From NCBI GenBank assembly GCA_021778115.1, contig JAJYCS010000016.1:1-39960 (forward strand): a DNA stretch of 39,960 bases, written 5' to 3'. Each line of letters opens with the position of its first letter. Positions within the stretch are counted from its first letter, which is position 1. Of the stretch, positions 1 to 39,960 are shown piece after piece. Position numbers and translations under genes: made by a program. This DNA is from Deltaproteobacteria bacterium. GTDB taxonomy: Bacteria > Desulfobacterota > Desulfuromonadia > Geobacterales > Pseudopelobacteraceae. The notes under the pieces were generated by a model that saw only the letters and a program-made list of their open reading frames with translations, did no database searches and was not told the DNA's origin.

Positions 1-1
1 A

Positions 2-505
2 GAGAACGTCTACAACCGGCTGCTGGTCTCCCGGCCGGTCTTTCCGATGGGCAAGGATCTGGGGTTCCTGCCGGGCGACATCGAGGAAAAACTGACCCCC
101 TGGATGCAACCGATCTTTGACAACGTGGAACTGCTGATCTCGGGACATGAGTCGGAAAAACGCCACAGCAAGGGATACAAGGAGCTGATGGCCATGGGGC
201 TGTTGGATATCGAGCCGCTCACCTACATCCGCGGCCGTTCGATTCCGAATCAGTATATGATCGTGGATGAGGCCCAGAACTTGACGCCCCACGAGATCAA
301 AACGATTGTGACTCGGGCCGGGGAGGGGACCAAGATCGTCCTGACCGGCGACCCTTACCAGATCGACAACCCCTATGTGGACTCTTCCAGCAACGGCCTC
401 TCCTATCTGGTGGAGCGGTTTAAGAATGAGCGAATCTCCGCCCATGTTACGCTCACCCGGGGCGAGCGTTCCGAGTTGGCGGAACTGGCCGCCAATCTGC
501 TCTGA
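2..505 (+). CDS. PhoH-family ATPase, C-terminal part (cut by window start)
   Basis: This is the last 167 codons of a reading frame already open at the window edge. PhoH-family proteins are P-loop ATPases related to the helicase core of superfamily 1 and are implicated in RNA metabolism. The Walker B-like run IVDEAQNLTPHEIKTIVTR (about residues 86-104 of the fragment), then TKIVLTGDPYQID and the closing LTRGERSELAELAANLL are typical of the C-terminal ATPase half. The Walker A motif lies upstream and is not visible. The preceding segment NRLLVSRPVFPMGKDLGFLPG fits the longer PIN-PhoH (YlaK-like) type better than short PhoH, but the PIN domain cannot be checked here. Its TGA overlaps the tsaD ATG by one base, so the two genes are translationally coupled. 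Confidence 0.88.
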   Translation, partial: ENVYNRLLVSRPVFPMGKDLGFLPGDIEEKLTPWMQPIFDNVELLISGHESEKRHSKGYKELMAMGLLDIEPLTYIRGRSIPNQYMIVDEAQNLTPHEIKTIVTRAGEGTKIVLTGDPYQIDNPYVDSSSNGLSYLVERFKNERISAHVTLTRGERSELAELAANLL

Positions 506-1533
506 TGCTTGTCCTTGCCGTTGAGACATCCTGCGATGAAACGGCCGCCGCGGTAGTCCGCGACGGTCGTACTGTTCTGTCCAGCGTGGTATCCTCCCAG
601 GTGGCGATTCATGCCGCGTATGGCGGTGTGGTACCGGAGATCGCCTCCCGGCGACATCTGGAACTGATCACGCCGGTTATTCGTCAGGCCCTCGCTGAGG
701 CCAGCGTGCCCCTGGAGCAGATCGAGGGGATAGCGGTCACCCGCGGCCCCGGCCTGTTGGGTGCCCTGCTGGTAGGGGTCTCGGTGGCCAAGTCACTGGC
801 CTTTGCCTGCACTATCCCGTTGGTGGGAGTGCATCATATCGAGGGGCACCTGTTGGCCGGTTTCCTGGAACAGCCGGTTGCCTTTCCGTTCCTGGCCCTG
901 GTGGTATCCGGTGGCCATACCCATCTTTACCGGGTGGAAGGGGTGGGGCGGTACCGTACGCTGGGGAGGACCATCGACGATGCCGTGGGCGAGGCCTTTG
1001 ATAAGGCCGGCACCTTGTTGGGCCTGGCCTATCCAGCCGGGGCGCGGATCGATGCCCTGGCCAGCAAGGGCGATCCGGCTGCGGTCAGGTTCCCCCGGCC
1101 GCTCATGCATGACGGTTCGCTCAATTTCAGCTTTAGCGGCCTGAAAACGGCCGTGCTGACCCACCTGCAGAGGCATCCGCTTAGGAGCGATGGTGGCGAA
1201 TTGCCGGATCTGTGTGCCTCCTTCCAGGCTGCGGCCTGCGAGGTGCTGGTCAAGAAGACCGAGGCAGCCCTGGAGCGGGAAGGTCTTGAGCGTCTGGTGG
1301 TGGCCGGGGGGGTGGCCTGCAACAGCGGCCTGCGTGCGGCCATGCAGAGTATGGCCCAGCGTCGGGGGATTGCGGTGCAGTTCCCTGCGCCGGCCCTGTG
1401 CGGCGACAATGCCGCCATGCTGGCTGTGGCGGGTGATGCCTATCTCGAGGCCGGCTGTCACGATGGTTTTGCCATGGATGCCGTGGCCACCTGGCCGCTC
1501 GATCAGGCTGCCCAGGGAAAAGTGCTGTCATGA
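505..1533 (+). CDS. tsaD: tRNA N6-adenosine threonylcarbamoyltransferase TsaD
   Basis: TsaD transfers the threonylcarbamoyl group from TC-AMP to A37 of ANN-decoding tRNAs, acting with TsaB and TsaE in the cytoplasm. The 342 aa length is normal for the family. The N-terminal ASKH-fold signature VETSCDETAAAV is at residues 6-17. The metal-binding HIEGH, equivalent to the family HxxxH motif, lies near residue 112, and GPGLLGALLVGVSVAKSLA and the late VAGGVACNSGLR loop are also present. The ATG lies in TGATG, overlapping the end of the phoH-family gene, and the 3' end overlaps rsmA as ATGA, so three genes read as one transcript. Old names are gcp and ygjD. No unusual residues were seen. Confidence 0.97.
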   Translation: MLVLAVETSCDETAAAVVRDGRTVLSSVVSSQVAIHAAYGGVVPEIASRRHLELITPVIRQALAEASVPLEQIEGIAVTRGPGLLGALLVGVSVAKSLAFACTIPLVGVHHIEGHLLAGFLEQPVAFPFLALVVSGGHTHLYRVEGVGRYRTLGRTIDDAVGEAFDKAGTLLGLAYPAGARIDALASKGDPAAVRFPRPLMHDGSLNFSFSGLKTAVLTHLQRHPLRSDGGELPDLCASFQAAACEVLVKKTEAALEREGLERLVVAGGVACNSGLRAAMQSMAQRRGIAVQFPAPALCGDNAAMLAVAGDAYLEAGCHDGFAMDAVATWPLDQAAQGKVLS

Positions 1534-2369
1534 GCCAGTATTATCCCCGTCCCCGCAAGGCGTTGGGTCAAAACTTCCTCACTGATCGCAACATCATCAC
1601 CAAGATCATCGCTGCTGCGCAGCTTGTCCCTGAAGATTGTGTGCTTGAGGTGGGTCCGGGCAGAGGTGCCCTGACCGAACTGCTGGCTCAGCGGGTGCGG
1701 CGACTGGTGGCGGTGGAGTTCGACCGCGACCTGGCCGCTATCCTGCGGCAACGGTTTAGTGATGTGTCTCATGTGAGTATCCACGAGCAGGATGTACTCA
1801 AGGTTGATTTTGGGGCACTGCTGGGTGCTGACCGGTTCAAGGTGGTGGCGAACCTGCCGTATAATATCTCCACGCCGGTGCTGTTCAGGTTTCTGGAGGA
1901 ACGCCAGCGGTTCTCAAAACTGGTGGTGATGCTGCAGAAGGAGGTGGGGGAGCGCTTGGCCGCGCCGCCTGATTGCAGTGACTACGGTGTGCTGACGGTG
2001 CTGTTCCGGCAGTGGTGTGACGTGAAGCGGGAGTTTCTGGTGGCGCCCGGCTGCTTCTATCCGGCCCCCAAGGTGGAGTCGGTGGTGATCAGCCTGGTGT
2101 CGCTGACTGCATCGCGGGTCGAGGTGGGTGATCAGGCCCTGTTCGAGCGGGTGGTCAAGGCCGCCTTTGCCATGCGGCGCAAGACGTTGTGGAACTGCCT
2201 GAAATCGGCCGATCTGATTGATACGGCCCAGTTGGAGCAGGTTCTGGCCGAGTGCGGCATCGATGGCCGCCGTCGGGGCGAAACCCTCGACCTGGAGGAG
2301 TTTGCCCGGTTAAGCCGCAGCCTGCAGGTTGTGCAGTCCTGTGTGGCCCCTGGCAATTTACTTCGCTGA
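1530..2369 (+). CDS. rsmA: 16S rRNA (adenine1518-N6/adenine1519-N6)-dimethyltransferase RsmA
   Basis: RsmA (KsgA) dimethylates two adjacent adenines in the 3' terminal hairpin of 16S rRNA during small-subunit assembly. The 279 aa length is standard. Visible motifs are the N-terminal RKALGQNFL, the SAM-binding CVLEVGPGRGALTELLA around residues 36-52, and the catalytic NLPYNISTPVLF near residue 108. The C-terminal helical domain includes AFAMRRKTLWNCL. The start ATG overlaps the tsaD stop. The gene converges on the minus-strand ATPase gene with only 4 bases between their ends, and no intrinsic terminator is visible there. Confidence 0.96.
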   Translation: MSQYYPRPRKALGQNFLTDRNIITKIIAAAQLVPEDCVLEVGPGRGALTELLAQRVRRLVAVEFDRDLAAILRQRFSDVSHVSIHEQDVLKVDFGALLGADRFKVVANLPYNISTPVLFRFLEERQRFSKLVVMLQKEVGERLAAPPDCSDYGVLTVLFRQWCDVKREFLVAPGCFYPAPKVESVVISLVSLTASRVEVGDQALFERVVKAAFAMRRKTLWNCLKSADLIDTAQLEQVLAECGIDGRRRGETLDLEEFARLSRSLQVVQSCVAPGNLLR

Positions 2370-2373
2370 TCGG

Positions 2374-4689
2374 CTATTTGATGCAGACCTTACGTACCTC
2401 TTTCAGGTCGGTCAAGCCTTGGAAACACTTCAGGATACCATCCTGCTTGAGGGTGGTCATGCCGTCGGCGATCGCCTGTTTGCGGATCAGTTCTATCTCC
2501 GCCTTACGTTTGACCAAGACCTTCATCTCATCGGTCCCCTCCAATAGCTCGTGGATGCCGAGTCGCCCCTTATAGCCTGAATCGCCGCACTTCGCGCAGC
2601 CCGTGGCGCGCCACAGACGCAGTTCAGACGGGTTGAGGCCGGTCTTTTTGAACGCCTCCACGCCGTATTCCCGGATGACATCTTCCAGCTCATTGCGGTC
2701 TGGCTGGTACTCCTGTTTGCAGCTGCACAATCTACGGCAGAGACGTTGGGCCAGGATACAGAGGATGGCGTCGGAGAAGGAAAAGGGGTCAAGCTCCATG
2801 TCCAGCAGGCGGGTAACCGTTTCGGGGGCTGAGTTGGTGTGCAGGGTGGAGAATACCAGGTGACCGGTGAGGGATGACTCCACACCGATCTCGGCGGTCT
2901 CCTGGTCCCGCATCTCCCCCACCATGATCACGTCCGGATCGGCCCTCAGGAAGGAGCGCAGGGCTGCGGCAAAGGTGAAGCCGATCTTGGGGTGCACCTG
3001 CACCTGGCGCAGGCCACGCTGGGTGATTTCCACCGGGTCTTCGGCGGTCCAGATCTTGGTTTCCGGGGTGTTGATCACCGAAATAGCCGAATGCAGGGTG
3101 GTGGTCTTGCCGGAGCCGGTGGGGCCCACCACCAGGATCAGCCCGTAGGGTTGGTTGATGCAGTGGGTAAGCACCCGGCTGTTTCGGTCGGTCAGTCCCA
3201 GCTTGTCGTAGGGGAGAGCCGCCTCGCCGGAGGCCAACACTCGCATCACCACATCCTCCAGCTGGCCGGCCGTGGGGACGGTTGCCACACGCAGTTCCAC
3301 ATCCAGCGGCCCGAATTTCTTGAAGTCGATCTTGCCGTCCTGGGGTTTGCGGCGTTCTGAGATGTCCAGACCGCACATAATCTTGATCCGGGACGGTATG
3401 GCATATTTGTACTTGTACGGTATCCGCTGATAGACCTTGCAGCGTCCATCCACCCGGGTGCGGACGATGACATCTTCTTTGCCGGGGTACGGTTCGATAT
3501 GGATGTCGGAGACCTTGCTCTGCACCGCCTCAATGATGATTTTGTTGACCAGCTGCACAATGACGCTGTCCTGTTCGGAGACCCTGGAGGACTCCTGCTC
3601 GATCTCCGGTTCGTCGGTGGTGTCAAGCTTGTTTATCAGCTCATCGATGCTGCCGCCGGCGGCCAGGGAGGCTCCCTTGTTGTAGAACAGACCGATGAAA
3701 CTCTGGATGTCATCCCGGAAGGCCCCCACGTAGCTGATCCGCTTGTACTCCGGGTAGATGAACTTGATCATATCCTGGCGTCCCAAGTCGGTGGGGTCAT
3801 CCATGATGATCGAGAGGACGCCGTTTTCCACCCTGTAGGGTACCCACCACTCCTTTACCAGGCGATCCGGCTTGATCCGCTTCAGCAGTCCCGCCTCCAT
3901 GGGGGGGATGGCCGGTTCGTATCGGATGAATTCGGTGCCGAAAAAGAGCGACAACGCCTTGGCCATCTCATCGCGGGGGACGTTATGCTCCCGCATCAGC
4001 ACGGCATCCAGGCCTATCTTGGCCACATCCGGGTGGCTGGCGGCCTTTTCTAGGGTCTTTTCATCCAGCAGGTTCTTGTCCAACAGGTAGTTGTAGCGGC
4101 TGCGCTGGCGGATGATCTTGGAGGTGACCTGCAGGCGGTAGATGTTGTGGATGGCGATGGAAAGAGAGGTGGCCAGTTCCAGGGCGTAGGTGATGTCGGT
4201 GTCGTTAAAGGGGGTGTTGTCCTGCTTATTGATGACCTGAATAACCCCGATCAGGGTCCGTTGAAACTTCATCGGGATGCAGAGCACCTGCCGGGTGGTG
4301 AAGCCGGTCTTCTGATCCCAGGATTTGTCGAACTTGAGGTTTGAGCTGATCATCTTCAGTTCATGGTCATCGTAGGCGTCCTTGATGTTGAGTGCGGTAC
4401 CGGAGAGGGCGCAGAAACCGGAGAGACTGGCATCGGAGATCGGCACCACGATCTGTTTGACCTCATCGCCGCTTAAGACTTTTGAGACCAGTAGGTTGCG
4501 ACGGGCATCCGCCAGGTAGATGGTGATCCGCTGAGCGGTGAAGAGGGCGGCGATACCGTCTTTGATATGCAGCAGGATGGTGGTGAGACTGTCGGCGGAG
4601 TGGATCTCGTTGATCTTGTCCATCAGCCGCTTGCGGTATTCCAGTTGCTGTCTGAGCAGGTTGGTATCGGCAGCAGATGCGGTGTCCAT
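2374..4689 (-). CDS. GAF domain-GspE/PulE-type secretion ATPase (771 aa)
   Basis: This is a hexameric-type secretion/pilus assembly ATPase with an added sensor domain. Residues about 20-190 form a GAF domain (TAQRITIYLADA, then QVLCIPMKFQRTLIGVIQVINKQD). About 205-345 is a GspE N-terminal (MshEN-like) region. About 375-770 is the PulE ATPase with Walker A GPTGSGKTTT, the Asp-box region IWTAEDPVEITQRG, Walker B region ADPDVIMVGEMRDQETAEIG, and a His-box STLHTNSAPETVTRLLDM. Cysteines for the usual zinc site are present (CSCKQ, and GCAKCGDSGYKGRLGIHELLEG). AGGGA lies 7 bases before the ATG. No pseudopilin, secretin, PilC or PilT gene is near, so it stands alone. It could power type II secretion, a type IV pilus, or act as a ligand-sensing regulator of another ATPase; the sequence does not decide. 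Confidence 0.9.
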   Translation of the reverse strand: MDTASAADTNLLRQQLEYRKRLMDKINEIHSADSLTTILLHIKDGIAALFTAQRITIYLADARRNLLVSKVLSGDEVKQIVVPISDASLSGFCALSGTALNIKDAYDDHELKMISSNLKFDKSWDQKTGFTTRQVLCIPMKFQRTLIGVIQVINKQDNTPFNDTDITYALELATSLSIAIHNIYRLQVTSKIIRQRSRYNYLLDKNLLDEKTLEKAASHPDVAKIGLDAVLMREHNVPRDEMAKALSLFFGTEFIRYEPAIPPMEAGLLKRIKPDRLVKEWWVPYRVENGVLSIIMDDPTDLGRQDMIKFIYPEYKRISYVGAFRDDIQSFIGLFYNKGASLAAGGSIDELINKLDTTDEPEIEQESSRVSEQDSVIVQLVNKIIIEAVQSKVSDIHIEPYPGKEDVIVRTRVDGRCKVYQRIPYKYKYAIPSRIKIMCGLDISERRKPQDGKIDFKKFGPLDVELRVATVPTAGQLEDVVMRVLASGEAALPYDKLGLTDRNSRVLTHCINQPYGLILVVGPTGSGKTTTLHSAISVINTPETKIWTAEDPVEITQRGLRQVQVHPKIGFTFAAALRSFLRADPDVIMVGEMRDQETAEIGVESSLTGHLVFSTLHTNSAPETVTRLLDMELDPFSFSDAILCILAQRLCRRLCSCKQEYQPDRNELEDVIREYGVEAFKKTGLNPSELRLWRATGCAKCGDSGYKGRLGIHELLEGTDEMKVLVKRKAEIELIRKQAIADGMTTLKQDGILKCFQGLTDLKEVRKVCIK

Positions 4690-4798
4690 GATCTGTCCCT
4701 GTCTGTACGGAGTGCGTTGAACAATGAACCCGTCCTAAAATAGCAGATAAACGGCAATGCACAAAGGGATTAAATCGGGCGGATTACCCGCTCTCCAT

Positions 4799-4826
4799 TT
4801 GACTCGGACGTGAATGCTGGTACAAT
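4799..4826 (+). promoter_or_regulatory. Sigma-70-type promoter for the FecR-cyclase-PDE unit
   Basis: TTGACT at 4799-4804 and TACAAT at 4821-4826 are separated by 16 bases and lie 55 bases before the FecR-protein start. They are good matches to the -35 and -10 consensus. No other promoter is evident before the cyclase gene, so the three genes probably share it. Confidence 0.6.
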
Positions 4827-4880
4827 CCACGCAGTTTCGTTCTGACCCCGCTGCCGAGCCCCCGCAAGGAGGTAGCCCCC

Positions 4881-5927
4881 ATGAAAAAGATTTTCTGCTT
4901 CAGCGTACTTCTCCTCCTCTGCGCGCCCTTCTCGCTGCAGGCCGCCCAGGTGGGGATGATCGGCGCGCTCTCCGGCAGTGTCCAGGGGCGCGCCAAGGCG
5001 GGTCTGCCGTACACTCCCCTTGGGAAAGGGGCTCTGGTCAGCGAAGGGAGCTGGATCAAGACCGGCCCGACCGGCTGGGTGGAGTTGATCTTGAACGACC
5101 GGAGCACCTTTACCTTGGCAAATAACACCGAGTTCGAGATCAGTCGGTTTCTCCTGACCCGGCACAAGCGGGAAGGGACCTTTGAACTGGCCCAGGGAAA
5201 GCTGCGGGCCTCGGTGGTCAAGTTTGGCGGCCGGCAGAGCGGCATGACCGTGAGGAGCGGAACCGCCGTGGCCGGGATCAAGGGGACCGAGTTCCTGATG
5301 CTTACCCAGGGACAGGCCAACGTCTTTTTCGGGAATGAGGGGACGGTTGCCGTGTCCGGTGACGGCAAAGGCCAGCAGCAACCGATGACGGCCGGCACCA
5401 TGACCCAGAACACCCGCGGTATGGTGCCGCTGGCGCCACTCAAGGTTGAGGCCGGCACCCCCCTGGCCGAGGCCAAAGGGATATTCGACAGGGTAACGGC
5501 CGCCCTTCCACCGGCCGAATGGACCGACTCAGGCAGGATTTCCGATATCATAGCCCGCTGGAACATCAACTATGGCCATTATCTGGCCGATAGCGGCAAG
5601 TACCAGGAGGCGCTGCATGTCTTCCAGATCGCCCTTGACCTGACCAAGGTTGAGGAAGTCCGGGCAGATGCCCATATGGAACGTGGGGCGGTCTATGCGC
5701 GGTTCCTGGCCAATCCGGAGCTGGCATTGGCCGAATATCTGCTGGTGCTGGAAGAGTATCCACGACTGCCGCAGGCGGAAACAGCCCTGTTTAACACCGC
5801 CCAGACCTTGATGGAACTGGGCTTGACCGACCGGGCCAGGCTCCGTTTCGAGCAGTATCTCAAGCAATATCCGCAAGGCAGGCATCACAGCACGGCCGAG
5901 ACCCTGCTGCATAACCTGGGCAGGTAA
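4881..5927 (+). CDS. Exported FecR-domain protein with C-terminal TPR-like repeats
   Basis: The 348 aa protein begins with a clear Sec signal peptide (KKIFCFSVLLLLCAPFSLQA, residues 2-21). A FecR domain follows at about 25-170: a wound beta structure with GALSGSVQGRAKAG, WIKTGPTGWVELIL and VRSGTAVAGIKGTEFLM. The C-terminal third (about 205-345) is alpha helical and TPR/YbgF-like (YQEALHVFQIALDLTK, PELALAEYLLVLEEYPRL, RLRFEQYLKQYPQG). The start has a strong AAGGAGG box. The protein is predicted to be periplasmic. Only 6 bases separate it from the CHASE2 cyclase, so the two are co-transcribed. In other bacteria FecR/CHASE2-cyclase pairs are common, and I infer that it senses or scaffolds an extracytoplasmic signal for the cyclase. 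No TonB receptor or ECF sigma gene is adjacent, so a classical FecR anti-sigma role is unlikely. Confidence 0.88.
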   Translation: MKKIFCFSVLLLLCAPFSLQAAQVGMIGALSGSVQGRAKAGLPYTPLGKGALVSEGSWIKTGPTGWVELILNDRSTFTLANNTEFEISRFLLTRHKREGTFELAQGKLRASVVKFGGRQSGMTVRSGTAVAGIKGTEFLMLTQGQANVFFGNEGTVAVSGDGKGQQQPMTAGTMTQNTRGMVPLAPLKVEAGTPLAEAKGIFDRVTAALPPAEWTDSGRISDIIARWNINYGHYLADSGKYQEALHVFQIALDLTKVEEVRADAHMERGAVYARFLANPELALAEYLLVLEEYPRLPQAETALFNTAQTLMELGLTDRARLRFEQYLKQYPQGRHHSTAETLLHNLGR

Positions 5928-5933
5928 GGGCGT

Positions 5934-8027
5934 ATGATGCGTAAGCGCCTGGCCTTCATCCTGTTCGGTCTTTTGGCTGCGGTGATTACCGGTATCGCCT
6001 ACCGTCAGGCGCCGCCGGCTTTGCAGCAGCTGGATTACCGGCTGAAGGATGCCCGTTTCCGGGCGAGGGGACCGGTGAGGCCTGACCGTGATGTGGTGGT
6101 GGTGGCCATCGACCACAAGAGCATCCAGGAGATGGGACGGTGGCCCTGGTCTCGGGAGATCACCGGCCACCTTTTGGAGAATCTGTCCCAGTACGGCGCC
6201 AAGGTTACCGCACTGGATATCGTCTTTTCAGAACCCCAGGACCCGGTTCATGATAAGGCCTTGGCCGCTGCGGTGGCCCGTGCCGGGAATGTGGTGATGG
6301 GCTATTTCTTTCGGGATGAGGAACAGGCCATGAATCCGGTGGCCCAACTGCAGTTGGAGGGCAGCCGGGTCAAACTGATCAGAACGGCTGAAGGTGTGCA
6401 GTCCATCCCCCTTCCTGAATACCGTTCAGCTGATCTCAACCTCCCCGCTCTGGCCAGAGGCGCCCTTGACTTCGGCTTTTTCAACGCCCGACCGGACGGC
6501 GATGGCCTCTATCGGCGCGCTGTGCTGCTGCTACTCTACAATGGCGATATCTACCCCTCCCTGGCGATGGCGGCCGTATCCCGGTATCTGGGGGGGCAGA
6601 TTATGCTGGATGTACGGCAGTGGGGGGTGGACGGGGTGCGGATCGGCGGTTTGCGGATCCCGGCCCGTGAAGATGGCACCATGGCCCTCAACTACTATGG
6701 CCCGGCCGGCGCCTTCCGTACGGTCTCTGCCGTGGATGTGTTGAAAAAAAGGCTGCCCTCCAAGGCGCTCGCGGGGACCATCGCCTTTGTGGGGGCCACC
6801 GAGATCGGTATCTTCGACGTCCGCCCCACGCCCTTTGATCCGCTCCAGCCGGGGATCGAGCTGCATGCCACCGTGGCAGCCAATGCCCTGGAACACCGTT
6901 TTCTTCGGTATGACGGCGCCACCCAGATGCTGGAGCTGCTCTGCATTCTCACCCTGCCGGTGCTGCTGGGGGTTGTGCTGGCCTTCATGCCGGGGACCTT
7001 CGCCGCTCTGGCCGCCTTCGTCGGCGTCACGGCCCTGTTCTGGGGCGTGAATTATCTGGCCTTTACCCGTTGGCTGCAGGATATGACCCTGATCTACCCC
7101 CTGCTGGGGCTTGCCCTGACCTATCTGGGCAGTGAGGCTTGGCGCAATCTGGTGGTGGAGAGGAAAGGGCGCCAGCTGAAAAAGGCCTTTTCCAACTACG
7201 TCTCCCCTGATCTGGTGAAGGAGATCGAGAAAAACCCCGACTCGTTGGTGCTGGGTGGGGAACAGCGGGAGCTCTCTGTCCTGTTTTCCGATATCCGTGG
7301 CTTTACCACGGTCTCTGAAAACCTGACCCCGCCGGAGCTGGTGACCCTCTTAAACGAGTATCTCTCCCCCATGACCCGGATCGTCCTTGAAGAACGGGGT
7401 ACCCTGGACAAGTTCATCGGCGACGCGGTGATGGCCCTCTACAACGCGCCGCTTGATCTCCCTGAACACGCCCTCCACGCCTGCCGGACCGCCGTGCGGA
7501 TGCTGGAGGAGCTTGAGCGGTTGAATAGCGACTTTGCACACCGTGGCATGCAGACCCTTGACATCGGCGTGGGGATCAATACCGGACCGGCGGTGGTGGG
7601 GAACATGGGGGCCGACATCCGCTTCGACTATACCGCCATTGGTGATGCCGTCAATCTGGCCTCCCGCCTGGAGGGGTTGAACAAATACTACGGCACCCAT
7701 ATCCTGGTCAGCGAGGAGACCTGTCGCCAGCTCCCCGTTGGGGCGTTTACCCTTCGTGAGGTGGACCGGGTACGGGTGAAGGGGAAACAGCAGCCGATCG
7801 TGATGTATGAGCTGATGCTCGGTAACCGGGAACTGCTGCCCCGTTTTGAAGAAGGGCTGGAACGATATCGGACCAGGGATTTTGAAAAGGCACGGACGAT
7901 CTTCGATGAGTTGTCGGCACAGTACGCTGACGGGCCGTCACGTCTGTATCGCAGCCGTTGCGATGAGTATCTCGAACTGCCGCCTCCGGACGACTGGGAT
8001 GGGGTCTACACCGCGAAAGGCAAATAA
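5934..8027 (+). CDS. CHASE2-domain class III adenylate/guanylate cyclase
   Basis: Inner-membrane cyclic nucleotide synthase of 697 aa. An N-terminal membrane helix (about residues 4-24) is followed by a periplasmic CHASE2 sensor domain at about 30-310, with VVVVAIDHKSIQEMGRWPW and VTALDIVFSEPQ. Two to three helices at about 330-400 come next, then a class III cyclase domain at about 440-625. The metal-binding aspartates are in LFSDIRGFT and LDKFIGDAVMALYNAP; YTAIGDAVNLASRLEGLNKYY supplies the transition-state Asn and Arg. The Lys in LDKFIGD points to ATP rather than GTP, but specificity is not certain. A short TPR-like tail (RFEEGLERYRTRDFEKARTI) ends the protein. ATG at 5937 is an alternative start, better spaced from AAGGG. 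The upstream FecR protein and downstream phosphodiesterase suggest a dedicated cNMP circuit. Confidence 0.94.
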   Translation: MMRKRLAFILFGLLAAVITGIAYRQAPPALQQLDYRLKDARFRARGPVRPDRDVVVVAIDHKSIQEMGRWPWSREITGHLLENLSQYGAKVTALDIVFSEPQDPVHDKALAAAVARAGNVVMGYFFRDEEQAMNPVAQLQLEGSRVKLIRTAEGVQSIPLPEYRSADLNLPALARGALDFGFFNARPDGDGLYRRAVLLLLYNGDIYPSLAMAAVSRYLGGQIMLDVRQWGVDGVRIGGLRIPAREDGTMALNYYGPAGAFRTVSAVDVLKKRLPSKALAGTIAFVGATEIGIFDVRPTPFDPLQPGIELHATVAANALEHRFLRYDGATQMLELLCILTLPVLLGVVLAFMPGTFAALAAFVGVTALFWGVNYLAFTRWLQDMTLIYPLLGLALTYLGSEAWRNLVVERKGRQLKKAFSNYVSPDLVKEIEKNPDSLVLGGEQRELSVLFSDIRGFTTVSENLTPPELVTLLNEYLSPMTRIVLEERGTLDKFIGDAVMALYNAPLDLPEHALHACRTAVRMLEELERLNSDFAHRGMQTLDIGVGINTGPAVVGNMGADIRFDYTAIGDAVNLASRLEGLNKYYGTHILVSEETCRQLPVGAFTLREVDRVRVKGKQQPIVMYELMLGNRELLPRFEEGLERYRTRDFEKARTIFDELSAQYADGPSRLYRSRCDEYLELPPPDDWDGVYTAKGK

Positions 8028-8094
8028 GCGCCTGAAGATTACGCCTGCTGGCAGGTAATACGGCGGTCTAAGGTCAGATGGGAGAGGAGAGGCG

Positions 8095-8883
8095 ATGAAA
8101 CTGCGAGTACTGGGCAGTGCCGGGGCGGAGTTCCCCGATTTCAGGCCCCCGGCCTTTCTGATAGATGACGCACTGCTGCTGGACGCCGGCACCATCGGCG
8201 CCGTGCTGACCGAAGAGGAACAGTGGCGGATCCGTTCGATCTTCATCACTCACGCCCACTTGGATCATATCCGCAGTATCCCTGCCCTGGCAGACAACAT
8301 CATCATCAAGAATCTGCGGCATCTGGTGACGGTCTACGCCATCGAACCGGTGATTGACGCCCTGCGTAGTCACCTTCTTAACGGTATTATCTGGCCTGAT
8401 TTCACCCTGCTCCCTTCACCGGAGGATCCGGTGCTCCGTTATGAGGTCATCACGCCGGGCAGCCCCACCACCATGGGCAGTCCCGAACACGCTCGCCGTT
8501 TGGTGGATGGGCATACGTTGACCGCCATTGAGGTAAACCATACGGTACCGGCGGTGGGCTACTGCGTGGAAAAGGACGGCGTGAGGCTGGTCTATACCGG
8601 CGACACCGGCCCCACCGAGGAGATCTGGCAGGTGGCCAGCGGCGCCGATGCCGTTATTGTTGAGGTCTCCTTCCCTGATAGTCAAGAGGAGCTGGCACTG
8701 CTTACCAGGCACCTCTGCTGCTCACTGCTGAAAAAAGAACTAGCCAAGATGACGACCCTGCCGAAACGGATCCTGATCACCCACCCCAAGCCGCAGTACT
8801 ATGAACAGATCCGTGGCGAGGTGGCGGCGTTGGGTATCGACAATCTGGAACTGCTGCGGGATGGCAATGTCTATCAGTTGTAA
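8095..8883 (+). CDS. Class II 3',5'-cyclic nucleotide phosphodiesterase (metallo-beta-lactamase fold)
   Basis: The 262 aa protein has the metallo-beta-lactamase fold. Its metal-binding motif, THAHLDHIRSIPALADN (about residues 53-69), is the class II phosphodiesterase variant HxHLDH rather than the generic HxHxDH of hydrolases. Further ligands are the His in AIEVNHTVPAVGYCVE, the Asp in VYTGDTGPTEEIW and a C-terminal His in ILITHPKP. This family (Saccharomyces PDE1, Vibrio CpdP) cleaves cAMP or cGMP to the 5' nucleotide. There is no signal peptide, so it is cytoplasmic, where the cyclase product appears. GGAGAGG precedes the ATG. It lies 67 bases after the cyclase on the same strand, with no terminator between. 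A role as another cytosolic MBL hydrolase cannot be excluded. Confidence 0.85.
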   Translation: MKLRVLGSAGAEFPDFRPPAFLIDDALLLDAGTIGAVLTEEEQWRIRSIFITHAHLDHIRSIPALADNIIIKNLRHLVTVYAIEPVIDALRSHLLNGIIWPDFTLLPSPEDPVLRYEVITPGSPTTMGSPEHARRLVDGHTLTAIEVNHTVPAVGYCVEKDGVRLVYTGDTGPTEEIWQVASGADAVIVEVSFPDSQEELALLTRHLCCSLLKKELAKMTTLPKRILITHPKPQYYEQIRGEVAALGIDNLELLRDGNVYQL

Positions 8884-9685
8884 CCGGCTTGATCGGTCGG
8901 TCGAGCGTCTGGGCGGCTGGGCGCTTCACCGCTGCCGTTTTCTCCTGGAGACCGGTGATCTCCTGCTGCAGACGCTGCGTTCGCTCCTGTCGGCCCCCTC
9001 GCTGGAAAACGGCGCCATACGGGCGGTATTTCTGAAACAGATCTACTTTACCGGCCTTGAGGCATCGAAGATCATAGTCCTGGTGGCTCTGATCCTGGGT
9101 ACCGTGATTGTGAGTCAGGTGGTGGGGCTGGTGGGGGGGGGGAACGGCTCCTTAATCGGCAGGGTGCTGGTCTGGGTGGTGTTCCGAGAGTTGGGGCCAC
9201 TCCTGACCGCCATGATCGTGATAGCCCGCAGTGGTACCGCCATTGCGGCTGAACTGGGCGCCATGAAGATAAACGGCGAACTGGAGGCTCTGGAACTACT
9301 GGGGATCCCCCGGGAACGGTATCTGATCCTTCCCCGCATGACCGGTGTGGCCCTTGCCGTGGTTGTGCTGACCATCTATTTTGTGTTGACCGCCTTTATC
9401 GGTGGTTTTCTCATCGCCTCCATGGGACATCATATCCCCTACGGCCAGTTCCTGCAGGGGATTGTGGGTACCGTGGCCTGGTGGGACCTGGCGGTGCTGC
9501 TGGTCAAGACCGTGGCCTTCGGTATCACCATCCCCCTGGTCTGCTGCCGGTCAGGCCTTTCGGTCGGCACCAGCGCAACCGAGATACCGCAGGCAGCCAC
9601 CAGGGCGGTGATCACCAGTCTCTTCTGCATTGTCGCGCTGGACGGCCTGATCACCTTTCTCGCGACCTTGCCGGTCCCGTCTTGA
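8867..9685 (+). CDS. MlaE/YrbE-type ABC transporter permease (orphan)
   Basis: The 272 aa membrane protein carries the MlaE domain: FLKQIYFTGLEASKIIVLVALILGTVI, then the conserved cytoplasmic loop with FRELGPLLTAMIVIARSGTA, AAELGAMKINGELEALELLGI and PRMTGVALAVVVLT. Five to six hydrophobic segments are visible. MlaE permeases move phospholipids between inner and outer membranes together with an MlaF ATPase and an MlaD MCE protein. Neither partner is next to it. The reading frame stays open upstream to 8801, but ATG 8867 is preferred because GCGGG lies 6 bases before it; ATG 8861 is possible. The gene start overlaps the phosphodiesterase end, so it is probably the last gene of that transcript. 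Confidence 0.88.
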   Translation: MSISCNRLDRSVERLGGWALHRCRFLLETGDLLLQTLRSLLSAPSLENGAIRAVFLKQIYFTGLEASKIIVLVALILGTVIVSQVVGLVGGGNGSLIGRVLVWVVFRELGPLLTAMIVIARSGTAIAAELGAMKINGELEALELLGIPRERYLILPRMTGVALAVVVLTIYFVLTAFIGGFLIASMGHHIPYGQFLQGIVGTVAWWDLAVLLVKTVAFGITIPLVCCRSGLSVGTSATEIPQAATRAVITSLFCIVALDGLITFLATLPVPS

Positions 9686-9777
9686 TTCCGCTTGAAATGC
9701 GGCTATCACTGGGGTAGTTTTTAGCCGTTCTGCGGTATGCTTTCATGTTACTTCCATTACGAGGAGGAGTGTTGTCC

Positions 9778-10725
9778 ATGGGCAAGGAGCCAGGCAGTAC
9801 CAAATTCCAGATCGATTTTCGTCGTCACCTGCGGCAGCAGAACATCAGTGACAACCTGGTGCATCTCCTCTGCGAGATTGCCGAGGCCAGTAAATATGTC
9901 ATCAATGCGGTACGTACCGGGGATTTGGGGGTGGCAGGCACCTCCAACCTGTACGGTGAGGAACAGTTGGCCCTTGATGTCCTTTCCGACCGTATTCTCC
10001 GGAAACGTCTGATGTATTCCGGCGTGGTCTGCAATATCGCATCAGAAGAGATGGATGAGATCTTTCAGGTTACCAGCAACCCGCAGGGGATGTTCTCAGT
10101 GGCCTATGACCCCCTGGACGGCTCCTCACTGGTGGATGTCAACCTGGCTGTGGGGACCATCGTCGGCATCTATCAGGGGGACAATCTGCTGCAACCCGGC
10201 CGGAATATGGTTGGTGCGGTCTATATCCTCTACGGCCCGCGGGTATCCCTGGTCTATTCGGTGGGGAAGGGAGTTTATGAGTTCACTATGAACCATCTGA
10301 TGGAATTCACCCTTACCCGTGAGAATGTACAGATGCGACCCTCCGGTGATATCTACTCACCTGGGGGACTGCGCAGGAAATACACCCCGGAAAATGAGGC
10401 ATATATCCGCTATCTGGAGGCAAAGGGGGCCAAACTGCGCTACTCCGGCGGTTTTGTGCCGGATATCAATCAGGTCTTGATGAAAGGGAAGGGGATATTC
10501 ATCTATCCGGCCCTGACCGATGCGCCGGCCGGCAAGTTGCGTCTCCTGTTTGAGCTCAATCCCATGGCCTATCTGATCGAGCAGGCCGGTGGCGCTGCCA
10601 CCAACGGCTGCGTGCCGATCCTTGATCTGCAACCGGAGGGGCTTGACCAGCGGGCGCCGATCTATATCGGTTGCACCGAGGATGTGGCCAAGGCCACCGA
10701 GTTTCTGAACGGAGCCTGTGCGTGA
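9778..10725 (+). CDS. fbp: Class 1 fructose-1,6-bisphosphatase
   Basis: Gluconeogenic enzyme hydrolysing fructose-1,6-bisphosphate to fructose-6-phosphate in the cytoplasm. The metal-binding signature DPLDGSSLVDVNLAVGTI (about residues 107-124) is nearly canonical, with LV where many enzymes have NI. Substrate-site segments YSGGFVPDINQVL and the C-terminal GGAATNGCVPILDLQP, LDQRAPIYIGCTEDV are present. ATG 9778 is preferred over the upstream in-frame ATG 9745 because a strong GAGGAGGAG box sits 8 bases before it; this gives 315 aa, in the normal range. The stop overlaps the start of the next gene (GTGA), indicating tight coupling to an uncharacterised acidic protein. Confidence 0.95.
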   Translation: MGKEPGSTKFQIDFRRHLRQQNISDNLVHLLCEIAEASKYVINAVRTGDLGVAGTSNLYGEEQLALDVLSDRILRKRLMYSGVVCNIASEEMDEIFQVTSNPQGMFSVAYDPLDGSSLVDVNLAVGTIVGIYQGDNLLQPGRNMVGAVYILYGPRVSLVYSVGKGVYEFTMNHLMEFTLTRENVQMRPSGDIYSPGGLRRKYTPENEAYIRYLEAKGAKLRYSGGFVPDINQVLMKGKGIFIYPALTDAPAGKLRLLFELNPMAYLIEQAGGAATNGCVPILDLQPEGLDQRAPIYIGCTEDVAKATEFLNGACA

Positions 10726-11048
10726 CCACCCGGCGTGACGAGATACCAATCCCTGCCGATGATCCGGAAGAACTGCCACGTCGTTTCTGCAACGAGATTC
10801 AGCTCTTCGATCTGTGCGACCTGGAACGGTGCACCTTCCGGGATGGCCGTTATTGTACCCATGCCGACCTGCTGGCCCGTTTCGAGGCCCTTGCAGAACC
10901 CGAGGATCGACCGGCCCGGTACGACGATGAAGATGGCGACGATGATGATAATGATCGCTCTTCTGTGGACCGGGAAGAGGATGATGACGACTATAGTGTC
11001 TTTGATGAGGAGGACGACCTGATGGAGATGCGCGGGGATGACTGGTAG
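10722..11048 (+). CDS. Small acidic protein with four-Cys motif, coupled to fbp
   Basis: I do not recognise this 108 aa protein. It starts at GTG 10722 inside the fbp stop (GTGA), with GGAG 7 bases upstream. The N-terminal half carries a compact cysteine pattern C-X8-C-X4-C-X7-C followed by Thr-His (FCNEIQLFDLC, DLERC, TFRDGRYCTH; about residues 22-45), which could bind a metal. The C-terminal half is very acidic (runs such as DDEDGDDDDND and EEDDDDYSVFDEEDD) and is probably disordered. There is no signal peptide or membrane segment. A strong terminator follows, so it ends the fbp transcript. The coupling hints at a role with fructose-bisphosphatase, but that is inference. Confidence 0.82.
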   Translation: MTTRRDEIPIPADDPEELPRRFCNEIQLFDLCDLERCTFRDGRYCTHADLLARFEALAEPEDRPARYDDEDGDDDDNDRSSVDREEDDDDYSVFDEEDDLMEMRGDDW

Positions 11049-11110
11049 CAGCCTGTTGCCGTGGGTGCGGTTGCGGGCGCTGTGGCGCTGATAGATGCTG
11101 CTGCAAAAAC

Positions 11111-11150
11111 GGGGGGGAGCGGTTGACGAGAAGCCGCTCCCCCTCTTTTT
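11111..11150. terminator. Bidirectional intrinsic terminator
   Basis: A 10-bp GC-rich stem (GGGGGAGCGG at 11113-11122 with CCGCTCCCCC at 11134-11143) is followed by TCTTTTT on the plus strand. On the minus strand it is flanked by the complement of the A-run at 11105-11109. It lies between convergent genes and can serve both. Confidence 0.85.
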
Positions 11151-11172
11151 GCGTTGAGGGAGGTTGGTGCGC

Positions 11173-11970
11173 CTAACGTAGCAGCTTGAAGAGATAGGCG
11201 AAGGTTCCCCCCACTGAGATGCCCGACAGCAGGGCACCGATGGAATGCATCTGCTGGGCAAACTGCACGAGCATGTCGTCCATGCCGTAGGTCTTGACGC
11301 CCAGGTCGTAGTCATCCACCAGTTGTTGCCAGGCTGGGTCCCATTGGTAGATCTGCAGATAGAGGTTGGACCCCTTCCAGAGGACGATGCAGAAGAAAAC
11401 CACGGCAAAACAGATGATGCCATTGGCAATGGGCGAGTCCTTCATCTCCCGCCAGATCTTGAATACGACGTAGATGTTGGTTAGTGAGAGGAAAAACCAG
11501 ATGGTATTTTCCATGATCTTGTAGTTGCGTAGGGCGAACTGGGTCGGTTTGGGATTCAGGTAGACCACCAGAATCCCGATGAGGATCGCCACTGCCGTGG
11601 TTAGGTAGATCGTTCGTTTGGAACCGGTGATCTCCAGGGTGCGGGTAAAAACGAAATACTCTTGGAAACCGTGACTTATCAAGAGGATCGCGATGACACC
11701 GATGATACTGTGTACTGCGGTAACCCGGAAATAACTCTCAACATACGGGTTCAGCAGGTAGGCCTGGCTCCAGAAGATGAGGAAGAACCCGATGGAGATA
11801 CTGGTCCAGAGTCGTGCGTTGCCAAGGCTGAAGTAAAAACTGAAACCGGCCGCCACGAACCAGAAGAAGACCAATACCAGGTCGGAGACGTTGTAGATGA
11901 CCGGGTTGTAAATCTTCGGCAGAAAAGGAAGAATCTCAGTCAGATACTGGAAAAATGCGGTAAAATCCAT
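11173..11970 (-). CDS. Conserved-looking integral membrane protein, function unknown
   Basis: The 265 aa protein has about seven hydrophobic segments and no signal peptide cleavage site. I do not recognise a family. Hydrophobic spans include VSDLVLVFFWFVAAGFSFYF, SISIGFFLIFWSQAYLL, TAVHSIIGVIAILLISHGF, IYLTTAVAILIGILVVYL, NTIWFFLSLTNIYVVF and GIICFAVVFFCIVLWKG. The loop WDPAWQQLVDDYDLGVKTYG near residue 215 carries clustered aromatic and acidic residues. AGGAGG lies about 7 bases before the ATG. It follows the DUF4388-like gene on the same strand, 39 bases downstream, so the two are probably co-transcribed. It is likely an inner-membrane sensor or scaffold, but nothing specific can be claimed. 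Confidence 0.85.
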   Translation of the reverse strand: MDFTAFFQYLTEILPFLPKIYNPVIYNVSDLVLVFFWFVAAGFSFYFSLGNARLWTSISIGFFLIFWSQAYLLNPYVESYFRVTAVHSIIGVIAILLISHGFQEYFVFTRTLEITGSKRTIYLTTAVAILIGILVVYLNPKPTQFALRNYKIMENTIWFFLSLTNIYVVFKIWREMKDSPIANGIICFAVVFFCIVLWKGSNLYLQIYQWDPAWQQLVDDYDLGVKTYGMDDMLVQFAQQMHSIGALLSGISVGGTFAYLFKLLR

Positions 11971-12009
11971 ACAACGCCTCCTGTCGGGGTGGGCGAGAAT
12001 AAATGAACG

Positions 12010-12978
12010 TTAGAGTTGCGCAACTTTCGCAGTGATGGCGTCAGCCATCTCCTTGATCTTGTTGGCACTGGCCAGGAGTTTAGAACCTCGTTCAACGGCG
12101 TCCAGAAAGTTCTTCAGGACCGCCTCATCTTGCAGGGCCTTGACACCACCCGCGTTCATCAGTTCTTTTTCCACCAGGGTCTTGCCCAGTCTGCCGATAA
12201 ACTGGCCGGCCAATTCACTGATGGCGGTTTCCACCTCGTTTGCGCCGGCTGAGGCAACCGGTGGCGCCACCGTGGCAGCGGGGATGGTTGCTGCGGCCCC
12301 TGGTGGGGCAGCCGGCGAAGCGGGGGCAAAGATATTTCCTGACGCAGTCTCCCAGAGCTTGCGTATGTCCACCATTGCAGCCAGGTCAAGGGTGAAGGCC
12401 TGATCGTTCTGGATGATGCGCAGTTCAGCCATGGCACCGGGCAGGCCGGCGATCTGCTGCACCGCTCCGGCAGATGTCTCGACGGCGGTTGCGGCGTCGT
12501 GGAAGAACCCGATGGTGCCCCCCCCCTTGTAAAAGATCAGTCCGGTCCGTTCCGGGGTTGTTATGGTCAGGGTACCGGTCATCTGTTCGGTCTTGATCCG
12601 TTCCAGAAGCGCCTTGAAATCGATCTGCTTGATCTCCTGGGCAGTTATGACGGCGGTGCCGCTTAAAAGTCCTAAGAGCGCCAAGGCCATCTCCCGGGGA
12701 AAGGCGTACACGTTGAAACTGCCGCTACTTGCCAGTACCATCAGATCAACCAGGGCCTGCAATGCCGCCTGATCTTTGAGCTCCTTGTGCTCCCGGTGCA
12801 CTATGGCGCTGATCAGTTTCCCCCCGTCGTACAGCAGCACACAGTCAGCACCGGGAAAATCAAAGGTGGCGCACCCGGTCAAGGTGCCGTTGCGGAGTTT
12901 GTCCAGCGCCTCGGGAAGCTGCAGTTTGGCGACAGGGACGTTTTCGGCCAGCGGATTTCCTTTGGGAAGCAGAAACAT
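12010..12978 (-). CDS. Protein with two DUF4388 (PATAN-like) modules and a helical tail
   Basis: Cytoplasmic 322 aa protein without transmembrane segments. Two similar beta-rich modules are visible: residues about 10-60 (LRNGTLTGCATFDFPGADC then VLLYDGGKLISAIV) and about 125-180 (MTGTLTITTPERTGLIFYKGGGTIGFFHD). The pattern of a short lipid-like strand pair plus FYKGG or LYDGGKL matches DUF4388/PATAN-type domains common in Geobacter and myxobacterial signalling proteins. An Ala-Pro-rich linker (APASPAAPPGAAA, about 220-240) leads to a helical C-terminus. The frame is open to 13050, but ATG 12978 has GAGGG upstream and begins where similarity begins. The domain name is a recollection from sequence pattern, not a search. 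Confidence 0.78.
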   Translation of the reverse strand: MFLLPKGNPLAENVPVAKLQLPEALDKLRNGTLTGCATFDFPGADCVLLYDGGKLISAIVHREHKELKDQAALQALVDLMVLASSGSFNVYAFPREMALALLGLLSGTAVITAQEIKQIDFKALLERIKTEQMTGTLTITTPERTGLIFYKGGGTIGFFHDAATAVETSAGAVQQIAGLPGAMAELRIIQNDQAFTLDLAAMVDIRKLWETASGNIFAPASPAAPPGAAATIPAATVAPPVASAGANEVETAISELAGQFIGRLGKTLVEKELMNAGGVKALQDEAVLKNFLDAVERGSKLLASANKIKEMADAITAKVAQL

Positions 12979-13028
12979 GGTAGGGTTCCCTCGTTGGTGA
13001 AATGGCGGGCAGACCCGCGCAAACACTG

Positions 13029-13037
13029 TGGTATACT
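13029..13037 (+). promoter_or_regulatory. Extended -10 promoter upstream of comEC
   Basis: TGGTATACT at 13029-13037 is an extended -10 element (TGn then TATACT) in the gap between the divergent DUF4388-like gene and comEC. No good -35 hexamer is seen upstream, as is usual for extended -10 promoters. Confidence 0.4.
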
Positions 13038-13157
13038 GTATGCTGTCCACGAGGTCTACTGGGCAACGTCGGCTATTCTAGCGCAGATCGCAGTGCTGTC
13101 AAGTGCTACTCGGGAGATGGTTCGGATTTGTGCAGAGATGGAGAACGTGACCGTACG

Positions 13158-15566
13158 ATGCAGTCGGGTGACGAACATCCATTGCTGATACCGGTGGCAG
13201 GGCTGACCTTCGGTGTCAGTATCGCCCTCCTGTTGGGGGTGACGGCGCCCTGGTGGCCGCTGCTCTCCCTGCTTGTGCTGCTGGCAATTACGGCCCGTGC
13301 GGGATCGGTATGGCTCTTCAGGCTGGTCCTGGCCTCCTTCTTCGTCTGCTGGGGGCTTGCCTCCATGGCGCCGCTGATAAACGCCAGTGAGCATCCTTCG
13401 CCGTTGGGGATGCCGCCCCTGATCGGCAACCTGGTGGTCGAAGGTGTGGTGGCCCAACGTCCGGTGGCATTGCCGCAGGGAGAGCGTTTTGAGCTCCAGG
13501 TGGAACGGGTGATCACCCCACAGGGGGTAGCGCCTGTCCGCGGGCGTCTCTTGGTGACCGTTGCCGCCGGTCAGGGCGATTGGTTGACCGGCGATCTGAT
13601 CCGGATCGTGGGTAGTCTGCGGCAGCCCCGCCGTCTCGGGTTACCGGACGAGTTCAATTATCCCCGCTATCTCGCCCTGCAGGGTGTCGACGCGACGTTG
13701 TGGGTGCGCAACCGTGATCAGGTGGCGCTGTTACGCGCCGCGGACCGGTATCCGTGGCTGCGGCTGCTTGATCAGGCCGCATTACGTTGCAATGCGGCGA
13801 TCCGCCAAGCGGTGCCGGACCCTGATGCGGCTGCCGTGGTGATGGCACTGGTAACCGGGAGTCAGGCCGCTATCCCACCGCTCCTCACCGCCGCCTACGC
13901 ACGGGCCGGAGTTTCCCATATCCTCTCCATCTCAGGGTTTCATGTGGCGATCATCGCCGCCGCCCTGACGCAGCTGCTCCTGGTGGTGTTGCTGCGTTGG
14001 GAGTGGCTGGCCCTGCGTTGGAATCTTCGACGTGGGGTGTTGCTTTTCATCCTGCCGTTCATGGCCCTTTATCTGTTGTTTACCGGCGCCGCACCGGCAA
14101 CGGCGCGCTCAGTCTTGATGCTGGCGGCGGTGGTAGTGGCGTTTTGGGCGGAACGGGAAGGAGAGGCGCTGGATGCGTTGCTCCTCTCCGCATTGCTGCT
14201 GATCGTGCACAATCCTGTGGTGTTGTTTGACCTCTCGTTTCAGCTCTCCTTTCTCTCACTCTGGGGAATCGTGGTGCTGACGCCGCTGCTGTTCGTCCCC
14301 TTTGAACAACGGCTTTCAGGCTGGCGACGCAACGCCGCCCTCTTTGCCGCCGCATCGTTTGCCGCGGTCCTGGCTACGGCAGTGCCGACCCTGCTCACCT
14401 TTCATCAGGCATCACTCACCGGTATCCTGGCGAACCTGGTCGTGGTGCCTCTTTTGGGATACGGCGCCACCCTTGTGGGATGCGTTGCGGCTCCTCTGGT
14501 CGCGGCAGCTCCTCCGTTGGCCCATGCTCTATTTGTCGTCGCCGGTTGGCTGGCGCGTGCTGCCGATGCCTTTATCATCAAGATCGCCGCACTGCCGGTG
14601 CTCCGTTCCTACCAGGTGGGGCGTTTCGATCTCCTGCTCGCCCTGGCGTTACTCTCCATCGTCAGTTTTGTCTCCTCCCGGCCGTGGCGATGGCGATTGA
14701 CAGGGATGCTGGCGCTCGTAGGTCTTTTCTGGCATCTCTGGCCGGCACCGGGAACTGATGGCCGGCTCAGGATGACCTTCCTGAGCGTCGGCCAGGGGGA
14801 CGCCACGCTGATCCGCTTCCCTGATCGCACCACCATGCTGGTGGACGGCGGGGGGTATCTGCGTGACAACGGGCGTGATTTTGGCGATCGGTATCTGGTG
14901 CCGGCCCTGCATGCCCTGCAGGTCGAACGGATCGACTATCTGGTGCTTACCCATCCCCACCCCGACCATCTGGGGGGGCTTCCCGCCGTGGCTGAGCAGT
15001 TCCCGGTGGGCGCATTCTGGCATGGCCCATGGCAGGGTGAGCTTTGGGGCGAGTATCGTCGTCTCCGCTCTGCCCTGCAACAGCATCAGGTGCCGGTCAG
15101 GCAGTTTCAGGGCGGCATGCAACTACTCGCTGTGGGGAACAGTCGGGTAACCGTGTTTTCCCCTTCCTCAGGGAGGGGGCAAGGCGTCCCCACCGAGGCG
15201 GGCAACGAGGCATCCCTGGTTCTTCGGCTAGATTTTGGCCGTTTCAGCGCCCTGCTGATGGGGGATGCCGGTCTGCAGCGCGAGGAACAGCTGCAGCAGC
15301 AGGGAGTGGCCCCGGTAACGGTACTGAAGGTGGGGCATCATGGGAGTCGCGGGGCCACCGGAGCGCCTTTTTTACGGCAGATCACCCCACGGCTGGCGGT
15401 CATTTCCGTGGGGGCTGACAATCGTTTTGGCCTGCCGGCGTCGGCCACCCTGCAACGGCTCAGGGAGTGCGGTACCCAGATCTGCCGTACCGATCGGGAC
15501 GGTACGATTCAGGTGGAGAGTGACGGCGTTGGGTATTGGCCGACGACCGGTCTGGCGGACCGTTAA
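13158..15566 (+). CDS. comEC: DNA uptake channel protein ComEC/Rec2
   Basis: Inner-membrane protein of 802 aa that carries transforming single-stranded DNA into the cytoplasm. An N-terminal hydrophobic region and a DUF4131-type OB-like region (VVEGVVAQRPVALPQGERFELQVERV) occupy about residues 1-200. The Competence domain at about 225-500 has VSHILSISGFHVAIIAAALTQ and FDLSFQLSFLSLWGIVVL. The C-terminal metallo-beta-lactamase domain (about 540-790) has FLSVGQGDATLIRFPDRTTM, LVDGGG, VLTHPHPDHLGGL and VLKVGHHGSRGATGAPFL. The frame is open upstream to 13002, but the extension has no family features; ATG 13158 is chosen although its ribosome site (GGAGA, 13 bases away) is weak. No other competence genes lie in the window. 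The full-length, motif-intact protein suggests real uptake capacity. Confidence 0.93.
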   Translation: MQSGDEHPLLIPVAGLTFGVSIALLLGVTAPWWPLLSLLVLLAITARAGSVWLFRLVLASFFVCWGLASMAPLINASEHPSPLGMPPLIGNLVVEGVVAQRPVALPQGERFELQVERVITPQGVAPVRGRLLVTVAAGQGDWLTGDLIRIVGSLRQPRRLGLPDEFNYPRYLALQGVDATLWVRNRDQVALLRAADRYPWLRLLDQAALRCNAAIRQAVPDPDAAAVVMALVTGSQAAIPPLLTAAYARAGVSHILSISGFHVAIIAAALTQLLLVVLLRWEWLALRWNLRRGVLLFILPFMALYLLFTGAAPATARSVLMLAAVVVAFWAEREGEALDALLLSALLLIVHNPVVLFDLSFQLSFLSLWGIVVLTPLLFVPFEQRLSGWRRNAALFAAASFAAVLATAVPTLLTFHQASLTGILANLVVVPLLGYGATLVGCVAAPLVAAAPPLAHALFVVAGWLARAADAFIIKIAALPVLRSYQVGRFDLLLALALLSIVSFVSSRPWRWRLTGMLALVGLFWHLWPAPGTDGRLRMTFLSVGQGDATLIRFPDRTTMLVDGGGYLRDNGRDFGDRYLVPALHALQVERIDYLVLTHPHPDHLGGLPAVAEQFPVGAFWHGPWQGELWGEYRRLRSALQQHQVPVRQFQGGMQLLAVGNSRVTVFSPSSGRGQGVPTEAGNEASLVLRLDFGRFSALLMGDAGLQREEQLQQQGVAPVTVLKVGHHGSRGATGAPFLRQITPRLAVISVGADNRFGLPASATLQRLRECGTQICRTDRDGTIQVESDGVGYWPTTGLADR

Positions 15567-15580
15567 TCGGGCGCTTTTGT

Positions 15581-15610
15581 TTGACACTGATCCTGTGGCT
15601 GGGCTACAGT
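15581..15610 (+). promoter_or_regulatory. Sigma-70-type promoter upstream of hisS
   Basis: TTGACA at 15581-15586 and TACAGT at 15605-15610 are spaced 18 bases apart, about 140 bases before the hisS start. The 5' leader between them and hisS shows no T-box or attenuator that I can recognise. Confidence 0.5.
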
Positions 15611-15750
15611 CTCGCCACAGTTATGTACGGTAACGTAGAACTTGCCAGGCCATAGGACGAGGGCGAGATACGGTCGTGCTACAGTTATTACCTGCGTCTG
15701 ACGTCTCCCCTCCCGTGGTGGTCGTTGGACCGGTTACGTGAGGTGTGCGC

Positions 15751-16998
15751 ATGCATATCACCGCAGTCAAGGGGTTCAACGATATCCTGCCAGCGGAGAC
15801 CCCGACCCGGCAGTTCATCGAAGAGACTGCCCGGCAGGTCTTTGGTCGGTTCGGTTTTAGTGAGATTCGGGTGCCGGTGCTGGAAAAGACTGAGCTGTTC
15901 TGCCGTTCCATCGGTGATACCACCGATATCGTCGAGAAAGAGATGTATACCTTTTGCGACAAGGGTGGCGACAGTCTCACCCTCCGCCCTGAAGGGACTG
16001 CCGGTGTGATGCGGGCGCTGATCGAGCACAAACTGTACGCCCAGGACAACGTCAACAAGCTGTATTACATGGGGCCGATGTTTCGTCATGAACGCCCACA
16101 GAAGGGGCGTTACCGCCAGTTTCATCAGATCGGCGCCGAGGTGACCGGCGCTGGTGACCCGTTTGTGGATGCCCAGGTGCTGCTGATGCTCAGTCGTCTC
16201 TTTCGGGAGTTGGGACTTGATGAACCTCGATTGCAGATAAATTCTCTGGGATGTCCAGACTGCCGCCCCGCCTACCGCGACGCCCTGGTTTCATTCCTGG
16301 GACAACGACAGGAGCTCCTCTGCGATGACTGCCGACGCCGTCAATCCGGTAATCCGTTGCGGGCATTGGACTGCAAAGCGCCGGGCTGTATTGAGGCAAC
16401 CAGGGAGGCTCCTGCCATCCTGGAGCATCTCTGTGGCGACTGTCACGATCACTTCCAGGCAGTTCAGTCCTATCTGAACGTCGCCGGGGTGCCGTTCGGC
16501 ATCAACAACCGGATGGTACGGGGGCTTGATTACTACACACGCACCACCTTTGAGCTGGTAACCAGTCTGCTGGGCGCACAGTCAGCCGTTGCCGCCGGTG
16601 GCCGCTATGACGGCCTCGTGTCACAGCTCGGCGGACCGGCGGTGCCGGGTATCGGCTTTGCCCTTGGTGTTGAACGGGTGGCCCTGCTGCTGGGCGATCG
16701 ATGCCGTCCCCGGACCCCTGATCTCTTCGTGGCACTGGCCGGGGAGGAAAGTCGTCGCCCGGTTTTCCAGCTGGTAGCGGCACTGCAGGATTGCGGCCTG
16801 TGGGTGGAGACCGACGTTGAGGGGAAGAGTGTGAAGAGTCAGATGCGCCGGGCCGACAGACTGGGGGCCCGCTACAGCATGGTGATTGGCGAGAACGAAC
16901 TGGCCGCAGGTAGCGCTGCCCTCAAGCGGATGGCAGACGGCAGTAGTCGGCAGGCGCCTCTCGTCGCCTCCGCAGTCGCCCCCCTACTGGCGGAGTGA
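15751..16998 (+). CDS. hisS: Histidyl-tRNA synthetase
   Basis: Class II aminoacyl-tRNA synthetase charging tRNA-His. The 415 aa length is normal. Motif 1 region FNDILPAETPTRQFIEE is at the start. Motif 2 is seen as MGPMFRHERPQKGRYRQFHQIGAE (positions about 109-132; GRYRQFHQ is the key part). The histidine-specific RGLDYYTRTTFE (HisA block) lies at about 253-264, and motif 3 as GIGFALGVERVALLL at about 300-314. The Cys-containing insertion (LGCPDCRPAYRDALVSFL, LLCDDCRRR, LDCKAPGC) is typical of many bacterial HisRS. ATG 15751 is preferred over GTG 15745 because AGG sits 7 bases before it. The C-terminal anticodon-binding domain is intact. Confidence 0.97.
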   Translation: MHITAVKGFNDILPAETPTRQFIEETARQVFGRFGFSEIRVPVLEKTELFCRSIGDTTDIVEKEMYTFCDKGGDSLTLRPEGTAGVMRALIEHKLYAQDNVNKLYYMGPMFRHERPQKGRYRQFHQIGAEVTGAGDPFVDAQVLLMLSRLFRELGLDEPRLQINSLGCPDCRPAYRDALVSFLGQRQELLCDDCRRRQSGNPLRALDCKAPGCIEATREAPAILEHLCGDCHDHFQAVQSYLNVAGVPFGINNRMVRGLDYYTRTTFELVTSLLGAQSAVAAGGRYDGLVSQLGGPAVPGIGFALGVERVALLLGDRCRPRTPDLFVALAGEESRRPVFQLVAALQDCGLWVETDVEGKSVKSQMRRADRLGARYSMVIGENELAAGSAALKRMADGSSRQAPLVASAVAPLLAE

Positions 16999-17009
16999 GC
17001 GGTCTGTTG

Positions 17010-17039
17010 TTGACGCAGCCGGTAGAAAACCGGTATAGC
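17010..17039 (+). promoter_or_regulatory. Promoter remaining upstream of the broken cbiM
   Basis: TTGACG at 17010-17015 and TATAGC at 17034-17039, 18 bases apart, directly precede the 27-bp palindrome and the cbiM remnant. The promoter looks intact although the gene it once served is not. Confidence 0.5.
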
Positions 17040-17041
17040 CG

Positions 17042-17068
17042 GTGCCACGAATATAATATTCGTGGCAC
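17042..17068. promoter_or_regulatory. Perfect 27-bp palindrome, probable repressor operator
   Basis: Two 13-base arms, GTGCCACGAATAT and its exact reverse complement, flank a single central A at 17055. The outer heptamers GTGCCAC and GTGGCAC are 13 bases apart. It starts just 3 bases after the -10 hexamer, so a bound protein would block transcription, and it lies 12 bases before the former cbiM start. The bipartite layout with an AT-rich centre resembles operators of metal-responsive repressors such as NikR. The regulator cannot be named from sequence alone. There is no T-tract, so it is not a terminator. Confidence 0.7.
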
Positions 17069-17080
17069 TGAGCGTGCCGT

Positions 17081-17528
17081 ATGCATATGGCCGATGCCCT
17101 GATCTCTCCTGCAGTGGGCGCTGCCTTCTGGCTTGCCTAATAAGGACTGGCCGTTGCCCGTGCGGTGCGGAACCTGGGAGAGGGACTGACTGACCGCCGT
17201 ATTCCGCTCATGGGGGTGACTGGGACCTTTCTCTTTGCAGTCAGTTGATCAATTTTGCCATCCCCGGCACCGGTTCCAGCGGACATCTGGCGGGGGGTAC
17301 TCCTCGACGCTCTGGTCGGTCCCGATGCTGCCCGGCTCCAGACCCTCTCAGCGAGGTTTCCCGAGTACTGCCTGACCATGCCGGCGAATCTCCAGGGGCA
17401 TCCGGCGCGCTGCCGGTCTCTGAAGGACTGGCCGAGACATCTTTCACCGGCATGGTCGGGCTGATCGTCACCCTCCTCTGCGCCGCAGGGGGCGGCATAC
17501 TGGTTCGTCAATCCACAAATCGCCGTTG
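17081..17528 (+). pseudogene. cbiM: Degraded cbiM, cobalt/nickel ECF transporter substrate-binding permease
   Basis: The frame from ATG 17081 reads MHMADALISPAVGAAFWLA, the characteristic CbiM N-terminus, then hits two stops (TAA TAA, 17138-17143). It continues with readable family sequence (GLAVARAVRNLGEGLTDRR, then IPLMGVTGTFLFA) to a third stop at 17246. After a frameshift it continues as INFAIPGTGSSGHLAGG, and after another as GVLLDALVGPDAA, all typical CbiM. A later piece (SEGLAETSFTGMVGLIVTLL, about 17418-17477) looks like the end of a CbiM fused to a PDGLE-type domain. The middle of the gene is missing. No ribosome binding site is visible. Functional CbiM would import Co2+ or Ni2+ together with CbiN/Q/O. 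Confidence 0.88.
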
Positions 17529-17704
17529 ATGGCCTTCTATCCTGCTTCCTATGCATCAGTCGATGACCTTGCCCGCCTGAATACCCCGATGCACCGCCTT
17601 GCCCCCCCCGGGCAAAACTTGCCACTACCGTTGTCTTTCTGCTGCTCCTCTCCTCATTTACCGACAACACGCTGCTGCAGATGACGCCGTTGCCGCCCGG
17701 CTGA
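17529..17704 (+). pseudogene. cbiQ: Remnant of cbiQ, ECF transporter transmembrane component
   Basis: From ATG 17529 the frame gives YASVDDLARLNTPMHRLAP, matching the usual CbiQ start (an acidic segment, then LxxLxxxxHRLDPRAKL). At the C-run near 17605 the frame shifts, and the next frame continues RAKLATTVVFLLLLSSFTDN, again typical CbiQ, before stopping at 17702-17704. Only about 58 of the usual roughly 250 codons remain. No cbiO ATPase remnant is visible. The remnant follows the cbiM remnant in the normal gene order. Confidence 0.8.
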
Positions 17705-17729
17705 TAAGGTCCATTGTATCAAACCCTGG

Positions 17730-17758
17730 TTGACAGGTTTTGACAAGTATGCTTATAT
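17730..17758 (+). promoter_or_regulatory. Promoter for the octaheme cytochrome gene
   Basis: TTGACA (17730-17735) and TTATAT (17753-17758) are 17 bases apart. A second TTGACA sits at 17740-17745, making a direct repeat with a 10-base period (one helical turn) that could also be an activator site. The gene begins about 100 bases downstream. Confidence 0.5.
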
Positions 17759-17855
17759 GCATCCGCTTATGGCATTATAGCGAAATATCTATCTGCGAAA
17801 ATCATGCCTGGTGGGTGTCCACGGGCTGATCATACATGCACGAAAGGGGAAGCGT

Positions 17856-19412
17856 ATGAAGGGGATGAAAGCTGTGATGGCGGTACTGTCCGCCGCACTG
17901 CTCCTGGTGTCGGCTCAGGTCTTTGCTGCCGGTGTCGATCACTCGGAGTTTCTCAAGGGGCCGTTCAAAACCGGGCCAGATGTGACCAAGGCATGTCTTG
18001 AGTGTCACGAAAAGCAGGCGACGGACCTGATGAAGACCTCACACTGGACGTGGGAAGGCCCTAGCAAGGGACATGTGCGTGGTTACGAGCACAGTAAGGT
18101 TCAGTTCGGCAAGACCAATATGATCAACGGCTTCTGCGTCAACGTGGAAGGCGGGGTCAACCAGATGAACCGTGGTCACTGTGTCGAGTGCCACCCCAGT
18201 TATTTCTGGAACAACAACAAGTTTGACCTGAAGGACAAGACCAAGATTGACTGCCTCATCTGCCATGCCCAAAAGGGTATGTACAGCCGTGACAACGACG
18301 AGATCGACGATTTTGCGGACCTGACGGTGGCTGCCCAGAGTGTTGCCCGTCCTACCCTCCAGAACTGCGGCGCCTGTCACTACGCCGGTGGCGGTGATGA
18401 CGGCGTCAAGCACGGCAGCCTTGACTCGGCTATGAATACCGCCGACAAGGCGCTGGATGTTCATATGGCCAGCAAAGCCAAGGGTGGGCAGGGACTGGTC
18501 TGCCAGTCCTGCCACGTGACCAAGGACCACAGCATCTCGGGTGCCTCCACGCAGATGGCAACCTATGATGGTCGCGTCTACTGCGAAAACTGCCATAGCG
18601 GCAAGAACGCCCCGCACCAGAAGTCCCGTAACGCCAAGATCCTGAACGCCCACCTGAAAACGGTGGCCTGCCAGACCTGCCACATCCCGACCTACGGTCG
18701 TGGCAAGCCCACGCTGATGAAGTGGGACTACTCCACCCTGGGTAAAAATTTGACCCTGCCTCCTACCGCGGGCAAGGCCAGCTTCAATAATGGCCGCGGC
18801 AGCTTTACCTTTGCCCGTAATGTGGTCCCTGTCTACCGCTGGTATGACGGCACCATCAACCGCTACATGAAGGGCGACAAGATCAAGAATCTCAAAGAGA
18901 ACACTGTCCTTGAGACCCCCTACGGTTCCATTCATGAGAAAGGGGCCAAGATCTATCCCTTCAAGGAGTACACCGCTGTTCAGCCTGCAGATACCGAATT
19001 CAAATATCTGCTGACCTTCAGCAACTACAAGGGGGTCTGGGACCATCACAACTGGCCTAAGGCCCTGACTGACGGCGCTAAAGGTTCCGGTCTGCCGTTC
19101 AGCGGCAAGTATGAGTTCGTTACCACCAAGTCCTTCATCGTCCAGACGCATGAAGTGGCGCCGAAAGAAAACGCCCTCACCTGTGGCGACTGCCACATGG
19201 GCGGCACCAGGCTGGACTGGAAGGCCCTGGGCTACAAAGGCGACCCGATGCTGATGGGTGGCGGTCGCTTCAAGAAGGGTACCGTGCTCAAGAAGGTCAA
19301 GGGGCCGAACCTGAACTATGTCCAGACCAACTGGGTTGAGAAGTATCAGGGTTCGGTGGTCTCCTATGCCACGACCCCCCAGAAGGAGCAGAAGCCGGAG
19401 CCGAAGAAGTAA
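17856..19412 (+). CDS. Octaheme c-type cytochrome, tetrathionate reductase (Otr) family
   Basis: Exported 518 aa multiheme cytochrome. A Sec signal peptide covers residues 1-25 (MAVLSAALLLVSAQVFAAG). Eight CXXCH motifs are at about 47, 109, 133, 171, 216, 243, 272 and 443. The family landmarks TSHWTWEGP, CHYAGGGDDGVKHGSLD, CHIPTYGRGKPT and WDYS, and the long final domain before the last heme (CGDCHMGG), fit the tetrathionate reductase family octaheme cytochromes first described in Shewanella. That enzyme reduces tetrathionate, and also nitrite and hydroxylamine, in vitro; the physiological substrate here is not known. No membrane anchor is seen, so it is periplasmic. The upstream in-frame region to 17811 is not coding-like; AAAGGGGA precedes ATG 17856. 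It is transcribed alone and closed by a strong terminator. Confidence 0.93.
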   Translation: MKGMKAVMAVLSAALLLVSAQVFAAGVDHSEFLKGPFKTGPDVTKACLECHEKQATDLMKTSHWTWEGPSKGHVRGYEHSKVQFGKTNMINGFCVNVEGGVNQMNRGHCVECHPSYFWNNNKFDLKDKTKIDCLICHAQKGMYSRDNDEIDDFADLTVAAQSVARPTLQNCGACHYAGGGDDGVKHGSLDSAMNTADKALDVHMASKAKGGQGLVCQSCHVTKDHSISGASTQMATYDGRVYCENCHSGKNAPHQKSRNAKILNAHLKTVACQTCHIPTYGRGKPTLMKWDYSTLGKNLTLPPTAGKASFNNGRGSFTFARNVVPVYRWYDGTINRYMKGDKIKNLKENTVLETPYGSIHEKGAKIYPFKEYTAVQPADTEFKYLLTFSNYKGVWDHHNWPKALTDGAKGSGLPFSGKYEFVTTKSFIVQTHEVAPKENALTCGDCHMGGTRLDWKALGYKGDPMLMGGGRFKKGTVLKKVKGPNLNYVQTNWVEKYQGSVVSYATTPQKEQKPEPKK

Positions 19413-19430
19413 GATCGGCTGCGTGTAAGT

Positions 19431-19468
19431 AAAAAAAGAGGGGCAGCGTACTGCTGCCCCTCTTTTTT
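19431..19468 (+). terminator. Intrinsic terminator after the octaheme cytochrome
   Basis: A 10-bp stem (GAGGGGCAGC at 19438-19447, GCTGCCCCTC at 19453-19462) with a 5-base loop is followed by six T. The A-run before it also extends the stem. Confidence 0.92.
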
Positions 19469-19528
19469 GTTGAATGGCATCTATATATTGTAATATACAT
19501 ATAGATAAAATAAAAAAAGGAGGGCGCT

Positions 19529-19996
19529 ATGGGCCTCTTGCTGCTGGGATGTATCGTCGGCGCCGTTTTGGTGATGGCGTTTATCTACCTGGTCGTTCCC
19601 CGACTCATGTTTCAGGAGGTTCGCAGCCCCTTAGGCTTTGCGGAGACCGTGGAAAAGATACAACGTAACATCGCCTCGGCTGGCGCCTGGGGGGTTGTGG
19701 GGGTAACCGAGTTCAGCCAGAGCATAGAGAAACATGGCGCAGGGTCGATTGCGCCGATGACCCTTATCAAGTTCTGTCACCCCCACTATGCCTACAGTAT
19801 CCTCCGTCATGACGAGCACAAGCTGCTGAGCGCGCTGATGCCCTGCACCATCAGTGTCTATCAGAAGGGAGACGGCGTCACCTATATAAGCCGGATGAAC
19901 ATCGGACTGATGGGGAGGATGTTCCGTGGTATTGTGAAGGAGACCATGGTGGGGAAGGTGGCAAAGGATGATGTCAGGTTTTTAGATCTCGGGTAG
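19529..19996 (+). CDS. DUF302-like protein with N-terminal membrane anchor
   Basis: The 155 aa protein begins with a single hydrophobic helix (LLLGCIVGAVLVMAFIYLVV, residues 4-23) that probably anchors it in the membrane. The rest looks like a DUF302 domain: a first strand-helix unit (FQEVRSPLGFAETVEKIQRNIA), a central FCHPHYAYSILRHD, and a final LMPCTISVYQKGDGVTYISRMN. DUF302 proteins are widespread, often near thiol or heavy-metal genes; their biochemical role is unresolved. AAAGGAGG precedes the ATG. The AT-rich leader holds an inverted pair CTATAT/ATATAG at 19490-19506 overlapping likely -10 sequence, a possible operator. It follows the cytochrome terminator, so it has its own promoter. 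Confidence 0.75.
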   Translation: MGLLLLGCIVGAVLVMAFIYLVVPRLMFQEVRSPLGFAETVEKIQRNIASAGAWGVVGVTEFSQSIEKHGAGSIAPMTLIKFCHPHYAYSILRHDEHKLLSALMPCTISVYQKGDGVTYISRMNIGLMGRMFRGIVKETMVGKVAKDDVRFLDLG

Positions 19997-20009
19997 CTGT
20001 CAGCACGGA

Positions 20010-21164
20010 TTAATCCTCTGTTTGAGCAGGTGTCCCCTTGCCGATTTTTTTCAGATACTCCATGAACCCCTGGTCGAAGATACGTTCGATCTGGCTCTTG
20101 GGCCGATTTTGGACATAGTGGTTGAAATAGCCGCCGATCACTCCAAAGAGGAGCAGGAGAAGGATGGCCATCACGATGCGTATCGCCCGTGTGCGGAGGA
20201 GCTCGGCCGCTGAGGGTTCCCGCACCTCGCTGTTGATCCCCCTCCCCAGGTATTGCTCCCGTAGCTGGCGGATCCGTTTCAACTGCACATTGGAGATGTA
20301 GCTGACGATGGTGTCACGGTCCCGCTCATCGAGAAAGAGGAATTCAATACCGGTATTGAAGCTGTCATGCTGCAGCTGTTTGCTAGCAGCATGATTCTGG
20401 GCAACAAAGACCACCTTTCCCACCGCATCCAGGACTCGGGGCTGAGGTTCAGTGGGGACGAAGATCTCTAGGATCACGAGGTCGTCAAGCTTGAACTGAT
20501 GGTGCATTAAAAGCCTTATACCGCCTCCGCTGATGTTGGCCGCCAGGGGGATCACATCGTCCCAGCTGCGGTCTGTCTCCTCTGCAGGCTCTCCTGTCTC
20601 GTCGGCCGGTTCCTGATCCGGCTCATCGGTAATGGTTCCTCGTTCCTCCGGTTCCGGCTCTCCTTCGTCTGGGACCTCAGCAGTGGGAAGCATCAGACGC
20701 TGCCACGGTTTTGACACCTGCTCACGCCGTATGCGTTCGGCATCGGCCCGCGCCTCTCGTTTTGCCTGCCAATCCTTTTTGAGCGCATATTCACCGGTTG
20801 TAGCGGTGAGAAAGTATTTGATCGGCAGGAAGGCATCGATTCGGTAATACTCCCGCAGCTCGTCGGAGACAATCTCGCCGATCAAGCGTAACAGCACCAT
20901 CCGTTTTGCCCCCTCGGTGACGATGATACCGCGGCAGGAATAGGCGTTGTCCTCCCTCCCGCCCCGGATGTCGAGGATGGCGCCCACCAGGAGGCGGACC
21001 CCCTCCGGCAGGGAATCACGGGAGAGCTGCAGTTCTACCAGGTCTTCATCAATATCCTGGATAACCGCCCAGTCATGAAAGATTGAACCGCCAGGGATCG
21101 GTATCCCCACGTTAACCTTCATTCCGGCCGGGAAATGATCCCGGTATTGATCCAGATCAGCCAC
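20010..21164 (-). CDS. PilZ-domain protein with acidic insert and C-terminal membrane helix
   Basis: Probable c-di-GMP-binding protein of about 384 aa. An N-terminal YcgR-like domain (VNVGIPIPGGSIFHDWAVIQ to MVLLRLIGEIVSDE) is followed by the PilZ RxxxR motif in LREYYRIDAFLPI. The second PilZ motif, NISGGGIRLL, comes only about 110 residues later because of an insertion rich in Glu and Pro (PDEGEPEPEERG, EPADETGEPAEETD). A single transmembrane helix (AIRIVMAILLLLLFGVIGG) lies about 50 residues from the C-terminus. The start is uncertain: GTG 21164 is taken because it follows the DUF1858 gene by 11 bases; ATG 21122 is the alternative. The frame is open upstream to 21287 but overlaps the DUF1858 gene. 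A role in c-di-GMP control of motility or envelope is likely, but the partner is unknown. Confidence 0.8.
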   Translation of the reverse strand: MADLDQYRDHFPAGMKVNVGIPIPGGSIFHDWAVIQDIDEDLVELQLSRDSLPEGVRLLVGAILDIRGGREDNAYSCRGIIVTEGAKRMVLLRLIGEIVSDELREYYRIDAFLPIKYFLTATTGEYALKKDWQAKREARADAERIRREQVSKPWQRLMLPTAEVPDEGEPEPEERGTITDEPDQEPADETGEPAEETDRSWDDVIPLAANISGGGIRLLMHHQFKLDDLVILEIFVPTEPQPRVLDAVGKVVFVAQNHAASKQLQHDSFNTGIEFLFLDERDRDTIVSYISNVQLKRIRQLREQYLGRGINSEVREPSAAELLRTRAIRIVMAILLLLLFGVIGGYFNHYVQNRPKSQIERIFDQGFMEYLKKIGKGTPAQTED

Positions 21165-21175
21165 GGCGGAGGGTG

Positions 21176-21370
21176 TCAGTGCCGATCCGCTGCGTTCAAC
21201 TCCTGCAGCAGCTGATCTATGGCGATCCGGTGGAAACCGGCCCCGTGCTCTAGGGTCTCCAGATCGGCGATCTGGCACTCGCAGCATTCAAGGCCATAAC
21301 GGGTAAAAACGGGCACGGTGGCGGGATGTTGCCGTATGATGTCGCCGATAATCATCTCTCTGGTGATCAT
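21176..21370 (-). CDS. DUF1858-domain small redox-disulfide-like protein
   Basis: The 64 aa protein matches the DUF1858 fold, a small domain often attached to or found beside hybrid cluster proteins and thought to carry a redox-active Cys pair. MITREMIIGDIIRQHPATVP is the usual N-terminal helix region, and YGLECCECQIADLETLEHGA carries the conserved cysteines (CCxC here). AAGAAGG lies 9 bases before the ATG. The gene follows the aminotransferase terminator, so it has its own promoter and probably forms a pair with the PilZ gene. The link between a redox-type domain and PilZ signalling is not understood. Confidence 0.82.
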   Translation of the reverse strand: MITREMIIGDIIRQHPATVPVFTRYGLECCECQIADLETLEHGAGFHRIAIDQLLQELNAADRH

Positions 21371-21402
21371 GAGCAGACCTTCTTTCAGATAAGACGGGTT
21401 AC

Positions 21403-21428
21403 AAAAAAGGGGACGCCGGAGCGTCCCC
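21403..21428 (-). terminator. Intrinsic terminator after the aminotransferase gene
   Basis: Read on the minus strand, GGGGACGC, a TCCG loop and GCGTCCCC (21428-21409) are followed by six T (21408-21403). It is a textbook terminator closing the rsmD-coaD-aminotransferase transcript. Confidence 0.95.
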
Positions 21429-21441
21429 GAGGGGATGTTGC

Positions 21442-22641
21442 TTAGTTGAGGTTCTTAATCGCCTCCTCGATCCGGTCCATCCCTTTTTTGATGTTTTCCA
21501 TGCTGATGGCGTAGGAGAGGCGGGCGTACCGGTCGTCGCCGAAGGCCACGCCGGGGACCAAGGCAACCTTGGCATCTTCCAGCAGGTAGGCGGCAAAGTC
21601 GCTGGAGGTCGCAATCTTTTTGCCGCCTGGAGTGGTCTTGCCATAACAACCGGAGAAGTTGGGGAAGACGTAGAAGGCGCCGTTGGATTTGAAGCAGGAG
21701 ACCCCGGGCATGGCGTTCAGGCGGTCGACGATGTAGGTGCGGCGTTTTTCAAACTCGACACACATGGCGGCGACCGGCTCCTGAGGTCCGTTTAGGGCCT
21801 CTACCGACGCCTTCTGGGCGATTGAGGTGGCGTTGGAGGTTGATTGGGACTGCATCTTGGTCATGGCCGCCATCAGTTCTTTGGGGCCGCAGGCGTAGCC
21901 GATCCGCCAACCGGTCATGGCGTAGGTCTTGGAAACGCCGTTCACCACGATGGTACGATCCTTCAGTGCAGGGACCACCTGGGCGATGTTGTAGAACGTC
22001 AGACCGTCGTAGATCAAACGTTCGTAGATGTCATCGGCCACCACCAGCACCTGTTCATGCTTCAGGAGTACCTCTCCCAGAGCGGCCAGCTCTTCCTTGC
22101 TGTAGGTGGAGCCGGTGGGGTTGCAGGGTGAGTTGAGGATCAGGTATTTTGTTTTTGGGGTGATCGTCTTTTCCAGTTGCTCTGGGGTGATCTTGAAGCC
22201 GGTGGATTCATCAGCCATGATAAAGACCGGGGTGCCTCCGGCCAGCTTCACCTGATCGGGATAGGACACCCAGTAGGGGCCGGGTATGATGACCTCATCC
22301 CCCTCCTGGATGAGCGCCTGGGAGATGTTGTAGAGGGTGTGCTTGGCGCCGCAGGCCACGGAGATCTCGTCACGGCTGTACTCCAGGCCGTGGTCCCGCT
22401 TCATCTTGGCGATGATGGCATCTTTCAGGTCATCGGCGCCGCCCACCGGCATATACCGGGTAAAACCGGCATCAATGGCCTTTTTACCGGCCTCGCGAAT
22501 ATTCGCCGGGGTGTCGAAATCCGGCTCGCCTGCTCCGAAGCCGACCACATCCACCCCCTGGGCCTTGAGTGCCTTGGCCTTGGCGTCAATGGCCAGGGTA
22601 GGGGAGGGTTGGATCTTGTTGACGCGATCTGCGAGTTTCAT
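21442..22641 (-). CDS. Class I aspartate aminotransferase (PLP-dependent)
   Basis: The 399 aa protein is a subgroup I-beta type aminotransferase interconverting aspartate/2-oxoglutarate and oxaloacetate/glutamate. Visible features are FGAGEPDFDTPANI near residue 36, the conserved NSPCNPTGSTYSKEEL (cofactor-contacting Asn), ADDIYERLIYDG (Asp and Tyr contacting the PLP ring), and the PLP lysine in VNGVSKTYAMTGWRIGY near residue 237. The C-terminal segment RLSYAISMENIKKGMDRIEEA provides the substrate-binding Arg. Prephenate aminotransferase activity occurs in some close relatives and cannot be excluded. It follows coaD by 38 bases and ends at a strong terminator. The gene is intact and ordinary in composition. 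Confidence 0.93.
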   Translation of the reverse strand: MKLADRVNKIQPSPTLAIDAKAKALKAQGVDVVGFGAGEPDFDTPANIREAGKKAIDAGFTRYMPVGGADDLKDAIIAKMKRDHGLEYSRDEISVACGAKHTLYNISQALIQEGDEVIIPGPYWVSYPDQVKLAGGTPVFIMADESTGFKITPEQLEKTITPKTKYLILNSPCNPTGSTYSKEELAALGEVLLKHEQVLVVADDIYERLIYDGLTFYNIAQVVPALKDRTIVVNGVSKTYAMTGWRIGYACGPKELMAAMTKMQSQSTSNATSIAQKASVEALNGPQEPVAAMCVEFEKRRTYIVDRLNAMPGVSCFKSNGAFYVFPNFSGCYGKTTPGGKKIATSSDFAAYLLEDAKVALVPGVAFGDDRYARLSYAISMENIKKGMDRIEEAIKNLN

Positions 22642-22679
22642 GATTGTCTCCTTCTATACCAGTTGAATGACTGCACCGA

Positions 22680-23189
22680 TCAGGTGGTGGAACGCGGGCT
22701 CTGTATGCCGTATTTTGCCAGCATGGCGGTCTTCACCGCGGGAGGTACGAAGCTGTCGACATCGGCTCCAAGCGCGCATACTTCCCGCACAATGGAGGAG
22801 GAGAGATACCCGTACTGGACCGAGGTCATCATGAACAGAGTCTCGATGTTGTGACCGATAGAGCTGTTCATCTGGGCGATCTGGAATTCATACTCGAAGT
22901 CGGAGATGGCCCGTAGGCCGCGGATGACGACATGGGCCTTCCGGGCAGCGACATAATCTATCAGAAGCCCGGTAAAGGTGTCAACGGAGACCCTCGGTTC
23001 GTCCTGCAGCACAGATCGGATTAGGGCAACCCGCTCCTCTATGGTGAACAGCGAGTTTTTCTGGGAGTTGCGCGCCACCGCCACGATCACTTGATCGAAG
23101 ATCCGCAGGCTTCTCTGGATGATGTCAAGGTGGCCGTAGGTGACGGGATCGAAGGAACCTGGATAGACAGCAATGCGGTTAAGGGGCAT
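22680..23189 (-). CDS. coaD: Phosphopantetheine adenylyltransferase CoaD
   Basis: Fourth step of coenzyme A synthesis: 4'-phosphopantetheine plus ATP gives dephospho-CoA. The nucleotidyltransferase signature YPGSFDPVTYGHLDIIQRSL (residues 8-27) includes the TxGH motif, and the C-terminal YLSSSIVREV is the ISSTxxRE equivalent. The length of 169 aa is typical. The frame is open upstream, but GGAGG lies 6 bases before ATG 23189 (the adjacent ATG 23192 is too close). The start overlaps the end of rsmD by about 11 bases, so the two are translated together, a very common pairing in bacteria. Confidence 0.96.
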   Translation of the reverse strand: MPLNRIAVYPGSFDPVTYGHLDIIQRSLRIFDQVIVAVARNSQKNSLFTIEERVALIRSVLQDEPRVSVDTFTGLLIDYVAARKAHVVIRGLRAISDFEYEFQIAQMNSSIGHNIETLFMMTSVQYGYLSSSIVREVCALGADVDSFVPPAVKTAMLAKYGIQSPRSTT

Positions 23190-23745
23190 CATTCCCCTCC
23201 GGGATGTAGAAATCAAGGGCTGTATCGCCATAGACACGGCGGTCGGTCCGTCGGATCCCCCCGATACGTTCAGGCAGTGGCAGGCGTGCAGAGGCTTCGG
23301 CCACCACCAACCCGTCTATAGCTACGAGCGGGGCGATTCGCTCCAGAACCTGCACGTGCAGGCCTCGTGCATAGGGCGGGTCAAGCAGCACCAGATCGAA
23401 CCGCTTTTCCTGCCGCAGCAACAGCTCCAAGGCGGCAAAGACATCCATGGCCAGCACCGTGCTCTGTGGGGCCAGCCTGGTCTGCCGCAGATTGCCCTGC
23501 AGCGTTGCCAGCGCCGGACGTGCCTTCTCCACCAGGGTGGCATGGGAGGCGCCCCGGGAGAGGGCCTCGATCCCGAGGGCGCCGCTGCCGGCGAACAGGT
23601 CGAGTACCCGGGCTTCAGGCAGACTGCCGGCACTGTCGAGGATGCTGAAGAGCGCCTCCTTGACCCGGTCTGCGGTGGGGCGGGTGGCGTTTCCTGCGGG
23701 GGTCGTCAGTCGTTGTCCACCGGCGCTTCCCGATATGACCCGCAT
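23179..23745 (-). CDS. rsmD: 16S rRNA (guanine966-N2)-methyltransferase RsmD
   Basis: SAM-dependent methyltransferase of 188 aa modifying 16S rRNA on the 30S subunit. It has the typical N-terminus MRVISGSAGGQRL, the RPTADRVKEALFSIL segment, the SAM-binding VLDLFAGSGALGIEALSRGA near residue 48, and the catalytic LVLLDPPY motif near residue 120. The C-terminal strand VYGDTALDFYIPEG closes the fold. It is first in an rsmD-coaD-aminotransferase series. The gap upstream (23746-23940) is shared with the divergent HDOD gene. Confidence 0.95.
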   Translation of the reverse strand: MRVISGSAGGQRLTTPAGNATRPTADRVKEALFSILDSAGSLPEARVLDLFAGSGALGIEALSRGASHATLVEKARPALATLQGNLRQTRLAPQSTVLAMDVFAALELLLRQEKRFDLVLLDPPYARGLHVQVLERIAPLVAIDGLVVAEASARLPLPERIGGIRRTDRRVYGDTALDFYIPEGNDAP

Positions 23746-23887
23746 GGTCTGCCTCCTGTTACGGTCGATGGCAGGGCAACCCTACCGGAGGGGTGTCTGG
23801 CTGTCAAGTGCCAACAGAAGCGGCCTAGCATCGTTCCGGGGGATTAGGGAAAAGAGATGCCGAGTGGTTTTCATCTGCCCGCACCTG

Positions 23888-23896
23888 TGCTATAAG
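23888..23896 (+). promoter_or_regulatory. Extended -10 promoter upstream of the HDOD gene
   Basis: TGCTATAAG at 23888-23896 fits TGn plus a -10 hexamer (TATAAG). It lies about 45 bases before the HDOD gene start; no clear -35 is visible. Confidence 0.4.
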
Positions 23897-23940
23897 GTAA
23901 GAAAAGGGTGCCCCATTATCTATCGGCAGGAGCTTTCATC

Positions 23941-24828
23941 ATGCCCCAGACACCGCTCGCTGTTGCTGAAGCCATCATCAGCACCTTCCAGACCCTCCCA
24001 ACGATCCCGGTGGCTGCGGCCAGGGCTATTCAGATCCTGAACGAGCCGGAGCCCGATCTCTCGGAGGTTGCAGATATCATCCTGGCTGACCAGGTGATCG
24101 CGGCGCGGGTGATCCGTATCATCAACTCCCCCTTGTATCGGCTGCTCCATGAGATCGAATCGGTCAAACAGGCCCTGGTCTATCTGGGACCACAGAAGAT
24201 CTTCGAGATCATCCTTACCTCCTGTTTTCTCGAGTTGACCGATAATCGCCAGCAGGGCCTGCGGCTCCAGAGTTGTTGGGAACATTCCTTTGGCGTAGGA
24301 CTGGTGGCGCGGAGTCTGGCCGAGTTGAGCGGTGTGGCCCGTCCTGAGGTTGCCTATGTGGCCGGTATTCTGCATGATATTGGTGAGGTGATCCTGAGCC
24401 AGCAGCGTCCGGAGCAGTTCCGGCAGGCCTTGGTGTTGGCTGGTGAGCAGGAACTGGACCTCTTTGATGCGGAGACGCAGGTGTTCGGGACCAGCCATAG
24501 CGAGCTGGGCGCGCTCCTGGCCCAGCAGTGGCACTTCCCCGATCAACTGGTGCAGGTGATCCTGCATCATCACGATAAAGAGATCGAACAGCAGCCCTCT
24601 CTGATTCAGGTGGTCTACCTGGCAGACCATATCTGTGTCGATGTGCGCCTTAAATGTGATATGGACCAGTCGTTGCGTGAGGATGCCGCCGGCGTGTACG
24701 GGGCGAATCTGCACGAACTTGAACATCAGTTGCAGCGACTGGGGGTTAAAAATTTGGCTGCATTCAGGCAGGCGTTGTCACAGATGATTGAGAAGGTCAA
24801 GGAAACGGTTCAGTCGATATACGCCTGA
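23941..24828 (+). CDS. HDOD-domain signalling protein
   Basis: The 295 aa cytoplasmic protein is nearly all HDOD domain: FQTLPTIPVAAARAIQILNEPEP then VIAARVIRIINSPLYRL. A region with CWEHSFGVGLVARSLAELS, AGILHDIGEVILSQQRPEQF and FGTSHSELGALLAQQWHFP follows, with HHHDKE. HDOD is an HD-GYP/HD related fold that usually keeps only part of the metal site; here HD is present (LHDIG). Such proteins bind partner kinases or second messenger components. No catalytic GYP is seen. ATG 23941 follows AGGAGC. The gene converges with another HDOD protein 33 bases away, and the two may be ancient duplicates or pathway partners. Confidence 0.88.
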   Translation: MPQTPLAVAEAIISTFQTLPTIPVAAARAIQILNEPEPDLSEVADIILADQVIAARVIRIINSPLYRLLHEIESVKQALVYLGPQKIFEIILTSCFLELTDNRQQGLRLQSCWEHSFGVGLVARSLAELSGVARPEVAYVAGILHDIGEVILSQQRPEQFRQALVLAGEQELDLFDAETQVFGTSHSELGALLAQQWHFPDQLVQVILHHHDKEIEQQPSLIQVVYLADHICVDVRLKCDMDQSLREDAAGVYGANLHELEHQLQRLGVKNLAAFRQALSQMIEKVKETVQSIYA

Positions 24829-24861
24829 GAAGGTCGGCGTATCGGCGGGTTGGGAGATGCC

Positions 24862-26187
24862 TTAGTTGATCGGGGCAAGAATGGCCTCGATCTCCTGATC
24901 CAGTTCTTCAAGATGGTCGATAAAGGGAACGGTGGCGCTGCCGTCGGGACCGGTGTAGAGCGACGACAGCGTCTGGTCTTCCGGTGGTGCGACCCCCTTC
25001 GTGAGGAGATCGGCAAGGTGGATGAGTTCCACCAGCTTACCGTGATTGCGGGCATTGTTCGGGTCGTGGTGCCAGCGGATCACCTCCTGTATGTCGTCGC
25101 CTAGATTCCACTTTTTGGCGACCAGTCCTCCAACCACGGTGTGATGTTCCTGAATCAGCCGTTCCCGTTTCTCTATCGGCAGGTTGTATTCCGACAGCAA
25201 CTCCAGCATGATGATCCAGCCAAGGTCGTGCAACAGTCCGCAGACAAAGGCCTGCTCGTGATTCTGACCTAGGTCGCGGGCCAGCTGCTTGGCGATCATG
25301 GCGGTGGCCATGGAGTGGCGCAGCAGTGCCTGTACCTGGGCGGCGTTGCGGGGAGAAAAGCCGCTCAGTGCGTGGACTGTCACGATGCTGAGCAGTGATT
25401 TGAGCCCCATGTAGACCACCGCTTCCCGTAACGTGCCGATGTTGTTGCGGCGTCCGTAAAAACTGGAATTGCAGACTTTGAGCACCTTCGACACCAAGAG
25501 GGGGTCTGCAATGCACTCGATGATGTCGTCAACCATCATGGCGGGGTCATTGATCCTCTGCATCAACAGTTGCATCTCGGTGGGAAGGGGGGGGATGTTG
25601 ATGGCCCCTTTGCGGATTAGGTCAAAGACCTCATCGAGCATCGGATCGGTATTTGCCTGCCCGTCCAGATTGGTCTCGTCCACCATAACGGCCGATTCCA
25701 TCAGCAACTGGCTGGTGGTAAGGGTGACCGGACTTGACAGTACGGTGGTCGGCAGACTGTCGCTGAAACGAAACCGGCCGGCCTTCCAGGTGATGATATC
25801 GGCCATGGCCCGTTCTGCCAGATCGCGTACCAGGTCGGTCAACCGTTCAAGCGGGATCCCCTCTTCGCTGGAGAGGTAGCCGATGCAGGAAATACCCAGT
25901 TGTTCAGCCGCCCGCAGGTTCTCCTCAATACTCTCCAGGGACAGTCCCGTGGCCGAGTGAAGGGCCTCACAGAACCGTTCATCCTCCTTCTCCGACCAGA
26001 TAAAGATCAGGCGTCCCGCCTGAAAGAAGAGCTGTTTGTTGATCTCGTCATTCGTCACCAAAAGGGTCCCGGAACGACGCGATACCTCGATCCACTGAAC
26101 CAGATCGGATAGGGTCATCAGACTGAGACTCCCCGCGATGGCACGGGAGAGTTTGTCGTCGCGTTGTTCAAGAAATGGAGGGTGCAT
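24862..26187 (-). CDS. DUF4388 (PATAN-like) plus HDOD protein
   Basis: Cytoplasmic 441 aa two-domain signalling protein. An N-terminal DUF4388-like domain (MTLSDLVQWIEVSRRSGTLL, NKQLFFQAGRLIFIWSE; about residues 25-80) and its helical extension precede an HDOD domain at about 200-400 (INIPPLPTEMQLLMQRI, VSKVLKVCNSSFYGRRNN, HSMATAMIAKQLARDLGQN, CGLLHDLGWIIMLELL). WHHDPNNA and LIHLADLLTKG follow. The frame is open upstream to 26310, but that extension runs into the helicase gene 3' end; ATG 26187 is taken, with a weak ribosome site. This layout is frequent in Geobacter genomes, and the partner is unknown. Confidence 0.85.
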   Translation of the reverse strand: MHPPFLEQRDDKLSRAIAGSLSLMTLSDLVQWIEVSRRSGTLLVTNDEINKQLFFQAGRLIFIWSEKEDERFCEALHSATGLSLESIEENLRAAEQLGISCIGYLSSEEGIPLERLTDLVRDLAERAMADIITWKAGRFRFSDSLPTTVLSSPVTLTTSQLLMESAVMVDETNLDGQANTDPMLDEVFDLIRKGAINIPPLPTEMQLLMQRINDPAMMVDDIIECIADPLLVSKVLKVCNSSFYGRRNNIGTLREAVVYMGLKSLLSIVTVHALSGFSPRNAAQVQALLRHSMATAMIAKQLARDLGQNHEQAFVCGLLHDLGWIIMLELLSEYNLPIEKRERLIQEHHTVVGGLVAKKWNLGDDIQEVIRWHHDPNNARNHGKLVELIHLADLLTKGVAPPEDQTLSSLYTGPDGSATVPFIDHLEELDQEIEAILAPIN

Positions 26188-26272
26188 GGCCGCCGTCCAA
26201 TCTGTTTTGGCTGATATTGGCAAGGAGTATAACGGCAAAAACGAAGGGTGCAAGGAGAGGCGCTGGATTTTT

Positions 26273-28270
26273 TTATTCCGCCAGTATACGGGCAAAAAAA
26301 TCCATACCAAGGTCGGCTGGAGGGTGAGCGGAACGATCGTCGTTCGCCGCAGGCTGCGGTGGTGGCAGCTCAGACAAGAAGCGGCTGGGGGAACATGCTT
26401 CGTGAACGCCGTATCTGCGGCGAGTGAGACATCGGGAGATGGTCAGCCGTTTCCGGGCACGGGTGATCCCTACGTAACAGAGCCGGCGCTCTTCCGCCAC
26501 CTCAGGATCCTCTGCGGCTGAGCGGTGATGGGGGAGCAGTCCCTCTTCCAGACCAACCAGATAGACATGGGGGAATTCCAGCCCCTTGCTGGCATGGAGC
26601 GACATCAGGGTCACCGCGTCGTGGGGCTGGGTGTCATCAATGGCTGCCCGGCGGTTATCCTCGGTGAGGGCGATCCGTTCCAAGAAATCGATCAGTCCGG
26701 TGTCGGGGTGGCGTTCTTCGAAGACAGCCAGGGCGTTTATCAGCTGTTCGATATTCTCCATCCGTTTGCGGGCCTGGTTGTGATCCCCCAGGGTGCGATG
26801 CAACTCCGCATTGATACCGAGCCGTGTGAAGAGCGCATTGGCCTGGGATGCCAGGCCGGTTGGCTGAAACCGGTCGAGCTCCTGGCGCAGCATGGCGTTG
26901 AAGGCGCTGATCGCCTTCCTGGCCGTCTCATTGATGCCGTCAATCTCTCCACAGCGGCGCAGGGCGTCAAACAGGGTGCAGTTCTGTCCCAGGGACCATT
27001 GCTGCAGGCGCAACAGGGTGGTATCGCCGATACCCCGCCGGGGAAAGTTGATGATCCTGACCAGGGCCGCCTCATCCCGGGGATTTGCCAGGACCGCCAG
27101 ATAGGCCAGGGTGTCCTTAACCTCCTTGCGCTCAAAAAACTTCTGCCCTCCCACTAGGATGTACGGTATCCCTTCCAGCTGCAGGGCCTCCTCAAAGGTA
27201 CGGCTCTGGGCGTTGCTGCGGTAGAGTATGGCAAAATGGTTCCAGGGGAGTTTCTGCTGGTATTGGACCAGCTGCAGCTGTTCCACTACCTGCTGCGCCT
27301 CGCCCTCTTCATCGTCGGCTACGATCATGGTGATTGGCTCCCCGTCGTCGGAGGCGGTCCAGAGCACCTTGTCACTGCGGGTTGGATTGTTGCTGATGAC
27401 GGCATTTGCCGCCTTCAGAATAGTGCCGGATGAACGGTAGTTCTGCTCCAGTTTGACCACCAGGCAGCCTGGGCGTTGCCGGGCAAAGGAGAGGATGTTC
27501 TGCACCTCGGCGCCACGCCAGCCGTATATCGACTGGTCGTCGTCCCCCACCACACACAGGTTGCCATGCCGTTCTGCTAAAAGCGAGATAAGGCGGTACT
27601 GACAGGCGTTGGTGTCCTGATATTCATCCACCATCAGATAGCGGAAACGTTGTTCCCAGTATGCACGGACCTCCGGCAGCGTTTCCAGAAGCTGTACCGC
27701 CAACATGATGATGTCATCAAAATCAATGGCGTTGAACGCCTTCAAAAGGCGCTGATAGCGGGGATACAGGGCAGCGGTCGCCGCCTCGAGGGGTTCGGTT
27801 GCGGTTTTGGGATAGGCTTCAGGCCCAATCAGCCGGTTTTTGGCCCTTGAGATCCGCCAACGGATACCATCCGGGGGATACCGTTTAGGGTCCAACTCCA
27901 GATCACGCATGGCTTGACGCAGTACGCCGGCCTGGTCGCTTTCCGTGTAGATGGAAAAATTGGGTTTATACCCCAGTTGCCGGATATCGCGGCGCAGCAT
28001 ACGCACTCCCAGCGCGTGGAAGGTGCTGATGACCATCCCCTCTGCCGCCTTGCCGACCGTGGCGGCAACCCGCTCCTGCATCTCCCGGGCAGCCTTGTTG
28101 GTAAACGTGACTGCCAGGATCGCTTCAGGCGGTACCTGATGGTGTCTGAGCAGGTAAACGATCCGGCTGGTAATGACCTGCGTCTTGCCCGAGCCGGCGC
28201 CGGCAAGCACCAGCAGGGGGCCTTCGGTGTGGTGCACCGCCTGATACTGTTGGGGGTTCAATCGTGGCAT
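26273..28270 (-). CDS. rep: UvrD/Rep-family superfamily 1A DNA helicase, Rep-like
   Basis: ATP-dependent 3'-5' DNA helicase of 665 aa. Motif I is LVLAGAGSGKTQVITSRI; Ia is AVTFTNKAAREMQERV; motif II reads YLMVDEYQDTNACQ; motif III VVGDDDQSIYGWRGA; IV KLEQNYRSSGTIL; V-VI VTLMSLHASKGLEFPHVYLV and EERRLCYVGITRARKRL. ISTFHALGVRMLRRDIRQLG and KPNFSIYTESDQ resemble Rep more than UvrD/PcrA, and the length is like Rep. ATG 28270 begins just before LNPQQYQAV, where family similarity starts; no good ribosome site is visible. Rep-like enzymes remove proteins ahead of replication forks. PcrA/UvrD repair functions cannot be excluded. Confidence 0.9.
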   Translation of the reverse strand: MPRLNPQQYQAVHHTEGPLLVLAGAGSGKTQVITSRIVYLLRHHQVPPEAILAVTFTNKAAREMQERVAATVGKAAEGMVISTFHALGVRMLRRDIRQLGYKPNFSIYTESDQAGVLRQAMRDLELDPKRYPPDGIRWRISRAKNRLIGPEAYPKTATEPLEAATAALYPRYQRLLKAFNAIDFDDIIMLAVQLLETLPEVRAYWEQRFRYLMVDEYQDTNACQYRLISLLAERHGNLCVVGDDDQSIYGWRGAEVQNILSFARQRPGCLVVKLEQNYRSSGTILKAANAVISNNPTRSDKVLWTASDDGEPITMIVADDEEGEAQQVVEQLQLVQYQQKLPWNHFAILYRSNAQSRTFEEALQLEGIPYILVGGQKFFERKEVKDTLAYLAVLANPRDEAALVRIINFPRRGIGDTTLLRLQQWSLGQNCTLFDALRRCGEIDGINETARKAISAFNAMLRQELDRFQPTGLASQANALFTRLGINAELHRTLGDHNQARKRMENIEQLINALAVFEERHPDTGLIDFLERIALTEDNRRAAIDDTQPHDAVTLMSLHASKGLEFPHVYLVGLEEGLLPHHRSAAEDPEVAEERRLCYVGITRARKRLTISRCLTRRRYGVHEACSPSRFLSELPPPQPAANDDRSAHPPADLGMDFFARILAE

Positions 28271-28386
28271 GGGGGAGTGGGTGTAGCACGAAACGACGCT
28301 GAGTGCAATCTGGGGTTCTGCCAGATGTTGCATGATCGTGACAAACGGGTAGAATCAAGGCATGCTACCTACTCAGGAGGAAGGCC

Positions 28387-30675
28387 GTGACCGCTGCCAC
28401 CAAGTCCAACAAAGGGAAAAAAGGGATGACCGGAAAGCCGAAAGAGCAGGCCAGCGCCAAAGAGATACCGATGGCAGCAAGGGTTGAGGCGTCGGTACCC
28501 CCTACAGCGAAGCGGATCAGCAAGAAAGGTATGAGCCTCAGGGAGGCTGCGGCGCCTCCGCCGCCTGCCACTGGCGTCAATCTCGACGAGAGCCAATGGT
28601 ATCTGAATCGGGAGTTGACCTGGTTGGACTTTAACCAGAGGGTACTGCATGAAGCGGCCGATCCACGGACCCCTTTGCTGGAACGGGTGAAGTTTCTGGC
28701 CATCGTCAGCGCCAACCTGGATGAATTCTTCATGAAGCGGATCGGCGGACTCAAACAGCAGCTGGCCGCCGGTGTCCAGGAGTTGACCCCCGATGGCCGT
28801 TCCCCGCGTCAGCAGCTGGTGGAGTGTCACCGTCTCATCCGAAATCTTGACAGTCAGAGGGAAGCGCTGTTTCGGCAGGCGCTGAAACTGCTCCATGACA
28901 AGGGGATCGAGCTCGTCTCCTGGAAGGAACTTGCGGCCAAGGAACAGAAGTTGCTCAGGGAACAGTATGCCCGTGACATCTATCCGTTGTTGACCCCCCA
29001 GGCCATCGATCCGGCCCATCCGTTTCCCTTTGTCTCCAATCTTTCCCTGAATCTCTTGGTGACGGTGCGCTATCTGCGGGAGAAGGCGCTCTCCCTGGCG
29101 CGAATCAAGGTGCCGCTGGGACCGGGAGTGCCCCGTTTCCTCCCGGTGGGGGATGGTGAACGGTTCATACGTCTGGAGGAGGTGATGGCAGCTAACCTGG
29201 AGATGCTCTTCCCCGGCATGAAGGTGGTGGCCATTGAGTTTTTCCGCGTCACCCGCAACGCCAACACCGAAAAGGACGAGGAACAGGCCGACGATCTGGT
29301 CGCGATGATCGAATCTGAGCTTCAGGAGCGGAAATTCGCCCCGATTGTACGCCTTGAGGTGGCCACCGGCATGGACCCGGTCCATCGTGGGCACCTGGCG
29401 GCCCAGCTCGAACTGGACGAAGAGAGTGACGTCTTTGAGGTGCCGGGCATGTTGGCCATGCGTGACCTCTTCGAACTGGCCCGTCTCAATCATCCCAAAC
29501 TGCATGATCCGCCCCACCATCCGGTGGACCAGCCGCTCTTGACCACCAACCGCAACATCTTTCATATCATCCGGGACGCAGGGGCGCTGCTGGTGCATCA
29601 CCCGTACGAATCGTTCTCGTCATCAGTGGAGCGCTTTCTCAACGAGGCAGCCGACGATCCCAAGGTCTGCGCCATCAAGATGACCCTGTATCGGACTTCG
29701 CGGGAGAGCCGTCTGGTGGATGCCTTGGTGCGTGCCGCCGAGAACGGCAAACAGGTGGCGGTGGCAGTGGAGCTGAAGGCCCGATTTGATGAGGCCGCCA
29801 ATCTGCATCTGGCCGAGCGGATGGAGGAGGCCGGTATCCATGTCACCTATGGCGTGGTTGGCTTAAAGACCCATTGCAAGGTGACCCTGGTGGTACGTCG
29901 TGACTATAGTGGTATCCGCCGTTACGTGCATATCGGTACCGGCAATTACCATGGCGATACAGCCCGCATCTACAGCGACCTCGGCCTCTTCACCAGTGAC
30001 GATGCCATCGGGAGCGATGTCACCGAGCTTTTCAACTATCTGACCACTGGTTTTACCCCCCGTCGCACGTATCTCAAATTGCTGCCGGCCCCCAAACACC
30101 TGAAGAGGGCGCTACAGGAGAAGATCGAGCGGGAGATCGGCCAGCATCGGGAAAAAGGGGGGGGGCACCTTCAGTTTAAGATGAACGCCCTGGAGGATGC
30201 CGATATTGTCGCATCACTTTATCGGGCCACCCAGGCCGGGGTAAGGGTTGATCTCTACATCAGGGATTCCTGCCGTTTCAGGGCCGGTGTTGCCGGGCTT
30301 TCGGAAACAGGGCGGGTGGTGAGCGTTGTCGGTCGTTTTCTCGAACACAGCCGGATCTATTATTTTAGAAACGGTGGTGCTGAAGAGTACTATATCGGTT
30401 CAGCCGATGCCATGAAGCGCAACCTTGAGTCACGGGTGGAGATCCTGGTCCCGGTGGAACAGCCGGAGCTGCGCTTGCGACTGCGAGCCATACTGGATGC
30501 CCATGACGCTGACCGCCGGTCGGCCTGGGATATGCTGCCCGATGGACGTTACCTCCAGCGCCGCCCCAAGGGGGATGCTGACCACGCCGGTCTGCACCAG
30601 CTCCTGATTACATCGGCTGAAAAGGCGGCACGAGAGGCACGTCGTCTAAAGAAACGCGTGGCCCGGGGGGCGTAG
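28387..30675 (+). CDS. ppk1: Polyphosphate kinase 1 with basic N-terminal extension
   Basis: PPK1 reversibly builds polyphosphate from ATP. The 762 aa protein has the N domain (WYLNRELTWLDFNQRVLHEA), the head domain, and two phospholipase-D-like C domains. The catalytic histidine lies in YVHIGTGNYHGDTARIYSDL (about 515-534), the other catalytic/binding residues in VGLKTHCKVTLVVRRDYSG, and the C-terminal YYIGSADAMKRNLESRVE is typical. Compared with the usual start of the family, about 65 extra residues precede WYLNREL. They are rich in Lys, Ala and Pro and look disordered. GTG 28387 is supported by AGGAGG 6 bases upstream. No exopolyphosphatase is adjacent. Confidence 0.95.
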   Translation: MTAATKSNKGKKGMTGKPKEQASAKEIPMAARVEASVPPTAKRISKKGMSLREAAAPPPPATGVNLDESQWYLNRELTWLDFNQRVLHEAADPRTPLLERVKFLAIVSANLDEFFMKRIGGLKQQLAAGVQELTPDGRSPRQQLVECHRLIRNLDSQREALFRQALKLLHDKGIELVSWKELAAKEQKLLREQYARDIYPLLTPQAIDPAHPFPFVSNLSLNLLVTVRYLREKALSLARIKVPLGPGVPRFLPVGDGERFIRLEEVMAANLEMLFPGMKVVAIEFFRVTRNANTEKDEEQADDLVAMIESELQERKFAPIVRLEVATGMDPVHRGHLAAQLELDEESDVFEVPGMLAMRDLFELARLNHPKLHDPPHHPVDQPLLTTNRNIFHIIRDAGALLVHHPYESFSSSVERFLNEAADDPKVCAIKMTLYRTSRESRLVDALVRAAENGKQVAVAVELKARFDEAANLHLAERMEEAGIHVTYGVVGLKTHCKVTLVVRRDYSGIRRYVHIGTGNYHGDTARIYSDLGLFTSDDAIGSDVTELFNYLTTGFTPRRTYLKLLPAPKHLKRALQEKIEREIGQHREKGGGHLQFKMNALEDADIVASLYRATQAGVRVDLYIRDSCRFRAGVAGLSETGRVVSVVGRFLEHSRIYYFRNGGAEEYYIGSADAMKRNLESRVEILVPVEQPELRLRLRAILDAHDADRRSAWDMLPDGRYLQRRPKGDADHAGLHQLLITSAEKAAREARRLKKRVARGA

Positions 30676-30696
30676 CGTCCCGTTTGTTGTCACTGC

Positions 30697-30799
30697 TGTT
30701 GCAACGCAACAATGCATGTTGCAGGTTTGTTGCTATGAGTAATGTGCTGTAATCACAGCTAAAAATTATACCTCCAGCTGTTTTGCGCGTTTTGCAACA
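30697..30799. promoter_or_regulatory. Cluster of TTGCAAC-type boxes upstream of the 53-aa gene
   Basis: TGTTGCAACGCAACA at 30697-30711 reads as an inverted TGTTGC-3-GCAACA and contains TTGCAA. Further half-sites are TGTTGCA at 30717-30723, TGTTGC at 30728-30733 and TTGCAACA at 30792-30799; another TTGCAAC (30879-30885) overlaps the probable transcript start. The same motif family recurs in the second cluster at 37721-37860. The boxes lie 50-160 bases before the sigma-54-like element, the normal distance for an enhancer-type activator. Confidence 0.7.
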
Positions 30800-30850
30800 T
30801 GCCGCACGAGCGATATGTCATTGTAACATACCAATATTGTGAATATTTTA

Positions 30851-30870
30851 TTGTTGGCACATTTTGTGTA
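30851..30870 (+). promoter_or_regulatory. Sigma-54-like -24/-12 promoter element (copy 1)
   Basis: TTGTTGGCACATTTTGTGTA contains TGGCAC (-24 type) with GTGT 11 bases in (-12; consensus TTGC). The G pairs and their spacing are right, but the last base of the -12 box is not. It is 16/20 identical to the element at 37639-37658 on the other strand, and it sits 36 bases before the start of the 53-aa gene. Confidence 0.55.
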
Positions 30871-30906
30871 TGTCTGTCTTGCAACTGCGTTGTAAGGAGG
30901 TGCGTC

Positions 30907-31068
30907 ATGACGACCATCAGTCAAATAACCCATGATTCACCAATCTCCCATCAAATGCATCCGGTGGCCCGTTGGCTGCTGGGTATCATTGGAGCGGCGT
31001 TGCTTGGCTATGTGGGCTGGTCGGTCTGTTTTGTCCTTTGTCGCCTGGTGGGCGTGACCGCTCTATAA
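30907..31068 (+). CDS. Small single-span membrane protein (53 aa)
   Basis: Unrecognised 53 aa protein with one membrane helix (WLLGIIGAALLGYVGWSVCFVL, about residues 25-46) after a hydrophilic N-terminus (MTTISQITHDSPISHQMHP). Two Cys near the end of the helix (CFVLC) could be metal or disulfide ligands. A strong AAGGAGGT box precedes the ATG, so translation is likely. The upstream in-frame extension to 30799 has no ribosome site and runs through the promoter. It is followed 21 bases later by the MKAK-type gene, presumably in one transcript driven by the sigma-54-like element and TTGCAAC boxes. Confidence 0.75.
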   Translation: MTTISQITHDSPISHQMHPVARWLLGIIGAALLGYVGWSVCFVLCRLVGVTAL

Positions 31069-31089
31069 ACGGATTGAAAGGACGTTGCG

Positions 31090-31362
31090 ATGAAAGCGAA
31101 ATGTAATTATGGTGGGCTTGTCGGTGTGGTACCTATGGGGACGCTGAAACTGCAGGAGACGGTGTCTATTGCCGGTGGCGAATCCCTGGTGCAGCGCGCA
31201 GATGAACTGTATCGCAACGGGAACGAGCAAGATGCCCGGGCAGCGGTACGGGAGGCGTTGCAACTGGCCATGCGTCGGCTCGACGCGGTGCACGGCACCG
31301 GGCAGCAGACACGGCAGTCTGAAGCCGGTTCTGTGGGGGAGGTGGCCTGGGACGTCGGGTAG
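31090..31362 (+). CDS. MKAK-family small protein, long version (90 aa)
   Basis: Unrecognised. The N-terminus MKAKCNYGGLVGVVPMGTLK shares the pattern MKAKxN(Y/F)(G/S)xL with two membrane proteins encoded at 36882-37028 and 37068-37220. Instead of a membrane helix, the rest is an amphipathic helical segment (SLVQRADELYRNGNEQDARA, then LQLAMRRLDAVHGTGQQ) that resembles a single TPR-like hairpin. AAAGGA precedes the ATG. It ends 6 bases from the convergent TPR protein gene with no terminator visible. Shared N-terminus and promoter elements argue that the gene belongs with the 37-kb set. Confidence 0.78.
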   Translation: MKAKCNYGGLVGVVPMGTLKLQETVSIAGGESLVQRADELYRNGNEQDARAAVREALQLAMRRLDAVHGTGQQTRQSEAGSVGEVAWDVG

Positions 31363-31368
31363 CGTCGG

Positions 31369-32142
31369 TTAACGGAGACCTGCCATATCAAGCAGTTTAC
31401 CCCAGATACGGTTGAACCATCGCCCCAAGCGAATGGAAAGTCGTTCAAGCCAGGATTCTTCCCCCCGCTGTTTTTTCAGAACCAATGCCAAATTAAGACG
31501 AGTTTCATAATCATGCGGGTTTACCGCCTGTGCCAGGCGTAGCCATTCCAATGCGCCATCGAGGTCCTGCAGCATGGCCAGTGAGATACCCATCTGGCGC
31601 ATGGCGTCGTAATCGTGCTCATTGACCACGAGCGCCCGCTTGAACCACCCCAGGGCCTCCTGATCCTCCCCTACCTTTGAGTAGGAAACACCGGTCTGCC
31701 GCAGGGCATCACCATCGTGCGGGTTGATAGCCAGGGCAGCGGCGTAGAAGCGGATCGCCTTGCGGTCGCGGTCCAGCCGGGAATGAGCGATGCCCATGCA
31801 GCGCAACGTATCGGCATCGTTGGGAGAAAGTGCCAGCACCCGGTCAAAGGTGCGCACAGCGCTCCATGTCTTGTTGTTCATCAGCTGCCAGATGCCGATG
31901 CCACGCTGCAGAAACGGGTCATCCGGCGCCAGAGCGGCAGCCTCCTCTAAAAGACGTCCCTGCTCTTTGCTGCTGTGATCGCGATACCAGGCTGCCTCGG
32001 CCTGGAAATAATATCCGTATGCGGGATCACTCCGGGCAACCTCCAGGCTGTGCGTCAGCAGTTTCTCTCCCTCATCGATCCGGCCCAGGTCAAACAGGTC
32101 ATCAACACGCGAGGCGAGTTGTTGAAATTCGGCACGTTCCAC
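31369..32142 (-). CDS. Cytoplasmic TPR-repeat protein
   Basis: The 257 aa protein consists of about five tetratricopeptide repeats (such as SAVRTFDRVLALSPNDADTL, KAIRFYAAALAINPHDGDAL, EALGWFKRALVVNEHDYDAM, GALEWLRLAQAVNPHDYETR) and a C-terminal amphipathic helix (WLERLSIRLGRWFNRIWGKL) that could touch the membrane. No signal peptide is seen. The start is taken at GTG 32142, which has GAGAGGAG upstream; GTG 32169 overlaps the sigma-54 activator stop and is the alternative. It is transcribed directly after the activator gene and so is probably coupled to it. TPR proteins scaffold complexes; the partner is not known. Confidence 0.85.
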   Translation of the reverse strand: MERAEFQQLASRVDDLFDLGRIDEGEKLLTHSLEVARSDPAYGYYFQAEAAWYRDHSSKEQGRLLEEAAALAPDDPFLQRGIGIWQLMNNKTWSAVRTFDRVLALSPNDADTLRCMGIAHSRLDRDRKAIRFYAAALAINPHDGDALRQTGVSYSKVGEDQEALGWFKRALVVNEHDYDAMRQMGISLAMLQDLDGALEWLRLAQAVNPHDYETRLNLALVLKKQRGEESWLERLSIRLGRWFNRIWGKLLDMAGLR

Positions 32143-32158
32143 GTTGTCGGCACTCCTC

Positions 32159-33832
32159 TCAGGTGTCACTCAGTCCATAACGTTTCATCCATCGCCACAG
32201 GGTAGTCCGTTCAACTCCCAGTTCCCGCGCTGCGTCGTTCCGATTGCCATCGTGTGCCGCCAGAACAGCTCTGATCTCTTCAACGGTTGGGATCCGGCCT
32301 GAACGTCGCGTTTCTGGCGGAGCCGCTTCAATGCTGCTTTCAACAAAACTGCGGGGCAGATGTTCCAACATGATCTCGTTTCCCTTGCACAGGATAACTG
32401 ACTGTTCCAGAAGGTTGAGCAACTCCCGTACATTGCCGGGGAACGAGTGGTGCAGCAGTAGTTTGAGAACGTCCGGGGCGACGTTTCGGACCTTTTTATT
32501 GTAGGTCATATTGAACCGTTGAAGGGCCATATCCACCAACAGCGGGATGTCTTCTCGACGTTCCCTGAGGGGCGGTATGTTGAGGGTGACGATATTTATC
32601 CTGAAGTAGAGGTCCTGGCGGAAGGTGCCGTTGGCTACCATCTCCTCAAGATTTCGGTGGGTGGCGGTGATGAAGCGGACATCGGCCTTGATGGGCGATC
32701 TGGCACCAAGGGGCTGAAACTCATGATTCTCCAAAACCCGGAGCAGCTTAACCTGAAGGGGCAGCGGCAGGTCGCCTACTTCGTCGAGGAAAAAGGTCCC
32801 CCCCTGACAGAGTTCCAGTCGGCCGGGGCGATTTTCGGTCGCCCCGGTGAACGCCCCTTTGCGGACGCCGAAGATTTCTGATTCAAGAAGGGTTTCCGGC
32901 AGGGCGCCGCAGTTGACAATCACCAATGGGCCGCTGCGGCGGGGGGAGAGTTCATGAATTGCACGGGCGAACAGCTCCTTGCCGGTGCCTGATTCGCCGT
33001 GGAGAAAGACGGTGGCATCACTTGCCGCAATGTCCTCCATGACATCAAACAGACGTCGCATGACCGGATTGCGACTGACCAGGCTGCGGAAGGTGTATTT
33101 TTCACGCAACTCCTCACGCATGCTGGTGATCGGCGTCAGGTCCCGCACGGTCTCTATGCCACCCATCACCTTGCCGGCACAGTCGTACAGAGTCGAAGCG
33201 CTCACCGAGATCAGCTTCTTCCGCTCGGTGCGGTCGATAATCTCCACCTCCCGCTGGATCGACTGACCGGTGGCGATGGCTTCAACCATCGGACAGGCGC
33301 CGGTGCAGACCTCGGTACGAAATATCTCATAGCAGGGTTTGCCGATTGCCTCATCGTGACTCACCCCGGTAATCTCCTCGCAGGCCCGGTTGAAGTGGGT
33401 GATGTGCATCCCCTCATCAACCGTAAAAAGGCCATCAGGGACTGAATCCATGATGGCGTAAATCCTCCGGAGACTGCGAATGGTCTCCACACCGCCGATC
33501 GGTTTACCTTCTCCATCGTAGAGTACCGAGGCGCTGACCGAGACCGGCACCGGATCATCCTGGCAGTTTTGGATGGTTACCTCCCGGTTAAGGACAGGTT
33601 TCCCCTTTTCCATGGCTTCACGTACCGGGCAGTTACTGAAACAGGCCGCAGTGCGGAATACCTGGTGGCATGCCTTGCCGATAGCGCTTTCTCTGGGAAT
33701 ACCGGTGATCAGTTCGGCGGCCCGGTTGTAGGCCATGATTTTCATGTTTCGGTCGACGGTGAACACCCCGTCGGCAACTGAGTCCATGATATGGCTGATA
33801 TATTCGAGGTGTTCACAATCCTTTGTCTTCAT
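32159..33832 (-). CDS. Sigma-54-dependent activator with two Cys-motif PAS domains
   Basis: Enhancer-binding transcription regulator of 557 aa. Two tandem PAS domains (about 10-115 and 125-235) each contain C-X8-C-X3-C-P: C55, C64, C68 and C167, C176, C180. The AAA+ domain (about 245-480) has Walker A GESGTGKE (279-286), an intact sigma-54-contacting GAFTGA (326-331) and Walker B TFFLDEVGDLPLPLQ. The C-terminal Fis-type helix-turn-helix is GNRNDAARELGVERTTLWRW. There is no receiver domain, so sensing is probably through the PAS domains. The conserved cysteine triplets suggest an iron-sulphur or other metal centre and redox sensing. It lies between two promoter regions with shared sigma-54-like elements and is the obvious candidate to control them. 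Confidence 0.93.
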   Translation of the reverse strand: MKTKDCEHLEYISHIMDSVADGVFTVDRNMKIMAYNRAAELITGIPRESAIGKACHQVFRTAACFSNCPVREAMEKGKPVLNREVTIQNCQDDPVPVSVSASVLYDGEGKPIGGVETIRSLRRIYAIMDSVPDGLFTVDEGMHITHFNRACEEITGVSHDEAIGKPCYEIFRTEVCTGACPMVEAIATGQSIQREVEIIDRTERKKLISVSASTLYDCAGKVMGGIETVRDLTPITSMREELREKYTFRSLVSRNPVMRRLFDVMEDIAASDATVFLHGESGTGKELFARAIHELSPRRSGPLVIVNCGALPETLLESEIFGVRKGAFTGATENRPGRLELCQGGTFFLDEVGDLPLPLQVKLLRVLENHEFQPLGARSPIKADVRFITATHRNLEEMVANGTFRQDLYFRINIVTLNIPPLRERREDIPLLVDMALQRFNMTYNKKVRNVAPDVLKLLLHHSFPGNVRELLNLLEQSVILCKGNEIMLEHLPRSFVESSIEAAPPETRRSGRIPTVEEIRAVLAAHDGNRNDAARELGVERTTLWRWMKRYGLSDT

Positions 33833-33871
33833 GCAGAACCTTTCCCTCCGGGACAGGCGGGACAGTTACCA

Positions 33872-34099
33872 TCAGATTTTGGCTGTGCAGCGCAGTTGTT
33901 GTTCAGTCCGGTTGCGGGCGATCCGCATCAGCATGACGCCGGTCATGGAGAATAGCACCCCGCCAATTACAAGGGTAAAACCGGTTATTGTGCGGGTTGC
34001 AGGCCCGACCACCAGGACACCGACACCGGCGAAGGTGCCGAGGCCGCCACATATATACAGTATCAGGGCCAAGATGGGAACAGTTTGCGACGATTTCAT
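33872..34099 (-). CDS. Small two-span membrane protein (75 aa)
   Basis: Unrecognised 75 aa protein with two hydrophobic helices, ILALILYICGGLGTFAGVGVLV and TGFTLVIGGVLFSMTGVMLM, connected by GPATRTI. The short basic tail RIARNRTEQQL should face the cytoplasm. GAGAGGA sits 5 bases before the ATG. It lies between cbcL and the sigma-54 activator on the same strand, after an intrinsic-terminator-like hairpin, and is thus likely to be expressed at a lower level from readthrough or separately. A role with the CbcL membrane complex is possible but unproven. Confidence 0.72.
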   Translation of the reverse strand: MKSSQTVPILALILYICGGLGTFAGVGVLVVGPATRTITGFTLVIGGVLFSMTGVMLMRIARNRTEQQLRCTAKI

Positions 34100-34130
34100 C
34101 GAGAATCCTCTCTATAGGGTAGATAAAGAA

Positions 34131-34157
34131 GGGGTGCAGCGAGCAACACTGCACCCC
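34131..34157 (-). terminator. Terminator-like hairpin after cbcL
   Basis: On the minus strand GGGGTGCAG (34157-34149) and CTGCACCCC (34139-34131) form a 9-bp stem followed by TTCTTTAT. The T-tract is imperfect, so some readthrough to the next small gene is plausible. Confidence 0.7.
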
Positions 34158-34172
34158 ACGAAACCACAGACG

Positions 34173-36026
34173 TTACTTCTTCAGGAAGGCAAAGATCATC
34201 GCAACCACGAGGGTGAGGCCGGTAAAGAGCGCCAGGAACCCAAAGGCCTTGAAGAGGAAGTCATACCAGACGCTGCTGGGTTTTTCGCAGACAAAGCTTT
34301 CGGTAATCCCTTGTTCCTCATAGCGTTTCCATTGGTCACCGCGTTCCTCAACAAACTCTTCCTTCGACATCTGACCGTTAAAGATCACGAAGTCCATCGG
34401 GAACTTCTCGGGACGACCGTGGGTGTTGAAGAAGTGCACCGTGAAGATAAAGCCGGTGGCTAGCAGGGCCTCGTCGGAGTGGACAATGGTTGCCACGTTG
34501 AACATCCAGCCCGGCAGGAACTGGCCGAAGAACTCGGGGAACCAGAGCATCAGACCGGAACCGCCGATGGCAAACATACCCCAGAATACCGCGATGAAGT
34601 CGAATTTTTCCCAGTAGGTCCAGCGGTCGAAGGTCGGTTTGGGCCCTCTGAAAAGGAACCAGCGGATCATGCCCGTCACATCTTTGAGGTCGCGGAAGTT
34701 GGGCATGAGGGAATCGGGGCCGAACATACGCTGCAGGAAGTTGCCGCGGATGTCATTGCGCAAGAACAGGAAGTCGATGCTCATCCAGAGAGCGCCCAGG
34801 AAGTAGTAGAAGGTCAGGATGGCGCAGCCGCGGTGGATTAGACCGGCGTACTCGATACCGCCATAGAAGGACATCAGGGTCTTGGCCCAGGGTTGGTCGG
34901 AGAATTTAAGCGGAAGACCGGTCAACGAGAGCCCCAGGAAGCTGACGATTACGGTAAAGTGCAGGAAGATGTGACGTTTTTTGAAGCGGTAGTACAGTTT
35001 GTGCGGATCCTCTACATGGTGCACATGGCCTTCGAACAGGGCCTTTTGCTTCTCACGGTTTTCCACAAAGCCACGGAACATCCAGAGCAGGGTATGGAGC
35101 CAGAATACGGCAAACGTACCTACCAGAAGTCCGGTCATCGCCTTGAAGGTCCAGTACAGAATCGGGTAATTTTTGCGGTCCGAGTGGCTGCCATGGGCGT
35201 AGAACTTGGCAAACAGTGCCGTCGCCTTGGTGTGGCACTGGGCACAGGTTTTAGCGCCGTTTTGCGGATTAATGCTCGATGCCGGGTCGTCTTTGGGTAG
35301 GACGTTATGCGCGGTGTGGCAATCGGAGCAACCGGCTGCCTTTTTCAGCATGCCCAGTCGGTACCCCTTACCATGGTAGCTCTCCAGGTAGGTCTCCACC
35401 GCAGTGGGGTTCACGTGGTTACGCTCCATCATTTTTTCATCATTGTGGCATTTGATGCAGGCATCGACATGGAACATCCGTCCTGCAACCGTTGTGGGTG
35501 GTTGTATTTTTTGAATATTGTGCAGACTATGGCAGTTGGAACAGTCGGGGGCATCCTGGTTTCCGTTCAAAACCGCCTTTCCATGGACCGAATTCAGAAA
35601 GCCCTTTTCGTTGGGGTGGCATTTCAGGCAGGCGTTCATTATCGCCTTCTTATCCCCTTTGGTGGGGACCATGCTATGAATATCGCTATGGCAGGTGGCG
35701 CAGGTGAGGCCGTTGGCGGCATGGACACTCTTGGCGAACTCTTTTGCCTCGTTACCGTGGCAACGGGCGCAGTTTACCTTGTCTAATTTGGTAAAGCCGG
35801 TCATATGCCTTTTCAGGTCAGCGCTCTGCAGGTGGCAGCTGGTACAGCCGTTCTTGCCGTGAGGTGAGGCGCCGAAGGCATCGAGGCTGATCTTATTGCC
35901 ATGGCAGCCCAGACAGTTTTCTGGGTCGTAGGCCATGCTGTTGGTCTCGGCCCGGACGATAACCGGGGAGGTCAGTAGACCAAAAAGGAGGAACAGGGTG
36001 AGAAACGGGAAGGCAAGGTGTCGCAT
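34173..36026 (-). CDS. cbcL: Combined b/c-type cytochrome CbcL (nine c-hemes plus diheme b domain)
   Basis: The 617 aa protein has a signal peptide (LAFPFLTLFLLFGLLTSPVI, residues 4-23) and nine CXXCH motifs at residues 38, 61, 86, 109, 133, 162, 190, 233 and 261. A cytochrome b561/HydB-like membrane domain starts near 290 (YWTFKAMTGLLVGTFAVFWL, HIFLHFTVIVSFLGLSLTG, LIHRGCAILTFYYFLGALW, AVFWGMFAIGGSGLMLWFP, ALLATGFIFTVHFFNTHGRP) with His residues suited to two b-hemes. This arrangement is that of CbcL, which in G. sulfurreducens passes electrons from menaquinol to the periplasm for extracellular metal or electrode reduction at low potential. The ATG is 2 bases after the stop of the transposase-derived gene, with AGGAG upstream, so the two genes are in one operon. 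Confidence 0.9.
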   Translation of the reverse strand: MRHLAFPFLTLFLLFGLLTSPVIVRAETNSMAYDPENCLGCHGNKISLDAFGASPHGKNGCTSCHLQSADLKRHMTGFTKLDKVNCARCHGNEAKEFAKSVHAANGLTCATCHSDIHSMVPTKGDKKAIMNACLKCHPNEKGFLNSVHGKAVLNGNQDAPDCSNCHSLHNIQKIQPPTTVAGRMFHVDACIKCHNDEKMMERNHVNPTAVETYLESYHGKGYRLGMLKKAAGCSDCHTAHNVLPKDDPASSINPQNGAKTCAQCHTKATALFAKFYAHGSHSDRKNYPILYWTFKAMTGLLVGTFAVFWLHTLLWMFRGFVENREKQKALFEGHVHHVEDPHKLYYRFKKRHIFLHFTVIVSFLGLSLTGLPLKFSDQPWAKTLMSFYGGIEYAGLIHRGCAILTFYYFLGALWMSIDFLFLRNDIRGNFLQRMFGPDSLMPNFRDLKDVTGMIRWFLFRGPKPTFDRWTYWEKFDFIAVFWGMFAIGGSGLMLWFPEFFGQFLPGWMFNVATIVHSDEALLATGFIFTVHFFNTHGRPEKFPMDFVIFNGQMSKEEFVEERGDQWKRYEEQGITESFVCEKPSSVWYDFLFKAFGFLALFTGLTLVVAMIFAFLKK

Positions 36027-36028
36027 GG

Positions 36029-36772
36029 TTAGTACTCCTGACAGGTAGTGTGATCAATCAGCAATTGAGCGCAAAGGTCCGCAGCGTCGGGCCGCTGTCG
36101 TACCTTGAAACGGAATTCCATCTCCCGCAAAAAAAGGGGGAAATTGTGGCGAAAGCCCCCCTGATATCGGGCCAATCCTTTTTTGGCAAATTGCCAGAAC
36201 TGGCGGGGGAGTTCTGCTGCGGCGCCTTCATGAACATACAGATGTATCTGGTCCAGCAGGTGACGTCTGATGCTTTCTTCAGTACGGCCATAGAGCCAAC
36301 CGTTGATGGCGGCAACAGGGCGCGGCTCCCCCTGTTCTCCGTCAGTAGTGCAAAATAGCAGTGAAAGGGTGTTCAGGGAACTTGCGATGGCGCAGATCGG
36401 TTGTGCCTGACGTCCGAAATCAGGGTGGGAGTCGTCACGGTCAAACAGTCTGCGTGAAATGCGCTCTGAGCTGAAATGAGCCACGGCTGAATCCTCACAG
36501 CAACGGGCCATGCCTTCACGGGCACGGAGAAAATAGCGTTGCACGGTCTTGATGTTCAGGTTTAACTCCGTTGCTACCGAGGTGGTGGTGGTCATTTCCC
36601 AAAAACGTCTGCCGATGATACGGATCGTATCTTCCGGCAAGTGTGAGTGACGGGGCATCGGTGTGAATTTGTGTGCGCATTGGGCGCATTTGATACGACC
36701 ATCCTCGAGGTGGTAGGTCTTGCCCTCGCCGCAGAATGGGCAGGTTGTTGCGGCAGTAGCGGGAATGGTCAT
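36029..36772 (-). CDS. Transposase-derived zinc-ribbon protein (IS1595/ISXO2-like), probable regulator
   Basis: The 247 aa protein begins with a Cys4 zinc ribbon, CPFCGEGKTYHLEDGRIKC, then AQC (CxxC-X14-CxxC), followed by HKFTP. A helix-turn-helix-like segment (RIIGRRFWEMTTTTSVATEL, then NIKTVQRYFLRAREGM) follows. This order matches the N-terminus of IS1595/ISXO2-group transposases, and the C-terminal ARYQGGFRHNFPLFLREMEF plus RFKVRQ resembles their tail. The central part is short and I see no convincing DDE catalytic triad, and there are no terminal inverted repeats, so it is not a mobile element. ATG 36772 is preferred because the upstream frame (to 36865) runs through a strong terminator. 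It is 2 bases before cbcL; I infer a domesticated DNA-binding regulator of cbcL. Confidence 0.78.
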   Translation of the reverse strand: MTIPATAATTCPFCGEGKTYHLEDGRIKCAQCAHKFTPMPRHSHLPEDTIRIIGRRFWEMTTTTSVATELNLNIKTVQRYFLRAREGMARCCEDSAVAHFSSERISRRLFDRDDSHPDFGRQAQPICAIASSLNTLSLLFCTTDGEQGEPRPVAAINGWLYGRTEESIRRHLLDQIHLYVHEGAAAELPRQFWQFAKKGLARYQGGFRHNFPLFLREMEFRFKVRQRPDAADLCAQLLIDHTTCQEY

Positions 36773-36790
36773 GAAGTCGTCCGGTACGAT

Positions 36791-36817
36791 GGTGTAGTCC
36801 GAATATCTGGTGTAGTC
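36791..36817 (-). repeat. GACTACACC direct repeat between terminator and gene
   Basis: GACTACACC occurs twice on the minus strand (36817-36809 and 36799-36791) 18 bases apart, and TTGACT overlaps the first copy. The pair sits just before the start of the transposase-derived gene and after the terminator, where a promoter is required. It may be an operator for that protein itself. Confidence 0.45.
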
Positions 36818-36830
36818 AACCTTCAGGCAC

Positions 36831-36859
36831 AAAAAGACAGGAAGGAAGGCCTTCCTGTC
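36831..36859 (-). terminator. Intrinsic terminator ending the small-protein operon
   Basis: On the minus strand GACAGGAAGG, loop CCTT and CCTTCCTGTC (36859-36836) are followed by five T (36835-36831). The 10-bp stem is perfect. It separates the NifX-like/small-protein transcript from the cbcL transcript. Confidence 0.92.
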
Positions 36860-36881
36860 GTACATACTGGGTGGTGAGTTG

Positions 36882-37028
36882 TTAACTCACCAGTCTGATG
36901 GCAATATGTGAGAGGGCCGGCCACGCCACTGCCAAACCGGCGCCGGCAGCGAATACCCCGGCAACTGCCAGGACCTTGCCGATGTACTTGCGATCATCAA
37001 GATCAGAATAATTTACTTTTGCCTTCAT
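36882..37028 (-). CDS. MKAK-family small membrane protein (48 aa)
   Basis: Protein of 48 aa reading MKAKVNYSDLDDRKYIGKVL, then AVAGVFAAGAGLAVAWPALSHIAIRLVS. The first ten residues share the pattern MKAKxN(Y/F)(S/G)xL with neighbours; residues about 18-37 form one membrane helix. AAAGGAGC lies 6 bases before the ATG. It is 39 bases after the 50-aa gene and ends 22 bases before the terminator. I do not recognise it. The helix is rich in Ala and Gly, which favours packing against other helices, so it may be a small subunit of a membrane complex. Confidence 0.75.
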   Translation of the reverse strand: MKAKVNYSDLDDRKYIGKVLAVAGVFAAGAGLAVAWPALSHIAIRLVS

Positions 37029-37067
37029 GCTGAAGCTCCTTTCAGGATTGTATGTATGCCCTCTGCA

Positions 37068-37220
37068 TTAGCTGAAAAGGCTGACAATGGCGCCAATTGC
37101 ACTGGCGGCCGACCAGGTGACGAAACCTGCCAGGAAGATAGTGATACCGGCAAAGAGTGCCAGGCTACCGCGTGCGGTGGTCTCTGCCACCAGGGTTGAA
37201 AAATTGCTTTTTGCTTTCAT
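37068..37220 (-). CDS. MKAK-family small membrane protein (50 aa)
   Basis: Protein of 50 aa, MKAKSNFSTLVAETTARGSL then ALFAGITIFLAGFVTWSAASAIGAIVSLFS. The N-terminus shares MKAKxN(Y/F)(S/G)xL with the 48-aa neighbour and with the 90-aa protein at 31 kb. One hydrophobic stretch (about 19-38) is long enough to span the membrane. AAAGGAACAGG precedes the ATG. The gene follows the NifX-like gene by 52 bases in the same direction, presumably co-transcribed from the sigma-54-like element at 37639-37658. I do not recognise the family. Confidence 0.75.
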   Translation of the reverse strand: MKAKSNFSTLVAETTARGSLALFAGITIFLAGFVTWSAASAIGAIVSLFS

Positions 37221-37272
37221 GATCCTGTTCCTTTCTCAGCGTGGTATGACGATTGGGTGCATGTTGGATAGG

Positions 37273-37590
37273 TTAGATGATGTTAAGCTGTTTCAAAAGC
37301 TTGCGAGCGGCTTCGCTCCCTTCGCTGAACACCCTGATACCGGCCTGTACCATGGTGTCAATAAGGGCCCCTTCGGGGCGTGTTCGACAGACTACTTGAT
37401 GCACCCCCAGTTCATTGAGCCATCTGGGAAGCAACGGCGACTCCTTGGCATCCCAGATGCCGATACTGATGTTTTGTGTCTGGGCAGGTTTTTTAACATC
37501 GTGATCAACGATGAAAAAAATCCGCTCAAAGCCACTGGTTGGGTGGGTCAGGTTCCCGTAGTACGGTATGGCTATCTTTCCAGTGGTCAT
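37273..37590 (-). CDS. NifX/NifB-C-type (dinitrogenase iron-molybdenum cofactor family) protein
   Basis: The 105 aa protein fits the Dinitrogenase_FeMo-Co family fold: MTTGKIAIPYYGNLTHPTSG start, FFIVDHDV second strand, then ISIGIWDAKE, LLPRWLNELGVHQVVCRT and ALIDTMVQAGIRVFSEG. Family members bind or carry metal clusters and also occur as stand-alone proteins outside nitrogen fixation. No nif gene is nearby, so it is not evidence of nitrogenase. Only Cys in VVCRT is present. It is the first gene of the small-protein transcript and diverges from the hydrogenase genes, so a role in metal or cluster handling for a redox enzyme is possible. Confidence 0.8.
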   Translation of the reverse strand: MTTGKIAIPYYGNLTHPTSGFERIFFIVDHDVKKPAQTQNISIGIWDAKESPLLPRWLNELGVHQVVCRTRPEGALIDTMVQAGIRVFSEGSEAARKLLKQLNII

Positions 37591-37638
37591 TTGCGTCCTC
37601 GTTTGTTCTGTTGCGCGTGAGCTTCTGTCCAGTAGTAT

Positions 37639-37658
37639 TCCACTAAGTATGCCAACAA
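37639..37658 (-). promoter_or_regulatory. Sigma-54-like -24/-12 promoter element (copy 2)
   Basis: On the minus strand TTGTTGGCATACTTAGTGGA has TGGCAT and, 11 bases in, GTGG. It is 16/20 identical to the element at 30851-30870 and lies 48 bases before the NifX-like gene. As in copy 1, the -12 box deviates from TTGC, so the class of promoter is not certain. Confidence 0.5.
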
Positions 37659-37720
37659 GATAAAAATTTTTTAAAAAAATAAAAATATAACCATATCAGC
37701 TTGTTATATCTTTACAATCC

Positions 37721-37860
37721 GTTGCTGCAACATCCTGAAACGCCACGTCTGCAACCGTTGCAACTGCAACATCTGCTAGGGTTATTGATAAAATTACAAA
37801 TAATTGCAGTTTGTTGTGTCTTTGCAACGGTGTTGCAACATGTTGCTGAATTTGCAACAT
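37721..37860. promoter_or_regulatory. Second cluster of TTGCAAC boxes, between NifX-like and hydrogenase genes
   Basis: At least seven boxes occur in 140 bases: GTTGCTGCAAC (37721-37731), GCAAC (37751-37755), GTTGCAAC (37757-37764), TGCAACA (37765-37771), TTGCAAC (37822-37828), the perfect palindrome TGTTGCAACA (37831-37840), TGTTGC (37841-37846) and TTGCAACA (37852-37859). The 414-base gap between the divergent genes (37591-38004) is otherwise AT-rich and non-coding. The sites lie 60-220 bases upstream of the sigma-54-like element and about 70-210 bases upstream of the hydrogenase promoter, so one protein could regulate both directions. Confidence 0.75.
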
Positions 37861-37929
37861 CTGCGCTGGCTCATTGCACCATGCTGAATCTGGACCTGTG
37901 CATTAAGTGTAAATGCAGTTATCCCTATC

Positions 37930-37957
37930 TTGAAATTTGAGTATTCTGTGCTATATG
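37930..37957 (+). promoter_or_regulatory. Probable promoter of the hydrogenase genes
   Basis: TTGAAA at 37930-37935 and an extended -10, TGCTATATG (37949-37957), are 16 bases apart. It lies 47 bases before the small-subunit ATG. No -24/-12 element was found for this direction. Confidence 0.5.
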
Positions 37958-38004
37958 TGTAACACTGTTTGACAAGTCGCAGACTAAACCATCGTGGGGG
38001 GCCT

Positions 38005-39123
38005 ATGGAACGGCAACAGGGTGAGGGTGTGACAGCGGGCGGTTTTTCAGTGGCACGTATCCTGGCAGAACGAGGGGTTTCAAGACGTGACTTCCTCAAG
38101 TTCTGTTCTACTGTTACAGCGGCCATGGCCTTACCGGCTGCCATGGCGCCGAAAGTAGCCCACGCATTGGACCGGGTACAACGCCCAACCCTGATCTGGC
38201 TTGAATTTCAGGACTGCGCTGGCGATACCGAGGCATTGCTGCGGGCTGCCAACCCTACGGTCGGCGAACTGATCCTTGATATACTCTCCGTTGATTACCA
38301 TGAGACCATCATGGCGGCGGCGGGGCATCAGGCAGAGGCGGCACTCGAAAAGACGATCACGGATTACAAGGGCAAGTACCTCTGTGTGGTGGAAGGCTCT
38401 ATCCCGCTGAAGGACGGTGGTGTGTACGGCTGTGTGGGGGGGAGGTCAAATCTGGATCGTGCACGCCAGGTGTGCAGCAATGCAGCCGCCACCATTGCGG
38501 TGGGCACCTGCGCCTCCTATGGCGGGATAGCCGCTGCCGTCCCCAATCCCACCGGCGCCGTGGGGGTTGCAAAGGCTGTTTCGGGCGCCACGGTGGTTAA
38601 CCTGCCCGGTTGTCCCTGCAACGCCGACAACCTGACCGCTTTGGTGGTCTATTTTCTCACGTTCGGTAAACTACCGGCCTTGGATGGCCATGGTCGGCCG
38701 CTGTTCGCGTACGGCAAAAGGATCCACGACAACTGCGAGCGTCGCCCCCATTTCGACGCAGGCCAATATGTTGAGCAGTGGGGCGATGATGCCCATCGCA
38801 ACGGCCACTGTTTGTACAAGATGGGGTGCAAGGGCCCGGCCACCTTCCATAACTGTCCGACCCAGCGGTTCAATGAAAAGGTCAGCTGGCCGGTTGCCTC
38901 CGGCCATGGCTGCGTCGGTTGTTCCGAACCGCAGTTCTGGGACACCTCGCCCCTCTATCGTCGTTTGCCTAACGTGCCTGGCTTCGGTATTGAAAAGAGC
39001 GCCGATATGGTCGGCCTGGGCTTTGCCACGGGGGTGGCCGGCGCCTTTGCCATCCATGGCGCCATGAACGCCCTGCGCAAAGACACGGATAAGACTGACG
39101 AACATCCGAAAGGGGAGGAATAG
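38005..39123 (+). CDS. hyaS: [NiFe] hydrogenase small subunit, Hya type, with CxxD proximal-cluster site
   Basis: Electron-transfer subunit of a membrane-bound uptake hydrogenase, 372 aa. A twin-arginine signal (SRRDFLKF, residues 26-33, then an alanine-rich hydrophobic stretch) sends the folded dimer to the periplasm. The proximal cluster motif is DCAGD: C71 and D74 where most enzymes have CxxC; VGTCASYGG and LPGCPCNADNL supply the other two Cys. Distal-cluster ligands are in IHDNCERR, HCLYKMGCKGP; medial-cluster ligands in HNCPTQ and GHGCVGCSE. A hydrophobic C-terminal helix (MVGLGFATGVAGAFAIHGAM) anchors it. ATG 38005 follows GGGGG; the frame extends upstream only through a TTG. The order small-large matches hyaSLBP of G. 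sulfurreducens, where Hya is linked to oxidative stress defence. Confidence 0.92.
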   Translation: MERQQGEGVTAGGFSVARILAERGVSRRDFLKFCSTVTAAMALPAAMAPKVAHALDRVQRPTLIWLEFQDCAGDTEALLRAANPTVGELILDILSVDYHETIMAAAGHQAEAALEKTITDYKGKYLCVVEGSIPLKDGGVYGCVGGRSNLDRARQVCSNAAATIAVGTCASYGGIAAAVPNPTGAVGVAKAVSGATVVNLPGCPCNADNLTALVVYFLTFGKLPALDGHGRPLFAYGKRIHDNCERRPHFDAGQYVEQWGDDAHRNGHCLYKMGCKGPATFHNCPTQRFNEKVSWPVASGHGCVGCSEPQFWDTSPLYRRLPNVPGFGIEKSADMVGLGFATGVAGAFAIHGAMNALRKDTDKTDEHPKGEE

Positions 39124-39126
39124 TCC

Positions 39127-39960
39127 ATGGCCAGGATAGTGGTTGATCCGATCACCAGAATTGAAGGGCACCTGCGGATAGAGGCTGAGGTCGAGGGTGG
39201 CAAGGTAAAGGACGCCTGGAGTTCCAGTACCATGTACCGCGGCATTGAGAAGATTCTGAAAGGGCGCGACCCGCGTGACGCCTGGTACTGGACCCAGCGG
39301 TTCTGCGGGGTCTGCACCACCGTGCACTCCATCGCCTCAATCAGGGCGGTGGAAAATGCCCTCAAGATCAAGGCGCCGCCCAATGCTGAACTGATCCGCA
39401 ACATCATCATCGGTATCCAAAATGTCCAGGACCACGTGATTCATTTCTATCATCTGCATGCCTTGGACTGGGTGGATATCACCTCGGCCCTTACGGCTGA
39501 CCCTGCCAAGACCGCCTCATTGGCGGCATCCCTCTCGAACTGGCCCAATAACTCCGCCACCCATTTCAAGGAAGTGCAGGACCGGCTGAAGGCCTTTGTC
39601 GGCACCGGGCGTCTGGGGCCCTTTGCCAACGCCTACTGGGGGCATCCAGCCTACAAACTGCCGCCGGAGGCCAACCTGATGGCCACTGCCCACTATCTGG
39701 AGGCACTGGAATGGCAGAAGGAGGTCATCAAGATCCACGCCATTCTGGGGAGTAAAAACCCGCACCCCCAAACCTTCCTGGTGGGAGGGATGGCCATCCC
39801 GATCGATCCCGATTCCCAGAATGCCCTGAACGCCGATAAGCTGGTGACGATCAAACGCCTGCTGATGAAGGCCCAGGAGTTTGTCGAACAGGTCTACATC
39901 CCCGATTTGCTGGCGGTTGCCGGGTTTTATAAGGAGTGGGCGGCGATCGGCGGCGGGGTG
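39127..39960 (+). CDS. hyaL: [NiFe] hydrogenase large subunit, N-terminal part (cut by window end)
   Basis: Catalytic subunit holding the Ni-Fe(CN)2CO site; 278 codons are visible and the frame remains open at the window edge. VVDPITRIEGHLRIEAEV is the canonical N-terminus. The L1 motif RFCGVCTTVHSIASIRAVEN (about 58-77) supplies the first two Ni ligands, with Phe in place of the common Ile/Val. GHPAYKLPPEANLMATAHYL and NPHPQTFLVGGMAIPID are standard group 1 sequence. The C-terminal DPCxxCxxH and the protease site lie outside. GAGGAATAG ends the small subunit 3 bases before the ATG, so the two are one operon; the membrane cytochrome and maturation protease should follow downstream. Confidence 0.95.
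   Translation, partial: MARIVVDPITRIEGHLRIEAEVEGGKVKDAWSSSTMYRGIEKILKGRDPRDAWYWTQRFCGVCTTVHSIASIRAVENALKIKAPPNAELIRNIIIGIQNVQDHVIHFYHLHALDWVDITSALTADPAKTASLAASLSNWPNNSATHFKEVQDRLKAFVGTGRLGPFANAYWGHPAYKLPPEANLMATAHYLEALEWQKEVIKIHAILGSKNPHPQTFLVGGMAIPIDPDSQNALNADKLVTIKRLLMKAQEFVEQVYIPDLLAVAGFYKEWAAIGGGV

Follow-up and report, generated by a model that had tools for sequence, protein, structure and literature searches.

The conversion of transposases into regulators is well documented in eukaryotes, and in bacteria the TldR proteins have arisen from nuclease-dead TnpB. The CbcL cytochromes consist of a multihaem c-type part fused to a HydC/FdnI-like b-type part. As presented in the portions of the papers available to us, which applies to every article cited here, the TldR proteins are transposon-derived enzymes which act as RNA-guided transcription regulators (PMC13418256), and domesticated transposases such as ALP1 and ALP2 have lost catalysis and been co-opted by their eukaryotic hosts, ALP2 working through a Polycomb complex (PMC7282668). 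Members of the IS1595 family are defined by terminal inverted repeats and an 8-bp target duplication (PMC8101967; the family definition also appears in PMC12561309). In G. sulfurreducens CbcL is needed for low-potential extracellular acceptors (PMC8235581, PMC11434368). CbcL and ImcH are described in D. soudanensis as well, and the available portions of that article mention no transposase-derived gene of the kind reported below (PMC4914508). Nor did a search of the open-access literature, with subscription papers largely outside it, yield the description of an IS1595-derived bacterial regulator.

The window analyzed here, a stretch of 39,960 nucleotides from a genome of 2.29 Mb, carries a catalytically dead IS1595-type gene (hereafter the dead gene) directly upstream of a cbcL homolog (Table 1). 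Since its catalytic triad is lost, credible ends are missing, it occurs as a single copy, it is under purifying selection and its position beside cbcL is conserved, its identification as a domesticated IS1595-family transposase is strongly supported. With the IS1595 transposases, of which L072 is the nearest intact one, it shares the zinc ribbon, the helix-turn-helix (HTH), a tail of the form FW-x3-K...YxGG...REMEFRFN, the clade and the end motif; unlike IS1595 elements it has neither the D, D, E residues nor an end pair and target duplication, and is a single syntenic copy. Its likeness to TldR lies in the apparent use of a transposon-derived enzyme as a transcription regulator; TldR is RNA-guided, whereas the dead gene specifies a DDE transposase with an HTH whose presumed site is a kept transposon end. 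Loss of catalysis and apparent co-option by the host recall ALP1 and ALP2. The product of the downstream gene is a CbcL homolog with both a multihaem part and a b-type membrane part. Canonical cbcL genes (63–69% identical), in contrast, lie in other gene contexts, and in 18 of 18 fetched loci of this kind there was no dead-gene or sm48 match at E≤0.01.

Table 1. Features of the module in the window, ordered by position.
Feature	Position	Strand	Remarks
TPR-repeat protein	31369–32169	minus	last gene of module
PAS-PAS-AAA sigma-54 enhancer-binding regulator	32159–33832	minus	between sm75 and the TPR gene
sm75, small membrane-protein-like gene	33872–34099	minus	75 aa; downstream of cbcL
CbcL-type cytochrome	34173–36026	minus	617 aa; nine CXXCH (by eye); b561-like membrane part
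Dead IS1595-type transposase-like gene	36029–36772	minus	247 aa
GACTACACC direct repeat	36791–36799 and 36809–36817	minus	overlaps putative operator
Putative operator ACACCAGATATTCGGACT (ACC-N7-CGGAC)	36796–36813	minus	from family comparison; probable fossil transposon end
Intrinsic terminator stem-loop	36836–36859	minus	T tail to about 36831; after small-protein genes
sm48, small membrane-protein-like gene	36882–37028	minus	48 aa
sm50, small membrane-protein-like gene	37068–37220	minus	50 aa
Presumed NifX/NifB-like gene	37273–37590	minus	105 aa; first of module

The initial annotation had credited the protein with the zinc ribbon, HTH and C-terminal tail of this transposase group, and all three are indeed present, each scoring under the curated cut-offs. 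The zinc ribbon, CPFC-x14-CAQC, matches PF12760 with an E value of 0.0013 (19.1 bits, below the curated 25.4); its four cysteines are invariant in 14 of 14 aligned rows, and PF12760 is found at E≤0.05 in 13 of the 14 family members. The HTH (approximately residues 43–91) gives sigma-70 region 4-like and ISL3-transposase HTH matches, both below cut-offs (E 0.009 and 0.03). In the alignment of orthologues, the N-x-KT-x-Q recognition region belongs to the best-kept positions. Residues 191–224, the C-terminal tail, match the last 35 positions of NF033547 at an E value of 0.12 only. PF12762 [DDE_Tnp_IS1595] is matched by five of the 14 members, the intact L072 among them, and is not matched by the window protein. 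Between the HTH and the tail the clades diverge strongly, both ends of the protein being kept. In the predicted structure (mean pLDDT 83, pTM 0.75) residues 51–100 exceed a pLDDT of 90. Using this model, Foldseek found no match to solved structures at E≤0.001; VIA-align returned HTH/paired-domain matches, the best with a Z of 7.4 over 60 residues, which is too low to indicate more than a common HTH. No RNase H match was returned by VIA-align, an absence which excludes nothing.

Aligned with its intact IS1595 relatives, the window protein has S, R and R in the columns of D, D and E, in keeping with the earlier remark that no DDE triad was evident. The full triad occurs in 12 of 12 intact rows of this alignment versus 0 of 33 dead rows. 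Among the latter we noted single coincident residues (D in column 1 of G031, G116a, G652 and G155; D in column 2 of G629 and G630; E in column 3 of G611), and G645 has D at column 2 together with E at column 3. The dead gene is bracketed by a 13-nt inverted pair, 85% complementary (35947–35959 and 36777–36789). Most likely this pair is due to chance: cbcL contains one of the arms, the 8 outermost bases do not match between them, and G009 has not preserved the arm on the cbcL side. No target duplication was detected at the gene in the window, and no second copy in its genome. Mobile IS1595 elements would be expected as several copies at varied sites; here we find one copy at a fixed place beside cbcL. 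The absence of terminal inverted repeats proposed in the initial annotation holds for the gene as an element; the leader, however, appears to keep one fossil end (see below).

The dead gene is under purifying selection and is not a relic. Its dN/dS ratios (Nei-Gojobori omega) are 0.059–0.138 in 12 within-clade pairs, those of cbcL being 0.019–0.087 in nine pairs; in the window clade dS is 1.6–2.0, near saturation, so that these omegas are rough, and three pairs with dS of 0.3–0.5 give 0.06–0.10. The matched stretch is free of internal stops in all cbcL-linked copies of the class except that of G088, where the match extends beyond the gene's own stop. A 39-row tree unites 28 dead rows in a single clade (96/88), whose sisters are the intact L072, from a gammaproteobacterial genome and the nearest intact relative found, and the frame-broken L075 of the Desulfobacterales; all 30 group together with 100/98, and the IS1016-group transposases lie outside. 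An earlier tree with fewer dead rows again placed L072/L075 beside these (92/95). The cbcL-linked rows as a single clade are not rejected (p 0.318) in what is a tree with long branches. G652, a genome outside the order of the window, falls together with G031 (99/96), a hint that the module can move between orders. The L072 element possesses perfect identical 16-bp ends GGGATCGGACCATCAG and an 8-bp duplication TTAATCTA. A plasmid search with the L072 protein returned 82 records, all below 60% identity and none covering 80% of the query.

The TAA stop of the dead gene is followed by two bases and the cbcL ATG at 36026, exactly the spacing that had been read beforehand; elsewhere the gap measures up to about 135 bases. 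From this spacing we infer that the two genes may be co-transcribed. The window cbcL product matches PF14522/PF14537 and PF01292, the latter at 21.8 bits versus a cut-off of 30.1, and module-type cbcL copies are 72–89% identical. The module runs NifX-like gene, sm50, sm48, terminator, dead gene, cbcL, sm75, sigma-54 activator, TPR protein. The first of these, which we take to be NifX/NifB-like, has no Pfam match at E 0.05.

Matches to the dead gene at E≤0.001 occur in 12 of 57 genomes, its own included, and 11 of these adjoin cbcL on its upstream side, the exception being G049; cbcL itself is present in 52 of the 57. A class-wide search with a ten-row profile (E≤1e-10) gave matches in 36 of 277 genomes. 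In the fetched neighborhoods cbcL is next downstream in 23 of the 277 (24 copies), 13 of them in the window's order and ten in others (G263, G553, G574, G611, G623, G624, G629, G630, G652 and G655). The association with cbcL, for which conservation in other Geobacterales had been proposed as a check, is thus a conserved one. Neither of the outcomes that the initial annotation had named as counter-evidence, an intact triad together with inverted repeats or a lack of conservation beside cbcL, was encountered. The rest of the 36 comprise eight genomes with a second dead group, the dead copy of G049 beside a Tn7-like transposon, IS1016-like transposases with a triad in G540 and G550, and a broken one in G642; G578 and a second G554 match are left out of this sorting. 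Outside the order the module is rearranged and parts are missing, there being no activator match in the G611 stretch and no NifX-like match in that of G623; the sigma-54 activator belongs to most modules. G001 has kept sm48, cbcL, a small gene and the activator and lacks the dead gene, which can therefore be lost. The 120 bases between its sm48 and cbcL (L092 2737–2856) contain a ACCAGATACCAAG stretch and no CGGAC, and represent a natural deletion for comparison.

Some irregularities were seen in cbcL itself: the G002 match (C1:2935430–2937184) is interrupted by two in-frame stops, and in G014 the module's cbcL (L065 2824–4603) is split over two frames, in each case through decay or assembly error. 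Upstream of the small-protein genes we recognized by eye a sigma-54-like promoter of the TTGGCAC type, along with GTTGCA/TGCAAC palindromes. Pairs of sm50 and sm48 recur (in the window upstream of 37590, and in L170 and L172–L182), with up to four sm48 genes per genome. The recurring pairs with their sigma-54-like promoters and palindromes are possibly a regulon of small membrane-protein-like pairs.

Two further suggestions had been made about the leader: that the gene follows a terminator, and that a direct repeat might be its own operator. The terminator was recovered as the single match in the 2.1 kb scanned, where shuffled sequences give 2.2 ± 1.7, and a hairpin with a T run is visible by eye at the equivalent place in 13 of 14 module loci, the exception being G001, which has no dead gene. 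The operator proposal was right as to place and not as to the unit. Only the window and G009 have both copies of the 9-bp repeat in full, and in G007 and G011 the second is kept and the first changed, so that it appears to be clade-specific; the more widely conserved feature is ACC-N7-CGGAC[C/T], which often reads ACCA-N6-CGGACC. GGAC[C/T] is present in 27 of 32 dead-gene leaders (19 of 24 cbcL-linked, 8 of 8 in the second group) against a background of 15.5% of 7118 windows, and in 18 of the 24 and 7 of the 8 a CGGAC[C/T] lies no more than 130 nt upstream of the zinc ribbon (background 320 of 7118 windows, 4.5%). The leaders of the Geotalea and G155 dead rows have neither motif, and five loci of one Trichlorobacter subclade have GAACC and no GGAC[CT]. 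The site shares bases with a possible start codon in three genomes (G624, G629 and G630). The window site has three mismatches to GGACCA-N6-CGGACC and alone is at chance level (61 matches seen, 60 expected), so its meaning rests on orthology. At up to three mismatches the form found in the window occurs nowhere else in its own genome, the reversed control pattern giving one match; a single site points to local rather than global action. A search of the leader for a sigma-70 promoter on the gene's strand was negative, and nothing in the window matched Rfam.

The conserved leader element (ACACCAGAT...CGGAC, after the terminator) was noticed before any transposon end had been inspected. A matrix was built from seven leaders, one per clade, its 20-base frame being set after the L072 end had been seen. 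On ends of the L072/L075 type its best offset is +6 from the tip in six of six ends (three copies). The L072 ends rank 106 and 5 of 21,780 positions, those of L249, a second and broken copy in the same genome, 18 and 1 of 7,030, and those of L247, the L075 locus, 2 and 7 of 7,330; without the G263 row right ends rank 11 of 21,780 and 2 of 7,330. For 22 control ends from 11 other IS1595-type elements the ranks are 10 to 1,770 of 4,398–9,240, the best being 10–14 (left ends of the near-identical L200, L212 and L219) and 41 (L222, left); their best offset is 11 in 11 of 22, as these ends resemble each other. Such other IS1595-type ends were rejected as the motif source, since they match more weakly and none has the exact bipartite string. 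Across 298 fetched loci, which with overlaps total 1.76 Mb, exact GGACCA-N6-CGGACC turns up in five contexts. Three are leaders, cbcL-linked in G553 and of the second group in G555 and G657; the other two are right ends of L072-type copies, one of them intact and one broken. For ACCA-N6-CGGACC there are 19 contexts in the same loci, namely 15 leaders, two ends and two elsewhere.

In 17 new loci held out from the matrix the leader match reaches p≤0.05 in 12, of which 10 also pass p≤0.01; the misses are G630 (0.102), G629 (0.058), G648 (0.126), G602 (0.299) and G554 (0.238), and the G652 leader, identical to the training row G031, is not independent. The leader site is the best of the whole locus on both strands in eight of the 17; in G553 the highest score falls at a position displaced from the bipartite site. 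When real sequence, targets included, is cut into 230-nt windows, a score of 9.97 is attained by 41 of 3,426 and one of 4.8 by 258. A plain transposon-end matrix is significant in four of 14 cbcL-linked leaders (G009, G007, G011 and G263), with p 0.004 in G009 and G263, 0.014–0.106 in the three remaining rows of the window clade and 0.106 in the window; it is not significant in the nine other cbcL-linked leaders, Geotalea or G155. An IS1016-type end matrix gives p 0.033 in G031. The reverse test, that is, the leader matrix on elements and new loci, is the informative one, and the plain end matrix is weak. A transposon-end site is thus kept near the gene in most leaders of the family, the window copy alone not being significant. 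Because L072-type ends share the leader site 6 bp inside the tip, and from the contexts of the exact string, the putative operator is probably a fossil transposon end, of which the window copy would be a diverged example.

We consider it likely that the dead transposase binds this fossil end and locally autoregulates itself together with cbcL, the DNA-binding half and the bound end having both been kept, the latter just upstream of the gene's own start and of cbcL. The ancestor would have been an IS1595-family transposase of the zinc ribbon and HTH type, which landed upstream of cbcL when the class was still young, or travelled between its orders together with the module. It would then have lost its catalytic residues and right element end while retaining its DNA-binding half and left end. 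The present protein most likely binds ACC-N7-CGGAC, a site flanked by the terminator of the sigma-54-driven small-protein genes on one side and the dead gene's start codon on the other. Through this site it would control transcription of the dead gene and cbcL, probably by occupying the promoter or start region; repression would be more likely than activation. The dead gene would then form a second, cbcL-specific layer beside the sigma-54 activator. Descent, loss of the triad, purifying selection, synteny and the presence of the end in most leaders were all computed. It is well supported that a DDE transposase was converted and its end with it. Regulation is the most likely function on this reading of the sequences, from which we infer the DNA binding, the joint transcript with cbcL and the sign of the effect. 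Of the original proposal, a transposase remade into a dedicated regulator of a respiratory cytochrome, the domestication stands, and the dedicated regulator is reached indirectly, through the kept zinc ribbon, HTH and end site.

Other explanations must be weighed against this. The protein might be a kept DNA-binding protein with another job, binding of the fossil end being leftover autoregulation and cbcL a passive neighbor. That job could involve other sites, a partner such as the sigma-54 activator found in most modules, or redox or zinc sensing. The divergence of the middle of the protein between clades, with both ends kept, would fit such a role, as would the lack of a visible regulon implied by the single site in its genome; we nevertheless think it unlikely, since of the 33 dead copies looked at in the class 24 have cbcL as their next downstream gene, whereas the rest of the module is reshuffled or incomplete in other orders. 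Alternatively, control might be exerted on RNA, the terminator and the element forming an attenuation or anti-termination switch and the protein being a trans-acting factor or a cistron which couples cbcL translation. A hairpin kept just before the element, the small gap to cbcL and the want of a clear sigma-70 promoter between terminator and gene are what one would expect of such a switch. The element, however, resembles the DNA transposon end of sister elements and occurs in second-group leaders without the cbcL module, and Rfam gave no match in the window; we regard control of this kind as quite improbable.

The clear IS1595 ancestry and the weak inverted pair around the gene might further suggest a transposase relic, decaying or no longer mobile, or else an IS1595 element that is still active. 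As far as sequence can tell, an active transposon is ruled out by triad, ends and copy number, there being one copy and no target duplication, and a decaying relic by selection and synteny, with omega far below 1, intact frames (G088 aside) and a class-wide association with cbcL; neither reading is at all credible. Local autoregulation of the dead gene and cbcL through the fossil end is thus the explanation we prefer.

Related dead proteins exist outside the cbcL module. The second dead group comprises eight genomes (G646, G627, G555, G648, G602, G645, G657 and G554; loci L283, L287, L288, L289, L291, L292, L293 and L294). They show the same leader motif and, in several, an upstream GTATACG-like element. 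A gene which we take to be MoaA-like is near in four of the eight, and a divergent small gene in five. In Geotalea sp. SG265 (G049) the dead IS1595-type gene (L074 8405–9190) sits between what we assume to be a HipA/HipB-like pair and Tn7-type tnsA/B, tnsC and tniQ-like genes. IS1595-type proteins without part of the triad were also seen in L189, L190, L191, L192, L076 and L242, from genomes of the phylum and one UBP1 genome. We lean towards the view that one IS1595-like domestication gave rise to class-wide regulators in at least two lines, cbcL-linked and moa-type, each with its own fossil end GGACCA-N6-CGGACC and each set to control a respiratory or metabolic neighbor.

With an intact sister element at hand, both the protein and its site can be compared side by side with their transposon counterparts. 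The bacterial precedent, TldR, concerns RNA-guided enzymes (PMC13418256, from the portions available); here a DDE transposase has apparently been converted together with its own end. The finding also puts the dead gene forward as a specific candidate for switching the CbcL homolog.
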